Source of the DNA: an uncultured Jannaschia sp.
Lineage (GTDB): Bacteria; Pseudomonadota; Alphaproteobacteria; Rhodobacterales; Rhodobacteraceae
Reading direction: 5' to 3'
NCBI GenBank assembly: GCA_947494145.1
Contig: CANLTZ010000001.1
Span: 434,001-498,000 of the forward strand
DNA: 64,000 nucleotides
The notes under the pieces are model-generated. The model had not been told where the DNA came from, searched no databases, and worked only from the letters and a program-made list of their open reading frames with translations. Below, piece by piece: positions 1-64,000 of this stretch; the first letter of the stretch is position 1, and every line of letters starts with the position of its first letter. Both the position numbers and the translations under genes were made by a program.

Positions 1-40
1 TGGCGGAAATACTCCCGCGCGGCAGCGTGGAACCCGCGTC

Positions 41-577
41 TCAGACAATCCCGGCCCGGGCTTGCAGCCTCAACATCAAAGCGTCCAACTGCTTGCGCGC
101 ACGGCCGTCCTTCAAACGCCCATCGACCTCGAAGGCGTCATCGGCACTGCCCACCAACACCTCCGGCCCCGGTAGCACGTCGGCCTCGAACGGCAGCATC
201 ATCAGGCGCAAGGCGTATTGCACCCGCTCCCCGCCCGCGCGGCCTGCCGTGGCGGACATGATCGCCACGGGCTTGTCCCGCCAGACGGGCTCAGGCGCGC
301 GGCTGACCCAGTCGAGCGCGTTTTTGAGCACGCCCGACGGCCCCTTGTTGTATTCTGGGCAGGCGATCACGACGGCAGGCGCCGCCGCGATGGCAGCCGC
401 CAGGGCGGTCACACCTTCGGGCAGGCCCTCGGCCTCTTCCAGGTCGCCATCGTAAAGCGGCAGGCGTAGGCTCGCTTCCTCCAGCCCGCCGGGCCACATG
501 CTCCCGGCCTCCACCATGAGCTTTCGGTTGAGCGACCCGCGCCGCAGCGACCCGCAAAGGCCAAGGAGTGTGGACAT
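41..577 (-). CDS. NAD(P)H-dependent FMN reductase family protein
   Basis: Flavodoxin-fold oxidoreductase predicted to bind FMN and use NAD(P)H in the cytoplasm; the physiological substrate (flavin, quinone or metal) cannot be told from sequence. GLCGSLRRGSLNRK (residues 6-19) is the family's FMN phosphate loop and PEYNKG (74-79) the conserved flavin-contact motif. 178 residues is a usual length. An in-frame ATG 18 codons upstream was rejected because the extra residues do not look like the family and would cover the leader of the divergent TPP gene, 47 bp away. Confidence 0.85.
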   Translation of the reverse strand: MSTLLGLCGSLRRGSLNRKLMVEAGSMWPGGLEEASLRLPLYDGDLEEAEGLPEGVTALAAAIAAAPAVVIACPEYNKGPSGVLKNALDWVSRAPEPVWRDKPVAIMSATAGRAGGERVQYALRLMMLPFEADVLPGPEVLVGSADDAFEVDGRLKDGRARKQLDALMLRLQARAGIV

Positions 578-624
578 GTAGCTGCCTTTCCGTTCAGGTC
601 GCGTCACGATTTCGGAGGCTAGCG

Positions 625-2259
625 ATGACACGACACGGAGGCCAGATCCTCGCCGATCAACTTCGCATTCAGGGGGTGGAACGGGTCTTTTCCGTGCCAG
701 GCGAAAGCTTTCTGGCCGCCTTGGACGGGCTCCATGGCAGTAGCATCCAGAACGTTGTCTGCCGCCAGGAAGGCGGCGCCGCCATGATGGCCGAGGCCCA
801 TGCCAAATTGACCGGCAAACCCGGCGTGCTGTTCGTCACGCGGGGGCCGGGGGCAACCAATGCCAGCGCGGGCCTGCATGTGGCGCGCCAGGACAGCACG
901 GCCCTGGTGGCGTTTGTGGGCCAGATCGCCCGCGCCCATCGCGACCGCGAAGCCTTCCAGGAGGTGGATTACCGTGCGCTTTTCGGCCCGCTGGTGAAAT
1001 GGGTGGCCGAGGTGGACCAGACCGAGCGTCTGCCAGAATACATCGCCCGCGCCTTTGCCACCGCGCAATCGGGACGGCCCGGGCCGGTGGTGCTGGCGCT
1101 TCCCGAGGACATGCTGTCGGACCTGGCCGATGTGCCCGACCGTCCGGCGGCAATCGTCCCCCGCCCCGCCGTGCCGGATCTGGGGCCCGTCATCGACCGC
1201 CTGCGCGCCGCGCGCGCGCCCCTCGTGGTGGTGGGCGGCCCGGGATGGTCGATGCAGGCCGCGCGCGACCTGCAAGCTTGGGCCGAACGCCACGGCCTGC
1301 CGGTGGCCGCCACGTTCCGGCGGCAGGACTACATCGACAATCGCTCGCCCGCCTATGCGGGGGATCTGAATGTGGGGCCGAACCCGAAGCTGATGGCGCG
1401 TCTTGCGAATGCGGACCTGATTCTGGCTTTGGGCACCCGGCTGGGCGATATCGCCACGGGCGGCTACACTGTGCTGGACCCGGCCCGAGACGCGCCAGCG
1501 CTGATCCATGTCCATCCCGATGCCGGGGAACTCGGGCGCGTCTGGTCCCCCGAAATCGCAATGCAGGCCCGCGCGGCGGACGTGGTCGCCGCGCTCGCCG
1601 CGCGCAATGACAACCTGCCCGGTTGGCAGACGCAGCAAGCCGAGGCCCATGCCGACTACGCCGCCTGGCGCAGCCCGCGCGAAACCCCAGGTGCCGTGAA
1701 ACTGGAACAGGTCATGGCGCATCTGGACGCCCATTTGCCAGACGACGCCATCCTGACCAACGGCGCTGGCAATTACGCGGCCTTTCTGCATCGCTACTAT
1801 CGCTGGACGCAATTCGGCACGCAACTTGCGCCCACATCGGGCTCCATGGGTTATGGCTTTCCGGCAGCCATCGCGGCCTCGATCGCCGCGCCGGATCGCC
1901 CGGTCATCTGCCTGGCGGGGGATGGCTGCTTTCAGATGACCTGCAATGAGGCCTCCACCGCCATTCAGCATGGGGCCAAGCCCGTGGTCATCGTGGCCGA
2001 TAACGGCCGCTACGGCACGATCCGGATGCATCAGGAAAAGCACTATCCGGGGCGTGTGTCGGGGACCGATCTGGCCAATCCAGACTTCGCCGCTTTGGCG
2101 CGAGCCTATGGCGGGCAGGGCTGGACGGTGATGGTGCAGGATGATTTCGCCCCCGCGCTAGACGCCGCTTTGGCCTGTGGGACGCTCGCGGTGATCCACC
2201 TGAAGCTGGACCCGGACATGTTGTCGACGGGGGCATCCTTGTCAGGCATGTCCGGATAG
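625..2259 (+). CDS. Thiamine-pyrophosphate enzyme, acetolactate-synthase-like
   Basis: Member of the TPP-dependent decarboxylase/acetolactate synthase large-subunit superfamily, 544 residues with the three-domain order PYR - central - PP. The catalytic Glu is in CRQEGGA (E49). The TPP/Mg site is the GDG...N motif beginning near residue 432 (AGDGCFQM, then CNEAS). The start at 625 follows a GGAGG and gives the usual TRHGGQILADQL opening; the reading frame is open further upstream. No ilvH-like small subunit lies next to it, so a housekeeping role in branched-chain synthesis is doubtful; it is more likely a paralogue acting on another 2-oxo acid. The exact substrate is unknown. Confidence 0.85.
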   Translation: MTRHGGQILADQLRIQGVERVFSVPGESFLAALDGLHGSSIQNVVCRQEGGAAMMAEAHAKLTGKPGVLFVTRGPGATNASAGLHVARQDSTALVAFVGQIARAHRDREAFQEVDYRALFGPLVKWVAEVDQTERLPEYIARAFATAQSGRPGPVVLALPEDMLSDLADVPDRPAAIVPRPAVPDLGPVIDRLRAARAPLVVVGGPGWSMQAARDLQAWAERHGLPVAATFRRQDYIDNRSPAYAGDLNVGPNPKLMARLANADLILALGTRLGDIATGGYTVLDPARDAPALIHVHPDAGELGRVWSPEIAMQARAADVVAALAARNDNLPGWQTQQAEAHADYAAWRSPRETPGAVKLEQVMAHLDAHLPDDAILTNGAGNYAAFLHRYYRWTQFGTQLAPTSGSMGYGFPAAIAASIAAPDRPVICLAGDGCFQMTCNEASTAIQHGAKPVVIVADNGRYGTIRMHQEKHYPGRVSGTDLANPDFAALARAYGGQGWTVMVQDDFAPALDAALACGTLAVIHLKLDPDMLSTGASLSGMSG

Positions 2260-2394
2260 CCCGGAGGACGACCGGCAGGTCGGAGGAGGGGGCTGATATT
2301 GAATGGATTTTGGTGGGTCATTCGACCCAGACCTGTCCTAGAAGGGACTGCGCCGGGACGGGGAGTGGCAGCTCCGCCGTCCCGGTCGGGCCGG

Positions 2395-2412
2395 GGGCGG
2401 GTGCACCCGCCC
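2395..2412. repeat. Perfect 18-bp palindrome in convergent 3' region
   Basis: GGGCGGGTGCACCCGCCC is self-complementary over all 18 bases. Just upstream, 2355-2383 holds an imperfect GGGACGGGGAG / CTCCGCCGTCCC hairpin. Both lie between the convergent ends of the TPP enzyme gene and the 42-codon minus-strand gene, so a transcript-end hairpin acting in both directions is the simplest reading. There is no clear T-tract. Confidence 0.45.
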
Positions 2413-2441
2413 GTATCCGGCCAATTCGGCGAAAGCTGTCT

Positions 2442-2570
2442 TTAGCGCGTGGCTTGCACGGCCACGGGCACTGGAATGGGCTGAGGTTCGGGCTTGCGCG
2501 ACCATGGCATGCGAATGTCGGCCTCACGCGCCGCTTCGATCGTGGCGTCAATCCAGGTTTTACGGGACAT
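2442..2570 (-). CDS. Small 42-residue Rhodobacterales-type protein
   Basis: A 42-codon gene too short for ordinary ORF calling. It opens MSRKTWIDATIEAAREADIR, continues MPWSRKPEPQP and ends in a short Pro/Val stretch before TAA. Small proteins with a TWI...MPW(S/A/T)R pattern recur in Rhodobacterales genomes as I recall, with no assigned function. A good Shine-Dalgarno (GGAAGGA) lies 10 bases or so upstream of the ATG. No membrane segment or signal peptide is seen; the second half is Pro-rich and basic. Function unknown. Confidence 0.65.
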   Translation of the reverse strand: MSRKTWIDATIEAAREADIRMPWSRKPEPQPIPVPVAVQATR

Positions 2571-2904
2571 GACTGCGATCCTTCCAGTTGGCTTCGGTTT
2601 TTGACTTGCGTGTTGATGACGTGCAGCCGGGGCAGCCTTGGGACGCGTTAAGGGTCATTGCGGGCCGGGAAGGGGGCCGGATTGTGGCAATAGGGGAAAC
2701 GGCTTGGACGCGTCTCGGAACGAAAGGGGACCACTTTGACTGCGCGTTCAGCTTGTTTTGCGTGCCGCTCCGCAAGTGGGGGCGCTGCCCCCGTCGACCA
2801 GAGGCCGACTCCCCCGGGATATTTTTGCCAGGAAGAAGGGGCGGATCAGGTGGGTCTGTTTTGTCTCGCGTCTTACAGCATGGCGGCGCTGGGGAGGGGC
2901 GAGC
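2571..2904. other. Intergenic region with a copy of the ATATTTTT element
   Basis: No convincing gene in 334 bases. It must hold the promoter of the 42-codon gene. It contains a GGGGGC-GCT-GCCCCC hairpin (about 2778-2792) followed by a copy of the GGGATATTTTTGCCAGGAAG element at 2811-2841. Several short ORFs cross it but lack ribosome-binding sites and resemble nothing. Confidence 0.6.
2811..2841 (+). repeat. Intergenic GGGATATTTTTGCCAGGAAG element, copy 1
   Basis: Core GGGATATTTTTGCCAGGAAG flanked by C-rich and G-rich runs, preceded by a GC hairpin. Further copies are at 8689-8727 (minus), 34187-34216 (plus) and, degenerate, 61545-61579 (minus). This copy is not in sense orientation to a neighbouring gene end, unlike the other three. 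Confidence 0.7.
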
Positions 2905-3651
2905 CTAGAGCCGGATGGCGGCGATGAGGCGTCCGTAATCGGCCTCACCGGCATGGGTGGTGCGACGGTAGGAATAGAAGCGCACGGGGTCTGAATAGGT
3001 GCAATGGCCTGTCCATTCCGCTTGAACCCCGGAGGCGCGCAGGCGGTGCAAGCCATACCCCACCAAGTCGAATTGGTAGCGGCCGTCTTTGCCATTGGCG
3101 AAGAAGCGCAGGGCGTCGGCGTCTTCTGCTTCGAAGCGGTCCAGGAAGTCTGGTCCCACTTCGTAGGCGCGTTGGCTGATCGACGGGCCGATGGCGGCGC
3201 GGATATTGGCGCGCGTGGCGCCCAGTGCCTCCATGGCGTCCACGGTTGCGTCCAGCACGCCCGAAAGCGCGCCTTTCCAGCCGGCATGGGCGGCGCCTGC
3301 CACACCGGCCTGCGCATCGTGGAACAGGACGGGCTGGCAATCGGCGGTCAGGATGGTCAGCACCTCGCCGGCGCGGTCGGTGACCATGGCATCGGCCTTG
3401 GGGCGCGGGTCGTCCAGCGGTCCGGTCACGGTGACCACCTCCGCCGAATGGACCTGATGGACGCCGCGCAACGGCCCGCCCATGGCGGTGGCCACGCGGG
3501 CGCGGTTGGTGGCTACGGCTTCGCTTTGGTCGGACGAGCCGGTGCCGCAATTGAGCCCTTCGAAGATACCCGACGAGGCCCCGCCGCGGCGGGTGAAGAA
3601 GCCGTGGCGCACATCGCCCAGCAGGTCAGAGGTGAGGACTTCCAGCGTCAT
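2905..3651 (-). CDS. pgeF: Peptidoglycan editing factor / laccase-domain protein
   Basis: Cytosolic YfiH/DUF152 family protein of 248 residues; family members act as purine nucleosidases/deaminases and in E. coli correct wrong amino acids in peptidoglycan precursors. The metal/catalytic residues are visible: H68 in HQVHS, C105 in TADCQPV and H122 in HAGWKG; RFYSYRRT near the C-terminus is the family signature. The third gene of lgt-midA-pgeF: its ATG overlaps the midA stop by the ATGA at 3648-3651, so translational coupling is likely. Confidence 0.92.
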   Translation of the reverse strand: MTLEVLTSDLLGDVRHGFFTRRGGASSGIFEGLNCGTGSSDQSEAVATNRARVATAMGGPLRGVHQVHSAEVVTVTGPLDDPRPKADAMVTDRAGEVLTILTADCQPVLFHDAQAGVAGAAHAGWKGALSGVLDATVDAMEALGATRANIRAAIGPSISQRAYEVGPDFLDRFEAEDADALRFFANGKDGRYQFDLVGYGLHRLRASGVQAEWTGHCTYSDPVRFYSYRRTTHAGEADYGRLIAAIRL

Positions 3652-4691
3652 GGATCGAACCCCGGCGGAAGGTCGGCGCCCGGTGGAACCAGCGCCATTG
3701 CTTTGAACAGGTCACCCATCTGGGCGGGGTGGGTCAAGCGCCGATGGGCTTGCGTGAGGGCGGCGCGGGCGTCGTCGCCCACGTTGTGGGCAAGGGCCTG
3801 GGCCCGGGCCGTGATGCCCAGCCGTTCCAGAAGCAAACCCTGAGTGACCATGGCCGATACGCGCGTGGGGGGCGCGGCGCGGGCAATGGCCTCGAAATCC
3901 ACATGGGCGGTCAGGTCGGCTTGGCCCGGGTTTTCCAGCGGGTCCACGGGTCGACCGGAGCGGAGGGCCTGCAAAGTGTCGCCCTGGCTGCGCCAATGGC
4001 CGTAATCCACGAAAAGGGCGGCGCCGCCTTGGGTCACGCGGGCGGCGATGGCGGTGACGGTGTCGGGCAGGGCGGGGCAGTGTTCGACCAGCGTGCCGTC
4101 GGGCACCTCCTGGTGGGAAAGGTGAGGTTGAGCCATGGGCAGGCCTAGGGCGAATGTCAGGGTCCCGCCTGCCTCGGACACAAGCTTTTCGCGCCAGGCG
4201 GGGCCGTCACGCACATATTGGCGGACAGGCAGGGCATCCAGGAACTCATTGGCCACCAGCAGGAGGGGGCCGGGCGGGAGGCTTTCGAGGGAGGTATGCC
4301 AAGTGGGCGTGTAGCCTTGCAGTGTATCGGCCTGCACCGTGCGCAGGGTTGGCGAGGCCTCGACCAAATGGACCGACACGGCATCGTGGAAGCCTGGCAC
4401 CGCATGTGTGGCGCGCAGCAGATCGGCCATGAGCGTGCCGCGGCCCGGCCCAAGCTCCGCCAGCGTGGCGCGGGGGCGACCCTGGTCCAGCCAAGTCTGA
4501 GCCAGGCAGAGGCCCAGAAGTTCCCCGAACATCTGGCTGATTTCGGGCGCGGTGGTGAAGTCGGTGCCTAGCGGGTCGCGCGTGGTATAGTAGCCAAAAG
4601 TCGGATGTAGCAGCGCCTCGGCCATGTAATCGGCCACCGTCAGCGGGCCCGAGGCGCGGATGCGGGCGACAAGCTGGGCCGTCAGGCTCAT
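3648..4691 (-). CDS. Class I SAM-dependent methyltransferase, MidA/NDUFAF7 family
   Basis: DUF185/MidA-type protein-arginine methyltransferase homologue, 347 residues. The opening LTVADYMAEALLHPTFGYY is the family's substrate/structural motif. The SAM loop is AELGPGRGTLM (78-88), and ANEFLDALPV near residue 140 and FVDYG in the second half are also typical. Mitochondrial relatives methylate a complex I subunit; a role in NADH dehydrogenase assembly here is inference. The frame stays open upstream to 5501 but that stretch is lgt in another frame. Start and stop both overlap neighbours as ATGA (4688-4691 and 3648-3651). Confidence 0.9.
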   Translation of the reverse strand: MSLTAQLVARIRASGPLTVADYMAEALLHPTFGYYTTRDPLGTDFTTAPEISQMFGELLGLCLAQTWLDQGRPRATLAELGPGRGTLMADLLRATHAVPGFHDAVSVHLVEASPTLRTVQADTLQGYTPTWHTSLESLPPGPLLLVANEFLDALPVRQYVRDGPAWREKLVSEAGGTLTFALGLPMAQPHLSHQEVPDGTLVEHCPALPDTVTAIAARVTQGGAALFVDYGHWRSQGDTLQALRSGRPVDPLENPGQADLTAHVDFEAIARAAPPTRVSAMVTQGLLLERLGITARAQALAHNVGDDARAALTQAHRRLTHPAQMGDLFKAMALVPPGADLPPGFDP

Positions 4692-5581
4692 GCCGTGCGC
4701 GGGCGTGCCCGGCGCGCGAGCGCGACGATCAACAATCCAACCAACACCATGGGCAGCGACAGGACCTGGCCCATGGTCAGGCCGAACTCCCCCAAGGCCA
4801 CCACATGGCCCAGCGGGTTGTCGGGCGTGATGTATTGTGCATCGGCCTGGCGGAAGTATTCCGCAAAGGTCCTTGCCGCGCCATAGCCCGCTAGGAACAC
4901 ACCGCAGAGCAGGCCGGGTATGCGCAGCCCTCCACGCAGGGCCACGACCCATAGCAGCACCAGAAGCACCGCGCCTTCCAGGAAAGCCTGGTAAAGCTGG
5001 CTGGGATGGCGGGCGCAAAACTCGCCCACATTGGCGCAGGCCTGGGCCGCATCCCCCGGAAAGATCACCGCCCAAGATACGGTGGAGGGGCGGCCCCAAA
5101 GCTCTGCGTTGATGAAATTCGCCACCCGACCCAGGCCCAGGCCCAGCGGTGTGCAAAGCGCGGCCATGTCCAGAAGCGGGCGAATGGGGATGCCGTTGCG
5201 CCAGGCAAAGATGATCACGCCCAGCCCGGTCCCGATGGCGCCGCCATGGAAGGACATGCCGCCCTGCCAGATATACAGGATTTCCAGTGGGTTCTGCAGA
5301 TAGTAGCCTGGCTGATAGAACAGCACATAGCCAAGCCGCCCGCCGCCGACGATGCCAAGCGTGACCCAGGTCATCAGGTCTTCGAGTTGGGCGCGATTTG
5401 CGGGGGCCTTGCCGCCCGGCCAGAAGCGGGGTCGCCCCAGCAGCCAGCGCGCCATGAACCAGCCACCGACAATGCCCACGATATAGGCCATGGCGTACCA
5501 TTTCGGCGCGATCTCGAACCCGCCGAGCGATAACCGGAAGATGTCGGGAGAGATGTCGGGAAATTGCAGCACGAACTCCAT
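4688..5581 (-). CDS. lgt: Prolipoprotein diacylglyceryl transferase
   Basis: Inner-membrane enzyme that moves diacylglycerol from phosphatidylglycerol onto the lipobox Cys of prolipoproteins, the first step of lipoprotein maturation. 297 residues with about seven membrane segments. The family signature GRVANFINAELWGR and the GGMSFHGG motif are both present. The ATG at 5581 gives the usual short N-terminus before ISPDIFRLSLGG; an earlier in-frame ATG would add 21 atypical residues. First gene of the lgt-midA-pgeF operon. Confidence 0.95.
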   Translation of the reverse strand: MEFVLQFPDISPDIFRLSLGGFEIAPKWYAMAYIVGIVGGWFMARWLLGRPRFWPGGKAPANRAQLEDLMTWVTLGIVGGGRLGYVLFYQPGYYLQNPLEILYIWQGGMSFHGGAIGTGLGVIIFAWRNGIPIRPLLDMAALCTPLGLGLGRVANFINAELWGRPSTVSWAVIFPGDAAQACANVGEFCARHPSQLYQAFLEGAVLLVLLWVVALRGGLRIPGLLCGVFLAGYGAARTFAEYFRQADAQYITPDNPLGHVVALGEFGLTMGQVLSLPMVLVGLLIVALARRARPRTA

Positions 5582-5679
5582 GGCGCCGCCATGCCTGCCC
5601 GCGCCCGGGCGGTCAACCTTGAGGCCAGTGGCATTCCGGCCCATATGAAGGGTCAGACAAAAGCACCGGAGGCCCCAAG

Positions 5680-5919
5680 ATGCAGACCCGCAACCGTTTC
5701 ATGGATGATGTCGGCCAATTGATGACGAACGCGATGGGCGTGGCCCAGGGCGCGCGGGCTGAGGCCGAGACGGCGGTGAAATCCATGCTGGACCGCTGGA
5801 TGGCCGACCGCGACTTCGTCACGCGCGAAGAATTCGACGCGGTGCGGGCCATGGCCCAGAAGGCACGCGAAGAAAATGAGGCGCTCAAGGCGCGGCTTGA
5901 TGCGATGGAGAAAGATTGA
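5680..5919 (+). CDS. UbiK-family accessory factor (BMFP)
   Basis: 79-residue protein of the DUF526/YqiC/UbiK family, amphipathic helix followed by a C-terminal trimeric coiled coil (VTREEFDAVRAMAQKAREEN onwards). Family members help aerobic ubiquinone biosynthesis by assisting UbiJ-bound hydroxylases at the membrane. An SD GGAGG lies about 7 bases before the ATG. Divergent from lgt with about 100 bp between starts. Confidence 0.85.
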   Translation: MQTRNRFMDDVGQLMTNAMGVAQGARAEAETAVKSMLDRWMADRDFVTREEFDAVRAMAQKAREENEALKARLDAMEKD

Positions 5920-5954
5920 GGGCGGCGCAGGTTTCGATGACCTTCCCGGCCCTT

Positions 5955-5986
5955 CAATAGCGGTTCTCGAAAACCACTTTAAGCGG
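5955..5986. repeat. Fragment resembling the end of the 22358-22474 palindromic element
   Basis: ATAGCGGTTCTCGAAAACCA followed by CTTTAAGCGG matches the terminal AGCGGTT(C/T)TCGAAAA of the MITE-like palindrome at 22358-22474. Only one end is recognisable, so this is probably a relic. Confidence 0.45.
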
Positions 5987-6013
5987 TGATCGACATGCTG
6001 CCAGTGCCGCTAT

Positions 6014-6187
6014 GGGTTGGACCGGAATCAAGCCCAAAGGGCGCCAGCCCATCGCCGGGCCGCCCCCTGGCCCGGTGATCGAGGTGACGTCAGCGCGCCT
6101 CTTGAGCGACACAAGGGTGTGGCAGCCATAAATTGCTTCAGAATGACCGGCGGGTCGCCGAACCGCGGCCCGTTGATCGCTCGGCTT
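6014..6187 (+). repeat. Intergenic repeat family A, copy 1
   Basis: Member of a family sharing ACCGG-ATCAAGCCC, GGGCGCC, then an ATCGCCGGGCCG...CGGCCC hairpin, a middle part with GCGC..CTTGAGCG, and a 3' block GCCGAACCGCGGCCCGT. Near-complete copies at 10300-10473, 30353-30532 and 37731-37905; 5' fragments at 52710-52760 and 63541-63612 (both minus). All six are intergenic and degenerate. Confidence 0.7.
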
Positions 6188-6212
6188 GCGCACCGGCAAA
6201 CAGCAGGCCACC

Positions 6213-7235
6213 TCACCCCCGAAGTAACTCCAACAACCGGTCTACCTCCGCCTCGGTCTTGGTGAAATCACAGACCAACCGGCAAAGTGGCGCATCTGCG
6301 TCATCCATCACATAGTACTGCGCTGCGGCCAGTGCGCGGTCATGGGCTGCACGGGGCAGACGGCAGAAAATCATGTTGGCCGCAGGTGCCCATTCCATCT
6401 TGGCGCCAATGGCCGTCAAACCTGCCGCCAGGCGCTGGCCCGCCGCATTGGCCGCGCGCGCGTTCTTCAGCCACAGATCACCATCCAGATAGGCGGCCAT
6501 CTGGGCCGACAGGTAGCGATGCTTGGACCATAGCTGCCCCGCGCGCTTGCGGCGAAGCTGCATTTCCCAATGGCGGGCTTGGTCGCGCATGACGATGGCT
6601 TCGACAGCCATGCAGCCGTTCTTGGTTCCCCCGAAGCTTACCATGTCGAAGCCCCGCGCCAAGTCGGCCGCACTGCATCCCAACGCTGCGCAGGCATTGG
6701 CAAAGCGCGCGCCATCGAGATGGGTAGCCAGCCCCGCTTCCTGCGCCACGCCCAGAAGCGCGCCTAACTCGTTCAAGGAATAAAGCGTCCCAGCCTCGGT
6801 TACATTGGTTACAGACAAGGCGCCCCGCTGCACACCGTGGAAGCCCTTCGCCCCCACCGGCCCCAAGGCTGCGTGCAAGGTATCGGGCGTCATCTTGCCA
6901 TCCGCGCCCTCCACCAAGGTCAGCTTCGCGCCGCCGGTATAGAATTCCGGCGCCCCGCATTCGTCTTCCTCGATATGGGCGATGCGGTGACAGAAGATCG
7001 TCTGCCAAGGCTGCACCAACCCGGCCAGGGCCAGCGCATTGGCCCCTGTCCCGTTGGCCACCAACAACACCTCGGCCTTGGGCCAATCGAACAGCGCGCG
7101 CAACCGCTCCGTCACGCCAGGCATCCAGGTGTCGTTGCCATAGGGCATGGCATCGCCCGCATTGGCCCGGGTCATGGCCGCCCAGATATCGGGGTGGACC
7201 GAGCCGGTATTGTCGGATGCGAAATTCAGGTTCAT
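6213..7235 (-). CDS. Low-specificity L-threonine aldolase, PLP-dependent
   Basis: Fold-type I PLP enzyme cleaving threonine/allo-threonine to glycine and acetaldehyde. 340 residues. The opening FASDNTGSVHPDIWAAM is typical; the Schiff-base Lys is K205 in SFGGTKNG, and HLDGAR about 30 residues earlier carries the Asp that contacts the pyridine nitrogen. A beta-hydroxyaspartate or phenylserine aldolase activity cannot be excluded. Only 3 bp separate its start from the stop of the ycgN-like gene, so co-transcription is likely. Confidence 0.9.
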   Translation of the reverse strand: MNLNFASDNTGSVHPDIWAAMTRANAGDAMPYGNDTWMPGVTERLRALFDWPKAEVLLVANGTGANALALAGLVQPWQTIFCHRIAHIEEDECGAPEFYTGGAKLTLVEGADGKMTPDTLHAALGPVGAKGFHGVQRGALSVTNVTEAGTLYSLNELGALLGVAQEAGLATHLDGARFANACAALGCSAADLARGFDMVSFGGTKNGCMAVEAIVMRDQARHWEMQLRRKRAGQLWSKHRYLSAQMAAYLDGDLWLKNARAANAAGQRLAAGLTAIGAKMEWAPAANMIFCRLPRAAHDRALAAAQYYVMDDADAPLCRLVCDFTKTEAEVDRLLELLRG

Positions 7236-7238
7236 GGC

Positions 7239-7715
7239 TCAGGCCCCTCCGGTCGGCTCCGCGATGACGAAGTCTTCCCAGTCTTCCTCTGGAACCTGCA
7301 TCTCCGACACGGTTTCATCCATCAGGGACGCGCCTGCACGATGCGGCGACATCGGGTCCCCAGTCAGAAGCGGGTGCCAATGGGGCAGGGGCCGCCCCTC
7401 ATGCAGGCGGCGATAGGCGCAGGTCTCGGGAAAGAAATAGACCACATCGGGCAGGGTCTTCGGCGTCAGGACCACGCATTCCGGCACATAGTTCAACCGC
7501 TTGGCATAGTTTGAGCAGCGGCACGTTGCGTCATCGAAAAGGCGACACGCCACCCGCGTCAACGCCACCTCGCCCGTTTCCTCATCTTCGAGCTTGTTGA
7601 GACAGCACTTTCCGCACCCATCGCACAGCGCCTCCCACTCTTTCTGGTTCAACTCCGCCAGGGGCCGCTCCCAGAAGCGGGGGCCAAGGTCGATGCGGTC
7701 GATGGGGTCATCCAT
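7239..7715 (-). CDS. YcgN-family cysteine-cluster protein
   Basis: UPF0260/YkgJ-type protein of 158 residues with a putative zinc/iron chelating cluster: CDGCGKCC near residue 31, followed by further Cys in RVACRLF and CRCSNY, and later CVVL and CAYRR. The molecular function of the family is unknown. The ATG at 7715 overlaps the 3' end of ribF by 8 bases. The order ribF - ycgN - threonine aldolase looks like one transcription unit. Confidence 0.88.
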   Translation of the reverse strand: MDDPIDRIDLGPRFWERPLAELNQKEWEALCDGCGKCCLNKLEDEETGEVALTRVACRLFDDATCRCSNYAKRLNYVPECVVLTPKTLPDVVYFFPETCAYRRLHEGRPLPHWHPLLTGDPMSPHRAGASLMDETVSEMQVPEEDWEDFVIAEPTGGA

Positions 7716-8634
7716 CGAGCGCGTCCAGCACCGTCCGGGCACGGGCGCTGTCGGCATCCATTTGCGCGATCAACGCATCGAGCCCGTCAAACCGCGCCTC
7801 GGGCCGCAGGAAATCCACAAGGCCCACCGACATATGCGCGCCATACAGATCGCCTTCGAAATCGAACAGGAAGGTTTCCAGGTTGGGCGTGTTCTCCCCG
7901 AACATCGGCCGCACCCCCAGCGATGCCACCCCGTGATAGGCGCCCGCATGGGGCCCGTCGAGCACATCCACCAGCACCGCATAGACGCCCAGCTTCGGCA
8001 AATGCAGCCCATCCATCCCCATATTCGCCGTGGGGTAGCCCAGTTCCCGACCGCGCTTTTCGCCATGCAGCACCGGCCCCTCAATCCGATGCCAATGGCC
8101 CAGCATCCGCGCGGCCTCCTGCGGCTGACCATCGGCCAGGGCCGCCCGGATCGCCGTGGACGAAACGGGCAGCGCCCCGCCCAAAAGGGCTGCGACCGTC
8201 ACATCATAGCCTGCCCGCGCACCGATCTCGCGCAGCACCGCCACGTCGCCTACACGCCCTTTGCCGAAGCGGAAATCGTCGCCAACCACCACATGGGACA
8301 CGCCCAGGCCATTGCTCAGCACGTCGTCCGCAAACGCTTCGGCCGTCAGTGGCATGATCTCCGAGAACGGCAATTCGAACAGCAGGTCCACGCCAAGCTT
8401 CTCCAACCGGCTCGCCTTGGCGGCAGGTGACATCAGACGAAATGGCGCGCCTTCGGGGGCAAAGATCTCTCGCGGATGCGGCTCAAAGGTTACGACGGCC
8501 AGCGGCACGCCATTCCGCCGCGCCAGGTCCAGCACATGCTGATGGCCCAGATGCACGCCGTCGAAATTGCCGATCGCCACCGACGCGCCGCGCGCATCGT
8601 CTGGAAGGCCCCTATGATCCCGGAAAATCCGCAT
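7708..8634 (-). CDS. ribF: Bifunctional riboflavin kinase/FAD synthetase
   Basis: Makes FMN from riboflavin and FAD from FMN. 308 residues. The N-terminal nucleotidyltransferase domain carries IGNFDGVHLGH (from about residue 22) and the SSTAIR motif near 163. The C-terminal riboflavin kinase domain has GRELGYPTAN and a late LETFLFDFEGDLYG. No FMN riboswitch is seen upstream; the leader instead contains the copy-2 intergenic element, which belongs to the gene before it. Confidence 0.95.
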   Translation of the reverse strand: MRIFRDHRGLPDDARGASVAIGNFDGVHLGHQHVLDLARRNGVPLAVVTFEPHPREIFAPEGAPFRLMSPAAKASRLEKLGVDLLFELPFSEIMPLTAEAFADDVLSNGLGVSHVVVGDDFRFGKGRVGDVAVLREIGARAGYDVTVAALLGGALPVSSTAIRAALADGQPQEAARMLGHWHRIEGPVLHGEKRGRELGYPTANMGMDGLHLPKLGVYAVLVDVLDGPHAGAYHGVASLGVRPMFGENTPNLETFLFDFEGDLYGAHMSVGLVDFLRPEARFDGLDALIAQMDADSARARTVLDALDG

Positions 8635-8688
8635 GGATGCGGGCTAGCTTGCCCTTGCGTCCTTCGCAAGCGACTGGCCTTTGCGTGC

Positions 8689-8727
8689 CCCTGCTTCTTC
8701 CTGGCAAAAATATCCCCGCCGGAGGCA
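8689..8727 (-). repeat. Intergenic GGGATATTTTTGCCAGGAAG element, copy 2
   Basis: On the minus strand it reads CCTCCGGCGGGGATATTTTT followed by GCCAGGAAGAAGCAGGGG. It starts about 25 bases after the stop of the MaoC gene and in sense with it, as expected for a transcript-end element. Confidence 0.7.
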
Positions 8728-8750
8728 TCCACCCCCGGCCAAAGGCGGTG

Positions 8751-9194
8751 TCAGTCGAATTTGCGCGATGGCGCCAGCACAACGGCCTCGCCCTTCAGCA
8801 CCTTCTTGCCGTCGATGGTGCAATGGGTGTCCATGGTCACGCGGCGCTTGGCGATGTCCATGTCGGTGACGGTGACGACCGCTTCGACCATGTCACCAGG
8901 CCGCACGGGGGCCAGAAATTTCAGCGACTGGCCCAGATAGACCGTACCGTGGCCGGGCAATTGTTCCCCGATGACCGCAGAGATCAGGCCGGCGGTCAGC
9001 ATTCCATGGGCGATGCGGCCTTCGAAGATGGTTTCTTGGGCGTAGGCGTCGTCCAAGTGAACCGGATTATGGTCGGTGGAGACTTCGGCAAAAAGCTCAA
9101 TATCGCGGTCGGTGATGACCTTGCGTAGGGATCGGGACATGCCGATTTCGATATCTTCTATACAGATCGTACCGCGAGGGGTGTTGTCGAGCAT
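8751..9194 (-). CDS. MaoC-like (R)-specific enoyl-CoA hydratase
   Basis: Hot-dog-fold hydratase of 147 residues. The hydratase motif is visible: STDHNPVHLDDAYA supplies the catalytic Asp/His pair, followed by GRIAHGML. Family members hydrate 2-enoyl-CoA; PhaJ-type enzymes feed (R)-3-hydroxyacyl-CoA into polyhydroxyalkanoate synthesis. The ATG at 9194 is preceded by CGGAGG; the open frame upstream is not family-like. No acetate/phosphotransacetylase partner is adjacent. Confidence 0.85.
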   Translation of the reverse strand: MLDNTPRGTICIEDIEIGMSRSLRKVITDRDIELFAEVSTDHNPVHLDDAYAQETIFEGRIAHGMLTAGLISAVIGEQLPGHGTVYLGQSLKFLAPVRPGDMVEAVVTVTDMDIAKRRVTMDTHCTIDGKKVLKGEAVVLAPSRKFD

Positions 9195-9296
9195 GGAAAC
9201 CTCCGAAACCGTTGCGCTTCTGATAGCGCCAGCGCCGCGATGCGGCAAGTCGCAACGTAACATTCGTTCGTTAATGAAACGTAAGTGGTAATTCCG

Positions 9297-10169
9297 TTAC
9301 CGTAAGGTTCCAATCACATAGCTGGCAACCACACCGGTCTCGGCCATGTAGCGCTCCAGCTTCGCCGGATCCGGGTCACCGCCCACCTGCGTGTCCGTCT
9401 CCCGCGCGCCCAGCCCGCCTGAGACGAACAGCAGGTCCAGATCTTCGCCCATGGCGCCTGCCGCATCCGTTGCGGGCCCGTCGCCCATGGCCAAGATGCT
9501 CGAATCCGGTACGTCGGCAATGCGCGCCAAACGGCGCCGGGCCAGGTCATAGATGGGCGGATGGGGCTTGCCGAAATAGAGGCTGACGCCCCCCATCTCG
9601 GTATAAAGTTCCGCAATGGCGCCCGCGCAATATTCCCGCACGCCGCCCCGGTCCACGACGATATCGGGGTTGGCGCAAAGCAGCTTCAGCCCCCGCGTCT
9701 TGGCCGCCAGAAGCTGGGGCCGCAGCGTGGCGGGGTCGGCGAAGGCGTCGAAGGGCCCGGTGCAGACCACGCCCTGCGCCTGGTCCAACGGCACGCGGCG
9801 GATGGGGGCGGGGTCCGTCAGAATGGCGGGCGGCTCGAAGAAGCCCACATCGAAATCGGGCCCGATATGGAAGACGTCTTCCCCGACGGCACCGGTGAAC
9901 ATCGCCACCCGTGCCGAATCGCCCGACGTGGCGATGTCGTCATAGGCGTCGGTCGTCACATCCATCTCGGCGATCTGCTCGGCCACGCCCGCCCGAGGCC
10001 GGGGGGAGTTGGTGACCAAAATGACCTTGCCGCCGGATTGGCGGTAGGCGCGCAATGCCTCCACCGCACCGGGATAGGCCTGCACCCCGTCATGAACGCA
10101 TCCCCACAAGTCCACGAACATGGCGCCATAGCGGTCGGAAATCTCGGATAGGGCAGAGATGATATGCAT
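9297..10169 (-). CDS. HAD-superfamily class IIA hydrolase (TIGR01459 type)
   Basis: 290-residue HAD phosphatase related to NagD. Motif I is FVDLWGCVHDG (the nucleophile Asp is kept and the usual second Asp is Trp, as in this subfamily); motif II is LVTNSPRP; motif III/IV include GKPHPPIYDLA and MGDGPATD. The substrate is unknown. Stands alone, with a family A repeat in its upstream region. Confidence 0.85.
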   Translation of the reverse strand: MHIISALSEISDRYGAMFVDLWGCVHDGVQAYPGAVEALRAYRQSGGKVILVTNSPRPRAGVAEQIAEMDVTTDAYDDIATSGDSARVAMFTGAVGEDVFHIGPDFDVGFFEPPAILTDPAPIRRVPLDQAQGVVCTGPFDAFADPATLRPQLLAAKTRGLKLLCANPDIVVDRGGVREYCAGAIAELYTEMGGVSLYFGKPHPPIYDLARRRLARIADVPDSSILAMGDGPATDAAGAMGEDLDLLFVSGGLGARETDTQVGGDPDPAKLERYMAETGVVASYVIGTLR

Positions 10170-10531
10170 GGGCGGGCATCCTTTGGGCTGGTGGCCTGCT
10201 CATCGCAGCCAAGCGCGGGGGAATCCAGCTAGGTATGCGCGGTTGGGATGCCTTTCTTCGGGCTGGGCCCGGTTGGGCGGGAATGGGCGACACCGCTTCT
10301 CGCGGAAACGGACGCAAACCCGCAGGGCGCCGGTCCATCGCCGGGCGGCCCGCCCGGCCCGGCGATCCGGCAAATGTCGGCGCATCGCTTGAGCGGAGTG
10401 CGGATGTCGCAGCCATGAAGCGAAGTACAACACCCGTTGTTTCGCAGGACCGTGGCGAAGCGACGGCCCGGCTTCCGCGAAACAGTCTGCGTTTGCCTAG
10501 GACAAATCCGCAAGATCTGCGAAGCCCGCCG
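10170..10531. other. Intergenic region containing repeat A copy 2
   Basis: 362 bases with no gene I can support. About half is the family A repeat. The rest holds the promoter of the HAD hydrolase gene and the 3' flank of the Hint gene; no terminator is obvious. Confidence 0.6.
10300..10473 (+). repeat. Intergenic repeat family A, copy 2
   Basis: Contains GCAAACCCGCAGGGCGCCGG, then ATCGCCGGGCGG...CCGGCCCGGCGAT (long hairpin), GCGCATCGCTTGAGCGGAGT and a worn 3' block ending CGACGGCCCGGCTT. The middle part is very close to copy 4 (37731-37905). Confidence 0.7.
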
Positions 10532-11287
10532 TCAAACCCCCGAAAGCGCCAGGCTCTGCGCCTCTGCCGGCGTCAGGTAGGGGATGCGCGGCGCGCCGAA
10601 GCCCGACCCGCAGGCAGTCTGCGGGAACAGCTTCGCCATGTCGGCCAGCACCGTGCGCGTCAAGCTGCGCGCAGTGGCGCGCGCCGGATGGTAGCTTTCG
10701 ACCGGAAGCCCGCAGGCCAGCACCGCTTCCTGCCCCGAACAGGCCAATCCATAGACGGTCACTTCGCCTGGCGGCACGATGGAGGTGACGGAATGCCCGT
10801 CTTCGAACGCCGCCAGCGGCGCGAAAGCCAGATCTCCGCCCACCAAGTCGCGGCAGCGGGGGCTGTCGATCAGAATATGGGCATGGGCACCCAGTACGAT
10901 ATCCGTCTCAGGCCCCGAAGCACCAAAGGCGCGGGTCGAGACGCGATAGAATAGCGGTCGTTCCTCTGAGCGGGGCGAATAGCTGCGCGCGCCGATCCAG
11001 TCGATCTGCGCGGTTCCACCGCCGCGCACGGCAACACGATCACCGGGGATGAGGTCTTCGATAGCGATGGGCCCGCGTGAGCCGCGCAAAAGCGCGCCGC
11101 GTGCGAAGGACGACACGGCGCCATCCACTTCGGACGTGGCAGGCAAGCGGCGAGTGTCCCACGTCGCAGCCCCGCGATGGTCGATCCATGCAAGATCATA
11201 GGCCGCCGTGGGCCGGTCGTCTGGTGCCCCCTCGGCACCCGGAACGGGGGCATAGGAAGACGATGGGAGGCGCTGATACGCGGTCAT
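10532..11287 (-). CDS. Hint (hedgehog/intein) domain protein
   Basis: 251 residues with a Hint_2-type domain: FARGALLRGSRGPIAIEDL and PGDRVAV, then GTAQIDWIGARSY and a block with DIVLGAHAHILI and VYGLACSGQEAV. Rhodobacterales carry many such proteins, usually fused to secreted or RTX-like parts. Here the domain stands alone with about 55 preceding residues. The residue expected to start the domain (Cys in autoprocessing forms) is Ser (SSFARG), so self-splicing is unlikely. Function unknown. Confidence 0.75.
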   Translation of the reverse strand: MTAYQRLPSSSYAPVPGAEGAPDDRPTAAYDLAWIDHRGAATWDTRRLPATSEVDGAVSSFARGALLRGSRGPIAIEDLIPGDRVAVRGGGTAQIDWIGARSYSPRSEERPLFYRVSTRAFGASGPETDIVLGAHAHILIDSPRCRDLVGGDLAFAPLAAFEDGHSVTSIVPPGEVTVYGLACSGQEAVLACGLPVESYHPARATARSLTRTVLADMAKLFPQTACGSGFGAPRIPYLTPAEAQSLALSGV

Positions 11288-11414
11288 GGCGAAGCCGTCC
11301 TGCAGGTGCGGCCCCCACCGCAGGCTTGCAAAATCGCGGATCGAAGCGCCCGGATCAACCCGTCTGGGGGAAACAATCGGTTTCGTCTGCCCACGGTGAT
11401 GCTAGGACGGGAAC

Positions 11415-13505
11415 ATGACAGATCAGCCTTCCTCCGATGCCCTGACCTCCGCACTCCGATTACTGGAGGCGGGCCGCGCGCCCGAGGCGGTGGCCGCCCT
11501 AGAGGGCGTGCTAGCTGCCGCGCCGGATCGGGCCGAGGCGCGGCTTGCCTTGGGCCGCGCCAAAAGCGCCATGGGCGATTTCGATGCGGCCCGTGCGGCA
11601 TTCGATGCGGTCCTTACGAAGCTGCCCAAACAGCCAGAGCTCTGGCTGGAGCTGGCATTGTCCGAGGCGCGCGCTGGGCGGGGTGCCGACTTGGCCCGCC
11701 GTGCGCGAAAGGCGGACCTGCCGCCGCTATTGGTCGAAATGGTCAATGGTGCGGCGTCTGGCCAGGGTGCCCGCGCATTGGGGTTGGGGGCTGCCGACAA
11801 GAAAGAGATGGCCGCGCTCGCAAAGGCGCGCCCAGCCGAAGCGGAGGCCATGTTGGTCCGACTATCGAAGGCCAAGCCCGCCGCGCGCCTGTTGTTGCTG
11901 CTTGGCCGCGCCCGCCTGGGCCGCGGCGCGTTCCGCCCGGCGGCGGAGGCCTTCGGTGCCGGGCTCAAGCTAGAACCCTATGCTGCCGATCTGCGGCTTG
12001 GCCTGGCACGGGCGCTGGCGCGGGGTGGGCAGGGCTTGCAAGCCTTGGGGCAGGCGCGGAAGGCCTGCGAACACGCCCCTACCTGGGCCGAAGCGCAGGT
12101 CGTCTTTGCCCGCTTGGCCTTGGCGCACGGCCTAATCGACCGTGCCGCGGATGCGGCAGATGCCGCGCTTGCTGCCGCGCCCCGGGCCGATGCGGCCCTG
12201 GCCGTGGCTGCTGATGTGGCACTGGCCCGCGGCGAACGGGACCGTGCCGCGAAGCTCAGCGAAAAGCGCAAACCCGGCGCACCGGGGCGCGCTATGGCGC
12301 TGGCCCGCGCCGCAGGCGACGATAGCGAGGCCGCGTTGCGCCACTTCGCCACCGCAATCGGCGATGCGCCCGACGACCCGGGCCCCCGCGTGGCCCGCGC
12401 CCAGCTTCTGCAATCCCTGGGTCGCTTGCCCGAGGCCGAGGCAGAGCTGACCGAGGTGTTGGCCCGCCGCCCCAGCCACGGCTTGGCCGCGCGCGCTTTG
12501 GCCTATGCGACGCGCCTTGCGCCCGATGACCCGCGCGTGGCCGCGATGGACGCGGCACGCCTGGCGAAAGACACGTCTGAGGATGACCGCCGCCTGCTCG
12601 ACTATGCCTTGGCCCGCGTCCAGGAACGTGCCGACCCCGCCGCGAGTTTCGCGCATTTGGCCCGCGCCAATGCGGCCACCGCCGCCCGCTTCCCCCATGA
12701 TGCCGCGTCTGACGCGGCGGAGTTGGATGACCTGCTAGGCCCGCTTCGCACCGCCTTGGATGCGGTCGACGGAACCTCTGACAGTGACGCCGCGCCTATC
12801 TTCGTGACGGGCCTGCCGCGCTCGGGCACGACGCTGGTCGAAACCATCCTTGCCGCCCATCCAGCCGTGCGGGCAGGCGGCGAATTGGGCGTGCTGCAAC
12901 GGGCCGTTGCCGGGTTGGAGGCAAGGCTGCGTGCAGGCGATGCCAGCGCCGATGATCTGAGTGCGGCGGCGGAGGCCTATGGCCATGCCGCCGGTCTAGA
13001 TCGTGCGCCAAGACTTACGGATAAGTCCATCCATTCCTTTACGCGCATTGGATTGATCCGCCGCATTCTGCCCAAAGCACGCATCGTCGTCGTTCACCGG
13101 GACCCACGCGATACGGGGCTATCCATCTGGCGCAACCATTTCCCCGATGGCAGCCACCGCTATGCCGCCACGTGGGAAGGAATAGCCGACCACGTCGGCC
13201 TGTTCGACCGCGCGGTGCGCACTTGGCGCGAGGTACTGCCCGACGGGGCGTTCCACGAGATTCATTATGAGGCGCTGCTGGACGACCCCGAAGGCCAGGC
13301 CCGCGCGATGCTAGCGGCCTGCGATCTCGACTGGACGGAGGACGTGCTGGCCTTCCACGAAAAGGCAGGCCGCGTGGATACGTTGAGCTTCGCGCAAGTG
13401 CGCCAGCCGCTCTACACGTCGTCGCGCGGCGGCTGGCGCGACCACGCCGACCATATCGCGCCGCTTCTGGAGGCGTTGGCGGCGCGGGGGGTGTTGCCCG
13501 ACTGA
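11415..13505 (+). CDS. TPR-repeat sulfotransferase family protein
   Basis: 696 residues. The first 430 or so are Ala-rich helical tetratricopeptide-type repeats. The C-terminal part is a PAPS-dependent sulfotransferase: the 5'-phosphosulfate loop is FVTGLPRSGTTLVE (about 462-475) and the 3'-phosphate site HRDPRDTGLSIW begins near residue 561. QPLYTSSRGGW near the end is common in this group. Substrate unknown; exported polysaccharide or protein tyrosine are possibilities for the family. One of three sulfotransferase genes in the window. Confidence 0.88.
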   Translation: MTDQPSSDALTSALRLLEAGRAPEAVAALEGVLAAAPDRAEARLALGRAKSAMGDFDAARAAFDAVLTKLPKQPELWLELALSEARAGRGADLARRARKADLPPLLVEMVNGAASGQGARALGLGAADKKEMAALAKARPAEAEAMLVRLSKAKPAARLLLLLGRARLGRGAFRPAAEAFGAGLKLEPYAADLRLGLARALARGGQGLQALGQARKACEHAPTWAEAQVVFARLALAHGLIDRAADAADAALAAAPRADAALAVAADVALARGERDRAAKLSEKRKPGAPGRAMALARAAGDDSEAALRHFATAIGDAPDDPGPRVARAQLLQSLGRLPEAEAELTEVLARRPSHGLAARALAYATRLAPDDPRVAAMDAARLAKDTSEDDRRLLDYALARVQERADPAASFAHLARANAATAARFPHDAASDAAELDDLLGPLRTALDAVDGTSDSDAAPIFVTGLPRSGTTLVETILAAHPAVRAGGELGVLQRAVAGLEARLRAGDASADDLSAAAEAYGHAAGLDRAPRLTDKSIHSFTRIGLIRRILPKARIVVVHRDPRDTGLSIWRNHFPDGSHRYAATWEGIADHVGLFDRAVRTWREVLPDGAFHEIHYEALLDDPEGQARAMLAACDLDWTEDVLAFHEKAGRVDTLSFAQVRQPLYTSSRGGWRDHADHIAPLLEALAARGVLPD

Positions 13506-13611
13506 CGGGGCCCGCTGCGCTACACGGTGGAAATGTCGGCAATCAAGCCGACGGCACATCGACCATCCCCGGGTGTCCTTCGGGGCAAGCCCGGCCCATG
13601 GCGAAGCCCTC

Positions 13612-14370
13612 TCAATCCACGAATGTCTCGTAGACCTCCACCAGGTCCAGATCGTGGTCGAAGGCGCCGGTGCGCAGGAAGGTCAGGACCTCTCCGATCA
13701 CGATTGGGCTGTTCATCATGAAGGTGTGGGTCACCGGCAATTCGATATGGTCGTCCATGCCCTCGACCCGCGTGGCGGCCACAGACACCTTCCCGTCATC
13801 GGGGCCCGGCAGGACCGAGGAATAAAGCGCCGACAGGCTGCGTGTGCCCGCGATCACGCCCACGCCCGGCCAGACCGGTCCCAGCGTCGAAGGCAGGCCA
13901 TCGGTGGAAAGCTGCGGTCCCGCTGGCCCGTTGATCCACTCAAACACGGCGAGATTGCCGAAATTATCCACGATTTCAGAGCCCTGGTTGGGTGGGCCCA
14001 GCATGACCGTGCGGCCCAGATGCGGGGCCAAGGCGGCGGCATCGGTGGTCGACATCCATTGCCGCAGCAGGATGCCGCCCAGCGAATGGGTCACGAAATG
14101 AACCCTGGGCGCATCGGCATTGCAGGCGGCCACGGCGCTTGGAATGGCCGCGCGGGCCAGTTCCTCGATAGGACCGGCGGAATCGTCGTAGTCGCTGTTG
14201 ACGACTTGATAGCCTTCCGCCTCCAACGCCTCTTCCAGCACCAAAAAGGACGCATCGCTGCGCGCCAAACCATGAAGCAGCACGACGCAATCCGGCGCGG
14301 CGGCAGCGCTGGCCATGGGTGAGCTGGCCAGAAGGGTCAGAAGGGCGAGTGTCAAGCGCATGGCTTTCAC
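13612..14370 (-). CDS. Secreted esterase/lipase, alpha/beta hydrolase
   Basis: 252 residues. A signal peptide is evident ([17 protein letters not shown], cleavage about residue 23). The oxyanion segment is [11 protein letters not shown] and the nucleophile S96 sits in THSLGG; HTFMMN near residue 224 may supply the catalytic His. Likely periplasmic. The GTG at 14370 has a GGAGG nine bases upstream; an ATG three codons in (14361) would also keep the signal peptide. Confidence 0.8.
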
Positions 14371-14445
14371 CTAGGCATTCCTCCGCCAGCGCGCCACTGC
14401 GACGCAGCGTTCGACAGCGCAGCGTGGCTTTGCGATACCAGCATC

Positions 14446-14901
14446 ATGAAGCCCCGTCCCATCCGCCTGGCCGTGCGTGCCGTGCTTGTCCATCGCGGGC
14501 GGCTTCTGCTGGTGAACGCCTATCCGGCGGCCGCGGGCAGCGCGCTGTGGTGCGCGCCCGGCGGCGGGGTCGAGGCCCATGCCGACCTGCCTGCCAACCT
14601 GGCCCGGGAAGTCGCCGAAGAAACCGGGTTAGCGGTCGAGGTCCAGGCCCCCTGCCTCGTCAACGAGTTCCACGATCCGGCGCAGCATTTCCACCAGGTG
14701 GAAATCTTCTTCCGCTGCCGCCTGCGCGCGGGTGTTCTGGACCCAGGCTGGCAGGACCCCGAAGGCGTGGTCACACGCCGCCGCTGGGTCACCCGCGACG
14801 AGATGGCAGGCTTGCATCTGCGCCCCAAATCACTGGCCGCGGTGGCGTGGTTCGACCCGGACGCGCCCGCCTATGACCCGCTAGAGACCATCGTGCGTTA
14901 A
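14446..14901 (+). CDS. Nudix hydrolase
   Basis: 151-residue Nudix-fold protein, predicted to hydrolyse a nucleoside diphosphate derivative. The Nudix box runs from GGGVEAHAD to REVAEETGL (about residues 42-65). The catalytic REVAEE core is intact, but the Glu expected as GX5E is Ala. The C-terminal half has HHQVEIFF-like and RWVTRDEM motifs usual in ADP-ribose or 8-oxo-type subfamilies. Substrate unknown. Confidence 0.85.
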   Translation: MKPRPIRLAVRAVLVHRGRLLLVNAYPAAAGSALWCAPGGGVEAHADLPANLAREVAEETGLAVEVQAPCLVNEFHDPAQHFHQVEIFFRCRLRAGVLDPGWQDPEGVVTRRRWVTRDEMAGLHLRPKSLAAVAWFDPDAPAYDPLETIVR

Positions 14902-14928
14902 GCTGGGGCGTCTCAAGTGTCTGACGCG

Positions 14929-15756
14929 TCAGCGCGGCTTGGGCGCCAAAGTGGCCAGCGCGATACCAGCGATGACCAGGACCGCGGCGGCGATGGCGCG
15001 GGCGGACGGGACTTCCGCCAATAGCAAAGCGCCCGCCACCATGGCGATGACCGGCACGGAAAGCTGTGCCAACCCCGATGTGCCAAGGCCCAGCCGGGGC
15101 AAGACGCGGAACAGCATGGCGTAGCCCAGCCCCGACGTCACCCCGCCCGAGATGACGGCCAGAACCGCCCCCGTTGTCGTCACCGGCGCCCCCCACCATA
15201 GCGGCGCAGCCAAGACAAAGAGCAACGTCGCCGCCACGAAGTTCCCGGCTGAACCCGCCAGCGGCTGCGGCTCATACTTGCCCGCAAAGCTATAGGCCGC
15301 CCAGCCCAGCCCGGCGGTCACCATCAAACCTACATCCCAAGGGTCCGCCGGGCCCGCACCAGGCGCCAGCAGCCAGACCAGTCCCCCCAAGGCCAGGCCC
15401 ATGCCGGTCAGGCGCAGCGGTCCCGCCGCTTCTCCGCGCACAAGGCCCAAACCAAACAGCGCGATCTGCACGGTCGCGAACAAGATCAGGGCGCCAAGCC
15501 CTGCATCAAGCGTGCGGTAGGCCAGGCTGAAACCCAGCAGATAGACCACCAATGCCGCCGCAGCCCCCCACCGACGCCCCCCTTTCAGCGACATGCCGCG
15601 TCCCGTTGACAGAAGGGCCAAGACCACGGCACCGGCGGCCACGCGGATTGCGGCAAAGGCCATAGGGTCGGTGCCGTCCAGCACGCCCGCCCGCGTCAGC
15701 AACGAATTGGCAGCCAGGAACGTCAGGGCGAGGGCGGTGAGGGCGAAAAGGCGCAT
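14929..15756 (-). CDS. EamA/DMT-family membrane transporter
   Basis: 275 residues with about ten hydrophobic segments in two EamA halves; RVAAGAVVLALL in the first and QLSVPVIAMVAGALLLAE in the second are the typical helix signatures. Predicted inner-membrane metabolite exporter; substrate unknown. The frame is open to 16206 but family similarity starts at MRLFALTALALTF, so 15756 is taken as the start. Confidence 0.88.
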   Translation of the reverse strand: MRLFALTALALTFLAANSLLTRAGVLDGTDPMAFAAIRVAAGAVVLALLSTGRGMSLKGGRRWGAAAALVVYLLGFSLAYRTLDAGLGALILFATVQIALFGLGLVRGEAAGPLRLTGMGLALGGLVWLLAPGAGPADPWDVGLMVTAGLGWAAYSFAGKYEPQPLAGSAGNFVAATLLFVLAAPLWWGAPVTTTGAVLAVISGGVTSGLGYAMLFRVLPRLGLGTSGLAQLSVPVIAMVAGALLLAEVPSARAIAAAVLVIAGIALATLAPKPR

Positions 15757-15919
15757 GGCCGCCTTGGTGGGCGCGATGGGGCGGGTTTGTCGAGGGGCAG
15801 GGGCGCATATCTTCGTGGGCCGTGCGAAATGCGCATGGGTACAAAGCTCGGCCGCGCGTGTTTCGCACGGACGAGGGCCGCTACCCCAAAGGCATCCCAA
15901 TCCAAAGATCGGAGACATC

Positions 15920-16533
15920 ATGCCCCATCTTCTTCGCATAGATGCGTCATCCCGCCAGGAGGGCAGCCATAGCCGCGCCCTGGCCGACAAGGCGGAAGCC
16001 AGTTGGCGCGCGGCCCATCCAGATGGCACCGTCACGACCCGGGACGTGACCGACGGTGCAATCCCGATTCTGTCGGCGGCCACCACCGCGGGCTTCTGCA
16101 CGTCCGACGATGCCATGACGCCGGACCTGCGGGCCGCAACGGTCCGTTCGGATCGGCTGATTGCGGAAGTGCAGGCCGCCGACACGCTGCTTATTTCGGC
16201 GCCCATCTACAACTTCGCATCCCCCGCCGCGCTCAAGCTCTGGATCGACCAGGTGGTGCGGCTCGGACGGCCTTTGCCTTCGACGATGGCGCGTTCACCG
16301 GGCTCGTCGCGCCGTGCCGGGCCGTTCTGTGCCTGGCCTATGGGGCTGGGGGCTACGGCGCTGGCGGTGCGCTGGCCGAGGCAGATTTTCTGGCGCCTTA
16401 CCTGCGGTTTCTGCTGTGCTTTCTAGGGGTCGAGGACGTCCGCGTCATCTCGGTCGAGCAGACTACGGCAGACCCCGCCACCCTGGCGGCCAACTTTGCA
16501 GCGGCTGAGGACGCTGCCCGCGCCGCAGCCTGA
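15920..16533 (+). pseudogene. FMN-dependent NADH-azoreductase, frameshifted
   Basis: AzoR family (flavodoxin-like, FMN and NADH). The first part reads MPHLLRIDASSRQEGSHSRA to WIDQVVRLGR; the second part, FAFDDGAFTGLV to SVEQTTADP, is in another frame. The switch is at 16270/16271, where GGACGG-CCTTTGCC lacks one base; adding one base would restore GRTFAFDDG. Without it the product stops at 16426 in a foreign tail. The 614-nt span is one short of 205 codons. It may be a real one-base deletion or a sequencing error, since no other lesion is visible. Confidence 0.85.
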
Positions 16534-16552
16534 TTTTCCGAAGGAGATCGAC

Positions 16553-17155
16553 ATGAAATACCTTCTGACGACCGCCCTCATCTTACCCGCGACCTTGGTT
16601 GCTGAGCCCGGCGAATGGACGCTCGACCTGGGCCACGCCCATATCGGCTGGGACATCGGCCATAGGGGCCTGTCCCCCACCGTGGGCCGGGTCGAGCGCT
16701 TCGACGGCACGTTCCTCATCGACGAGACCGCGCCCGAACAGAGTCAAATCACCTTCGCGTCGACGGCCGTGCGGATGCTAACCCCGATGATGGGCAAGTT
16801 GGATGGGGATCTGACCCTACGCGGCGTGACGGCGCCCGTGACGCTGGATTTCCGACTGGTTCGCGACCGGCGTTATCCCAATTTCATCCCAGGCTACGAC
16901 GAAATCCGCGTGGTGGGCTTCGAGGTCAGCGGCGAGATGCTGCGCCTGGACCACGGCATGGATTTTGTCCCCTTTCTGGACAGTCCCACAGATCTGGTGG
17001 CGTGCGTCGATATCAACCTGGACCTGGTGGATTGCGCTGGCATGCCAGAGGCGAATGTGCCTTGCAGCTACGGGCGGGAGAGGTTTGCCGTCGAGGCCGC
17101 TGAGACACTTCGCCTGGTGCCCGCCTGCATCGCCTCAGTGTTGCGGGCGACGTAG
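16553..17155 (+). CDS. YceI-family lipid-binding periplasmic protein, shortened
   Basis: 200 residues with a short signal-like start and the YceI pattern GEWTLDLGHAHIGWDIGHRG ... GRVERFDGTFLID and later GDLTLRGVTAPVTLDF. YceI proteins are beta-barrel carriers of isoprenoid lipids. The section that normally holds the helix and the second strand pair (about 35-40 residues between the first strands and ITFASTAVRM) seems to be missing. The C-terminal 40 residues with four Cys are not typical either. The SD AAGGAG lies 8 bases before the ATG. Confidence 0.7.
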   Translation: MKYLLTTALILPATLVAEPGEWTLDLGHAHIGWDIGHRGLSPTVGRVERFDGTFLIDETAPEQSQITFASTAVRMLTPMMGKLDGDLTLRGVTAPVTLDFRLVRDRRYPNFIPGYDEIRVVGFEVSGEMLRLDHGMDFVPFLDSPTDLVACVDINLDLVDCAGMPEANVPCSYGRERFAVEAAETLRLVPACIASVLRAT

Positions 17156-17294
17156 TTCAGGTGAAGAAGGGCGAAAGCGCTGCGCCGGTTCTGCGGACTG
17201 AAGGGGCCACCCCTTGGCGTCGGACACTAGGTGTCGAAACCCATAGGATCGGCTAAACGGGACCAGTCTGCGGACCAAGGAGGTGAACGCTCCC

Positions 17295-17672
17295 ATGCTT
17301 TCTGGCATTTGCATCGGCACCAATGATTTGACCGCCGCCGGGCGGTTCTATGACGCTGTCCTGGCCACAATCGGGATGACTTGCACGCATTCCGAGGAAC
17401 ATGAGCGCGCCTATGCCGGTGCAGATGGGCGCACGACCTTCTTCGTGGTCGACCCTTACGATGGTGCAGCCGCCACCCATGGCAACGGGACGCAGGTGAT
17501 GTTTTATGCGCCCGACGCGGAGGCTGTCCGGGCTTTCCACGCGGTTGCGCTGCGATGCGGGGGCACGGATGAAGGCGCACCGGGCCTAAGGGCCTATCAT
17601 CCCGACTATTTCGGTGCCTATGTGCGCGATCTGGACGGCAACAAGCTCAACGTGTCCGTCAGTCTGGAGTAG
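17295..17672 (+). CDS. VOC-family (glyoxalase/bleomycin resistance) protein
   Basis: 125 residues, two beta-alpha-beta-beta-beta modules: SGICIGTNDLTAAGRFYDAV at the start and YFGAYVRDLDGNKLNV at the end with the usual metal-site Glu position replaced by Asn/Asp-type residues. Reaction unknown. A strong SD AAGGAGG sits 11 bases before the ATG at 17295; a GTG at 17283 would overlap that SD and was rejected. Confidence 0.8.
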   Translation: MLSGICIGTNDLTAAGRFYDAVLATIGMTCTHSEEHERAYAGADGRTTFFVVDPYDGAAATHGNGTQVMFYAPDAEAVRAFHAVALRCGGTDEGAPGLRAYHPDYFGAYVRDLDGNKLNVSVSLE

Positions 17673-17811
17673 CCATTGACGCTTTGGCCTCCGCTTGGAC
17701 TGGCCCATGGTCGACCGCGACGCGCTGCTGCGGGGCGAGGACCAGTCTTCAGCCTCTGAGGCCTGTGCAGACTGCGCGGCGGCCTGGTCAACATGCACCC
17801 GTTTTGGTGCG

Positions 17812-18987
17812 CTATGTCGCTTCTGCCTCCCGTATCCGGTGGTGGCGCCCGCCGATGGCCAGGATGGTCAGGGCCAGGATGGCCACGCCCACGCCCACCA
17901 AGATAACCGTTCGGAAGTCCGAGGCTTGGGCGATCAGCCCGGCGGCCGGACCGGCCAGCACGCTCGTGACCATGGTCGCGTTCCAATAGACGGCGGTGGC
18001 CTGCGCCGGGCGATCTGGGGCCAATGACTGGATCCAACTGATGGCAAGGGTGGAAAAGAGACCGTAATAGAGCCCCTCCAGCGCGGCGCCCAACAGCATC
18101 TGCCCATAGGATTGGACCGAGGCCAGAAAGGCGATGGCAACGACGGCAAGGCAGGCCGTCCCCAGCAGCGACCGCCGCAGGCCGATACGCGCGATCAACA
18201 GGGGCGTGCTGGCGATGGCAACGATTTCGATGGCGGTTTTCACGCTGAAGGCGTTGCCTGGCGCGTAACCGGGCAGGCCGACTTCCTGCACATAGAAAAG
18301 CGGCAAGGCGGTGAAGGTCAGGAAATGCGCGCCAGCCAGGCACCCGACAAAGGCCGCAGCGATCCAGAGTGCGGTATCGCGGGGCGCTTGGCCCGCGTTC
18401 TTCGGTCTACCTTTCCTGCCAGACGTCGCCCCGCGGGGTGTCACCAGCCACCATAGCGCCACCCAGGCCAGCGCGACGACCGCCACGACATCGAACACCG
18501 CCGCCGGGCTAAGACGGTCGGCCAAAACGAAGGAAACCGCGGGCCCGATCATCCAGGCCATCGATGTCGTCGCCCGCATGAAAGCATTGAAGGTCGTCGT
18601 TTGGATGCCGCTGTTGGTTGCCACGATAGTGCCCAGGGAAAACATCGTGGATAAGGCACTTGCCCCGGCGCCGAAGCCCAGAATGCCGGCAGTCATCACG
18701 ACGGCGAGCGTGGGCGACAGCGCCAGCGACCCGGCCGCCAGCAACGCACCCGAAGCAGCGATGCCGACAAGCGGAAAGGCGGGTGATCCGGCATCCATGC
18801 GCCGCGCGAAGGCCTTGTTCAGCACCACCACAAGCACCGCCACAGCCCCGGCATAGAGGCTGATCACCCAAGGTTCGCGGCCCAGCCCTTCGACGAGGAA
18901 GAACCCCATGTAGGGCACGACCATCGACCCCGAAAGGGTGCCGGTGAAAAGAAGCAGCAGGAAGGGCAGGTATCGCGGCAGGGTCAT
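17812..18987 (-). CDS. MFS transporter (sugar-efflux/SetA-like)
   Basis: About twelve hydrophobic segments, beginning PRYLPFLLLLFTGTLSGSMV; a central basic loop (TSGRKGRPKNAGQ) separates the two six-helix halves. It resembles sugar or drug efflux MFS proteins. In-frame starts also exist at 19014 (ATG) and 19038 (GTG); none has a clear SD, and 18987 puts the first helix at the usual place. It is divergent from a LysR-type gene, which suggests control by that regulator. Confidence 0.85.
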   Translation of the reverse strand: MTLPRYLPFLLLLFTGTLSGSMVVPYMGFFLVEGLGREPWVISLYAGAVAVLVVVLNKAFARRMDAGSPAFPLVGIAASGALLAAGSLALSPTLAVVMTAGILGFGAGASALSTMFSLGTIVATNSGIQTTTFNAFMRATTSMAWMIGPAVSFVLADRLSPAAVFDVVAVVALAWVALWWLVTPRGATSGRKGRPKNAGQAPRDTALWIAAAFVGCLAGAHFLTFTALPLFYVQEVGLPGYAPGNAFSVKTAIEIVAIASTPLLIARIGLRRSLLGTACLAVVAIAFLASVQSYGQMLLGAALEGLYYGLFSTLAISWIQSLAPDRPAQATAVYWNATMVTSVLAGPAAGLIAQASDFRTVILVGVGVAILALTILAIGGRHHRIREAEAT

Positions 18988-19067
18988 CGGTTCAGCACCA
19001 GAAGGTTGCACCATGACTATGCCGCGGTCAGGCTTCACGGAACGGCGCTTCGCGAAAGGATCGTGTC

Positions 19068-19916
19068 ATGAATGAACGAATGGCTCCGCTTTCACCGTCG
19101 ATGGACCCTGAAGCACTGGCGGCGTCCTGGGATGATCTCGCCGCGTTTCTTGCCGTCGCCCGCGCGGGCGGGCTGGCAGGGGCAGCCCGTCATTCCACCG
19201 CGAGCGCGCCCACGCTCGGGCGCCGGATGCGCGTGTTGGAGCGCAGTCTGGGCCGCGAACTCTTCTTGAGGCGCAGCCATGGATACGACCTGACGGAAGA
19301 TGGTCAGCGCCTGCTGGACGACCTGACCGGCGTGGAGGCTGGTATTCTGCGGGCGACCCAGCCAATTGCAGGTGAGGCCCTGCCAATTGTGAAGATCACG
19401 GCCGGGACCTTCACCATGATGGCACTTGCGCCCCATGCGGCGGCCATTGCCGGTACGCCACCCGATCTGCGTCTTCGGCTGCTTGCGGGCGAAGCGGTCC
19501 TATCCATTTCTCGGCGTGAGGCAGATATCGGCTTCCGCGCCCGCCGCCCCATCAAGGCAGGCCTGGCGGGTCGCAAGCTGCGTGACGTGGCTTTCGCACC
19601 CTACGCGACGCCCGCCGCGCCCGCACGTTGGATCGTTGTCGCCGCCGACACGCCGTCAGCGCGCTGGGTACAAGACAGGGCCCGGGACGCGCCGATCCAG
19701 ACGGACGCACCGCGCGTGGCCCTGGACCTTGCTTTGGCCGGAGCTGGGTGGCTGATGCTGCCAACCTTCCTAGGCGACACCCGGACCGAGTTGATGCGCG
19801 TCGGCAACGCTGTGCCCGAACTCGCCCATGAACAATGGCTGGTCACCCACGCCGACCGTCGGACACAGCCTGAAGTGCGGCGAACGCTGGATCGGATCGC
19901 GGAGGTGTTTGGCTAA
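19068..19916 (+). CDS. LysR-type transcriptional regulator
   Basis: 282 residues. The winged helix-turn-helix lies at about 18-80: FLAVARAGGLAGAARH, then SAPTLGRRMRVLERSLGREL and LFLRRSHGYDLTEDG. The remainder is a periplasmic-binding-like effector domain. Many LysR proteins start with a short lead before the HTH; here about 17 residues. The divergent MFS gene next door is the obvious target; a TTCGCGAA palindrome lies in the gap (19050-19057). Confidence 0.85.
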   Translation: MNERMAPLSPSMDPEALAASWDDLAAFLAVARAGGLAGAARHSTASAPTLGRRMRVLERSLGRELFLRRSHGYDLTEDGQRLLDDLTGVEAGILRATQPIAGEALPIVKITAGTFTMMALAPHAAAIAGTPPDLRLRLLAGEAVLSISRREADIGFRARRPIKAGLAGRKLRDVAFAPYATPAAPARWIVVAADTPSARWVQDRARDAPIQTDAPRVALDLALAGAGWLMLPTFLGDTRTELMRVGNAVPELAHEQWLVTHADRRTQPEVRRTLDRIAEVFG

Positions 19917-20031
19917 TTCACGGTTCAGCATCGTCCGCAGCCGTCCTTGGGGGCCTTCGGTCCTCTGGAAAAGCGCCCGTCGAATTCTCTGCGCGACGGG
20001 TATCTGCTGCGCTCCCGACTTCGTCTGTCAC

Positions 20032-20682
20032 CTACGGTTTCTGGATTGCCGCCCGCCCCGCCTCCGTCAATTCATAGATCCCCGTTGAGACGCGAGTGAA
20101 CCAACCGTAATGGTTGTCGCGCATGATCGCTGTGGCGCGGCCCACCCCAGTGGCATCACGGGCGGCGGCGCCTTTGGTGGGGCCGTTTTGGGCCAGGTGG
20201 GCCGCGACGGCCAGCGCGTCTTGGCGATAGGCGGTCACAAGCCCCGTGCGGGTGGCGCCGCCCTGGGCCGGGTCGCCGCGGCGCGCGGCGAATTCGCGCA
20301 GCAGGCGCTGGCGTGGTTTGGCTTGCAAGCGCGGCTGAAACGGACCTGGGTCGCAATGGACGGTCACCAACCCGTCGCGCAGCCGCACCGTCACCACACC
20401 CAGACCCAAGCGTCGGCAGAGCTTCAGGTTTGCCTTGAGGGCCTGCAAACCTCGCCTGCCCGAAACCTCTGGCACGGCGAGGTAAACATGGGGAGTGACC
20501 GCCTGGCGGTCGATGCCCTGATGGACAAGCGTCAGGCTGAACGCGGTCTTGAGTTCCACGATGACCGGCGGATCGTCGCCGCGCAAAGCCACCACATCCG
20601 CCGGGCCGATTTCGCCTTTCACCTCATAGCCCTGGCTTTCCAGAAACGCTTTGATCGGCGGATAGAGGTCGGTTTCGCGCAT
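20032..20682 (-). CDS. DUF2161 protein with nuclease-like N-terminal fold
   Basis: 216 residues. The N-terminal part resembles a PD-(D/E)XK layout: D29 in GPADVVAL and E43-x-K45 in VELKTA. The C-terminal part (RATAIMRDNHYGWFTRV... GIYELTEAGRAAI) looks like a winged helix. The family is annotated as a putative phosphodiesterase; activity is unproven. Start 20682 is chosen because ACGAGGAA precedes it; five more codons upstream are open. Confidence 0.8.
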   Translation of the reverse strand: MRETDLYPPIKAFLESQGYEVKGEIGPADVVALRGDDPPVIVELKTAFSLTLVHQGIDRQAVTPHVYLAVPEVSGRRGLQALKANLKLCRRLGLGVVTVRLRDGLVTVHCDPGPFQPRLQAKPRQRLLREFAARRGDPAQGGATRTGLVTAYRQDALAVAAHLAQNGPTKGAAARDATGVGRATAIMRDNHYGWFTRVSTGIYELTEAGRAAIQKP

Positions 20683-20754
20683 GGTTCCTCGTGACATGGG
20701 CGGCCGCCATTGCTAAGGCCCCGCGCGACCACAGATGCAGCATGGATAGATGCG

Positions 20755-21675
20755 ATGACCACCCTCGTTTTCGGCCACAAAAGCCCTGACACCGACAGCA
20801 CCGGCAGCCCCATCGCCTGGGCCTGGTACATGAATGAAGTGCTGGGCGAGGAGGCCAAGCCAGTTCTGCTGGGTGCACCGAACACCGAAGCCGCCTACAT
20901 GCTGCGCCGGTGGGGCTTGCCGCAGCCCGAGATTGTGAACGACGTGGCCGACGATCAGGCTTGCGTCATCGTGGACACCAACAACCCCGCGGAACTGCCC
21001 GCCAATGTGGGCAACGCCGATATCCGGCAGATCATCGACCACCACAAACTGGTCGGCGGGATTGAGACCAAGGGGCCCATCGACATCACCATCCGACCGC
21101 TCGCTTGCACGGCGACGGTGATGTACGATCTGATGGGGCAGGCCGCGGCCTCGGCGCCTGAAGCCGTGCGCGGCGCCATGCTGACCTGCATCCTGTCGGA
21201 CACGCTGGAATTCCGCTCCCCCACCACAACGGATCATGACCGCGCCGTGGCGGAGCGTCTGGCGGGCGATCTGGGCGTCGATATCGCCGAATTGGCTGCC
21301 GAGATGTTTGCTGCGAAATCCGACGTGTCTGCCTTCAGCGAAGCGGAGCTTCTGCGCATGGATTCCAAGGAATACGAAGTGGATGGCACGTCCTTCCGCG
21401 TCTCAGTCCTGGAGACGACGGCGCCGGGCGTGGTGCTGGACCGCAAAGCCGCGTTGATGGAGGCGATGCCGACTGTGGCAGCTGAAGATGGCGTCGCGCA
21501 GGTGCTTTTGTTCGTGGTGGATATCCTCAACGAAGAGGCAACGCTGCTGGTGCCCAACGACTTGGTCAAAGGCGTGGCGGAGAAGAGCTTTAGCGCCACC
21601 GTCACAGGCGACACGGTGGTCTTGCCGGGCGTGATGAGCCGCAAGAAGCAGATCATCCCCGCGCTCAAGGTCTGA
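20755..21675 (+). CDS. ppaC: Manganese-dependent inorganic pyrophosphatase (family II)
   Basis: Hydrolyses PPi to phosphate in the cytoplasm. 306 residues with the DHH-superfamily motifs: GHKSPDTDS at residues 6-14 (the more usual form is GHxNPDTDA), VDTNN, DHHK and the DHHA2 signature SRKKQIIPAL at the C-terminus. The ATG at 20755 matches the family start; the ORF is open 15 codons further upstream. Confidence 0.92.
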   Translation: MTTLVFGHKSPDTDSTGSPIAWAWYMNEVLGEEAKPVLLGAPNTEAAYMLRRWGLPQPEIVNDVADDQACVIVDTNNPAELPANVGNADIRQIIDHHKLVGGIETKGPIDITIRPLACTATVMYDLMGQAAASAPEAVRGAMLTCILSDTLEFRSPTTTDHDRAVAERLAGDLGVDIAELAAEMFAAKSDVSAFSEAELLRMDSKEYEVDGTSFRVSVLETTAPGVVLDRKAALMEAMPTVAAEDGVAQVLLFVVDILNEEATLLVPNDLVKGVAEKSFSATVTGDTVVLPGVMSRKKQIIPALKV

Positions 21676-21684
21676 CATGGGTTG

Positions 21685-22356
21685 TCATCGCTGTTGATCG
21701 GTTGCTCGGCCTGATAGGCCGGGCGCGGGCGCCGCTACTCCGCCGGTTCCACCGTGCGCGTTTTGCCAAACGCGCGCATATATAAGTGGTGACTTCAGAC
21801 TTGGCTGCATGTCGTCCGTCGCGCCCGGCGGGCCATCGCAGGGTCCTGGCACATAATGGGCGCGAAGGGCCCAGTCCCAAAGGCCAAAGACCGTCGCGAA
21901 GTTTCTGTCATGGGCCACTTCGTCCGATGAATGGTGCCAACGGTGCATCGCGGGCGACACGAAGAGCATGTTGAAACGACCGCAAGTCCAGGGCAGGTCG
22001 GCGTGAATGAAGAAGCCGTAATGGCAGCGGACAAGGCTGCTGGCCACGACTGCATATGGCGGCAGGCCCAGAAGCAGCAGCGCTGCTGGAATTTATAGTA
22101 AGGGTGGTCAAGCGGTTGACTGGGCGGAACCGGTCAAGTGACAGCCATGTCATCTCGGTATCGAAATGATGGACGGCATGTGCTTGCCGTATGAATGAGT
22201 AATGTTCGAAGCGGTGGCGCCGTTAGCCAACGATATCCCCAATGGTAACGGCCAGAATGACGACGATCGACGGATGCAGGCCCGTCCCGCTTTCCGTATA
22301 GAACAGGATCAGTCCCGTCGCGGCACCTGAGACTGCGTGAAAGCTTTCCCTCAAGA
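21685..22356 (-). pseudogene. Sterol desaturase/fatty-acid hydroxylase family, degraded
   Basis: Pieces in more than one frame make up a membrane di-iron hydroxylase. In order on the minus strand: LILFYTESGTGLHPSIVV, IGDIVG-stop-RRHRFEHY (stop TAA where the family has YW), QAHAVHHFDTEMTWLS with its HxxHH, then a frameshift near 22090, then LLLLGLPPYAVVASSLV and PAMHRWHHSSDEVAHDRNF. At least one nonsense codon and one frameshift are visible. The N-terminal part is lost or displaced by the palindromic element directly upstream; a PPKRCPQRKGRRH stretch beyond that element may be its remnant. Confidence 0.8.
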
Positions 22357-22357
22357 A

Positions 22358-22474
22358 CTAAAGCGGTTTTCGAAAAACCTGCATCACTACTTTCGAAAAA
22401 CGTCCCGACATCGCATTGACGTTGCACCGTTTCACGAAAAGCTGATGGCTCAGGTTTTTCGAGAACCGCTCTAG
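22358..22474. mobile_element. MITE-like 117-bp palindromic element
   Basis: Terminal inverted repeats of 23 bp, CTAAAGCGGTTTTCGAAAAA(CCT) and (AGG)TTTTTCGAGAACCGCTCTAG, three mismatches apart. The inner part is also imperfectly self-complementary (GCATCACTACTTTCGAAAAA against the complement of TTTCACGAAAAGCTGATGGC). It has no coding capacity. It sits at the N-terminal side of the broken sterol desaturase gene. A one-ended relic is at 5955-5986. Confidence 0.75.
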
Positions 22475-22816
22475 ACGATGATTTCTATGCCTGCGGCCCT
22501 TTCTTTGCGGGCACCTTTTTGGGGGAGCGTAGACCGGAAAGGCGATTGGAGTCTGGCATTTCACGGAAACAATCGCGCCGATGCGCCTAGATTACGCAAC
22601 GGTTTCGGGCTGTCGACCGCGTCTCCCGGGCTGAAGGGGCAACGTGGAGCATATTGGCTTTGATCACTCTTGAACGGTCAGCGGAACTGCATGCATGGAC
22701 GGTCTCCTGCCGTGCGGGCTATGGACAGGCGTGCTGACGTCCTGCTGAGACGTCAAGAAACCTGCGTATTTGTTGCACCTTGTCGATGTATTCGGCTGAC
22801 CCCACTGCAAAAATGC
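22475..22816. other. Intergenic region, no supported gene
   Basis: 342 bases between the palindromic element and the ridA-like gene. Short ORFs on both strands have no SD and no recognisable pattern. Possibly includes the displaced 5' end of the sterol desaturase gene (minus strand, about 22500-22560) and the 3' end of the RidA transcript. Confidence 0.5.
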
Positions 22817-23212
22817 TCAGGGCCGCCGCGCGACCATGTCGATTTCCACCAGTGCGCCGACGGCCAACCTGGTGACGCCGATGCAGGTGCGCGCGGGCAG
22901 TTTGCCGGGGGCGAAGTAGGTTTGATAGGTCTCGTTCATCTCCGCGTAGTCGCGGTCAAACTCGGTCAGGTAGACGCGGGCCTGGGCCACATGTTCCAGA
23001 CCCAGCCCCATGCCGCCCAGCACGATTTGCAGGTTTTCCATGACGCGGCGTGTCTGGGCCGCGACGCCAGCGGGCAGGGGGCGGTCGGGCTCACCCGGCC
23101 AGGTGGGCATCTGCCCGGTCAGGAAGACCCAGCCATCGACTTCGCTACAATGGGAAAAGGTGGCGACGGGCCGTGGGGCACCGTCGATCATGTGGAAGCT
23201 GGGTAGGGGCAT
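22817..23212 (-). CDS. RidA/YjgF family protein
   Basis: 131 residues of the Rid superfamily, trimeric imine/enamine deaminases. The order FLTGQMPTWPGEPDRPLPAG, RRVMENLQIVLGGMGLGLEH and the C-terminal ARTCIGVTRLAVGALVEIDM fits the family, including the catalytic-site Arg-Thr and Glu. It is not next to an obvious amino-acid pathway gene, so its substrate is open. Confidence 0.85.
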   Translation of the reverse strand: MPLPSFHMIDGAPRPVATFSHCSEVDGWVFLTGQMPTWPGEPDRPLPAGVAAQTRRVMENLQIVLGGMGLGLEHVAQARVYLTEFDRDYAEMNETYQTYFAPGKLPARTCIGVTRLAVGALVEIDMVARRP

Positions 23213-23280
23213 GGGGCAGGGTCCTTCAGGTGGCAGACCCGGGATAGCCGCGATTGGAGGCGGTTGAAACGCCTGTGCCC

Positions 23281-23970
23281 CTAGCTGGTCGTGACGGAAA
23301 CGTCGTCGATTGCGTAGAACTCGTTGCTGGTGCCTTCATCCGCGCCCGATTGCACGCCGACGCGGAGGGAGCTTCCGGGATCATCCACCGTGATCGTGTA
23401 GGTGGCGCGGCTGTCGCGGCCATGACTGCCGGCGCCCGCACTGTCATTGGTGTAATGCTGTTGCACGTCCACGGTGATGCCGGACACGTTGCCGTTTTCC
23501 ACCGTCACGTTGCCGTGGTTGTCGCGGTAAATCGAGACTTCTTCCCCGTTGATAAAAACCGTTGCAGGTTCACCGCTCAGATCGTCACCTGCGATCATGT
23601 CAAAGCTCACCGTGGCGGACGAGGCACCGGGGGGCACGTCAAGCGTGAGTTCCGCGGTTTCGCCCGGGTCGAGTTGCAGAACGTCACCAAAGCCCGGAAG
23701 CGTAGCAGCCGTGCCGCCATCCCATTCGCCGGACCCATCCGAGAAGTCGCTGTCGAAGAGACCGGCGATGGTGGAGAAGGCCGTTTGGATGCTGGTGCCG
23801 TCCAACTCGGCCCGAATGTCGCCGGACAAGTCGTCTAGCCCGCCCGAGACCACGGCGGCAACTGCCAGACCGAGACCCACAAGGGCGCCCGTCAGGACAA
23901 CCCAGTCGACAGTCACGGCCCCAGATTCGGAGCGGAGGAAGCGGGCAATGGATGTGTGTACGTTAACCAT
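23281..23970 (-). CDS. Flp-pilin-like protein with C-terminal beta-rich domain
   Basis: 229 residues. The N-terminus (SESGAVTVDWVVLTGALVGLG, about residues 14-34) matches the class III Flp prepilin pattern: Gly, then Asp-Trp at +5/+6 in place of Glu-Tyr, then a hydrophobic helix. After residue 60 comes an acidic, Thr/Gly/Asp-rich region with regular strands (AELTLDVPPGASSATVSFDM, ATVFINGEEVSIY, TYTITVDDPGSSLRVG) that looks like a jelly-roll or adhesin-type domain. Flp pilins are usually 50-80 residues, so this is a large minor pilin or pilin-anchored adhesin. No tad genes lie in the window. Confidence 0.65.
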   Translation of the reverse strand: MVNVHTSIARFLRSESGAVTVDWVVLTGALVGLGLAVAAVVSGGLDDLSGDIRAELDGTSIQTAFSTIAGLFDSDFSDGSGEWDGGTAATLPGFGDVLQLDPGETAELTLDVPPGASSATVSFDMIAGDDLSGEPATVFINGEEVSIYRDNHGNVTVENGNVSGITVDVQQHYTNDSAGAGSHGRDSRATYTITVDDPGSSLRVGVQSGADEGTSNEFYAIDDVSVTTS

Positions 23971-23999
23971 GGAGTGGATTTAGCCCGACGATTCGGGCC

Positions 24000-24930
24000 C
24001 GCTTTTGTCCGCACAGCGCCATTCTGCGGCAAGGCAATTCGAGCCTGTCGCCAATCACGGCATTCGGACAATATTGGTTCCCATATCTGTAATATCGGCG
24101 TTGAGCGGCCCAGGTGCGCCCCGTAGTCGACCGTCCAACTGCGCACGCCAGACGTCAGGGGAACGCCATGTGGTGCGACCCGTCTGCCGCAAGGGGTACA
24201 GAATTGGCCAATGGGAGCTGGGCGGCTTGATCGGGGCCGGTGATACGGCCTTGCAATGGCAACTGCGCGTGTCATAGGCCCCATCAGCGGTGACCGTGGC
24301 AGTCTCTTGGTCGAGCGGGATCTGGTCCAGCAGGTTGGGCAGCATAGGTGCGTCGGCGACATTACTTGTCGTGACGCCAACCGCGCGGATCTCCAATGTT
24401 TCCTCATCCATAGCGAGGTGTAGCTGGCGCCAAAGGCGCTTCTTTGGCCCGCCGTGCTTGCGTGCGTTCCACTCCCCTTCGCCTTCGGCTTTGATCTCTG
24501 TCGCATCGAGCAGCAGATGGAGCGTCCCTGACCCGCCATGGAAAGGGATGGTGACGTGCAATGTCTTCTGTCGGCGGCACAGAGTGCTGAAGTCCGGCAC
24601 TTTCCAATCGAGCCCTGCCAGACGCAGCAGGCTTTCGACAAACCCGGTCGCCTGACGAAGGGGCATTCCAAAAAGAACTTTCAATGTGAGGCAAACTTGG
24701 ATCGCAGCCTGGCTGTACTCTGGCTGATGACCGCGCTTTCCGGTTGCTGGTGGAGGCTAGGCCATCTCAGGATCAAACCAGATCGACAGCGAACCGCGCT
24801 GCTTCAGCGCCGAATTATACGACCGCCAATTCGTCGTCTTGTACTTCATAGGGGCCCAACTGCTCAGGCACGCTAGCTATCACACTGGATTAATGATATG
24901 AATTCCTCACCCAACTGTGCAACAAAGCCG
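24000..24930 (-). mobile_element. Degenerate IS5-family (IS427-like) insertion sequence
   Basis: The right end reads, on the minus strand, GGCTTTGTTGCACAGTTGG (24911-24929), typical of IS427-group ends. The left end at about 24000-24019 (CGCTTTTGTCCGCACAGCGC) is a worn match. The size, about 0.93 kb, fits the group. The single transposase gene inside is broken, so the element cannot move itself. Exact ends and any target duplication could not be fixed. Confidence 0.7.
24050..24849 (-). pseudogene. IS5-family transposase, inactivated
   Basis: The start is MKYKTTNWRSYNSALKQRGS, continuing LSIWFDPEMA-stop-PPPATGKRGH; the TAG at this point stands for the Trp of the family's EMAW. Later parts are clear: FSTLCRRQKTL, LLLDATEIKAEGEGEW (first Asp of the catalytic triad), GGPKKRLWRQLHLAMDE and VTADGAYDTRSCH (second Asp). 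After that the frame is lost: PAPIKPPSSHW and DVWRAQLDGRLRG are worn remnants, and the third catalytic residue region is not intact. Nonsense mutation plus 3' frameshift decay. Confidence 0.85.
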
Positions 24931-25069
24931 CGCAACCGGCGAGGCGTTAACAAATGTTAAAACTTCGCGAAAAGTGGCAATACGCACAAGATGTCGCGCA
25001 TTTCCTACTTGAACTGCACAGCTCTCTTATCCTTGTTTTCTAAGAAAGAACGAACCGAGCAGGGGCACC

Positions 25070-25984
25070 ATGACAACCCATTCTCGATGGCTTTGGCCAG
25101 TGCTTGCGTTTGTGGCGTCACCAGCCACAGCAGAAGACTATCGTCTCCCCAATGGCGAATATGTCGGCCCGTTAGAGATATTCCGCGAATGCGACGTCTG
25201 CCCGGAGATGATTGTGCTGCCCTTGGGTAGCTTCACCATGGGTGCGCCATTGGACGAGTCAGCGGGCATCGACATGTTGTGGCGCAGGCGACCCGAAGGC
25301 GAGCCCCCGGGCCGTCGGACCGAGGGGCCGGAGCATGTGGTCGAAATGGATCTGGCCATCGCCATTGGTCGTAACGAGGTCACTCACGACGAGTGGATGG
25401 CCTGCGTGGCGGCTGGTGGGTGCAGCCACGTCCCCGACCCGACCGTGAAGCTGGACTTCGAAGAATTCATCGCCGACGGGGCGCATCCGGTCATCGATGT
25501 TTCATATCTAGACATCTAGGACTACGCCGATTGGTTGAACGGGATTGTTGGGGCTGACGTTTACCGTCTGCCCACAGAAGCGGAATGAGAATATGCCGCC
25601 CGTGCCGGTACAAGCACCAAATTCGCGCAAGGCGACAAGCTGCGGACCGATCAGGCGCGTTTCTTCGACAATACGATCATGGAAACCGTCCAGCCGCCGG
25701 TGCCGGTGGATCAATTGGATGCAGCCAACCCCCGGGGCGTGCGGCACATGTCCGCGAATGTCCGGGAGAAAACCATGTCTTGTTGGAGCGAGCGTCACCT
25801 TGGGCTGGCGACGACGTCGGCCTATCTCGCCCATGCCCAAGCGAAGCCCACCTGTCGCCGCGTGGCGAAGGGCGGCGCCTACAATGCGGGGACTGATTAC
25901 GCTCGCCCAGCCACACGCGGGGATAGTGCCGAGACGTTCAGAAGCCGCTATGCCGGATTTCGTCTCGTCAGAGAAATGGAGTGA
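25070..25984 (+). pseudogene. Formylglycine-generating-enzyme-like (SUMF1) protein, two in-frame stops
   Basis: A single frame of 305 codons interrupted by TAG at 25517-25519 (VSYLDI-stop-DYADWLN) and TGA at 25586-25588 (RLPTEAE-stop-EYAARAG, Trp in the family). No frameshift is present. A signal peptide (WLWPVLAFVASPATA) opens it; PEMIVLPLGSFTMGAP, GRNEVTHDEWMACV and, at the end, VAKGGAYN and FRSRYAGFRLVRE are the family landmarks. Each stop is one transition away from a sense codon (CAG, TGG). Family roles include sulfatase activation and ergothioneine-type synthases. Probably dead, though a 149-residue N-terminal product could be made. Confidence 0.85.
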
Positions 25985-26017
25985 CGCACGAGGGAGGGCA
26001 GGCCGTCCGCTCCTGCC

Positions 26018-26518
26018 TCACGCCTCCTGCGCCAACCGGGCTTCCAGCACGTCAAACGGCACGCCCGGCACGTCCTTCGCCCCTCGGATCACGAGGGACG
26101 TCTTGACCGACGCCACGTTCTCGGCAGCCGTCAACTCGCCAGTCAGGAAGGACTGGAAGGACGACAAATCGGGGGCCACGCATTTCAGGATGAAATCGAT
26201 TTCCCCGTTCAGCATGTGGCATTCGCGCACAAGCGGCCAGGCGCGGCAGCGATCTTCGAACGCGGACAGGTCCGATTCAGCCTGGCGCAGCAGCGACACC
26301 ATGGCGAAGACCTGCACCTCAAACCCAAGCGCACGCGAATCCACCTCGGCGTGGTAGCCGCGGATCAGGCCCGCTTCTTCCAATGCGCGTACACGGCGCA
26401 GGCAAGGTGGGGCGGAAATGCCCACGCGCCGTGCCAGTTCGACATTGGTCATGCGCCCGTCATCCTGTAGCTCGGACAGAATCTGGCGGTCGATGGGGTC
26501 GAGTTTTGACGCGGGCAT
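26018..26518 (-). CDS. Lrp/AsnC-family transcriptional regulator
   Basis: 166 residues: N-terminal helix-turn-helix (LDPIDRQILSELQDDGRMTN, VELARRVGISAPPCLRRVRA) and C-terminal RAM effector domain (GYHAEVDSRALGFEVQVFAM onward). Likely amino-acid-responsive DNA-binding protein. It is divergent from trxB. Two perfect palindromes in the shared 163-bp gap, at 26531-26542 and 26579-26592, are possible binding sites. Confidence 0.9.
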   Translation of the reverse strand: MPASKLDPIDRQILSELQDDGRMTNVELARRVGISAPPCLRRVRALEEAGLIRGYHAEVDSRALGFEVQVFAMVSLLRQAESDLSAFEDRCRAWPLVRECHMLNGEIDFILKCVAPDLSSFQSFLTGELTAAENVASVKTSLVIRGAKDVPGVPFDVLEARLAQEA

Positions 26519-26530
26519 GGGGACTCCGGT

Positions 26531-26592
26531 AATTGCGCAATTCGCGGATATGTCCCACGCTGCGCGGGAATGCGCAACAATCTTTCAAGATT
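26531..26592. promoter_or_regulatory. Palindromes in the lrp-like/trxB divergent gap
   Basis: AATTGCGCAATT (26531-26542) is a perfect 12-bp palindrome 13 bp before the regulator's start. AATCTTTCAAGATT (26579-26592) is a second, 6-2-6, palindrome nearer trxB. AT-rich palindromes in a GC-rich gap beside an Lrp-type gene fit autoregulation; no experiment supports this. Confidence 0.4.
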
Positions 26593-26594
26593 AA

Positions 26595-27701
<1,107 letters not shown>

Positions 27702-27860
27702 GCGTTTCCATTTCCAGACTGGCGACCGGCAGCGCAGTCGGCGGGCCTTCGCCGGGTATGTCGGCCACGCATGGCAGACCTTCGTCTTCGCCGGGTTTAC
27801 GACGGGGGGGACAGCCGCTAAGGCAGCCGCTGATCGCGGACAACCCCCTCGGCCCCCTTC

Positions 27861-28448
27861 ATGCATCGAGTTCCAGATACCAATATCGTGTTCCTGCACA
27901 TCCCCAAGACGGCAGGGCAATCGGTGCGTAGGGCGCTGGGAATCCGGTCCAGCACCGGGGCCCACGATTTTCGCACGAAGATCGACCAGAAGTTCATCAA
28001 CGGTGACTTCATCCGCTTCTGCGTGGTGCGTAATCCAATGGACCGCTTCATCTCTGCCTACCTCTATAATCGCGCAGCAGTTGACCTTAAACCAACTGGT
28101 GTGCGCGCCGTGATGCGCGACCGTGGCGCGCTTAACGATATCAATGATTTCGTTGATCTTGCCAGGACCGATGCTATTTCGTTGTCGCGCTTCGACCACT
28201 TCAAGCGGCAAATGCAGTACATACGCGTCGTGCGCCCGCAGATCGTGCTGCGCCAGGAAAATCTGCAAAACGATATTCAGATTATCGCGCGGCTTGCGGG
28301 GCGCGGTCACGTAGACTTGCCAAAACGCAATAGCGCCGCAGACCGGACAGGCGAAGACGCCGTAAACCGCCAGATGCGCCCGGAAAACGAAGCATTCATC
28401 AAACGCTACTATGCTGCCGATTTCCGCTTTCTGGGATATGCCGCATGA
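27861..28448 (+). CDS. Sulfotransferase family 2-type protein
   Basis: 195 residues. The PAPS 5'-phosphosulfate loop is FLHIPKTAGQSVRRAL at the start, and the 3'-phosphate site is VVRNPMDRFISAY near residue 57. QENLQNDIQIIARLAG and FIKRYYAADFRFLGY at the end are typical of small bacterial carbohydrate sulfotransferases. It lies 123 bp ahead of the PAPS-forming sat/cysC gene, which suggests a direct functional link. Its base composition is less GC-rich than its neighbours, a hint of transfer. Confidence 0.8.
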   Translation: MHRVPDTNIVFLHIPKTAGQSVRRALGIRSSTGAHDFRTKIDQKFINGDFIRFCVVRNPMDRFISAYLYNRAAVDLKPTGVRAVMRDRGALNDINDFVDLARTDAISLSRFDHFKRQMQYIRVVRPQIVLRQENLQNDIQIIARLAGRGHVDLPKRNSAADRTGEDAVNRQMRPENEAFIKRYYAADFRFLGYAA

Positions 28449-28571
28449 TCCGTCAAACCCCGTCACGACCGTGCCGTGCTTCCGCTCAGTTGAACCCCTA
28501 AACCTACGGCCATTCGTCTTTTTGTATTTTACCCGACGCCCCGGCCCCCAAGCCAAGGATATTGCCCGACC

Positions 28572-30287
28572 ATGACCTCGACCAACCTCACGCCCATCCC
28601 CGAGCTTTATGTCAGCTATGACAGCGCGCAGAAGCTGAAGCTCGATGCCGCCGATCTGATCAGCTGGGATATGACGCCGCGCCAGATCTGCGATCTGGAG
28701 CTTTTGATGAATGGCGGCTTCAATCCGCTCAAGGGCTTCCTGGGCAAGGAAGACTACGAAGGCGTGGTCGAAAACATGCGCCTGGCCGATGGCACGCTTT
28801 GGCCCATGCCGATCACGCTCGACGTGTCGGAAAAGTTCGCCGAAAGCGTCGAAGAAGGCCAGGACATCGCGCTGCGCGACCAGGAAGGCGTCATTCTTGC
28901 GATGCTGTCGGTTACCTCGAAATACACGCCAAACAAAGCGCGCGAGGCCGAAAAGGTCTTCGGCGCCGACGATCTGGCCCACCCGGCGGTGAACTACCTG
29001 CACAACACTGCAGGCAACGTTTATCTGGGCGGCGCCATCACGGGCATCCAGCCGCCGGTGCACTACGATTTCCGCGCCCGCCGCGACACGCCCAACGAGC
29101 TGCGTGCCTATTTCCGCAAGCTGGGCTGGCGCCGCGTCGTCGCGTTCCAGACGCGCAACCCGCTGCACCGCGCGCATCAGGAGCTGACTTTCCGCGCGGC
29201 GCGCGAGGCCCAGGCTAACCTGCTGATCCACCCGGTTGTGGGCCTGACGAAGCCCGGCGACGTGGACCACTTCACCCGCGTGCGCTGCTATGAGGCGGTG
29301 CTGGACAAGTACCCGGCCGCGACGACCACCATGTCGCTTCTGAACCTGGCCATGCGCATGGCGGGCCCGCGGGAAGCCGTGTGGCACGGTCTGATCCGCC
29401 GCAATCACGGTTGCACCCACATGATCGTGGGCCGTGACCATGCGGGACCGGGAAAGAATTCCGCGGGGGAAGACTTCTACGGCGCCTATGATGCGCAGGA
29501 CCTCTTCCGCGAGCACCAAGACGAAATCGGCGTCGAGATGGTCGACTTCAAGCACATGGTCTATGTGCAGGAACGGGCCCAATATGAGCCCAATGACGAG
29601 ATCGAAGACCGCGACAACGTCACCATCCTGAACATCTCGGGGACCGAACTGCGCCGCCGCCTGCGCGAAGGGCTGGAAATCCCGGAATGGTTCTCCTTCC
29701 CCGAAGTGGTGAAGGAGCTTCGCCGCACCTCGCCGCCGCGCAGTCAGCAGGGCTTCACGGTGTTCTTCACAGGGCTGTCCGGCTCGGGCAAATCCACCAT
29801 CGCCAACGCCATCATGGTCAAACTGATGGAAATGGGCGGGCGTCCTGTGACGCTGCTGGATGGCGATGTGGTGCGTAAACATCTGTCGTCTGAGTTGACG
29901 TTTTCGAAGGAACATCGCGACATCAACATTCGCCGCATCGGCTATGTCGCCTCGGAAATCACCAAGAATGGCGGCATCGCCATCTGTGCGCCCATCGCGC
30001 CTTACACCGCCACCCGCCGCGCCGCGCGCGAGATGATCGAGGCCTATGGCGCCTTTGTGGAAGTCCACGTGGCAACGTCGCTGGAGGAATGTGAGCGCCG
30101 CGACCGCAAGGGCCTTTATAAACTGGCGCGGGAAGGGAAGATCCCTGAATTCACTGGGATTTCGGATCCCTATGAAGCGCCGACCAACGCCGAATTGGTG
30201 GTCGATACCGAAGGGTTCGAAGTGGACAATTGCGCGCAGCAGGTTCTGCTGAAGCTGGAAAGCATGGGGTTGATCAGCGGCGGCTGA
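28572..30287 (+). CDS. Bifunctional sulfate adenylyltransferase / adenylylsulfate kinase
   Basis: 571-residue fusion making PAPS from sulfate in two ATP-using steps. The N-terminal ATP sulfurylase has QTRNPLHRAHQEL (near residue 194) and GRDHAGPGKNS. The C-terminal APS kinase has the P-loop FTGLSGSGKST (about 399-409), DGDVVRKHL and FSKEHRDINIRRIGYVA. Homomeric Sat, not the CysDN type. Product PAPS serves reductive assimilation or sulfotransferases such as the upstream gene. Confidence 0.93.
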   Translation: MTSTNLTPIPELYVSYDSAQKLKLDAADLISWDMTPRQICDLELLMNGGFNPLKGFLGKEDYEGVVENMRLADGTLWPMPITLDVSEKFAESVEEGQDIALRDQEGVILAMLSVTSKYTPNKAREAEKVFGADDLAHPAVNYLHNTAGNVYLGGAITGIQPPVHYDFRARRDTPNELRAYFRKLGWRRVVAFQTRNPLHRAHQELTFRAAREAQANLLIHPVVGLTKPGDVDHFTRVRCYEAVLDKYPAATTTMSLLNLAMRMAGPREAVWHGLIRRNHGCTHMIVGRDHAGPGKNSAGEDFYGAYDAQDLFREHQDEIGVEMVDFKHMVYVQERAQYEPNDEIEDRDNVTILNISGTELRRRLREGLEIPEWFSFPEVVKELRRTSPPRSQQGFTVFFTGLSGSGKSTIANAIMVKLMEMGGRPVTLLDGDVVRKHLSSELTFSKEHRDINIRRIGYVASEITKNGGIAICAPIAPYTATRRAAREMIEAYGAFVEVHVATSLEECERRDRKGLYKLAREGKIPEFTGISDPYEAPTNAELVVDTEGFEVDNCAQQVLLKLESMGLISGG

Positions 30288-30352
30288 TTGGGCCTCTCGC
30301 GCCAGCACAGATCGGAAAGCTGCTTCGGTTGGTCTGAAATGACCGGGTCACC

Positions 30353-30532
30353 CATCCGCTTTGGGACCGGGACCAAGCCCGCAGGGCGGCGGTCCATCGC
30401 CGGGCCGCCCTCCGGCCCGGCGATTTGGCTGATGTCGGCACGAAGCTCAGGGCTTCTTCGGATGTGTCAGAGATAAATCACCGCAGCGGAACGGGCGGAC
30501 CGCCGAACCGCGGCCCGGCGATGAACTGGCTT
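30353..30532 (+). repeat. Intergenic repeat family A, copy 3
   Basis: The best-preserved copy. ATCGCCGGGCCG-CCCTC-CGGCCCGGCGAT (30396-30424) is a perfect 12-bp-stem hairpin. The 5' block GACCGGGACCAAGCCCGCAG and the 3' block GCCGAACCGCGGCCCGGCGA are both clear. Confidence 0.75.
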
Positions 30533-30565
30533 GGATAGGGGGCGGAGCAGTCGTCGTGACTGCCC

Positions 30566-30796
30566 TCAGTGCACACTCACCGGGTGCAGATCGTTCTGCC
30601 GCGCGAGCGTGAACGCCAGATGACGGTTGCCCACCAGGGCGACCTGTTCGCCATCGGCGCGGTGCACGGCATAAAGTTCATCCAACCCGCCTTCACGCGC
30701 TTCGCGCTGGACGGCGCTGGGCAGGTCGTTGACCTGCACTTTGCGGACATAGACCAGCGAGGCGCCGATCGCGTCAATTTGGTCTTGATGGGTCAT
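30566..30796 (-). CDS. DUF1150 family protein
   Basis: 76-residue protein of an alphaproteobacterial family of unknown function; the late GLDELYAVHRADGEQVALVG and LAFTLARQNDLHPVSVH are its hallmark. AAAGGAG precedes the ATG at 30796. It follows the Hsp20 gene by 29 bp on the same strand, an arrangement repeated in related genomes as I recall, so it is probably heat-shock co-expressed. Confidence 0.85.
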   Translation of the reverse strand: MTHQDQIDAIGASLVYVRKVQVNDLPSAVQREAREGGLDELYAVHRADGEQVALVGNRHLAFTLARQNDLHPVSVH

Positions 30797-30825
30797 GGTC
30801 CCACTCCTTTCGCCGTCATTGCAGG

Positions 30826-31254
30826 TCACCCGCGGTCATTGGCCGGGCCAGCGTCGATACGGATCGTCTTTACAACGTTCTCCGGCACGGATCGTTGCAG
30901 ATCGACATGCAGAAGCCCGTTTTCCAGCTTCGCGCCGCGCACTTCTACGCCATCGGCTAAAACGAAGGCACGTTGGAACTGCCGCGCCGCGATACCCCGA
31001 TGGAGATAGGCACGGTCACTGTCATCCTGCGACCGTCCGCGGATCACGAGTTGGCGATCTTCCAGTGTGATGCTCAGATCGGCCTCGGCAAAGCCCGCCA
31101 CCGCCAGGGTGATGCGAAAGCCGCTCTCGCCGGTTTGTTCGATATTGTAGGGCGGGTAGCCGTCATTGCCGGTCCGCGCCGTGCGTTCCACCAACCGTTC
31201 GAGCTCATCAAAGCCCAGAAGGAAGGGATGTGTGCCGAAGGTCGGCTTGGCCAT
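30826..31254 (-). CDS. Small heat-shock protein, Hsp20/IbpA family
   Basis: 142 residues with an alpha-crystallin domain (about 37-130): PPYNIEQTGESGFRITLAVA, then LVIRGRSQDD and GAKLENGLLHVDL. ATP-independent holdase that keeps unfolded proteins soluble. The usual C-terminal I-x-I anchor is weak (KTIRIDAG). First gene of a two-gene unit with DUF1150. I could not identify a sigma-32 promoter with confidence. Confidence 0.92.
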   Translation of the reverse strand: MAKPTFGTHPFLLGFDELERLVERTARTGNDGYPPYNIEQTGESGFRITLAVAGFAEADLSITLEDRQLVIRGRSQDDSDRAYLHRGIAARQFQRAFVLADGVEVRGAKLENGLLHVDLQRSVPENVVKTIRIDAGPANDRG

Positions 31255-31422
31255 GTCGGGTCCTCATCTGCAAGCGATCCGAAAATGCCCGCGACCCGAA
31301 TTCGGCATCGCTGACACCCCATGATGTGGGGATCCGCAGTATCAAACGCAAGATGCTTGGATTTTGTCGCCATTCGGGGCAAAGGGGGACCTCAAAACCT
31401 TAGCAGCCCCGAGTCAGCGCGC

Positions 31423-31641
31423 GTGACCAAGCCGCCCGAACAGATCGACCACCAGGATGTGCTGCGCGCCAAGCTTGCCGTGCTGCGCCAGGAACATCGT
31501 GACCTCGACGAGGCGATCACCGCCTTGGAAGAGGGACGGCCGGACATGCTGACCCTCAAGCGGCTCAAGAAACAGAAGCTCGCCCTCAAGGACCGTATCG
31601 CGCGGATCGAGGATGAGTTGACCCCCGACATCATCGCCTGA
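31423..31641 (+). CDS. YdcH/DUF465-family small protein
   Basis: 72 residues if it starts at the GTG at 31423. Highly charged helical: [40 protein letters not shown] and [13 protein letters not shown] form the family's coiled hairpin. Function unknown. No strong SD is visible, and the frame is open back to 31321, so the start is the weak point. It ends 11 bp before purE. Confidence 0.8.
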
Positions 31642-31652
31642 GAGAGGCCGCC

Positions 31653-32138
31653 ATGACCGACACGCCGCCGGTGGGCATCATCATGGGCTCAACGTCCGAT
31701 TGGCCGACATTGCAGGGTGCCGCCGAAATCCTGGACGCGCTGGGCGTGGCACATGAGGCGCGTATCGTCTCCGCCCATCGGACGCCTGACCGGCTCTGGG
31801 ATTATGGGCGCGAAGCAGTGGGCCGGGGCCTGAAGGTCATCATCGCCGGGGCAGGGGGCGCGGCCCATTTGCCGGGCATGATGGCATCCAAGACGCGGCT
31901 GCCGGTGATCGGGGTGCCAGTGCAGACAAAGGCGCTGGGCGGCGTGGACTCGCTTTATTCCATCGTGCAGATGCCCCGCGGCTTCCCCGTGGCTACCATG
32001 GCCATCGGGGCGGCGGGGGCGGTCAATGCGGGGCTGATGGCGGCGTCCATCCTGGCGCTTGGCGATGACGCGCTGGCCACGCGGCTGGATCAGTGGCGCG
32101 CCGATCTGTCGGCCTCCATCCCCGAGGTGCCGGAATGA
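31653..32138 (+). CDS. purE: 5-(carboxyamino)imidazole ribonucleotide mutase
   Basis: 161 residues; converts N5-CAIR to CAIR in purine synthesis. [16 protein letters not shown] at the start, SAHRTPDRL (family catalytic His) and [14 protein letters not shown] are the class I PurE motifs; [10 protein letters not shown] lies in the second half. Its stop overlaps the purK start as ATGA. Confidence 0.95.
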
Positions 32139-33205
32139 ACGCGCTGCCCCCCGGCGCCGCCATCGGCATCCTGGGCGGCGGTCAGTTGGGCCGCATGCTA
32201 TCGGTGGCCGCCAGCCGCCTGGGCTATAAGACGTGCATATTCGAGCCCCAGGGCGATTGCCCGGCCTCCCACGTGGCGAACTACCACTACAAGGCCGCTT
32301 ACGAAGATGAAGCCGCTTTGCGCGCCTTTTCGTCCAGCGTGGGGGTCATCACCTACGAATTCGAAAACGTGCCCGCCACAGCGCTTGATCTGCTGGAGGC
32401 CGCGCGCCCCATCCGCCCAGGCCTGCGTCCTTTGGCCGTCAGCCAGGACCGCCTGACGGAAAAGACGTTTCTGCAAGGTCTGGGTTTGGCCACCGCACCC
32501 TTCCGCGATGTGCCCGACCTGCCCGCGCTCGACGCCGCTCTGGCCGATATCGGGGCGCCCGCCATCCTCAAGACCCGGCGGCTGGGCTATGACGGCAAAG
32601 GCCAGGTTCTTATCGAAGAGGCATCCCAGACCACCGACGCCTACGCCGCCATTGGTGGCAAGGATGCCATCCTCGAAGGTCTCGTGGGGTTTGAGCGCGA
32701 AGTCTCCGTCATTGCGGCCCGTGGACTGCGCGGGGAGGTCGTCTGCTTCGACCCCGGCGAAAACATCCACCGCGGAGGCATCCTGCGCGAAACCACCGTG
32801 CCCGCCACGCTGAGCGGGGCACAGCGCACCGATGCCGCGCTGCTGGCCGGGCGCATCCTGAACGCGCTCGATTATGTGGGCGTTTTGGGGGTGGAGTTGT
32901 TTGTCACGCCCCAGGGGCTGATCGTGAACGAAATCGCCCCGCGCGTGCACAATTCCGGCCACTGGACCCAGCTTGGCTGCGCCGTCGACCAGTTTGAGCA
33001 ACATATCCGCGCCGTGGCCGGCCTGCCCCTGGGCGATGGGACGCGGCATGTGGATGTGCGGATGGAGAACCTTCTGGGCGAAGACATGCACCGCGTCCCC
33101 GACCTGCTGGCCGAAAGCGGCACACAGCTTCACCTTTATGGAAAGTCCGAAGCCCGACCGGGGCGCAAGATGGGCCATGCCAACAGGCTGTTCCGGGGGG
33201 CTTGA
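32135..33205 (+). CDS. purK: 5-(carboxyamino)imidazole ribonucleotide synthase
   Basis: 356 residues, ATP-grasp enzyme forming N5-CAIR from AIR, ATP and bicarbonate. [16 protein letters not shown] opens the pre-ATP-grasp domain; [14 protein letters not shown] and [12 protein letters not shown] are ATP-grasp landmarks; [14 protein letters not shown] is the active-site motif. Coupled to purE by a 4-base overlap. Confidence 0.95.
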
Positions 33206-33301
33206 GGGGGGCTGGCGCCGCCGGGCAGGTGTCGGGAGAGCCGGGTGCAGATGGTCCATGGATCGTCCAGCGACACTTACGGCACGCCACCCGCACCGCT
33301 G

Positions 33302-33327
33302 ATCCACCTGTACGGATGCGGGTGGAT
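33302..33327 (+). terminator. Possible terminator hairpin after purK
   Basis: ATCCACC (33302-33308) pairs with GGTGGAT (33321-33327) and is followed by TCCTTTCCTGCC. The stem is short and the T-tract poor, so this is a weak candidate. Confidence 0.3.
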
Positions 33328-33460
33328 TCCTTTCCTGCCTAGCTTGTCCCCCTTGCCAGGTGTCCCTGCTCCCCCGGCCAGAAAGCCCCCATGACAGACC
33401 GATCGGGATGGCCTATGTCGCCCCACGCCCGCGACCCATCACCGGAAGCCGATACTGCCC

Positions 33461-34156
33461 ATGCCCGACCGTCCCCACCGCAATTTCTATGGCCGCCGCA
33501 AAGGCAAGCACCTGAAGGCGTCGCAGGAAGGGTATCTGGAGGCGGATTTGGCGGCCCTGTCCCCCGGTGCGGTCGATTGGGACGAGAACCCGGAACGGGT
33601 GCCGCTGGACCTTCAGGCGCTGTTCGGCGGGCGGGATGTCTGGTTGGAAGTGGGCTTCGGCGGGGGTGAGCATATGATCCACCAAGCCACGCTCAACCCC
33701 GGCGTCGGTATCATCGGGGCCGAGCCCTACATCAACGGTGTCGCCATGCTGCTGGGCAAGCTGCGCCGCGCCGAGGTCGACAATGTGCGCATCCATCCCG
33801 GCGATGTGCGCGACCTGTTTGACGTGCTGCCCGATGCTTCGATCGCGCGCGCGTTCCTTCTCTATCCCGACCCCTGGCCCAAGGCGCGGCATCATCGCCG
33901 CCGCTTCGTGACACCCGAACATCTGGAGCCCTTGGCCCGGGTGCTGCGCCCCGGCGCCATCTTCCGCGTGGCCACCGACATCCCCGACTACGTTCGCCAG
34001 ACCCTGCTGGAAGTGCCGCGCCATGGGTTTGAATGGCTGGCCGACGGCCCGTCGGACTGGCGTGCGCCTTGGGCGGATTGGACGCGCACCCGCTATGAGG
34101 CGAAAGCGCTGCGGGAAGGGCGAGTGCCCCATTATCTGACCTTCATGCGGCGGTAA
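33461..34156 (+). CDS. trmB: tRNA (guanine-N7)-methyltransferase
   Basis: 231 residues; makes m7G46 in tRNA with SAM. EVGFGGGEHMIHQA is the SAM motif and IGAEPYINGVAMLLGK follows it; LLYPDPWPKARHHRRRF is the TrmB signature; RTRYEAKALREGR near the end is the tRNA-binding helix. No SAM riboswitch is seen in the 255-bp leader. Confidence 0.95.
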   Translation: MPDRPHRNFYGRRKGKHLKASQEGYLEADLAALSPGAVDWDENPERVPLDLQALFGGRDVWLEVGFGGGEHMIHQATLNPGVGIIGAEPYINGVAMLLGKLRRAEVDNVRIHPGDVRDLFDVLPDASIARAFLLYPDPWPKARHHRRRFVTPEHLEPLARVLRPGAIFRVATDIPDYVRQTLLEVPRHGFEWLADGPSDWRAPWADWTRTRYEAKALREGRVPHYLTFMRR

Positions 34157-34163
34157 GCGCGGT

Positions 34164-34216
34164 GCGAGGGGCCAGCCCCTCGCGCTCCCCGGGATATTTC
34201 CGCCAGGAAGAAGGGG
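34164..34216 (+). terminator. Hairpin plus ATATTT element after trmB (element copy 3)
   Basis: GCGAGGGG-CCAG-CCCCTCGC (34164-34183) is a perfect 8-bp stem starting 8 bases after the trmB stop. It is followed at 34187 by CCCCGGGATATTTCCGCCAG and GAAGAAGGGGG, a variant of the intergenic element found at 2811 and 8689. The sense position behind trmB suggests a transcript-end module. Confidence 0.6.
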
Positions 34217-34245
34217 GTGTCCGTCTTCCGTACTTTCCGCATTGA

Positions 34246-34269
34246 TTTATTAACCAGACGGTTTATTAA
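34246..34269. promoter_or_regulatory. Candidate ArsR operator before the regulator gene
   Basis: TTTATTAA occurs at 34246-34253 and 34262-34269, and the gap gives an inverted TTAACC-AGAC-GGTTTA. This AT-rich block ends 7 bases before the ATG, where an autorepressing ArsR-type protein would be expected to bind. Confidence 0.4.
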
Positions 34270-34275
34270 AGGTTC

Positions 34276-34614
34276 ATGTCGGAACAGGCGCAACTCGACG
34301 CGGCTTTTGCAGCGCTCGCCAATCCAACGCGCAGGGCCATCCTGGCGCGGCTGGCCCACGGCGAAGCGACGGTGAACGAATTGGCGGAGCCCTTTGAGAT
34401 GAGCCTTCCCGCTGTTTCGAAACATATTCGCGTGCTCGAAGAGGCGGGTTTCGTCACAAGGCGCCGAAGCGCCCAGTTTCGCCCATGCCGGTTACAGGCC
34501 GCGCCGCTTGTCTCGGTGGCAAGCTGGGCGGAGCAATATCGGCACATTTGGGATCGGCGTTTCGATGCAATGGCCGAGGCCTTGGCCAGGAACGGGGGAC
34601 CGGAAGATGACTGA
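34276..34614 (+). CDS. ArsR-family winged-helix regulator
   Basis: 112 residues. FAALANPTRRAILARLAHGE and VNELAEPFEMSLPAVSKHIR form the winged helix-turn-helix; RVLEEAGFVTRRR is the wing. No Cys metal site is visible in the HTH, so this is the non-metal SdpR/YdfF-like type often paired with an AHSA1 gene. It overlaps the next gene by 8 bases. Confidence 0.88.
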   Translation: MSEQAQLDAAFAALANPTRRAILARLAHGEATVNELAEPFEMSLPAVSKHIRVLEEAGFVTRRRSAQFRPCRLQAAPLVSVASWAEQYRHIWDRRFDAMAEALARNGGPEDD

Positions 34615-35092
34615 CACTGCCAATTGGGTTCGGATCGAACGCCGCCTTGCTGCGTCCATCGAAGACGTTTGGGCGATGTGGACCGATCCCGCGCGCTTCC
34701 AGCAATGGTATGGCCCGAACGGCATGTCCGTGCCGGTGGCCGAAATGGACGTGGTCGTCGGTGGGCAGCGCAAGATTTGCATGGAGATGCGAACGCCAGA
34801 TCGGACGATCACGATGTGGTTCGTTGGGACTTATACCGAAGTCTCGGCGCCCACGCGGCTTGGCTATACGGAAAGCATGTCAGACGCCGATGGGAACATC
34901 CTGTCGCCCGCAAGCATGGGGATGCCCCCCGGCACACCGGACGTCACCGAAGTGCGTGTCGAGCTGAGTGAACGCGCTGGCAAGACTGATATGGTCTTGG
35001 CGCACAAAGGCGTGCCCGCAGGCTCCCCGGGCGAGGGTGGCTGGCAGCAGGCCTTCGACAAGCTGGATAGCGTGCTTGGGGCGGCGGCCTGA
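34607..35092 (+). CDS. SRPBCC/AHSA1-domain protein
   Basis: 161 residues with a START-like hydrophobic-pocket fold: RIERRLAASIEDVWAMWTDP, FQQWYGPNGMSVPVAEMDV and, at the end, GGWQQAFDKLDSVL are the AHSA1 landmarks. Ligand unknown. Translationally coupled to the ArsR-type gene (ATG inside its last codons), so the pair is one regulated unit. Confidence 0.88.
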   Translation: MTDTANWVRIERRLAASIEDVWAMWTDPARFQQWYGPNGMSVPVAEMDVVVGGQRKICMEMRTPDRTITMWFVGTYTEVSAPTRLGYTESMSDADGNILSPASMGMPPGTPDVTEVRVELSERAGKTDMVLAHKGVPAGSPGEGGWQQAFDKLDSVLGAAA

Positions 35093-35213
35093 ATTGGCGA
35101 TAGCCGTTATTGCAAGGCAAATGCCCCAAGTTCTTTGGGAGCTGCTATAAATCAGGCGGCCGACGCCGTCGGGAGACTTTGCGCCGTCGCAGAGCTACCA
35201 GAGGGCGGAAATG

Positions 35214-36269
35214 TCACACAGGCACATCCCACGTCTCGCCTGGCGGTACGGCGCGGAAGCGCTCCGCGGGTAGGTTGCGGGCGGCGAGGGCCTTGGTCAG
35301 GCGGGCCGGGGGTTCTTCACGGGCTTCGTTGGTCAGTTGGAATGTGCCCCAATGGTGCGCCAGGGCGTGGCGGACATTGGCGGCCAGGAAGCCGTCAACG
35401 GCCTCTTCCGGGTTCTGATGTTGGGGCGCCATGAACCAGCGGGGTGCGTAGGCCCCAATGGGCAAGATGGCCAGCCGGTAGGGCCCATGTTCTGCCGCAG
35501 CGCGGTAAGGCCGCCCGCCATCATAGCCCGTATCACCGATATGGAGGATGCGGCCTGCCGGTGTCTCGATGGCGAAGGATGCCCAGAGCGCGTGGCTGCG
35601 GTCGCGCGTGCCCCGGGCGCTCCAATGGTGGCAGGGCAGCAGGCGCACCGACAGGCTGGCGAGTTCCAACACCTCCTGCCAGTCGGCGGCGCGGACGTCG
35701 ATGCCGGGGATGGCGTCGCGCATGATCGTGTCGTTGCCCAGGGGCGTCAGCACCGGCATCCCGTGGGCGTCGTGCAGGCGGCGCAGCGTGGCGATATCCA
35801 GGTGGTCGTAATGGTTGTGGCTGACCAGAACCGCGTCGATAGGAGGCAGCGCATCGAAGGCGATGCCCGGCGCCGTGACCCGCGACGGGCCCGCGAAGCT
35901 GAACGGGCTGGCGCGGCGCGACCAGACAGGGTCGGTCAGGATGTTGAGCCCCCCCGCCTGGATCAGGACCGTTGCATGGCCGACCATGGTTACGCGCAGG
36001 TCGTCGACCCGGTCGTCGGGCCGCGCCTGGCGTATCCCGACGGAGCCCGGCCAATCGGCGCGGTCGCCGCTCAATTGCCAACGCAGCAGGTCGCCGAAGC
36101 CCCGGGGCGGTGTGCCATCGGGGTTGAAGAAGACAGTGCCGTCGAAGTGGTCGCTGACGGGTCCCTGATAGTAGCGGTTGCCCATCGTGGCCTCTCGGGT
36201 CGCGCAGGCGCCGATGCCCAGAAGGGCGCCGAGGCCAAGGAAGGTGCGTCGTTTCATTGCGTCCGACAT
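35214..36269 (-). CDS. MBL-fold metallo-hydrolase, lipoprotein-like
   Basis: 351 residues from the ATG at 36269; an ATG at 36257 (MKRRTFLGLG) is equally possible. The N-terminus has Arg-Arg, a hydrophobic stretch and a lipobox-like LGIGAC, so it may be a membrane-anchored lipoprotein. The metal motif is SHNHYDHLD (HxHxDH type); VGHATVLIQAGGLNILTDPV, HHWSARG and HIGDTGYDGG are typical of the UlaG/NAPE-PLD-like group. Substrate unknown, a phospholipid or lactone being plausible. Confidence 0.85.
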   Translation of the reverse strand: MSDAMKRRTFLGLGALLGIGACATREATMGNRYYQGPVSDHFDGTVFFNPDGTPPRGFGDLLRWQLSGDRADWPGSVGIRQARPDDRVDDLRVTMVGHATVLIQAGGLNILTDPVWSRRASPFSFAGPSRVTAPGIAFDALPPIDAVLVSHNHYDHLDIATLRRLHDAHGMPVLTPLGNDTIMRDAIPGIDVRAADWQEVLELASLSVRLLPCHHWSARGTRDRSHALWASFAIETPAGRILHIGDTGYDGGRPYRAAAEHGPYRLAILPIGAYAPRWFMAPQHQNPEEAVDGFLAANVRHALAHHWGTFQLTNEAREEPPARLTKALAARNLPAERFRAVPPGETWDVPV

Positions 36270-36385
36270 AGCCGCGCCAGAGCCCGAGGAAAGCCCGAAT
36301 GTGGCTGCCCCCCGGCGATTTGCGGCGCGCGTGCCATGGACGCCTGCCGGATGCCAAGTTATCGGGTCGCCCAAGGAGACATAAC

Positions 36386-37723
36386 ATGAGCCACGGCCCC
36401 GCCACCCCCCTGACCGCCCCCGCCTCGGGCCCCTTGACGGGCGAGGCGCATGTGCCGGGCGACAAGTCCATCAGCCATCGCGCGCTGATCCTGGGCGCCA
36501 TGGCCGTGGGCGAGACGCGGATCACCGGGCTTCTGGAGGGGCAGGACGTGCTCGATACCGGCGCGGCCATGCGGGCCTTCGGGGCGCAAGTGGCCAAGGA
36601 GGGCGACACTTGGGTCGTGCGCGGCGTCGGAGTGGGCGGGCTGATGGAGCCCGCGGACGTGATCGATTGCGGCAATTCCGGCACTGGTGTGCGGCTTCTG
36701 ATGGGGGCGGCGGCGACCCATGGCTTTGCGGTGACCTATACGGGCGACGCGTCGCTCCGGTCGCGGCCCATGGCGCGGGTGACCGACCCTTTGGCGCTGT
36801 TTGGGGCGCAGGCCCATGGGCGCTCGGGCGGGCGGCTGCCCATGACCTTGGTCGGGGCCGCCGACCCAGTGCCGGTCCGCTATGCCACGCCGGTGCCGTC
36901 GGCGCAGGTGAAGTCGGCTGTGCTGCTGGCCGGGCTGAACGCGCCGGGCGAAACCGTCGTGGTCGAGCGGGAGGCCACGCGCGATCATTCTGAGCGGATG
37001 CTGGCGGGGTTCGGGGCCGAGATCGGGGTGGAGGACAGCAATGAGGGCCGTGTCATCACGCTGGTGGGTCGCCCGGACTTGTCGCCCCAGACCATCGCGG
37101 TGCCGCGCGACCCGTCTTCGGCGGCCTTTCCGGTTTGCGCCGCGCTGATCGTGCCTGGCTCGGATGTGCTGGTGCCTAATATCGGGCTCAACCCTACGCG
37201 CGCGGGCCTCTTCGAGACGCTGGTCGAGATGGGCGCCGATTTGACCTACGAAAACCCCCGCGAAGAAGGTGGGGAGCCTGTGGCCGACCTGCGCGCGCGT
37301 TTCTCGCCCGACATGAAGGGGGTGGAGGTGCCGCCGGCCCGCGCCGCCAGCATGATCGACGAATATCCGGTTCTGTCGGTTGTGGCGGCCAATGCAGCGG
37401 GGACCACGGTGATGCGCGGCGTGGCCGAACTTCGCGTCAAGGAATGCGACCGCATCGACGCCATGGCGACCGGGCTGCGCGCTTGCGGGGTGGAGGTTCG
37501 GGACGGCGCCGACTGGTGGGAGGTGGACGGTCGCGGCCCCTGCGGCGTGGCGGGCGGCGCGACGGTCGCGACCCATCTGGACCACCGGATCGCCATGAGC
37601 TTCCTGGTGGCGGGCCTGGGCGCGCAATCGCCCGTCACGGTGGACGATGCCGGACCCATCGCGACGTCCTTCCCGATCTTCCGTGCGCTGATGGAGGCGT
37701 TGGGGGGGACGTTCCGAGGTTAG
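36386..37723 (+). CDS. aroA: 3-phosphoshikimate 1-carboxyvinyltransferase (EPSP synthase)
   Basis: 445 residues; shikimate-pathway step joining shikimate-3-phosphate and [23 protein letters not shown] near the N-terminus and [14 protein letters not shown] are the signatures; LRVKECDRI and [14 protein letters not shown] are in the second half. The Gly-Ala context (DCGNSGTG) looks like the class II/alphaproteobacterial group. AAGGAG precedes the ATG. In relatives aroA is followed directly by cmk, rpsA and ihfB; here 3 kb of other genes intervene. Confidence 0.95.
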
Positions 37724-37730
37724 GTCCTGC

Positions 37731-37905
37731 TCCGCCCCGGGCCGGTATCAAGCCCGCAGGGCACCGGTTCATCGGCTGGCCGCCACCCGGCCCGGCGATT
37801 TGTCTGACGTTGGCGCGTCGCTTGGGCGGAGTGTGGATGTTGCAAGCATGAGGCGCATTACAAGACCGTCAGATCGCCGAACCGCAGCCCGTCGACGGAC
37901 TGGCT
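37731..37905 (+). repeat. Intergenic repeat family A, copy 4
   Basis: GCCGGTATCAAGCCCGCAGG, then CACCGGTTCATCGGCTGGCC with a worn hairpin, GGCGCGTCGCTTGGGCGGAG, and the 3' block GCCGAACCGCAGCCCGTCGA. It begins just after the aroA stop. Confidence 0.7.
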
Positions 37906-38000
37906 TACACCGAGCATTGGTGCAGGGGCACCGGATACTTGCTATGACATACTCCTTGGACCAACGCTCAGGTCCGGCACCATACCGCGGGAGCAACCAT

Positions 38001-38207
38001 ATGGATGACAAGACACGCGCCAAGCTCCGCTTTGTGGAGCAAGTCTGCATCCCGGCCATCGCCGAGCATAGCGCTACCGGACGGGTGACACGAACGCACC
38101 CGGTTTCCGGTGCGCCATTGGTGGTAACGCGCAATGATGAATTCGGGTATATTGTCGTCTCGACCGAGCCGGATGGCATTCTCTATCGGGTGACGTTTCA
38201 GCCCTGA
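38001..38207 (+). CDS. Hypothetical 68-residue protein
   Basis: I do not recognise this protein. 68 residues, basic N-terminal helix (DDKTRAKLRFVEQVCIPAIA) followed by strand-like stretches (APLVVTRNDEFGYIVVSTEP, DGILYRVTFQP). A modest SD (GCGGGAGC) lies about 8 bases upstream. No signal or membrane segment. It lies between repeat A copy 4 and the Glyoxalase_8-type gene. The codon pattern looks coding but is not decisive. Confidence 0.5.
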   Translation: MDDKTRAKLRFVEQVCIPAIAEHSATGRVTRTHPVSGAPLVVTRNDEFGYIVVSTEPDGILYRVTFQP

Positions 38208-38409
38208 GGCGCCGCTATAGCTGTCAAAGGCCAGTTACAAAGGCCCCCGTTGACCATTGTAGACGTTGCGCTCTATTCTTCTGCAGGCCCTGCGCCGCCT
38301 GCCGTCCGCGCCCCCAAGGCAAGGTGAAGGCGCAGCAAATCGGAGCATTCCCGATAGATAGGGAGGCTATGGCAATGCGGACAGCCCCCGAGCCTCCGAG
38401 GGAATAACG

Positions 38410-39111
38410 ATGACCGACATTCAGGATATCGACCGGGCCAAGGTGCGCGCCCGGATGTTGCGTGATGCGCTGGCGGAGTTGGGGCATGACGTGGCCCACG
38501 GGCAGGCGTTGGACCTGGTCGCGCGGCAACAGGGGCTGCGCGATTGGAACGCGCTCCATGCCCGGCTCAGCCCCCGCGCCGGGCTGGGCCCCCTGCCGCG
38601 CGGATGGATGCGTAGCGGCAACAAGGCAGAAGTCTATGAGATGGGCCGTGAACCCTGCGCGGGCCCAGATGGGGCGGATTGCGCCACGATCCGGCTGCGG
38701 GCGGGCGCCGACCCCGCCGACGGCTTCGGCACGTTGATGCAGAAGGTGGACGCCGCGCCCTGGGCGGGTCAGCGCGTCGCGCTTCGCGGTCTGCTGCGCG
38801 CGGCAGATGTGTCGGGCGCGGCGACGATCTGGCTGCGCGCGGATGGGACGGGCCCTGGCGACACGCTGGCCTTCGACAATCTGGAGGATCGTTACGGCGG
38901 CGTGGTCACCGGCACCACGGGGTGGGTGCGGCGGCGCATCGTTCTTGACATCCCGGAGGCGGCGCGCAGCTTGGCCTTCGGCTTCTATCTGCGCGGCGAC
39001 GGCCAAGCTTGGTGCGGCCCGCTTGACTTGGCGGCGGCCTCGGACCTGCCCGTTACGGGGCAAGGGCCGCTGCCTGCGCCTGCGCCGGTGAATATGGATT
39101 TTTCGGGGTAG
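38410..39111 (+). CDS. Glyoxalase-superfamily-related protein with C-terminal beta domain
   Basis: 233 residues. The N-terminal 50 (ARMLRDALAELGHDVAHGQA, LDLVARQQGLRDWNALHARL) is the helical module annotated as Glyoxalase_8, also seen fused to VOC proteins. The rest (RLRAGADPADGFGTLMQKVD, WAGQRVALRGLLRAADVSG, LAFGFYLRGDGQAWCGPLDL) looks like a galactose-binding-type beta sandwich. Function unknown. Confidence 0.7.
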   Translation: MTDIQDIDRAKVRARMLRDALAELGHDVAHGQALDLVARQQGLRDWNALHARLSPRAGLGPLPRGWMRSGNKAEVYEMGREPCAGPDGADCATIRLRAGADPADGFGTLMQKVDAAPWAGQRVALRGLLRAADVSGAATIWLRADGTGPGDTLAFDNLEDRYGGVVTGTTGWVRRRIVLDIPEAARSLAFGFYLRGDGQAWCGPLDLAAASDLPVTGQGPLPAPAPVNMDFSG

Positions 39112-39282
39112 GGCGGGGATGCTTTTGTTCGGTGACGCTTCGTCCGGCGCGTGCTTCTGAAAGTCTATGGCGGCGGGAGCGGTTCATATTCGTTCCCGCC
39201 CTCTTTGGACCGGGGACCTAAGCCCAACGCGCGCGCGCCTCTTCCCCGCGCCCTGCCGATAGACCGGCTTGCACGCAACCCA

Positions 39283-39820
39283 TCAACGGTGGCTGATGCC
39301 CAGATTGCCGCCCGCCGCCGCGCGGCGCAAAGCGGCCAGGTAGCCGCGCACTTGGCCGGGGGTGCGCAGGTGATGCGTTGCGTGGTGCGCGGTGGCGCGG
39401 GCGAAAAGGCGGGCGCAACTGGCGCGGCCTGTATGCCGAGTTCGCCAGATATAGCGGGGCGCTGAATTGCTCGGGGCAGCCTTCCGGCAGGTCGGGCCGC
39501 GTGCGCCCGTACCAGCGCAGTGTTCGCTTACCGACGCGCCAAAGCCGCAACGCCACGGACAGGTCCAGCCAAATCAGCGTGTCGGCCCGTGCCAGTCGGT
39601 CGGGCCAGGTGGCGGAATGGCCGCCCTCGAACACCCAGGCGGGCCGGGCATGGGCGTCTTCGCAGAGTCGGGTCTTTTCGGCGCGCGACCTCTCCCGCCA
39701 GCCGGATTGCCAGTGGATGTGATCCACATGGATGACGGGCAGATGGGCGATTTCCGCCACCTCGCGCGCGAGGGTGGATTTGCCTGCACCAGGCTGGCCG
39801 ATGATCATCACGCGCCGCAT
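39283..39820 (-). pseudogene. FlaR/adenylate-kinase-like P-loop ATPase, frameshifted
   Basis: The N-terminal two thirds reads MRRVMIIGQPGAGKSTLARE (P-loop GQPGAGKS), WVFEGGHSATWPDRL and RWYGRTRPDLPEGCPEQF. After about 39462 the family-like sequence is in another frame: RYIWRTRHTGRASCARLFAR, HHLRTPGQVRGYLAAL, stopping at 39283. The 538-nt span has one base too many. Read without correction, the frame runs on to 39218 in Arg/Pro-rich nonsense. A real one-base insertion or a base-calling error; otherwise well preserved. Confidence 0.8.
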
Positions 39821-39928
39821 ATCTGCATCGTCGCGCCAAGCCGCGGCCCGTCAAGTGGACGCGGGCCCCGCGCGCGGATAAAGCGGTGTCCCAAGCCCGC
39901 CAAAGCCACCATCGACAGGAGGTTGCCT

Positions 39929-40330
39929 ATGCCCCATTCAGGAAGCTGCCTCTGTGGGCAGATCCGCTACACCACCACCCATGACCTGGGCCCGGTGACC
40001 GGGTGCCATTGCATCCAATGCCGAAAGGTGACGGGCCACTACGCCGCCGCCACGCCCGCCCCCTGGGACAGTCTGACCATCGAGGGAGAGATGACGTGGT
40101 ATCAGTCCAGTCCCAGTGCGCGGCGGGGGTTTTGCGGCACCTGCGGCAGCTACCTGATCTGGGAAGAAGGCGATGGCCTTGCCTATCTGATGGCGGGCGC
40201 ATTGGATGGCGCCACGGGGCTCAGCATGGATGCGCATATCTTCTATGCCGACAAGGGTGACTATTATTCCGCCGCGGGGGGTGAGCCTTGCTATCCGGGT
40301 CCCACACGCGACGGCGAGGTGGCGCCGTGA
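39929..40330 (+). CDS. GFA-family (CENP-V/Gfa-like) zinc protein, first of two
   Basis: 133 residues with the Gfa zinc sites: CLCGQIRY, CHCIQCRKVTG and FCGTCGSYLIW. The family includes glutathione-dependent formaldehyde-activating enzyme, but most members have no proven reaction. A good SD AGGAGG precedes the ATG at 39929. The stop overlaps the GTG of the second copy (GTGA). Confidence 0.85.
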   Translation: MPHSGSCLCGQIRYTTTHDLGPVTGCHCIQCRKVTGHYAAATPAPWDSLTIEGEMTWYQSSPSARRGFCGTCGSYLIWEEGDGLAYLMAGALDGATGLSMDAHIFYADKGDYYSAAGGEPCYPGPTRDGEVAP

Positions 40331-40728
40331 CGGGCGGGTGTCTGTGCGGCGCGGTGCGCTTTGCGGTTGACGGGCCGCTGCGCCCGGTCGTGGCCTGCCA
40401 TTGCGGGCAATGTCGCCGCATGTCGGGAAACTACGTTGCCGCCACCTTGGCCCCGCGTGACACGGTTTCGGTGCAAGGAGAGGTGCGCTGGTATCGCTCC
40501 AGCGACAGCGCCCATCGCGGCTTCTGCCCGGTTTGCGGGTCCAACCTGTTTTGGGATGGACCCGGCACGCATCTGTCCATCATGGCGGGGGCGCTGGACA
40601 GGCCGACGGGTCTGAAGTTGAAGGGCCACATCTTCTGCGCCGACAAGGGCGATTGGTACGATATCGAAGGGTCTGCGCCGCAGAAGCCCGGGGCCCATCT
40701 GGACTTTACCACTCAGGTGCCGACATGA
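40327..40728 (+). CDS. GFA-family zinc protein, second of two
   Basis: 133 residues starting at a GTG that overlaps the stop of the first copy. Zinc ligands CLCGAVRF, CHCGQCRRMSG and FCPVCGSNLFW are all kept. IFCADKGDWY aligns with IFYADKGDYY of the first copy, so the pair came from a tandem duplication. They probably form a heterodimer or act on related substrates. Confidence 0.85.
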   Translation: MTGGCLCGAVRFAVDGPLRPVVACHCGQCRRMSGNYVAATLAPRDTVSVQGEVRWYRSSDSAHRGFCPVCGSNLFWDGPGTHLSIMAGALDRPTGLKLKGHIFCADKGDWYDIEGSAPQKPGAHLDFTTQVPT

Positions 40729-40849
40729 GCAGGGGCGGGGTAAGGGTTAGCGTGGAGTTCAGCCTACCGCGTCTGCCCCCGTGCCCTAAAGGCCGAATGG
40801 TCCACGGCGGGACGCTGGCCGCAATACAATCACACGAATGGAGCGCGCC

Positions 40850-41461
40850 ATGATCTTCACCGTGGCCATCGATGGCCCCGCTGCCGCGGGCAAGGGCACG
40901 ATCAGCCGCGCCATTGCCGCCCGGTTCGGGTTGCGGCATCTCGATACCGGGCTGCTTTACCGTGCGGTGGGACGCAAGGTGCTTGAAGGCGCCGAGCCCG
41001 TTGCCGCTGCGCGCGCGCTCGTGCCCGAGGACCTGAACGTGCCCGGCCTGCGTGGCTCGGAGGCGGCGGCAGCGGCCAGCCAGGTGGCCACCATCGCCGA
41101 CGTGCGCGCCGCATTGGTGGATTTCCAACGCGACTTCGCGCGCTTCGATGGGGGCGCGGTGCTCGACGGGCGCGACATCTGCACGGTGATCTGCCCGGAC
41201 GCGGCGGTGAAGCTCTATGTCACTGCTTCGCCCGAGGTGCGGGCCGAGCGGCGCTTTCTGGAATTGTCGCAAGCCGGGGCGGATGTCACGCGCGACGGGG
41301 TGCTGCAAGACGTGCTGGCCCGCGATGCCCGCGATATGGGCCGGGCCGAGGCGCCCTTGGTCGCGGCCGCTGACGCCGTGGTGATCGACACGTCCGACAT
41401 GGCCATTGATGAGGCGGTGGAGCGCGCGGCTGACGTGGTGGCAGCTGCGCGGAAAGACTGA
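40850..41461 (+). CDS. cmk: Cytidylate kinase
   Basis: 203 residues; phosphorylates CMP and dCMP with ATP. P-loop [16 protein letters not shown] at the start, [25 protein letters not shown] and [13 protein letters not shown] are the family motifs. The ATG at 40850 has GGAG seven bases upstream; an ATG four codons earlier lacks an SD. Part of the aroA-cmk-rpsA-ihfB order, here opened by insertions on both sides. Confidence 0.94.
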
Positions 41462-41647
41462 GCCGTCGCGCTGCGGGTGCCGCACGGGCACTTGCCGGTT
41501 TTTCATAGGCTTGCGCGTGAGGCAACGTGCACGCGCCCCGCGCAGGTGGCTGTCCACGAGCTTTGTTCACCAACCTGTCACCGTGTTGTGCATGGCGCGG
41601 ACGACCGCTCTGCCTACCTTCAAGGAAACGCCGCAACGAGGTATGCC

Positions 41648-42292
41648 ATGCCGATCCCGCCCGCACTCGCCACCAGCCATCCGCCCTTACCCGCCCATCG
41701 CCGCCGCCAACCCCGTCTGAACCTGCTGCGTCCCATGGCTGTCGCGGCCGTGACGCTGGCCTTTGCGCTCGGGTTCACCGACCTGGCCCAGGCACAAGGT
41801 CAGGCCCAGACGCAGGATGAGGTCGAACAACAGGCCCCGGTCAACATGGACCTCGACCGGATGGAAACCATCCTGACCGCGCTTGATCCCCAAACCGAAC
41901 GCGCGGGCGCTGCGTTCCGCCTGACCATCGAGGACGTCCCCGTCCTGATCGTGACCGACCCCTTGGCCGACCGGATGCGCGCCATGGTCCCCATCCGCTC
42001 CGCCGAGGGGCTGAGTTCGGAAGACATGACGCGCATGATGCAGGCCAATTTCGACAGCGCGTTGGATGCCCGCTATGCCGTGGCCGAGGGGCGGGTCTGG
42101 GCCGTCTATATTCACCCGCTCTCGCCTTTGCGGGACGATCAGCTGATTTCGGGCGTGGGCCAGACGGTGAATGCGGCGCTGAGCTATGGGACGCTGTTTT
42201 CCTCGGGTGCCGTGCAGTTTGGGCGCGGCGACAGCCGGGGCGAGCAGCAGAAGCTTCTGGAACGTCTGCAAGAGCGCGGCCAGGACATCTGA
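41648..42292 (+). CDS. Secreted hypothetical protein
   Basis: 214 residues, not assigned to a named family. A basic, Pro-rich lead of about 28 residues precedes a hydrophobic stretch MAVAAVTLAFALGFTDLAQA, so it is exported if that serves as signal peptide (an internal ATG at its start may be the real one). The mature part (TILTALDPQTERAGAAFRLT, VPVLIVTDPLADRMRAMVPI, MTRMMQANFDSALDARYAVA, WAVYIHPLSPL) has a two-layer pattern like YbjN or secretion-chaperone folds. Confidence 0.7.
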   Translation: MPIPPALATSHPPLPAHRRRQPRLNLLRPMAVAAVTLAFALGFTDLAQAQGQAQTQDEVEQQAPVNMDLDRMETILTALDPQTERAGAAFRLTIEDVPVLIVTDPLADRMRAMVPIRSAEGLSSEDMTRMMQANFDSALDARYAVAEGRVWAVYIHPLSPLRDDQLISGVGQTVNAALSYGTLFSSGAVQFGRGDSRGEQQKLLERLQERGQDI

Positions 42293-42328
42293 CTTGCCAA
42301 GGCGCGCCGTCTGCGGGACGGTCGCGCC

Positions 42329-43012
42329 ATGGGAGAACGTCTAAGTTATGATGCGGGCGATGCGGCGATGCTGGGCTATCGTGCGCGCCCCGAGGCCGCC
42401 AATGGCGCGGCCCTTTTGATTTTGTCGGCCTTCGCGGGGTTGCGAGAGTGGGAGATGTCGCAATGCGACCGCTTCGCTGCCTTGGGCTACGACGTGCTGG
42501 GCGTCGACTATTATGGTGATGGCTGGACCGCCACGAGCCTTGAGGAGGCGTCGGCGGCCATGGCCGTCTTGCAGGCGGATCGGCGGCTTTTGCTGACACG
42601 GACCGAGGCGGCGCTGGGTCTGATGCGCAGCCAGGGGCAGAAGGTCGGCGCGTTGGGCTTTTGTCTGGGCGGCAAGGCGGTCTTGGATATGGCGCGGGCC
42701 GGGCATCTGGACGCGGCGGTGTCGTTCCACGGCATCTATGACCGCCCACCTTGGGACACGCAGGCCATGCCGCCGGTGTTGCTGTGCCATGGTTGGGGCG
42801 ACCCGCTGGCGACGCCTGCGCAGTTCGGTGAGATGACGGAAGAGTTGGAGGCCCATTCCAGCGATTGGCACGTGCTCTGTTTCGGGCAGACCGGCCATGC
42901 CTTCACCAATCCCGGCCAAGTGAGCGACGTGCCCGAGATGGGCTATGTGGAGCGATCGGCCCGGCGAAGCTGGGCCGCGACAGAGGCTTTCCTCGCCGAA
43001 AAGCTGACCTGA
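42329..43012 (+). CDS. Dienelactone hydrolase family protein
   Basis: 227 residues, alpha/beta hydrolase with Cys nucleophile: GALGFCLGGKAVLD (near residue 117) and LLCHGWGDPLATP (acid region), with His in FGQTGHAFTNPG. Typical DLH layout. The reaction is not defined by context; no aromatic degradation genes are adjacent. Confidence 0.88.
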   Translation: MGERLSYDAGDAAMLGYRARPEAANGAALLILSAFAGLREWEMSQCDRFAALGYDVLGVDYYGDGWTATSLEEASAAMAVLQADRRLLLTRTEAALGLMRSQGQKVGALGFCLGGKAVLDMARAGHLDAAVSFHGIYDRPPWDTQAMPPVLLCHGWGDPLATPAQFGEMTEELEAHSSDWHVLCFGQTGHAFTNPGQVSDVPEMGYVERSARRSWAATEAFLAEKLT

Positions 43013-43090
43013 GCGCGGGGCGTGACAGGCCCGTTTTTTGTCGATGGACGCTAGCCCGAGCGTCGGACGTCTTCGCCGCGCGTTGCGCAA

Positions 43091-43414
43091 TCAAGCCTCG
43101 CGCGGCGTTCGCGACGCGGCGGCCACCAGCAAAGTCGCGAGGTCGCACTTACCGGAACATGTCCCGCTGCCCTCGACCTCGGCCCGCATCTCGGCCTCGA
43201 CGCGCGCATCCAGCAGGCAGAAGAGTTCGTCAGGGCCCAGATCGGAGCACAGTGTTCGCGCTGCTTCCGGATCGGTTTTGGCAAGAGTTGAGAGTTCGCA
43301 GGCTTCGGATGTGTATCCCGCCGCGCTTAGAACCTGAACCAGGTCCACCAGATCGAATGCCGCGACTGGGTCTGACTGCGCGTTGGCCGCAATCCCTTCC
43401 GTATCCATAAACAT
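43091..43414 (-). CDS. Hypothetical 107-residue protein
   Basis: Not recognised. Acidic and helical, with five Cys including SGTCSGKCDLATLL near the C-terminus, and no signal peptide or membrane segment. An SD GGAGC about six bases before the ATG at 43414 supports it. It is divergent from rpsA and convergent with the dienelactone hydrolase gene. Codon usage looks normal for the window. Confidence 0.6.
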   Translation of the reverse strand: MFMDTEGIAANAQSDPVAAFDLVDLVQVLSAAGYTSEACELSTLAKTDPEAARTLCSDLGPDELFCLLDARVEAEMRAEVEGSGTCSGKCDLATLLVAAASRTPREA

Positions 43415-43716
43415 GATGCTGCTCCAAAAAATAAATGAATCGAAAACACCTCCATCTTGCCAGGGATGCGCATCGCGCGTCAGTCAGGATTTCATGCCCT
43501 CCGCGCGGGCCACGCTGGAACGGCTGACAGGCGCCAGACACGCGCGACCTTGCGCTTCCGGCCCTGTTGTTCTATCTCGCGCGCGTCACCCGACAGCGCG
43601 ACCCCTGCGCGGCCCTGGCCGCCCCAGCCGTGCTTTCAAACGACCAACCCATCCAAGACCGGCGGAGACAACCGCGCGGCCAGACAAATGCTGTAGAATA
43701 GGAAACCCATAGCCAC
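43415..43716. other. rpsA upstream region
   Basis: About 300 bases between the minus-strand hypothetical gene and rpsA. No gene supported. It should hold the rpsA promoter(s) and 5' leader; I see no certain -35/-10 pair or S1 autoregulatory structure by eye. Confidence 0.5.
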
Positions 43717-45399
43717 ATGGCTCAGAACGCATCCATGGAGGAATTCGAGGCCCTCTTAAACGAAAGCCTCGAAATCGACACGCCGACCGAAGGGTCGGTG
43801 GTCAAAGGCAAGGTCATCGCCATCGAGGCGGGACAAGCCATCATCGATGTCGGCTACAAGATGGAAGGCCGCGTCGAACTCAAAGAATTCGCCAATCCCG
43901 GCGAGGCCCCCGAAATCGAAGTCGGCGACGAAGTCGAAGTCTATCTTCGCAACGTCGAAAACGCCCGCGGCGAAGCCGTCATCTCGCGTGAGATGGCCCG
44001 CCGTGAAGCGGCCTGGGACCGTCTGGAAGAAGCCTACGGCAAAGAAGAGCGTGTCGAAGGCGCCATCTTCGGCCGCGTCAAAGGTGGCTTCACCGTCGAT
44101 CTGGGCGGCGCCGTGGCGTTCCTGCCCGGCTCTCAGGTCGATGTGCGCCCTGTGCGCGATGCGGGTCCGCTGATGGGCCTCAAGCAGCCCTTCCAGATCC
44201 TCAAGATGGATCGCCGCCGCGGCAACATCGTCGTGTCGCGCCGCGCCATTCTGGAAGAAAGCCGTGCCGAGCAGCGCGCCGAGGTTATCGGCAACCTGGC
44301 CGAAGGCCAGACCGTGGACGGCGTCGTCAAGAACATCACCGAATACGGCGCCTTCGTCGATCTGGGTGGTGTGGATGGCCTGCTGCACGTCACCGACATG
44401 GCCTGGCGCCGGGTCAACGACCCGCGCGAGATCCTGTCCATCGGTGAGACCGTCAAGGTCCAGGTCATCAAGATCAACAAGGAAACCCACCGTATCAGCC
44501 TGGGCATGAAGCAGCTTCAGGAAGATCCGTGGGATACTGTGATCGCCAAGTATCCGCTGGACAGCACCCATACGGGCCGCGTCACCAACATCACCGATTA
44601 CGGTGCGTTCGTGGAGCTGGAGCCGGGTGTCGAGGGTCTCGTCCACGTCTCGGAGATGTCTTGGACCAAGAAGAACGTCCATCCCGGCAAGATCGTGTCC
44701 ACTTCGCAGGAAGTGGAAGTAATGGTGCTGGAAATCGACACGGCCAAGCGCCGCGTGTCGCTGGGCCTGAAGCAGACGCAGCGCAACCCGTGGGAAGTCT
44801 TTGCCGAGACCCATCCCGAGGGCACGCCGGTCGAGGGCGAGGTCAAGAACATCACCGAATTCGGTCTGTTCATCGGCCTGCCGGGCGACATCGACGGCAT
44901 GGTCCACCTGTCCGACCTGACCTGGGAAGGCCGGGGCGAGGATGTCATCGGCGACTACCGCAAGGGCGATATCGTCAAGGCAGTGGTGTCCGAGGTCGAT
45001 ACCGAGAAGGAGCGTATCTCGCTTTCCATCAAGGCGGCGGACGGTGACCCCTATGCCGAAGCCATTGGCGGCGTGAAGCGCGGCTCGATCATCACGGTCG
45101 AAGTGACCAAGATCGAAGACGGCGGTGTCGAGGTGGAATACGAGGGCATGAAATCCTTCATCCGCCGCTCCGACCTGGCGCGCGACCGGGCCGATCAGCG
45201 CCCCGAGCGCTTCGGCGTCGGCGATAAGGTGGATGTCCGCGTCACCAACGTGAACGCCAAGGATCGCCGCCTGGGTCTGTCGATCAAAGCGCGCGAGATC
45301 GCCGAAGAAAAGGAAGCCGTCGAACAGTTCGGTTCCTCGGACTCGGGTGCGTCACTGGGTGATATCCTGGGTGCGGCGCTCAAGGGTGGCGACGACTGA
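43717..45399 (+). CDS. rpsA: 30S ribosomal protein S1
   Basis: 560 residues, mRNA-binding ribosomal protein with six S1 (OB-fold) domains. Repeats of the GxVxxIxxxGAFVDL form are visible, e.g. VDGVVKNITEYGAFVDLGGV, GRVTNITDYGAFVELEPGVE and EVKNITEFGLFIGLPGDID. The acidic opening EEFEALLNESLEIDTPTEGS is typical. Length matches alphaproteobacterial S1. Followed by a strong intrinsic terminator. Confidence 0.97.
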   Translation: MAQNASMEEFEALLNESLEIDTPTEGSVVKGKVIAIEAGQAIIDVGYKMEGRVELKEFANPGEAPEIEVGDEVEVYLRNVENARGEAVISREMARREAAWDRLEEAYGKEERVEGAIFGRVKGGFTVDLGGAVAFLPGSQVDVRPVRDAGPLMGLKQPFQILKMDRRRGNIVVSRRAILEESRAEQRAEVIGNLAEGQTVDGVVKNITEYGAFVDLGGVDGLLHVTDMAWRRVNDPREILSIGETVKVQVIKINKETHRISLGMKQLQEDPWDTVIAKYPLDSTHTGRVTNITDYGAFVELEPGVEGLVHVSEMSWTKKNVHPGKIVSTSQEVEVMVLEIDTAKRRVSLGLKQTQRNPWEVFAETHPEGTPVEGEVKNITEFGLFIGLPGDIDGMVHLSDLTWEGRGEDVIGDYRKGDIVKAVVSEVDTEKERISLSIKAADGDPYAEAIGGVKRGSIITVEVTKIEDGGVEVEYEGMKSFIRRSDLARDRADQRPERFGVGDKVDVRVTNVNAKDRRLGLSIKAREIAEEKEAVEQFGSSDSGASLGDILGAALKGGDD

Positions 45400-45424
45400 T
45401 TCGGTCTCATTTTTGAGACTGATG

Positions 45425-45457
45425 GGGCCCCGCAAGCGATTGCGGGGCCCTCTCTGT
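45425..45457 (+). terminator. Intrinsic terminator after rpsA
   Basis: GGGCCCCGCAA (45425-45435), loop GCGA, TTGCGGGGCCC (45440-45450): a perfect 11-bp stem, followed by TCTCTGTT. It starts 26 bases after the rpsA stop. Confidence 0.85.
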
Positions 45458-45749
45458 TACAAGTGTTTCCGACCAAATGGTCAAAAATTATGCGCGCAGC
45501 CCCGCACACAGGCAAGACGCTGAGACTGAAGTTGAGTTTTTGGAAGTATCGGTTTTTGTGGCACAATCCCGAGGCGAGGCGGCGCAACCTGGGTCTGTGC
45601 GACTGCCATATCCGCATGAAATCGAAGTTTTTCCCCCGTCACGGCGAAAAAGTCGCATCGACTCCCTTTCTGTGCGCTTCTGCAAGGTGTTAGAGGTAGC
45701 GTGCCTGCAAGCATCGAAACAGATTGTAACACCGCAGGGAGGGGCCAGA
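45458..45749. other. rpsA-ihfB intergenic region with a GACCA-TGGTC palindrome
   Basis: No gene between the terminator and ihfB (350 bases between coding regions). GACCAAATGGTC (45471-45482) is a near-perfect palindrome (GACCA-AA-TGGTC), operator-like. The ihfB promoter must lie here; CGCAGGGAGGGG before the ATG is a strong SD. Confidence 0.5.
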
Positions 45750-46034
45750 ATGATAAGATCGGAACTGATCCAGAAAGTCGCAGACGAGAACCCCCATCTT
45801 TACCAACGGGATGTCGAAAAGATCGTGAACACGATCTTCGATGAAATAACCGGCGCCCTGTCTTCGGGTGATCGCGTGGAACTTCGCGGCTTTGGCGCCT
45901 TTTCGGTCAAGCAGCGTGACGCGCGCATCGGTCGCAATCCTCGCACCGGCGAAGCGGTGGAGGTGGATGAAAAACACGTTCCGTTCTTCAAGGCAGGCAA
46001 GCTTCTGCGCGACCGCCTCAACGGCAAGGCCTGA
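45750..46034 (+). CDS. ihfB: Integration host factor subunit beta
   Basis: 94-residue DNA-bending HU/IHF-type protein. [19 protein letters not shown] at the start, [20 protein letters not shown] and [20 protein letters not shown] are the beta-subunit signature; GRNPRTG is the DNA-intercalating arm. Follows rpsA as in related genomes. Confidence 0.95.
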
Positions 46035-46074
46035 CCGGCTGGACAGCCGCCCCCCCGGGGGATAGGTCGATAAT

Positions 46075-46419
46075 ATGACGTTTTTGCGCTATCTCTTTCT
46101 TGGCGTCCTTGCTTTTGCACTGCTGATTGTGGCGCTGGCAAACCGGGCACCCGTGACCCTCCGTCTGCTGCCCGAGGATCTGGGCAGTTTTCTGGGGGTC
46201 GGCATCGGCGTAACCCTGCCCCTGTTTGTGGTGATATTTCTCTTTATCGCCATCGGCTTGTTGATTGGGTTTGTCTGGGAATGGCTGCGCGAACACAAGC
46301 ACCGTGCCGATGCCCGCAGAGAACGCGCGCAAAAGGAACGACTGGAAAAGGAGCTGGAAAAGTCCCGGGCCAAAGCACCCGAGGACGATGTTCTGGCCCT
46401 TCTGGACAACCCTCGCTGA
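46075..46419 (+). CDS. LapA/DUF1049-family membrane protein
   Basis: 114 residues: two membrane segments ([20 protein letters not shown] and [20 protein letters not shown]) followed by a basic-acidic coiled coil ([20 protein letters not shown]). The family includes the LapA/YciS lipopolysaccharide assembly protein. It sits 40 bp after ihfB, as in relatives. Confidence 0.85.
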
Positions 46420-46429
46420 GGGACAGCAA

Positions 46430-47095
46430 ATGCTACGGGTGAGCCGTCCTCGCCCGGGTATCCGGGCCAAGATTTGTGGGCTCAAGACATTGGCTGATGT
46501 CGATGCCGCGGCGTCAGCGGGTGCAGCCTATATGGGGCTGGTTTTCTTCGAAAAATCGCCGCGAAATGTGACGTTGCCCGAGGCGAGAGATCTCGCATTG
46601 GCTGCGCCCCTCGGCCTCGCCAAGGTGGCCCTGGTGGTCAATCCCGACGATGCCACTCTGGATGCGATTCTGGCCCATGTACCGCTCGACATGGTTCAAC
46701 TGCACGGGGGTGAGTCGCCCGCCCGCGTGGCGGAGGTCAAGGCACGCAGCGGCTTGCCAGTCATGAAGGCCGTGGGCCTGCGCGATGCCAGCGACCTGCC
46801 TGCACTCGACACCTATGCTGAGGTGGCAGACCAAATTCTGGTGGATGCCAAACCCCCCAAAGACGCGACACTGCCCGGCGGCAACGGCGTGGGCTTCGAC
46901 TGGCAGCTTATCTCCGGACGCGACTGGTCCGGTCCTTGGATGCTGGCGGGCGGCCTGACCCCCGACAACGTCGCTGAAGCGACCCGCTTGACCGGGGCAC
47001 GGCAAGTCGATGTCAGCTCGGGCGTGGAAAGCGCACCGGGGGTGAAGGATGCCGATCTGATCCGCGCCTTCTGCGGCGCACTGGCCGAGACGTGA
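46430..47095 (+). CDS. trpF: Phosphoribosylanthranilate isomerase
   Basis: 221-residue TIM barrel of tryptophan synthesis. [20 protein letters not shown] (catalytic Cys in KICGL), [27 protein letters not shown] and [13 protein letters not shown] are family motifs, with the terminal DVSSGVE. GAGGGA precedes the ATG; a GTG three codons later is possible. Overlaps the next gene as GTGA. Confidence 0.95.
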
Positions 47096-47541
47096 ATGTC
47101 ACTTTTCGTCCCGCGCGACGCCAGGATGTTGCGGATATCCTTGCGCTTCTGGTCGATGATCACCTCGGCGCGGGACGCGAAAACTCGGACTTGGATGGAT
47201 ATGAAGCGGCCTTCGACCGGATGACGGCAGAGGGTGCAAACCACGTGATCGTGGGCAATCTGCAAGGTGAGATCGTGGCAACCTACCAGATTACCTTCAT
47301 TTCGGGCCTGTCGCTTCGCGCCGCGCGCCGCGCTCAGATCGAAAGCGTTCGCGTGGTAAGCCGTCTTCGCGGGCAAGGCATCGGCGCGCAGTTGATGGAC
47401 GATGCCGAGGCCCGCGCCCGCAATGCGGGTTGCAGCTTGGTCCAACTCACGACGAATGCGACCCGTGATCGCGCCCGCGCCTTTTACGAGGCCCGCGGGT
47501 TTACCCCTTCGCATATCGGATTTAAGCGTCAACTTCTCTGA
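47092..47541 (+). CDS. GNAT-family N-acetyltransferase
   Basis: 149 residues. Acetyl-CoA loop [20 protein letters not shown] and C-terminal [20 protein letters not shown] are clear. It starts at a GTG overlapping the trpF stop, and trpB follows 21 bp later, so it is embedded in the trpFB unit. Substrate unknown. Confidence 0.88.
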
Positions 47542-47562
47542 TTTCGGACCGAGGATGCGGCC

Positions 47563-48795
47563 ATGCCCGACGATCTTCTGAACAGCTTTACGACTGGCCC
47601 CGACGAAAATGGCCGCTTCGGCGATTTTGGCGGGCGTTTTGTGTCGGAAACGCTCATGCCCCTCATCCTGGAGTTGGAGTGGCAATACGAACACGCCAAG
47701 ACGGACGAAAGCTTCTGGGCCGAGATGCACGATCTGTGGACCCATTATGTAGGCCGGCCCTCGCCCCTCTATTTCGCCGAGCGGCTGACCGAGAAGCTGG
47801 GCGGCGCCAAGATCTATCTCAAGCGCGATGAACTGAACCATACGGGCGCCCACAAGATCAACAATGTGCTGGGCCAGATCATCCTGGCGCGGCGCATGGG
47901 AAAGACCCGCATCATCGCCGAGACGGGGGCAGGGCAGCATGGCGTAGCCACGGCGACCGTCTGCGCGAAGTTCGGGCTGAAATGCGTGGTCTATATGGGC
48001 GCCCATGACGTGGAACGCCAAAGCCCCAATGTCTTCCGCATGAAGCTCCTGGGCGCCGAGGTCATCCCGGTGACCTCCGGGCGCGGCACGTTGAAGGATG
48101 CGATGAACGACGCGCTGCGCGATTGGGTGACCAACGTGGCCGATACGTTCTATTGCATCGGCACGGTGGCGGGCCCGCACCCCTATCCGGCCATGGTCCG
48201 CGACTTTCAGGCCATCATCGGCAAGGAAGCCCGCGAACAGATGCAGGCCGCCGAGGGGCGTTTGCCCGACACGATCATCGCGGCCATTGGCGGCGGGTCC
48301 AACGCCATGGGGCTGTTTTATCCTTTCCTTGATGACAAGGATGTTCGCATCATTGGCGTCGAAGCGGGCGGGCGCGGCGTGAACGAGAAGATGGAACATT
48401 GCGCCTCCCTCACCGGTGGGCGGCCGGGCGTATTGCACGGGAACCGCACCTATCTGTTGCAGGACGAAGACGGGCAGATCCTGGAAGGCCATTCCATCAG
48501 CGCGGGCCTCGACTATCCCGGCATCGGGCCCGAGCATTCGTGGCTGCACGATATCGGGCGGGCGGAGTATGTCTCCATCACCGACAAGGAGGCGCTGGAG
48601 GCGTTCCAGCTTTGCTGCGAGATGGAGGGGATCATCCCCGCGTTGGAGCCCAGCCACGCCTTGGCCCATGTCATGAAGATCGCGCCCGACCTGCCTGCGG
48701 ACCACATCATCTGCATGAATATGTGTGGCCGCGGCGACAAGGACATCTTCACCGCCGCCCGCGCCTTGGGCTGGGAGATGGGCGAGGTTCTGTGA
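47563..48795 (+). CDS. trpB: Tryptophan synthase beta chain
   Basis: 410 residues; condenses indole with serine on PLP. The PLP Lys is K98 in [32 protein letters not shown] (phosphate loop) and [13 protein letters not shown] are family motifs. trpA is not in the next position; instead a small four-Cys gene overlaps the stop. Confidence 0.96.
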
Positions 48796-49046
48796 GCCCC
48801 GCGCAGCGCGTCTTGCGGTCCATTTTGCCCTCGAAATGGTTTGCCGATCTGGAAGCTGAGACCCGGCAATGGGAAGTCGCGTGCAAAACATGCGACCGTT
48901 CCAAAAACCTGTGGGAAGCCGGAGGTCTGCGCTGGAAGGGGCGCGGTGCTCCACAGACGGACGGGTTCTGTTCGGGCTGCGATGCGCGGCGAACCATGGT
49001 GATCCGACCTGCGGTTGTGCAGCCGGAAGGCGAGCGGGCGCCATAA
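48792..49046 (+). CDS. Small four-Cys protein coupled to trpB
   Basis: 84 residues from a GTG that overlaps the trpB stop (GTGA). Two Cys pairs, CKTC near residue 31 and CSGC near 61, suggest a zinc ribbon. [19 protein letters not shown] and [13 protein letters not shown] resemble small Rhodobacterales proteins of unknown function. Its TAA stop lies inside the first CATAAAC half-site at 49042. Function unknown. Confidence 0.7.
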
Positions 49047-49097
49047 ACTTCGGTTTATGCCTGTGTTCATGGGGTTTACGTAGCCAGCCATAAACCG
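49042..49097. promoter_or_regulatory. Array of CATAAAC half-sites before the Asp-rich gene
   Basis: CATAAAC (49042-49048), TTCG, GTTTATG (49053-49059) make a perfect inverted pair; a variant GTTTACG is at 49074-49080 and a third exact CATAAAC at 49089-49095, giving CGGTTTATG...CATAAACCG over 49051-49097. The block lies 93 bp ahead of the Asp-rich gene. It could be an operator array for the nearby LuxR-type regulator, or the first pair could be a weak transcript-end hairpin. Confidence 0.5.
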
Positions 49098-49189
49098 GAG
49101 ATATCTGGCCTGTCGACCACATGAACGCTTTTTCGGGGGATGTCGCGGCGACTGCACGCCGCGCCCAGACCCCGAGAAAGGATACTCCG

Positions 49190-49648
<459 letters not shown>

Positions 49649-49683
49649 GCCGGGATGTGCCCGCCTCGCGGGCATGGCCTGAC

Positions 49684-50172
49684 ATGCTGCGCCGTCGCTT
49701 CATCGCCGTGACGGCGGCCACGTTGATGGCCGCCGCCGCCTCGGCCGAGGGGGCGGCGGTCGATAATGTCGTGGGCCAGCTGCGCGGGCAGGGCTACCAA
49801 TCCATCGACGTGTCGCGAACCTTGCTGGGCCGGGCCCGCATCGTCGCGCGCAATGGCACACATACCCGCGAAATCATCGTCAACCGCGCCACCGGAGAGA
49901 TCCTGCGCGACTTTTGGGAAGATGACGAACGTGGGGGCCTGATTTCTGGTCAGCCGCGGCGCGAAGAAGATGACGACGACGATCATTCCGGCGGCGCGCC
50001 TGACGATGACGGTGATGACGACGATGATGATTCGGGCGGCGGGTCGGATGATGACGAGGACGACGGCGACTCCGATGGCCGCGGTTCCGACGACGATAGC
50101 GAAGACGATGACGACGATGATGACGACGACGATGATGACGAGGATGACGACGACGATGACGATGATGATTGA
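49684..50172 (+). CDS. Secreted PepSY-like protein with Asp-rich tail
   Basis: 162 residues. Signal peptide LRRRFIAVTAATLMAAAASA. Residues about 25-85 (VVGQLRGQGYQSIDVSRTLL, RARIVARNGTHTREIIVNRA, TGEILRDFWED) fit a single PepSY domain. The last 65 residues are Asp runs broken by Gly, Ser and Glu. It lies 35 bp after the first Asp-rich gene; both tails point to shared cation or surface binding. PepSY domains often regulate proteases or sense; the role here is unknown. Confidence 0.75.
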   Translation: MLRRRFIAVTAATLMAAAASAEGAAVDNVVGQLRGQGYQSIDVSRTLLGRARIVARNGTHTREIIVNRATGEILRDFWEDDERGGLISGQPRREEDDDDDHSGGAPDDDGDDDDDDSGGGSDDDEDDGDSDGRGSDDDSEDDDDDDDDDDDDEDDDDDDDDD

Positions 50173-50199
50173 CCGGCCCGCGGCCCGCATCCGCGCTGA

Positions 50200-50706
50200 A
50201 TGAAGGCGAGCCCGGGCATACTAATCATCCTCGCCATCCAGGTGGGCTGCACCCTCGTGTTCGTCTCCGACATCGCGATCTCGGTTCTTGGGCTGCGCAG
50301 CGTTCCCATCGACTGGCAACTGCGCGAACTCATCGAAATTGGCGCGGCCCTGGGCTTGGTGCTGGGCGCGGTGATGGGGGTGATCGCACTCAACCGTTCC
50401 GATGCGCGGCGACGCCGGGTGGAAGACCAGCTTCAGGCCGCGTCCGGTGCGTTCAATGACTTGCTTCAGCAACGTTTCCGCGAATGGGGCCTGACCCCCG
50501 CCGAACGGGATGTGGCCCTGTTCGCGATCAAGGGGATGAGTCTGGCGGAAATCGCCACCCTACGCGGCACCTCCGAAGGCACCATCAAGGCGCAAAGCGC
50601 CGCTGTCTACCGCAAGGCGGGCGTCTCGGGCCGCGCACAGCTCCTCAGTCATTTCGTGGAGGAGTTGATGGATGTGTCGCTTTTGCCCACCACACCTTCG
50701 ACCTGA
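50200..50706 (+). CDS. Membrane-anchored LuxR-type HTH regulator
   Basis: 168 residues. Two N-terminal membrane segments (ILIILAIQVGCTLVFVSDIA and LIEIGAALGLVLGAVMGVIA), a linker helix, then a GerE/LuxR helix-turn-helix: LTPAERDVALFAIKGMSLAE, IATLRGTSEGTIKAQSAAVY. No receiver or autoinducer domain. It follows the two Asp-rich secreted genes by 27 bp, suggesting that it senses something at the membrane in connection with them. Confidence 0.82.
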   Translation: MKASPGILIILAIQVGCTLVFVSDIAISVLGLRSVPIDWQLRELIEIGAALGLVLGAVMGVIALNRSDARRRRVEDQLQAASGAFNDLLQQRFREWGLTPAERDVALFAIKGMSLAEIATLRGTSEGTIKAQSAAVYRKAGVSGRAQLLSHFVEELMDVSLLPTTPST

Positions 50707-50722
50707 TCGGGTCCCGGCATTC

Positions 50723-50742
50723 CTGTGGCTGATAGGCCACAG
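50723..50742 (+). terminator. Hairpin after the LuxR-type gene
   Basis: CTGTGGC-TGATAG-GCCACAG, a perfect 7-bp stem 16 bases after the stop. There is no T-tract, so it is only a candidate transcript-end structure. Confidence 0.35.
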
Positions 50743-50919
50743 CTGTGACGCAGCGGAAATTTTCCCGGTTTCCCGAATCCCCGCACCCTCTTAGACGCCG
50801 CCTCCCGTCCTAAAGGGATTGGACCTCAACGCACCGAAGTGCCGCTGCAACCAGGGCTTCGGGCGGTGCGGGCGCGCGCTGCGTGCCCCGTATGCCGAGG
50901 CTGGTTTCGGGGACGGGGA

Positions 50920-50994
50920 GGAGATGTAGCTCAGCGGTAGAGGACCCGGTTCCGGCCCGGGGGGTCGCAGGTTCGAACCCTGTCATTTTCACCA
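50920..50994 (+). tRNA. tRNA-Arg(CCG)-like unit with encoded CCA
   Basis: Cloverleaf: acceptor GGAGATG/CATTTTC (two G-U pairs), D arm GCTC-AGCGGTA-GAGG (last pair mismatched), anticodon arm CCCGG-TTCCGGC-CCGGG with anticodon CCG, variable GGGTC, T arm GCAGG-TTCGAAC-CCTGT, then A-CCA. All invariant T-loop bases are present. The weak acceptor and D stems are unusual for a housekeeping tRNA, and a second tRNA-like unit starts within its CCA. It may be a working tRNA or a tRNA-like domain of a longer RNA. Confidence 0.6.
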
Positions 50995-51064
50995 TAGCGT
51001 AGCTCATTGGTAGAGCAGTGGACTTCTAATCCATTGGTAGCGGGTTCGAATCCCGTCGCAAGCA
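50993..51064 (+). tRNA. tRNA-Arg(TCT)-like unit lacking a full acceptor stem
   Basis: D arm GCTC-ATTGGTA-GAGC, anticodon arm GTGGA-CTTCTAA-TCCAT with anticodon TCT, T arm GCGGG-TTCGAAT-CCCGT are all good. The acceptor halves CATAGCG and CGCAAGC pair at only four of seven positions, and no CCA follows (A then CTG). The 5' strand overlaps the CCA of the preceding unit by two bases. It cannot be processed and charged like a normal tRNA, so it is best called tRNA-like. Confidence 0.5.
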
Positions 51065-51130
51065 CTGGCCTTCCACGCCAGGGGCGAAAGCCCTGCTAAC
51101 TCACCGTGCAAACGGTAAAAATTAGGGTGA
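51065..51130 (+). ncRNA. Hairpin series with GNRA tetraloops after the tRNA-like units
   Basis: CTGGC-CTTCCAC-GCCAG (51065-51081), GGGC-GAAA-GCCC (51082-51093) and ACCGT-GCAA-ACGGT (51103-51116) follow one another without gaps; the last two carry GNRA loops. CTAA/TTAG (51096-51125) can close the third hairpin, while TCACC/GGTGA (51101-51130) offers an alternative fold. The pattern suggests a structured RNA continuous with the tRNA-like units. Confidence 0.5.
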
Positions 51131-51454
51131 CCGGCGGTCCCGCGCAGGGGCAGCCGGGATAGGTCGAGGCTTCTTCGGGGGTCCTGGTCTGTTACGACCC
51201 GTCTCCGCCACGGCTTTGGGCCGCCTGCGGGGTGAAGGGCGCGTCGGCTGCGCTGCCGGGCATCGGACCATTGGTCTGAGCCCCGCTTGCGGCCCGCGCA
51301 CCCCACTCCTCCGGGGTCGCCTTTGGTCGCGTCAGCGGGGCCGTCGGTTGCCCACCGCTATTCCCATTCCGCCCATTCCGAGGCGGCCCACCGCCGGACA
51401 ACCCGGCCCGAACCCAACCGAAATGAAGGAGACGCGACAGCGAAGGAGACTGCC
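51131..51454 (+). other. GC-rich leader of the slipin gene
   Basis: 324 bases with no gene on either strand that I can support; minus-strand ORFs here are antisense to the tRNA-like region. The 3' end carries the slipin SD (AAGGAG at 51443-51448). The whole stretch from the tRNA-like units to the ATG could be one transcript. Confidence 0.5.
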
Positions 51455-52618
51455 ATGATGACGCGACTGACTGATATACTGACCGGTATGCGCCGGGAAA
51501 CCGTGACCGAGGGCGAGTTGGCTTTCCTCTTCCGCAAGGGGAAGTTGGTCGACGTGCTGACCGCAGGGGAACACCGGCTGTACGCCGACGGCGACGTGCT
51601 TGAGCGCGTGACGCTGGCCAAGCCCGAGGCGCTGGCCCAGGATTCCATGCTTTTGCGCCGCGTTCTGCCGGACCAGGCCAAAACCCACCTGACCGAGCTT
51701 CAGGCTGGAGAGGGCGAGATCGTTGTCGTCCTGCGGGACGGACGCCCGTTCACCATCCTGTCGCCGATGGATCGTGTGATGCTTTGGACGCAATCCGGCC
51801 CATGGACGGTGGAGCGCTACGACCTGGAAATCGGGCGCCTGCTGCCCGAAGGCTTGGGCGACACGCTGATGGCGCGGTTCAAGCTGCGCACGGCCAATCT
51901 GTCGTCTGGGGTTGGGCTCAAGCTGCTTGACGTGCCCGAGGGGCATCGCGGGTTTCTGATGGAAGGCGGCGTCTTCGTGACGGAGCTTGCGCCCGGGCGG
52001 CATTGGGCGATCCCGGCCTCCAGCGGGGTCACGCTGCGGGTCGTGGACCTACGCAGGCGTGTCCATGACGTGACGGGGCAAGAAGTGCTGACGCGTGACC
52101 GTGTCACCCTGCGCATCAACCTGACGGCGGATTACCGCGTGGCCGATCCGGCCCTGGCCGTCAGCGCGGCCCATGATTGGGAAGCGGTGCTGCACCGTGC
52201 GCTGCAACTGGCGCTTCGGCGCGTGGTAGGGCTGCGCACACTGGACGAGCTTCTGGCCGACAAGGCGGTGTTCGATGCGGAAACGGCCGAAGCCGTGCGC
52301 ACCGACATGGCGGCGTTGGGGGTCGAAGTGGGGGACATCGCGCTGCGCGACGTCATCCTGCCGGGCGAGATGCGCGACATCCTGACGGCGGTGGTGGCCG
52401 CCGAGAAGGAGGTCGAGGCCGCCGCCGTGCGCCGGCGCGAGGACGCGAACGCGACCCGCGCGCTGCTCAACCAGGCGAAGGTCATGGCCGATAATCCGGT
52501 CATGCTGCGCCTTAAAGAGTTGGAGGCGCTGGAAACCGTCGCAGACCGCGTGGGCAACTTGGTTGTCCATAACGGGACGCAAGGATTGCTGGGCGATCTG
52601 GTCCGGCTGCGCGATTGA
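51455..52618 (+). CDS. Slipin-family (SPFH/band 7) protein without membrane segment
   Basis: 387 residues. No N-terminal hydrophobic hairpin is present, unlike stomatin-type slipins. The first 135 residues hold a repeat-like module (EGELAFLFRKGKLVDVLTAG, HRLYADGDVLERV) that partly resembles the opening of the SPFH core (VPEGHRGFLMEGGVFVTELA). The SPFH domain spans about 155-330 (VVDLRRRVHDVTGQEVLTRD, RVTLRINLTADYRVADPALA, LALRRVVGLRTLDELL) and ends in a charged helix EKEVEAAAVRRREDANATRA. As I recall, slipins of this soluble type accompany RtcB RNA-repair operons. No rtcB, rtcR or archease gene is nearby. Confidence 0.85.
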   Translation: MMTRLTDILTGMRRETVTEGELAFLFRKGKLVDVLTAGEHRLYADGDVLERVTLAKPEALAQDSMLLRRVLPDQAKTHLTELQAGEGEIVVVLRDGRPFTILSPMDRVMLWTQSGPWTVERYDLEIGRLLPEGLGDTLMARFKLRTANLSSGVGLKLLDVPEGHRGFLMEGGVFVTELAPGRHWAIPASSGVTLRVVDLRRRVHDVTGQEVLTRDRVTLRINLTADYRVADPALAVSAAHDWEAVLHRALQLALRRVVGLRTLDELLADKAVFDAETAEAVRTDMAALGVEVGDIALRDVILPGEMRDILTAVVAAEKEVEAAAVRRREDANATRALLNQAKVMADNPVMLRLKELEALETVADRVGNLVVHNGTQGLLGDLVRLRD

Positions 52619-52709
52619 CAAGGGGCCGTCCGGGGTGACCCGGGCGGCTTCGTTTTTGGTGGTGGAATGGGTTTTGGCCACCTGTGCAAGTCGGTCCATG
52701 AACGAATCG

Positions 52710-52760
52710 AGGGGCGACCTGGCAATGGACCGGCGCTGCGCAGGCTTGTTTCCGGTCCAT
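52710..52760 (-). repeat. Intergenic repeat family A, 5' fragment
   Basis: On the minus strand: GGACCGGAAACAAGCCTGCG, CAGCGCCGGTCCATTGCCAG. Only the 5' third of the repeat is recognisable. Confidence 0.55.
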
Positions 52761-52813
52761 GGCGTAGAGCAGATCTGCTTTCACGACCTGGCGCGCGCGG
52801 ATTGGATCAAGCG

Positions 52814-53590
52814 TCAGTTCCTATAACCGTAGCCACCGGCGACATCGGCAACCAGATGCCATAGCTCCTCCTGCTCCTCCACGGTTAGAACGTCTTTGTA
52901 TCGACCGACCGACTTTGAATTGATCGGCCGCGATAGATCCGTCTTCCCGTGCCCAGGGCAAGGGGCCGGAAAGGCGCGATGCGCAATTGCGAGCGCAGGG
53001 TCATAGCCCAAACCCAAGACACCGCATATACGCGAAAGCGTTTCCTCCGGCGCGACAGCCAAGTCTTCATATGAGACCACGGGCAATTCGCGTTCCGACA
53101 GTCGCCCCATTCGGCGATTATAGAACACGGCGAATTGCTCGACCGGTCGCCTGCCCTCAAGCTCCGCGACTGCGGTCGGTTCGATGTCCTTCAACCATCG
53201 CTTCAGTCGGGCCTCATTCAAAGGCCAATTCTGATAACGGCTCGACCCCATGACCTCGTCGTAGGTCAAAAGGCTCGCAAAGATCGCGAGCGGGTTTCGC
53301 GCTAGGATGAAGCCTTTGAAATCGAAAGGATGCTCCCACACACCTTGCTTCAGTACAAATGACTGATCGTCTTCGAGCCCATAGGGCGCCACAAGCCGAT
53401 GGTCCGTCGCAATCGACGTGCCCTCATGGGCCTTCAGAAAACGAAACAACGCTGTCTCGTGGGGCCTGTCCTTCTCAAACAGGTTGTGAACGATCTTTAT
53501 CTTCGGATGCTGCGACAGCGATCGGAGCAATATCGTTTCCCCGCTTCGCGCCATTCCGGCCATGTGGAATATCCGCACGGCGCTGGTCAT
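52814..53590 (-). CDS. Sulfotransferase family protein
   Basis: 258 residues. The 5' loop is HMAGMARSGETILLRSLSQH (MARSGET in place of the usual PRSGTT) and the 3' site is GFILARNPLAIFASL. VVSYEDLAVAPEETLSRICG and the late INSKSVGRYKDVLTVEE are typical of bacterial PAPS sulfotransferases. Its start overlaps the upstream hydrolase stop as ATGA, making it the third gene of GNAT - hydrolase - sulfotransferase. GC content is lower than its neighbours. Confidence 0.78.
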   Translation of the reverse strand: MTSAVRIFHMAGMARSGETILLRSLSQHPKIKIVHNLFEKDRPHETALFRFLKAHEGTSIATDHRLVAPYGLEDDQSFVLKQGVWEHPFDFKGFILARNPLAIFASLLTYDEVMGSSRYQNWPLNEARLKRWLKDIEPTAVAELEGRRPVEQFAVFYNRRMGRLSERELPVVSYEDLAVAPEETLSRICGVLGLGYDPALAIAHRAFPAPCPGHGKTDLSRPINSKSVGRYKDVLTVEEQEELWHLVADVAGGYGYRN

Positions 53591-54384
53591 TCGTCCATTG
53601 CCGCCAGAAAACCCTCCAACGCCCCGGCCACAACTTCGGGTAGCAGATAATGATTGCCGCCCTCGATCCAAATGCCCTGTTTCGGTTCTGTCGCTAGGTC
53701 CAATAGCGCGCGGCCATGGTCGATGGGGATTACGTCATCCTCTGTCCCATGCAGGATCAGGAGGGGCGTTTCGACTTGGTCGATGAAGGCCGCGGTGTCG
53801 AAACGGTCGCGGATCAGCAAGCTCACGGGCAGCCAGAAATAGACTTCCGATGCGCGGTCTTCGATAGAGGTGTAGGGCGCGTCCAGCACCAGCGTCCGCC
53901 AGGCACCGTCTTCCATCGCCATGCGCGCCGCCACGCCGGTGCCGAGGGATTCGCCATATAAAACCGTATCTTCCGGCGCGATGCCTTGAGCTTGGGCAAA
54001 GGCCAGTGCGGCGCGCGCATCTTCCATCATCCCGGCCTCGGATGGGGTGCCCGCGCCAGCCGCATAGCCGCGATAGGATGTTACCAGAAACCCGTAGCCC
54101 CGCGCCGCGAACGCATCGAGCTTGCGCCATTGGAACCCGGCATTGCCGTGAAAGAAGATGAGCGTCGGGGCCCAAGGCTCGGCCTCGCGATACCAGGCGC
54201 GCAACGGGGTCGGGTCGGCAGGTAGTTGCACTTCTGCCAAGCCCGGCACATCGGCCACCATCTGGGCCGTGGGTCCTTGCCAGCCGCGATGCAGAAGCTG
54301 TGTCTGATTGGCCCAGACCAGCCCCACCGCGCCGCCATAGACCAAGGCGAGTGTGAACGCCGCGCGGCGCAGCCAAGCCATCAT
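53587..54384 (-). CDS. Alpha/beta hydrolase (BEM46/ABHD13-like), membrane-anchored
   Basis: 265 residues. An N-terminal hydrophobic segment (RAAFTLALVYGGAVGLVWAN) anchors it. LIFFHGNAGFQWRKLDAFAA holds the oxyanion region, LYGESLGTGVAARMA the Ser nucleophile, LILHGTEDDVIP the Asp and IEGGNHYLL the His. Overlaps both neighbours by ATGA. Substrate unknown. Confidence 0.88.
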   Translation of the reverse strand: MMAWLRRAAFTLALVYGGAVGLVWANQTQLLHRGWQGPTAQMVADVPGLAEVQLPADPTPLRAWYREAEPWAPTLIFFHGNAGFQWRKLDAFAARGYGFLVTSYRGYAAGAGTPSEAGMMEDARAALAFAQAQGIAPEDTVLYGESLGTGVAARMAMEDGAWRTLVLDAPYTSIEDRASEVYFWLPVSLLIRDRFDTAAFIDQVETPLLILHGTEDDVIPIDHGRALLDLATEPKQGIWIEGGNHYLLPEVVAGALEGFLAAMDE

Positions 54385-54977
54385 GGCAGCACCGGATGAT
54401 GCGGTGCGGCGTCTTCGGGTAGCACCCCGCTCAGCCTCGGATCAGTTATCACCTCCACTTCGCGGCGGACGGGTACGAAGCCCGCGCGGATGTAGAAGGG
54501 CAGGGCCACCGGCGAGTCGAGCGTGCAGGTATGGACTGTGAGCGCCGCAATGGGGCGCGCAAAGGCGCGCGCCAAGGCTGCCTGCATCAGCGCCCGGCCA
54601 ATGCCCTGACCTTGCAATATCGGTGTCAAACCGAAAAACGCCAATTCCGGCGTGGCGGGTGCTCGAAAATCCAGTTCCAACAATCCCTCGGCGCGGCCAT
54701 CGACCTCCACTGCATGGACCTCGACACTGGGGTCACGCAGAATCCCAACCAATTCCCCCACCGGCAGTCGCAGGCGCGATGACCACAGCCAGTCTTGCCC
54801 GCCCACCCGGGCGAACAGGTCGCGATACCAATGTGGGTCGGGTGTCTCAACGCGCCTGAGCGTCACACCTTCGGGGAAGGGAACCGAGGTCGCATCCGGC
54901 GGCACGCGCCGCTCCAAATGGGTGACGATGGCGGCGACGTGGCCGGGCGGGACGGCGTGGAAACCAGCTTCGATCAT
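54381..54977 (-). CDS. GNAT-family N-acetyltransferase
   Basis: 198 residues from the ATG at 54977. Acetyl-CoA motif PILQGQGIGRALMQAALARA, then LTVHTCTLDSPVALPFYIRA and GFVPVRREVEV. FGLTPILQGQGIG is the beta4-alpha3 region. The frame is open to 55175 but that part overlaps DUF2237. First gene of a three-gene overlapping set; about 31 bp after DUF2237. Confidence 0.88.
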   Translation of the reverse strand: MIEAGFHAVPPGHVAAIVTHLERRVPPDATSVPFPEGVTLRRVETPDPHWYRDLFARVGGQDWLWSSRLRLPVGELVGILRDPSVEVHAVEVDGRAEGLLELDFRAPATPELAFFGLTPILQGQGIGRALMQAALARAFARPIAALTVHTCTLDSPVALPFYIRAGFVPVRREVEVITDPRLSGVLPEDAAPHHPVLP

Positions 54978-55008
54978 GGCCCCGGCGTCCCACGCCGCAA
55001 GGCCTGCG

Positions 55009-55383
55009 TCAATCGAGTGCGTAGCGTCGCAGAATATCCAAGGGCACGATGTCGAGTGTGCGTTCATGGGTGGCCGACAGGTGGATCTGCGGGGCGACGT
55101 CTTCCTGATGGGCCTGCAAGAAGCGAGAGGCACACAGGCACCAGCGATCCCCGGGCTTGAGGCCGGGGAAGCCAAACTCCGGGCGCGGCGTGGTCAGGTC
55201 GTTACCCAGATATTTCGAATGGGCCAGGAACTCCGCCGTCATCACCGCGCAAACCGTGTGAACCCCGGTGTCCATGGCGCCCGTGTTGCAGCAGCCATCC
55301 CGAAAGAACCCCGTCAAAGGCGCGGTGGAGCAGCTGTCCAATTCGGTCCCCAACACGTTTAGGGCGGTGGTTTGTTCCGTCAT
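55009..55383 (-). CDS. DUF2237 family protein
   Basis: 124 residues of a well-conserved family of unknown function. NVLGTELDSCSTAPLTGFFR, DGCCNTGAMDTGVHTVCAVM, TPRPEFGFPGLKPGDRWCLC and SATHERTLDIVPLDILRRYA are its signature blocks, with many conserved Cys that may bind metal. GGAGG stands before the ATG. Same strand as and 31 bp ahead of the GNAT gene. Confidence 0.9.
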   Translation of the reverse strand: MTEQTTALNVLGTELDSCSTAPLTGFFRDGCCNTGAMDTGVHTVCAVMTAEFLAHSKYLGNDLTTPRPEFGFPGLKPGDRWCLCASRFLQAHQEDVAPQIHLSATHERTLDIVPLDILRRYALD

Positions 55384-55621
55384 GGCACGCCTCCTGGCCT
55401 CAGAGATGCTGGGGTGATCAACCGATATCTGTAAAGACTGGCCTCCGATACCGCAAAAGTTGTTTTTTGGTATATAGGTCGAAGGGGGCCAGTTCGTGGC
55501 CTCACGCCACCCCATGTGCGCGGTCTGACGCAGCATTCCCGGTCACTGCGCCGGACCGGAGCCAAGTCCAGCGCGGGACGCTTCCGGGCCGACGAAGCAG
55601 CATCGCCGACAGGCCGTGTCC

Positions 55622-56773
55622 CTATTGCGCCGCCGCGATCCGCCGGAACATGTCGATATTCTGCGCCATCACACCTGGTTCCTGAAAACCCCGGTCGGCG
55701 CCGTTGACGGCAATGACGACATCCCGCGCGCGGTCGATATAGACGAACTGCCCATAAACCCCCTGGGCCTGCACCTCGCCTGGCCGCGCGTCGCTGGGAA
55801 ACCAGAATTGGTAGCCATAGCCCATATCGCCAGGCTGCGTGGCGGCACTGGGCGTCGTTGCTGCCTCGACCCAGGCGCGCGGCACGATCTGGCGGTCGCC
55901 CAACCGCCCGCCCTGGGCGATCATCAGACCCATCCGCGCGTAATCGCGCGCCTTCAGGTTCATACCGCCCAGCACGAAGGCGACCCCGTCGCCATCGGTC
56001 AGGTAATAGCCCGCGTCGATCCCCATGGGCCCAGTCAGCTTCTCAGCCATCAGGTCGGGGATGGATCGGCCTGTGGCGCCGCGCAGTACCATGCCCAGCA
56101 CATGCGTATCCATCGAGACATAGCGCATCTCGGTCCCCGGCTCCCGGTTGCGCTCCGACAAGTCGGCGGTGAAATCGTCGAGCGTGCCGCCCAGGGCCAG
56201 CACCCGCCCCATGCGGTTGATGTCGCTTTTGGGGTCCAGGTAATCCTCATCGAAGGCGACGCCGGATTCCATCTGCAACACGTCTTCCAGCGTGGCGCCG
56301 TCATAGGCGGAACCCGCAAGCTTCGGCACATGCTGTATGACTGGGTCCGCCAGCGTCAGCGCGCCCTCGTCCAGCAATATCCCCGTCAGCAGCGACAGAA
56401 ATGACTTGGCGACCGACCAACTGATCCGCCGATCATCGAGCTCTGTACCCAGATGGTAGCTTTCGTGCGTGATTTTCCCCTCCGACAGCACCACCAGAGC
56501 CGTGACGCTGCGCGCCGCGATCCAGTCTTCGGCGCCCGCGGGCAAGGGCATTTCGGTGCCGCGGGGCAGGGGGGCGCCGGGCGTGGCGGGCAGCGGCGCG
56601 CTTAGGAAGGCGTCGTCCATGTTGCTGAAATTCGCAACGATTTTGTCGGCATCAAAGAGCGTGTTCACCGCCACGAGCCGGGTGATTTCTTCGCGGTTCC
56701 AAACTGCCGCAGCGGCGGCAAGCCCCAGAACCACCAGAGCCGCCAGGCCGAGACGTCGTATCCAAGTGCCCAT
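55622..56773 (-). CDS. Serine hydrolase, class C beta-lactamase/esterase family
   Basis: 383 residues. An N-terminal membrane anchor or signal (LGLAALVVLGLAAAAAVW) precedes the hydrolase. The SxxK nucleophile motif is ISWSVAKSFLSLL; YVSMDTHVLG may supply the Tyr-x-x motif; the C-terminal block includes YGQFVYIDRARDVVIAV. Acts in the periplasm on an unknown ester or peptide substrate. GGAGGAGAT precedes the ATG at 56773. Confidence 0.88.
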   Translation of the reverse strand: MGTWIRRLGLAALVVLGLAAAAAVWNREEITRLVAVNTLFDADKIVANFSNMDDAFLSAPLPATPGAPLPRGTEMPLPAGAEDWIAARSVTALVVLSEGKITHESYHLGTELDDRRISWSVAKSFLSLLTGILLDEGALTLADPVIQHVPKLAGSAYDGATLEDVLQMESGVAFDEDYLDPKSDINRMGRVLALGGTLDDFTADLSERNREPGTEMRYVSMDTHVLGMVLRGATGRSIPDLMAEKLTGPMGIDAGYYLTDGDGVAFVLGGMNLKARDYARMGLMIAQGGRLGDRQIVPRAWVEAATTPSAATQPGDMGYGYQFWFPSDARPGEVQAQGVYGQFVYIDRARDVVIAVNGADRGFQEPGVMAQNIDMFRRIAAAQ

Positions 56774-56944
56774 GTCCGATCTCCTCCGACGTGGTGTCCT
56801 GTTTGTCGAAACCCTGGCCTGTCTGCCTGACGACAAACTTGCGCCTTATCGAGTGGTCTGCTGCGTCGTTCGTAGAAACGCCCAAGTTCAGGTTTTTCGC
56901 GCCTCGCCATAGGGCGGCGAGGGCCGCGTCGTCCAGATATGGCC

Positions 56945-57967
56945 TTACGTCAGCGCCCAGTCCACCCAGCGGCCATGGAAGTCGCAGCGCCCCACATCGC
57001 GGGCCTCATTCCCGGGCCAAAGCCGCAGCGTCAGCCCCGCGCCGCGCCCGCCATCGGCCTCCATCCCGAACCAGGCCAGCGGGGTGGCGTCTGTGGCCGC
57101 TTCCCCCAACGCCTCGATCCGGGCGCGGGCCCGGGCCGCCGTGGCTTCGGGGAAGTATTGCCAGGCCACAGTGTGGCAGATCAGGCGGCAGGTGCCGGTC
57201 GCCTGCTCGGGCAGCGCATCCAGCCAATCGGCAGCATCGGCGCGGTCCACCTGGTTGGGCGGCAGGCGCAGCGCCGCTTCCATCCGGGCCAGCCGTTCGG
57301 GCTGATCGGGCCAGAGATAAGCCATCAGCGGCAGCGCATCGTCCTTGGGCGAAAGCGGGTTCAGGTCATTGCCGCGCCGCGCCACGATGACCGGCTCCAC
57401 CGCAGGGGGCAGGGGGCCGGTCCAGTCCGGCGTGAACGTCAGCGCCGCGTCGGATGCGGGTGGGCCAAAAGCCTTGCCCTGCGCGACCATGGCATAACGG
57501 TCCCAATTCAGGTTCAACCCCGCCGACGCGCCCAACTCGCACAATTCCAACGGCAGATCATGGCGCGCGGCCAACCACTGCCCCACCCCGCGAAGTACCA
57601 CCGCGCGGCGCAGTTCATTGGTTTGGGGCGCGTTGTCCACCCAGGCGTCCAGAAAAGCCGCCTCTTCGACCATGGCGCGCGCGACCGCGCGCCACAGGTC
57701 GTCATCGGCCGGGTGCGCCGGGGGATAGACCTTCGCCAATTCGGCCCGGCCCATCCGCCGCAACGCATGGAGCCCTCCTGCCAGCCGCAAGGGCAGTGAC
57801 GCGCCCGACGGCCCGACATCGCCCGACCAGTCAAAGAGCCGCGCCGCCAGCGCGCCGTGTTCCGGCGTCAGCCGGTCCGCCATCAGCGCCATCAGTCGCG
57901 CCATGAACGGAGAATCCAAGTTGCCGCAGGCCTTGGATTGAAAGCGGAAGGCCTCTCGCAATCTCAC
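56945..57967 (-). CDS. DUF2332 domain-containing protein
   Basis: 340 residues, full-length for the family. [20 protein letters not shown] at the start, [19 protein letters not shown] in the middle and [14 protein letters not shown] later are its hallmarks; the GASAG loop recalls a SAM-type fold but no activity is known. It begins at a GTG overlapping the pth stop (GTGA), so it is co-translated with pth. Confidence 0.88.
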
Positions 57968-58647
57968 CGAAACTTCGCCACAAGCCGCTGCAAGGGGGAC
58001 CGCGTGTCGTCTTCCGAGACCTCCGCAGGCGCCACGACCTTGGCTTTGGGGGCAGGCTTTTCGGATTTCGAACTGCGCGCCGGCGCGGTCCGCAACGCCA
58101 CCGCATTCTGAAAACCCGGCCCGTCGCCTGCCGCCAGCTTGGGCGCTCCGTCAGCAATGCCGCGCAACAGGTCGTCCAGCATCTCACCCTCGGCCTTTGC
58201 GAAATCCGACAGCACATAGCCCGACACACGGTCCTTGTGGCCCGGATGCCCGATGCCCAGTCGCACGCGGCCGTATTCGGGTCCCAGATGCTGGTGGATG
58301 GATCTCAGCCCATTATGCCCGGCATGGCCGCCCCCCTGCTTGAGCCGCAGCTTGCCGGGCGCCAGGTCCAACTCATCATGGAAGACGGTCACATCCCCGG
58401 GCTCCAACTTATGGAACCGCATGGCCTCGCCCACGGATTGACCCGACAAGTTCATGAAGCTCTGGGGCTTTAGCAGCCAGACTTTCTCCGATCCGAGCCG
58501 CACTTCGGCGATCTCGGCTTGGAACTTCGACCGCCACGGCGTGGCCCCATGGTCGCCCGCGATGCGGTCAAGCGCCATGAACCCAATATTGTGCCGGTTG
58601 CCCGCATATTTCGGCCCCGGATTTCCCAGGCCCACCCAAAGCTGCAT
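57964..58647 (-). CDS. pth: Peptidyl-tRNA hydrolase
   Basis: 227 residues; releases peptides from stalled peptidyl-tRNA. [20 protein letters not shown] (catalytic His in NRHN), [25 protein letters not shown] and [13 protein letters not shown] are family motifs. An extra 40-residue charged Lys/Ala/Pro C-terminal tail is present, common in Rhodobacterales. The ATG at 58647 has GGAG six bases upstream; a GTG one codon earlier is possible. rplY, its frequent partner, is absent. Confidence 0.95.
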
Positions 58648-58713
58648 CACATGCTCCGTCGAAGACGCCCCGAGACTACGCGAACCGGGACGCCTTCGCC
58701 AGTGTAAGGGCGG

Positions 58714-59178
58714 TCACTGCAAGACGGCAGGCCAATTCGCGTCACCCGATGAGATATGGCCCGGGATGTCCCGCTCCCAACGGCGCTGTATGCGGCGCGA
58801 ATAATTCAGATAAAGCTTCCCATCCACAATTTTCCATGCCTCTGGCGTGGTCGATGCGGTGTAGCCTTGGGCAACCGCCCAGGCGCAATAGCCGCCATAT
58901 TGCGGCGCGTAGGCCTCCGGGTCGGCGGCAAAGGTCGCGCGGTTCTCCTCGGTCGAGAAACGCCATGTCACGCCGTTCCAGTCATGGGTTATGTCGGCGT
59001 TTCCGGCTACGGGTTCCCCCTGGCTGAAATAGGCCACGACATCGGTGCCATCCACCGCGCCGCGCCGGCCGGAATAGATTGGCGCCGTTTCGGCACGGGC
59101 CGGGCCCGCCACGAAGGCGGTGGTCGCGGCAGCCCCGAGCGCCGTTTGATAGAGAAAGGCGCGACGTGTGATAGGCAT
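58714..59178 (-). CDS. YHS-domain secreted protein
   Basis: 154 residues. Signal peptide PITRRAFLYQTALGAAATTA, twin-Arg-like, then APIYSGRRGAVDGTDVVAYF, ITHDWNGVTWRFSTEENRAT and APQYGGYCAWAVAQGY, the YHS-family pattern. Periplasmic; may bind metal. The frame is open further up but those residues are not family-like. Confidence 0.85.
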   Translation of the reverse strand: MPITRRAFLYQTALGAAATTAFVAGPARAETAPIYSGRRGAVDGTDVVAYFSQGEPVAGNADITHDWNGVTWRFSTEENRATFAADPEAYAPQYGGYCAWAVAQGYTASTTPEAWKIVDGKLYLNYSRRIQRRWERDIPGHISSGDANWPAVLQ

Positions 59179-59245
59179 TTTCTTCTCCCAAAATAGCCGT
59201 GATAGTAGGAAACATCGGTTTTGCGGCCTGGATTTCGATGGTGGG

Positions 59246-60319
59246 TCACACATCCGTGACCGGTCGAGAGTGACTGCGCGACGTCCCATGCGGGCAAGAG
59301 TTACCCCTATGGCAGGGCCACAAGCCGACGATTTCGTCGGCGAAGCTGTCCAAGATGACGACATACCGGGACATGCGCGTCACGTATTCGTCTCGATGGG
59401 TCCAGGATGTTTGCCCGCGGACTTTGTCGATTTCCCAGATCAATATCTGGCGGACAGAGATCGCTAACTCGGGGTCGCATCGCCCCCGCATTTTGATGTG
59501 TCCAAAGGCCAAAGCGCGGTTGATCTTGAGCCAGTCGGCCCAGAAAAATTCGGTCGCTTCGTCGCCGGGGCGCCAGCCGATCTGTTCGGCGGCCTCGCCT
59601 GGGCGAAGCCCCTCGTCGTCCGTCCAGGCGGCGAAGATATCCGCACCGGTATCGTTGCCGCGGGGGGAGAAGTCGTAGCCGCTGGACCAATCCTCCGGCT
59701 GATCAAGGATGGTGCGCGCCTCGGGGTGCATGCGATCCCAATCGACGTGCACAACGGACCACGGGTCCTCTTCCTGCTGCGGCGCAATCCGGGCCTTCTT
59801 GCGATCCATGACTTCCATCAGCGTTTCCCTCAGCTCCGCGTCGGAGGCGAAGCCGCCGAAGTCGTAGTCATGAAGCCAGCCCAAGAAGGCCACGTCATCA
59901 AAGCCGGGCTCCCGACGCATACGCTTACCGATTGCCCAGTCCAGCGCGTCCTTCAGGTCAAGAATGCCTTTCTGCCAATGCTCCAACGTGAGGTTGATGA
60001 GGAAGGTGCCGTGAGCCTCGTCTGGGGATGTCCATCTCCCAACCCAGACGATCTGCAAACACCGCCCCTTGGCAAGAAGCTTTACACTGGTTTGCCGTGC
60101 CAATGGCGGGAAGCCGCGATGGTCGCTGATCGATCCGTTATACGCGACCGTCCGTTCGATCCTTCTGAGGGCAGGTCCGAATCTCAGCGTTTGTTCCGAG
60201 GGATAGTCACCCAGAAACCCCACGGCTGAGCCGGGGCCGAAACTGCGGTTCGTTTCGGTGAAGACCTGCAAATCCAGGAAAGCCGATGTGAATGTGGCAC
60301 CAGCGTTCGCTACCGTCAC
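59246..60319 (-). CDS. Hypothetical 357-residue protein downstream of a pepF tail fragment
   Basis: Not recognised. Its start GTG overlaps the TGA that ends the duplicated pepF tail (GTGA). TVAYNGSISDHRGFPPLARQ, FLINLTLEHWQKGILDLKDA and VDWDRMHPEARTILDQPEDW are distinctive; Trp/Asp-rich, soluble, no signal peptide. The last 20 residues are basic and may be out of register. It might be an immunity- or effector-type protein by style, but there is no proof. Confidence 0.55.
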   Translation of the reverse strand: MTVANAGATFTSAFLDLQVFTETNRSFGPGSAVGFLGDYPSEQTLRFGPALRRIERTVAYNGSISDHRGFPPLARQTSVKLLAKGRCLQIVWVGRWTSPDEAHGTFLINLTLEHWQKGILDLKDALDWAIGKRMRREPGFDDVAFLGWLHDYDFGGFASDAELRETLMEVMDRKKARIAPQQEEDPWSVVHVDWDRMHPEARTILDQPEDWSSGYDFSPRGNDTGADIFAAWTDDEGLRPGEAAEQIGWRPGDEATEFFWADWLKINRALAFGHIKMRGRCDPELAISVRQILIWEIDKVRGQTSWTHRDEYVTRMSRYVVILDSFADEIVGLWPCHRGNSCPHGTSRSHSRPVTDV

Positions 60320-60382
60320 CCCTCCATCGCCTTCAATTGGCCGATGAACCCTGCGATCATGTCAATTCCCTTGTCCCGATCC
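60320..60382 (-). pseudogene. Duplicated 3' tail of pepF
   Basis: Minus-strand translation DRDKGIDMIAGFIGQLKAME-G-stop parallels the C-terminus of intact pepF (WDKGLGMIEGFIDQLEAMEG). The DNA match covers about 60 bases at roughly 80 percent by eye. It lies 1.2 kb downstream of the true pepF end, with one unrecognised gene between. Confidence 0.7.
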
Positions 60383-60447
60383 AGGTGCGCCGACCTTTCA
60401 TCAAGGGGCCAAACCGACCTGGCCTCCGATGACCTGTCGCCCTGACT

Positions 60448-61536
60448 TCAGAACGGCTCCAACCCCTCGGCCAAAGTCTGAAAGATCGGATGGTCCGGCA
60501 GGAAAATCCCCGGTTCCACCTCGCGCAATGCCACGTTCTCGATGGGCGAACGGACAGGGCGCGGTACGCCGAAGAAGCCACCTCGTGCGAAACATCTCCT
60601 TAGATAGGTGGTGAACGGCATTCGGATCCCCTCGGCCCGAACGACGGGGTCTATCCCATTGAAAGGGAGAGCAAGGTTCGGGTTCCAGGCGCCAGACGTA
60701 TTGGATTTGAATTCGAAGGACGGCGCGAACTCCGCCAATATCGCCAAACCGCCCTCGCTCAAAGGGACCATCTGCGCCTCTTCTTCCGTGGCGGTCTGGT
60801 CGTGAAGCCAATCAATATCGACCACCAACGGGTCCCAATCCCTAAGTCTGCTCAAGACGGGGTCACCTGCGTGGGGGTGCGGCTCCGCGTCGCCGCGTGA
60901 TATCTCCGCCTGGCGGCGCTCTTCGACCGGGTCGCGCTCGGCCGCACGTCTCTCTGCCAAACGACGCAGCCATTTCCCCACAGCGACCCAAGCTTCCGGT
61001 GAAAGACGGTCGTCCGTATAAGAACCTGGATCTTCGGGCCAGTTCTGCACCGTTGCCACATCTAGAGCCGCCTGAAACGGGTAGCGTTGCTTCAGATCAA
61101 GCGACCCCACGATCTCCCCGAACCGCAAAAGTGCGCGGGGCATCGGCCCTACGGGGATTGGTGCCCAGGATGCTGGCGGTTCCGGTGCGATCTGGCTGTG
61201 TTGCGGTGTAAAGGCCGGCAAATCGTCGAACATCCCATCCAAGGAGGCCGCGATGTCGCGTATCTGTTCCGTTGCCGGTCGGCGCGGCGGCTTCGGGGGC
61301 AAGTTGCGACCGGTTTCGCATTCAAATCGATACCCGGTCTCCCGCAGCCGCTCGACCAGACGATCCGCGTTGCGCGCCACCCGCTCAAACGTCATCCTCA
61401 GGATGTCATCGGCTTCCTCGGCGCTAGGGTGCCACGGGGCCGGGTCGGCAGAGGCGCGCAGATAGGGCAAGACCCGCAATTCCTCCCAAACGGCCTCATA
61501 TTCGCCCGCCTCATATCGCGCAGCCAGGCTCGCCAC
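60448..61536 (-). CDS. Hypothetical 362-residue protein between pepF and its tail copy
   Basis: Not recognised. Helical, charged start (LAARYEAGEYEAVWEELRVL), a middle VGKWLRRLAERRAAERDPVE, then VDIDWLHDQTATEEEAQMVP and GIRMPFTTYLRRCFARGGFF. No signal or membrane segment. It lies 50 bp after pepF on the same strand and 66 bp before the duplicated tail. It resembles large uncharacterised proteins often found near polymorphic-toxin loci, but I cannot name a family. Confidence 0.6.
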   Translation of the reverse strand: MASLAARYEAGEYEAVWEELRVLPYLRASADPAPWHPSAEEADDILRMTFERVARNADRLVERLRETGYRFECETGRNLPPKPPRRPATEQIRDIAASLDGMFDDLPAFTPQHSQIAPEPPASWAPIPVGPMPRALLRFGEIVGSLDLKQRYPFQAALDVATVQNWPEDPGSYTDDRLSPEAWVAVGKWLRRLAERRAAERDPVEERRQAEISRGDAEPHPHAGDPVLSRLRDWDPLVVDIDWLHDQTATEEEAQMVPLSEGGLAILAEFAPSFEFKSNTSGAWNPNLALPFNGIDPVVRAEGIRMPFTTYLRRCFARGGFFGVPRPVRSPIENVALREVEPGIFLPDHPIFQTLAEGLEPF

Positions 61537-61544
61537 CTTACCCG

Positions 61545-61579
61545 CGCCCCTGCATCACTGGTCCAAAAATACTCAAATT
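61545..61579 (-). repeat. Intergenic ATATTTTT-type element, degenerate copy 4
   Basis: On the minus strand, GAATTTGAGTATTTTTGGAC then CAGTGATGCAGGGG, starting a few bases after the pepF stop. It is the GAGTATTTTTGGACCAG variant of the element at 2811, 8689 and 34187. Confidence 0.5.
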
Positions 61580-61586
61580 CCGAACC

Positions 61587-63401
61587 TCAGCCTTCCATCG
61601 CCTCCAATTGGTCGATGAACCCTTCGATCATGCCTAGCCCTTTGTCCCAAAACGCCGGATCCGACGCATCCAGCCCGAACGGCGCCAGTAACTCCTTGTG
61701 GTGCTTGGAGCCCCCGGCGCGCAGCATGTCGAAATACTTGTCCTGGAATCCCTCGGGTGCGTCCTCATAGGCGGCGTACAAGGCGTTCACCAAGCCATCA
61801 CCAAACGCATAGGCGTAGACGTAGAAGGGCGAGTGGACGAAATGGGGGATATAGGCCCAGAAGTGCTCGTAGCCTTCCATGAACTCAAAGACGGGGCCCA
61901 AGCTTTCCGCCTGGACCGACATCCAGAGCGCGTCGATATCGTCGGGCGTCAGCTCACCCTCACGCCGCGCTGCGTGCAACTTGCACTCGAAATCGTAGAA
62001 CGCGATCTGGCGGACAACCGTGTTGATCATGTCCTCGACCTTGCCCGCCAGCATCACCTTGCGCTGCGCGTCGTCCTTCGCGCCGTCGAGCATGGCGCGG
62101 AAGGTGAGCATCTCGCCGAAGACCGACGCGGTTTCGGCAAGGGTCAGGGGGGTGGAGGACAGCATCTCCCCCTGACCGGCCGCCAGCACCTGGTGGACGC
62201 CGTGGCCCAATTCGTGGGCCAGGGTCATCACGTCGCGCGGTTTGCCCAGGTAGTTTAGCATCACGTAGGGGTGGACGCTGGTCACCGTGGGGTGCGCGAA
62301 GGCGCCCGGCGCCTTCCCCGGCTTCACTTCCGCATCGATCCAGCCCTTCTCGAAGAACGGCTCGGCGATCTGGGCCATCTCGGGGTCGAACCCGGCATAG
62401 GCGTCCATCACCGTCTTGCGAGCCTCATCCCAGCCGACGATGCGGGTTTCTTCCATGGGCAGGGGCGCGTTCCGGTCCCAGACCTGAAGCTTGTCCAATC
62501 CCAACCACTTGGCCTTCAACGCATAGTAGCGGTGGCTGAGCCGTGGATAGGCGGCCACCACGGCATTGCGCAACGCTTCCACCACCTCGGGTTCCACATG
62601 GTTGGAGATGTGGCGCCCCGCTTGGGGCGAGGGCAGGTTGCGCCAGCGATCCGTGATTTCCTTTTCCTTGGCCAGCGTGTTGTGGACGCGGGCAAAGGTG
62701 CGGATGTTTTCGCCAAAGACGCGGGCCACTTCGCGGGCGGCGGCCTCGCGCTTGGTGCGGTCCGGGTCGGTCAGCAGGTTCAGCGTGCCCTCGATGTTCA
62801 GTTCTTCACCCGCGACCGTGAAGGTCAGCCCGGCAATCGTCTCATCAAACAGCTTGTTCCAGGCCGAGGCCCCCACGACCGAGGTGTCGTGCAGAAACTT
62901 CTCCAACTCGTCGCTCAGTTGATAGGGCTTCATGGCGCGCAGCCGGTCCAGTGCCGGGCGGTAGCGCGCCAAGTCGGTGTTTGCCTTATAGAGCCCTTCC
63001 AGGAAGTCGTCCTCCAACCGATTGAACTCGAGCCCGAAAAACACCAGAGGCGTCATCATGTTGGTGATTTGGTCCTGCATGTCGGACATGAACTTGGCGC
63101 GGTCGCCATTGGTGGTCTGCTGGTAGTACCGCAGCCCCGCAAAAGACATGATGCGCCCCGCGACCTCGTCGATCTTCTCGTTGCGTTGGATGGCTTTCAG
63201 CATCCCGGCCGCGTCGAGCGTTGCCAACTTCCCCTCATAGTCTGCCGCATAGGCCTTCGCCTCGCCGTCCAACCAGTCCAGGTCGCGGCGCAACTCGGGC
63301 GCGTCTTCCCCGGTATAAAGGTCGTCGAGGTTCCATTCTGGCAGGTCACCCAAGGGCTCCCCCCCGGTGGCGTTGGCATTGGCGTCGCGGAGAAGGGTCA
63401 T
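61587..63401 (-). CDS. pepF: M3-family oligoendopeptidase
   Basis: 604-residue cytoplasmic zinc metallopeptidase degrading short peptides. The zinc motif HELGH is at H396-E397...H400 (LAHELGHGVHQ), and LTLAETASVFGEML carries the third ligand Glu. LPEWNLDDLYTG opens the protein as in PepF/OpdB types. Monocistronic by look; a family A repeat fragment lies upstream. Confidence 0.93.
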   Translation of the reverse strand: MTLLRDANANATGGEPLGDLPEWNLDDLYTGEDAPELRRDLDWLDGEAKAYAADYEGKLATLDAAGMLKAIQRNEKIDEVAGRIMSFAGLRYYQQTTNGDRAKFMSDMQDQITNMMTPLVFFGLEFNRLEDDFLEGLYKANTDLARYRPALDRLRAMKPYQLSDELEKFLHDTSVVGASAWNKLFDETIAGLTFTVAGEELNIEGTLNLLTDPDRTKREAAAREVARVFGENIRTFARVHNTLAKEKEITDRWRNLPSPQAGRHISNHVEPEVVEALRNAVVAAYPRLSHRYYALKAKWLGLDKLQVWDRNAPLPMEETRIVGWDEARKTVMDAYAGFDPEMAQIAEPFFEKGWIDAEVKPGKAPGAFAHPTVTSVHPYVMLNYLGKPRDVMTLAHELGHGVHQVLAAGQGEMLSSTPLTLAETASVFGEMLTFRAMLDGAKDDAQRKVMLAGKVEDMINTVVRQIAFYDFECKLHAARREGELTPDDIDALWMSVQAESLGPVFEFMEGYEHFWAYIPHFVHSPFYVYAYAFGDGLVNALYAAYEDAPEGFQDKYFDMLRAGGSKHHKELLAPFGLDASDPAFWDKGLGMIEGFIDQLEAMEG

Positions 63402-63540
63402 GGGGCGTCCTCATATCTGGCGTCCCGCGGAACCTATGGTCGAGGCAAGGCGGCGGCAACCGCATGGACGGCTTCTGTCTGGGCATCGGTGAGATTGCGG
63501 GTAACTGGCGGTGGGCTTTTGCCAGGGATGTTCTTCATTG

Positions 63541-63612
63541 GCGGATGAACCAGCGCAGACGCCCGCTTCATCGACGGACCGGCGCCCTACGGGCTTGATT
63601 CCGGTCCTGCGC
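63541..63612 (-). repeat. Intergenic repeat family A, 5' fragment
   Basis: Minus strand: GGACCGGAATCAAGCCCGTA, GGGCGCCGGTCCGTCGATGA. The hairpin and 3' part are lost. Confidence 0.6.
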
Positions 63613-63631
63613 AAAGTGACCGCGTAATCGA

Positions 63632-64000
63632 TCAGCCCCGCGCGTCCAACGATACTGCCACGCCCCCGGCTTCCATCCCCTCGACCCGATCAAATCGCAG
63701 GTAGGCCAGCGCGCGGTCGCCCGACACGGTATGGATCCGGCCCGCAGGCTTGCCGCCCGCGGTGATCTCGGTGCCCTCGACCAGCCCGTCGCCGTGCACC
63801 CGGGCCAGGCCTTTGCGCAACTCCGTCTTGTGCTTCATGCGGGCGACGATTTCCTGGCCTACGAAGCAGCCCTTCTTGAAATCCACGCCGCCCAGCCGCT
63901 CGAACCCCATTTCCAAGATGAAGCTCTCATTGGGGATCAACTCCCGCCCGGCCTCCGGCACCAAGTTTTCCACCCGGATCGCATCCCAATCCAGCGCCGC
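63632..64000 (-). CDS. YgfZ/GcvT-like folate-binding protein, C-terminal part
   Basis: The last 122 codons of a gene whose 5' part lies beyond the window. DFKKGCFVGQEIVARMKHKT is the YgfZ signature (KGC[FY]xGQE). YgfZ/IBA57 proteins assist iron-sulfur cluster assembly with folate. The open frame continues to the window edge, so the GTG at 63973 is not the real start. Confidence 0.88.
   Translation of the reverse strand, partial: AALDWDAIRVENLVPEAGRELIPNESFILEMGFERLGGVDFKKGCFVGQEIVARMKHKTELRKGLARVHGDGLVEGTEITAGGKPAGRIHTVSGDRALAYLRFDRVEGMEAGGVAVSLDARG

What the first reader, a model, noticed from the sequence alone, without database searches (positions are those of the whole stretch)
50920..52618. 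Tandem tRNA-like units, GNRA hairpins and a soluble slipin: possible RNA-linked slipin system
Two tRNA-Arg-like cloverleaves abut with a two-base overlap; the second lacks a proper acceptor stem and CCA. Directly after come three short hairpins, two with GNRA loops, then a slipin gene without membrane anchor. As I recall, slipins of this sort occur in RtcB-type RNA-repair operons and Ro-associated Y-like RNAs carry tRNA-like domains. Here there is no rtcB or rtcR, so the locus could be a reduced or new RNA-slipin pair.
Basis: partly seen in the sequence, partly recalled or inferred. Interest (0 to 1): 0.72.

Follow-up and report, generated by a model that had tools for sequence, protein, structure and literature searches.

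The report
Slipin-linked RNA with variable anticodon loops
Beside a soluble ring-type protein gene lies a conserved RNA carrying tRNA look-alikes whose frames stay much the same between species while their anticodon loops keep changing, which suggests a decoy or sensor for toxins that cut tRNAs.

Summary
Two tandem tRNA-like units (55.5 bits each against Rfam tRNA) overlap by two bases, the second with a broken acceptor stem and no CCA; three hairpins and a soluble slipin gene follow. The association is real: 18 of 20 slipin loci of the family have such units over cut-off, and a covarying 5' RNA domain occurs in 21 of 295 family genomes, the 20 with slipin plus one with a slipin remnant. In 11 of 11 loci drawn from outside the window's class rtcB lies beside or near the slipin; in 0 of 28 loci of its class. 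That a Band-7/SPFH protein has a tRNA-like partner RNA in repair operons is, as I recall, published (Burroughs and Aravind 2016, not held). Apparently new: the form without rtcB, the RNA's architecture, and anticodon-loop variability. Within one genus the 5' domain and tRNA frames are nearly frozen while the anticodon loops differ; a second genus agrees in part; the window and its congener differ in all three loops. Best reading: the RNA presents anticodon loops to tRNA-cleaving toxins, with the slipin as shell. No expression or biochemistry was available.

The parts
50818..50905 (+). 5' domain of the RNA: three-way junction with conserved core
   Evidence: Covariation on 19 sequences: 94.5% of cells paired, score 0.424 against 0.173 shuffled (0 of 500) and at most 0.140 when slid; R1 scores 63 bits here, but the window is one of the 19 rows of that model
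50920..50994 (+). tRNA-like unit 1 (distal), anticodon CCG, 7-bp acceptor stem, CCA
   Evidence: RF00005 55.5 bits; ARAGORN; parser
50945..50961 (+). anticodon stem-loop of unit 1 (loop TTCCGGC)
   Evidence: the congener has loop TCCAAGT
50993..51064 (+). tRNA-like unit 2 (proximal), anticodon UCU, 4 of 7 acceptor pairs, no CCA
   Evidence: RF00005 55.5 bits; parser
51018..51034 (+). anticodon stem-loop of unit 2 (loop CTTCTAA)
   Evidence: the congener has CTGTTAA
51065..51081 (+). free anticodon-stem-loop mimic (stem CTGGC/GCCAG, loop CTTCCAC)
   Evidence: A hairpin with a 5-bp stem and YTNNNAN loop follows the last unit in 19 of 34 loci against 0.4 in shuffles (one of the 19, L146, is a T arm); 24 of 34 against 1.2 with a 4-bp stem; the congener has the same stem with loop CTGAAAC
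51082..51093 (+). GNRA hairpin (GAAA loop)
   Evidence: GNRA hairpins in 18 of 34 loci against 2.2 in shuffles, none in the congener
51103..51116 (+). GNRA hairpin (GCAA loop); the congener has a 7-base-loop hairpin (ACACC-TCTCCAA-GGTGT) at about this place
51064..51454 (+). region from unit 2 to the slipin start, holding the hairpins and the 3' domain (long-range closing helix and inner helices)
   Evidence: Covariation on 19 sequences: score 0.437 against 0.227 shuffled (0 of 500) and at most 0.190 slid; 24 of 34 pairs change on both sides
51455..52618 (+). soluble slipin (SPFH/Band-7) gene, 387 aa
   Evidence: Pfam Band_7 8e-29; AF2 model mean pLDDT 83.7, pTM 0.58; Foldseek stomatin 2.4e-14, major vault protein 2.0e-10

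Best explanation
The locus encodes a non-coding RNA (5' three-way junction, two tRNA-like units, a free anticodon-stem-loop hairpin, a structured 3' domain) and its partner, a soluble SPFH ring-type protein. Shown by comparison: the pair is conserved and inherited together; it occurs with rtcB nearby and without; its anticodon loops differ between close relatives on a shared scaffold. Inferred: the RNA is transcribed with the slipin gene, the slipin assembles into a ring or shell that holds the RNA, and the exposed anticodon loops act as bait or competitive decoys for nucleases that cut tRNAs in the anticodon loop (bacteriocin, contact-dependent or phage-triggered anticodon nucleases), the loops changing as the attackers do. 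Where RtcB is encoded nearby, cut bait or tRNA could be resealed; the window's version would protect by titration or sequestration without a ligase of its own.
For: Co-inheritance: the 5' domain occurs in 21 of 295 family genomes, the 20 with slipin (19 of them in the model by construction, G186 new) and G133, which keeps the 5' domain followed by a slipin fragment; none at E up to 0.001 in the other 274. The same model hits upstream of slipin in 12 of 26 further slipin genomes at E up to 1e-4, among them G1022, G924 and G753, whose slipin has RtcB beside it. Covariation of both flanking domains. Scaffold and anticodon are uncoupled: 18 anticodons among 29 proximal units with 7-base loops; units with different anticodons are 73% identical outside the anticodon, against 63% to the window genome's tRNAs in general and 69% to those with the same anticodon (n=21), and the nearest of those tRNAs has the same anticodon in 2 of 29. 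Genus g636 (12 rows): mean entropy 0.78 in the unit 1 anticodon arm, 0.90 in the unit 2 loop, 0.56 in the hairpin 3 loop, against 0.09-0.11 for the rest of the units, 0.06 for the 5' domain, 0.04 and 0.00 for the stems of the last two loops; unit 2 whole-loop alleles need 6 changes on the slipin tree where 2 would do. Genus g575, whose examined member lacks rtcB nearby (29 rows): unit 2 anticodon 1.07 against 0.00 in its stem and 0.06 in its T arm; hairpin 3 anticodon 1.01; a fourth hairpin loop 1.33. Proximal acceptor stems average 4.9 of 7 pairs, CCA in 6 of 34. In 4 of 11 RtcB-linked loci a sigma-54-like site precedes the RNA. Precedent: competition of a tRNA-like Y RNA domain with an anticodon nuclease was proposed for YrlA (PMC7790460, passages).
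Against: No transcript, RNA-protein binding or nuclease data. Leaders in Bacillota (L195, L050) and E. coli (L193) show T-arm modules and no full cloverleaf, so an anticodon arm is not universal. The loops could be merely unconstrained: sequence upstream of the promoter in g636 is as variable (0.91), 8 of 531 seven-column windows of the RNA reach loop 2 (some near the slipin start) and 54 of 531 reach loop 3; the g636 3' domain has 38% variable columns; and loop 1 shows no four-gamete conflict with loops 2 or 3 (0 of 270 each). In g575 the numbers of loop changes (11-13) are at or near the minimum for the alleles and at or below shuffle means in three of four loops, the unit 1 T arm is variable (0.77) and hairpin 3 and 4 stems are at 0.36. 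The common unit 2 loops in g636 lack U33. Five of 34 proximal units have all seven acceptor pairs. Fold energy of the window leader is not unusual (z -0.99). Deleting an rtc-linked SPFH gene of P. aeruginosa changed neither pyocyanin nor biofilm in the passages read (PMC13086221; homology to this slipin not tested).
Confidence: 0.45

Rival explanations
1. Scaffold RNA without bait function: the RNA is the cognate RNA of an SPFH/vault-like shell, as Y RNA is for Ro60. The tRNA elbow (T and D arms) docks the slipin or tRNA-handling proteins, and the anticodon loops vary only because nothing touches them.
For: T arms are seen even in Bacillota leaders without anticodon arms; loop variability in g636 equals that of sequence upstream of the promoter; Foldseek aligns vault protein along the length of the model.
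Against: The unit 2 anticodon stems are frozen in both genera, and the free hairpins keep a YTNNNAN 7-base loop in 19 of 34 loci, which unconstrained loops need not keep; g636 shows a few recurring whole-loop alleles.
Confidence: 0.27
2. Cis-regulatory leader: the RNA is mainly a 5' untranslated region whose tRNA-like units and mini-ORF sense tRNA damage or charging and switch slipin translation or transcript processing.
For: The RNA lies directly upstream on the same strand with no terminator-like site found before the gene; a mini-ORF starting TTG-CGN (Arg) after a Shine-Dalgarno-like site precedes the slipin start in 16 of 20 family loci, 2-4 codons after the start and three kinds of stop codon; loci with rtcR upstream lack a confident 5'-domain hit.
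Against: The window lacks the mini-ORF; the domains are large for a leader; a leader explains neither the shared scaffold with changing anticodons nor the free anticodon hairpins.
Confidence: 0.2
3. Ordinary extra tRNA genes that happen to precede the slipin and are used in translation.
For: Both units pass the tRNA gathering score; unit 1 has a full acceptor stem and CCA, as do many distal units (8 of 12 with seven pairs, 7 of 12 with CCA).
Against: The genome has better copies of both anticodons; units recur upstream of slipin with unrelated anticodons; bodies rarely match the same-anticodon tRNA best; most proximal acceptor stems are broken.
Confidence: 0.03
4. Degenerate tRNA remnants left by an integrated mobile element.
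For: Patchy distribution (20 of 295 family genomes); part-tRNA pieces.
Against: Several loci of the family share flanking ORF clusters; the RNA covaries and its 5' domain recurs upstream of slipin in other classes.
Confidence: 0.02

Closest known systems
Band-7/SPFH protein with a tRNA-like ncRNA in RtcB RNA-repair systems (Burroughs and Aravind 2016, abstract recalled, paper not held; echoed in PMC13404743, passages seen)
   Same: SPFH (vault-protein-like) gene with a tRNA-like RNA; homologous slipin beside or near rtcB in other bacteria
   Different: Here no rtcB or rtcR adjoins; tandem units plus a free anticodon hairpin, 5' and 3' domains and loop variability. I cannot check which of these the 2016 paper describes
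Ro60 (Rsr) with Y RNA / YrlA
   Same: RNA-binding ring protein encoded beside a tRNA-mimicking RNA, near rtcB; the window's genome has such a locus too
   Different: The partner is an SPFH protein, no YrlA match in the window at gathering, cloverleaves with changing anticodons
Vault particle (major vault protein and vault RNA)
   Same: SPFH-type shell protein with small RNAs; Foldseek match to vault protein over the length of the model
   Different: About half the length, low TM-scores, no evidence of a vault; the RNAs were not compared

Membership tests
Functional tRNA gene | cloverleaf scoring over the Rfam tRNA cut-off | tested here: met
   55.5 bits each, cut-off 29
Functional tRNA gene | complete 7-bp acceptor stem and CCA | tested here: not met
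   met by unit 1, not by unit 2; proximal units average 4.9 of 7 pairs, CCA in 6 of 34
Functional tRNA gene | aminoacylation and use on the ribosome | not testable with these tools
   needs RNA experiments
RtcB RNA-repair operon | rtcB next to the slipin | tested here: not met
   no RtcB match in the window or in L070-L088; the genome's RtcB copies lie elsewhere
RtcB RNA-repair operon | rtcR and a sigma-54 promoter at the locus | tested here: not met
   RtcR is about 62 kb away; best sigma-54-like site upstream reached by 87 of 100 shuffles
RtcB RNA-repair operon | rtcA in the operon | not tested
   RtcA was not searched for in this genome
SPFH protein plus tRNA-like RNA pair | SPFH protein encoded with a tRNA-like RNA | tested here: met
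YrlA / Y RNA | match to RF02553 | tested here: not met
   no match in the window at gathering; a YrlA match lies elsewhere in the genome, 79.5 bits
YrlA / Y RNA | Ro60/Rsr gene at the locus | tested here: not met
   the ORF next to the RNA is Band_7; a Ro60-like gene is in the separate rtc locus
Vault (MVP) | vault-protein fold | tested here: inconclusive
   Foldseek E 2e-10, TM by query 0.36-0.40; stomatin ranks higher
Vault (MVP) | assembly into a vault particle | not testable with these tools
   needs microscopy

The most novel reading that the evidence does not exclude
A bacterial anticodon-display RNA: a conserved scaffold that presents three or four exchangeable anticodon loops (two in tRNA mimics, one or two in free hairpins) as decoys or cleavable sensors against tRNA-cutting toxins, caged by a soluble vault-like slipin, and able to work without a repair ligase beside it. 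The loops would evolve under diversifying pressure, so each genome's set would record the nucleases that its ancestors met.
Probability: 0.38. Interest if true: 0.88.

Novelty: new variant of a known kind. Interest (0 to 1): 0.7.

Why it matters
The task of slipins in repair operons is, to my knowledge, not known. A defined RNA partner with changing anticodon loops gives that task a testable form: loop sequence should predict which anticodon nuclease is blocked or sensed. It would also add an RNA family that Rfam 15 sees, in the loci scanned at gathering, only as tRNA, explain odd tRNA annotations beside slipin genes, and offer a bacterial parallel to vault and Ro60 particles.

Tried and rejected
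Ordinary tRNAs and mobile-element remnants: judged unlikely (see rivals). YrlA identity: rejected at the locus. Dependence on RtcB in trans: not needed, 8 of 20 slipin genomes of the family have an RtcB match (three of the 20 are 77-83% complete). Sigma-54 control of loci in the window's class: none of 28 had a site that no shuffle reached; a 29th, L076, was tested on a wrong stretch by a script slip. A sigma-70 promoter in the window: none found by the scan; a TTG...TAT pair is visible in the family alignment. Phage origin: no slipin match at E up to 1e-10 in 50,697 phage records. The VIA-align library was not there.

Rows dropped: L084 (G264) left out of the protein alignment and the unit counts because its slipin has an in-frame stop; it stays in RNA alignments A2-A4 and in model R1. 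Of 40 loci given to the unit parser, L076 (contig end), L088, L135, L136 and L151 gave no unit at the score used, so counts run on 34 without L084; Rfam does find a unit in L135 and L136 (as L118, L119). L209 left out of the g636 entropy table because unit 1 is deleted; on the tree L205's loop 2, one base different, was counted with the nearest allele. L233 left out of the g575 table because its leader does not reach the units. Only 30 of 70 slipin genomes of g575 were fetched. In the hydropathy control the script picked a wrong frame for L002; only L003 is usable. The RtcB table was cut at 4000 characters; one search repeats the test.
Full report
Observation. The window holds two tRNA-like units at 50920-50994 and 50993-51064, each 55.5 bits against Rfam tRNA; only the first is reported by ARAGORN. 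They overlap by two bases. Unit 1 (anticodon CCG) has seven acceptor pairs and CCA; unit 2 (anticodon UCU) has four pairs and no CCA. Three hairpins follow (51065-51081, 51082-51093, 51103-51116), the last two with GNRA loops, then a 387-residue slipin at 51455-52618 with a Band_7 domain and no membrane-strength segment. The genome's other tRNA-Arg CCG and UCU genes score 69.6 and 68.8 bits.

Association. In the family, 20 of 295 genomes carry the slipin at E up to 1e-30, the window's own included. Of the 19 relatives, 17 have at least one Rfam tRNA match just upstream; L057 is cut by a contig end, and a unit lies at the end of another contig of that genome next to the 5' domain; L069 has none over cut-off. 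Farther out, 4 of 5 new full-length loci of the class search and 17 of 20 scanned loci of the phylum search have one upstream. Anticodons differ from locus to locus.

RNA architecture. Upstream of unit 1 lies a three-way-junction domain (window 50818-50905), downstream of the hairpins a long domain with a closing helix. Named-structure counts on 19 sequences give covariation scores of 0.424 against 0.173 in shuffles (5' domain) and 0.437 against 0.227 (3' domain), with 0 of 500 shuffles reaching either; slid structures stay at or below 0.140 and 0.190. Both structures were derived from these alignments, except one 3' hairpin of eight pairs that I added by eye, so the slid control leans their way. 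A model of the 5' domain (R1) finds 21 of 295 family genomes at E up to 0.001: the 20 slipin genomes, 19 of which built the model, and G133. G133 has no slipin at the threshold but carries the 5' domain followed by a slipin fragment (36% identity over 66 residues): RNA and protein seem to have decayed together. In 26 further slipin genomes R1 hits upstream of slipin in 12 at E up to 1e-4. GNRA hairpins follow the last unit in 18 of 34 loci against 2.2 in shuffles.

Relation to RtcB. Of 20 wider loci read over 15 kb, the 11 from outside the window's class have an RtcB match beside the slipin or within about 5 kb; the 9 from its class and the 19 family loci have none, nor has the window. RtcB and RtcR were named by Pfam in L137, L142 and L146, RlaP in L137 and L142, RtcA in L137. 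Two more outside loci, of Burkholderia (L196) and Subdoligranulum (L195), also have RtcB; those of E. coli (L193), Citrobacter freundii (L194, with rtcR) and L050 have none in the stretch read. So the form without rtcB is the rule in the window's class and also occurs in Enterobacteriaceae, there with a nucleotidyltransferase gene. In the family, RtcB occurs somewhere in 8 of 20 slipin genomes and RtcR in 4 of 30 slipin genomes of the class. The window's genome has a separate locus about 57 kb upstream of the slipin, outside the window: rtcR, a Ro60-like gene, a YrlA RNA (79.5 bits), tRNA-Lys CTT, KptA, RtcB. So 'no rtcB or rtcR' is right for the locus and wrong for the genome. Four of the 11 RtcB-linked loci (L136, L139, L142, L144) have a sigma-54-like site upstream of the units that no shuffle reached; none of 28 loci of the window's class does. 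In E. coli, 1617 of 5426 genomes hold at least 80% of a query spanning leader, slipin and nucleotidyltransferase.

Anticodon loops. Among 29 proximal units with 7-base loops there are 18 anticodons. Units with different anticodons are 73% identical outside the anticodon; against the window genome's tRNAs they are 63% identical on average, 69% against those with the same anticodon (n=21), and the closest has the same anticodon in 2 of 29. So the scaffold looks shared and the anticodon exchanged; the comparison used only this genome's tRNAs. A free hairpin with an anticodon-type loop follows the last unit in 19 of 34 loci (5-bp stem; shuffles 0.4; one is a T arm) or 24 of 34 (4-bp stem; shuffles 1.2). 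Close relatives show the pattern best. In genus g636 (13 of 25 genomes with slipin) the 5' domain (mean entropy 0.06) and tRNA frames (0.09-0.11) are almost invariant, while the unit 1 anticodon arm is at 0.78, the unit 2 loop at 0.90 and the hairpin 3 loop at 0.56, the stems of the last two at 0.04 and 0.00; the 3' domain is at 0.24 and sequence upstream of the promoter at 0.91 (12 rows). Of 531 seven-column windows 8 reach loop 2, among them windows in the unit 1 anticodon arm and near the slipin start, and 54 reach loop 3. Unit 2 shows three whole-loop alleles needing 6 changes on the slipin tree, minimum 2 (quick tree), and 5 of 36 allele quartets of loops 2 and 3 fail the four-gamete test, none of 270 for loop 1 with either. 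In genus g575 (slipin in 70 of 119 genomes, 30 loci fetched, 29 counted) the unit 2 anticodon has entropy 1.07 with its stem at 0.00 and T arm at 0.06; hairpin 3 anticodon 1.01 (stem 0.36); a fourth hairpin loop 1.33 (stem 0.36). There the unit 1 T arm is variable too (0.77), and the change counts on the tree are at or near the minimum for so many alleles and not far from shuffles in three of four loops, so the tree adds little beyond the entropy contrast. The window and its only slipin-bearing congener among 19 searched differ in all three loops, TTCCGGC/TCCAAGT, CTTCTAA/CTGTTAA and CTTCCAC/CTGAAAC, while the hairpin 3 stem is identical.

Protein. The AlphaFold model (20 sequences, mean pLDDT 83.7, pTM 0.58) matches stomatin (E 2.4e-14), HflK/C, prohibitin and major vault protein (E 2e-10). 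Vault protein is aligned over 425-485 columns, most membrane families over about 220-295, in line with extra N-terminal beta modules; TM-scores are low, so this is a hint of kinship only.

Mechanism. Shown by comparison: a conserved RNA-protein gene pair, a shared scaffold and differing anticodon loops. Inferred: the loops face something that reads anticodon loops. Anticodon nucleases are the best-known such agents; competition by a tRNA-like Y RNA domain was suggested for YrlA in PMC7790460 (passages), and anticodon-loop mutation as escape from tRNA-targeting defence is the title of a phage paper that I saw only in a reference list. The main rival is that the loops are simply free to drift; frozen unit 2 stems, the kept loop frame of the free hairpins and recurring whole-loop alleles in g636 speak against it but do not exclude it. 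Leaders with T arms and no cloverleaf in Bacillota and E. coli (read by eye) suggest that the elbow module may be the older part.

Literature. Of the papers listed by searches, none names in its title or the printed start of its abstract an RNA with changing anticodon loops or a slipin-RNA pair without RtcB; I did not read those papers through, and the library lacks most subscription papers. The abstract of Burroughs and Aravind 2016 as I recall it speaks of SPFH/Band-7 modules with a novel tRNA-like molecule; the paper is not held. [quoted passage not shown] PMC10272220 (passages) reports that the repressor TrcR controls rtcB and a tRNA operon in Anabaena and lists a slipin gene among those raised in its mutant. 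PMC13086221 (passages) places an SPFH gene in the rtc locus of P. aeruginosa.

Noticed in passing
family loci L070-L088, starting about 25-45 bases upstream of slipin (absent in window): Mini-ORF TTG-CGA-CGA-CGA-stop or a variant starting TTG-CGN, after a Shine-Dalgarno-like site, in 16 of 20 family loci (not in window, L072, L083; L085 has M-P-P-stop), 2-4 codons after the start and three kinds of stop codon; three other loci of the class have M-P-stop or V-R-stop. Possibly a leader peptide sensing tRNA-Arg.
   Followed up: partly
L189 (own genome C1:421000-434100), mostly outside the window: rtcR / Ro60-like / YrlA / tRNA-Lys(CTT) / KptA / RtcB locus; two bases separate YrlA from the tRNA-Lys, the only Lys-CTT gene found.
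   Followed up: partly
L193 4683-4698 and E. coli genomes: Slipin plus nucleotidyltransferase without rtcB within 5 kb in the E. coli record read; 1617 of 5426 E. coli genomes hold 80% of that query. A sigma-54-like site TGGCACG-CTTC-TCGCA and a leader with a T arm precede it.
   Followed up: partly
L195 3558-3637 and L050 281-297 (Oscillospiraceae): Weak 5'-domain hit (22.8 bits, L195 only) and T-arm modules upstream of slipin: the RNA may be older than the window's phylum.
   Followed up: partly
window 49121-49648, 49657-50172, 50200-50706: Two ORFs with long aspartate-rich tails and, by eye, a LuxR-type regulator with hydrophobic N-terminus directly upstream of the RNA; similar-looking genes stand near the decayed locus of G133. 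No family search was made.
   Followed up: no
own genome C10:81124-81280 (L048): tRNA-Arg with unusual anticodon GCG next to a tRNA-like element of 35.6 bits that ARAGORN does not report.
   Followed up: no
L136, L137, L139, L140, L142, L144, L146: Loci with an rtcR-cluster gene (Pfam-checked in three) have no confident 5'-domain hit, while the R1-positive wider loci whose flanks I read have no rtcR; the 5' domain may stand in for RtcR control.
   Followed up: no
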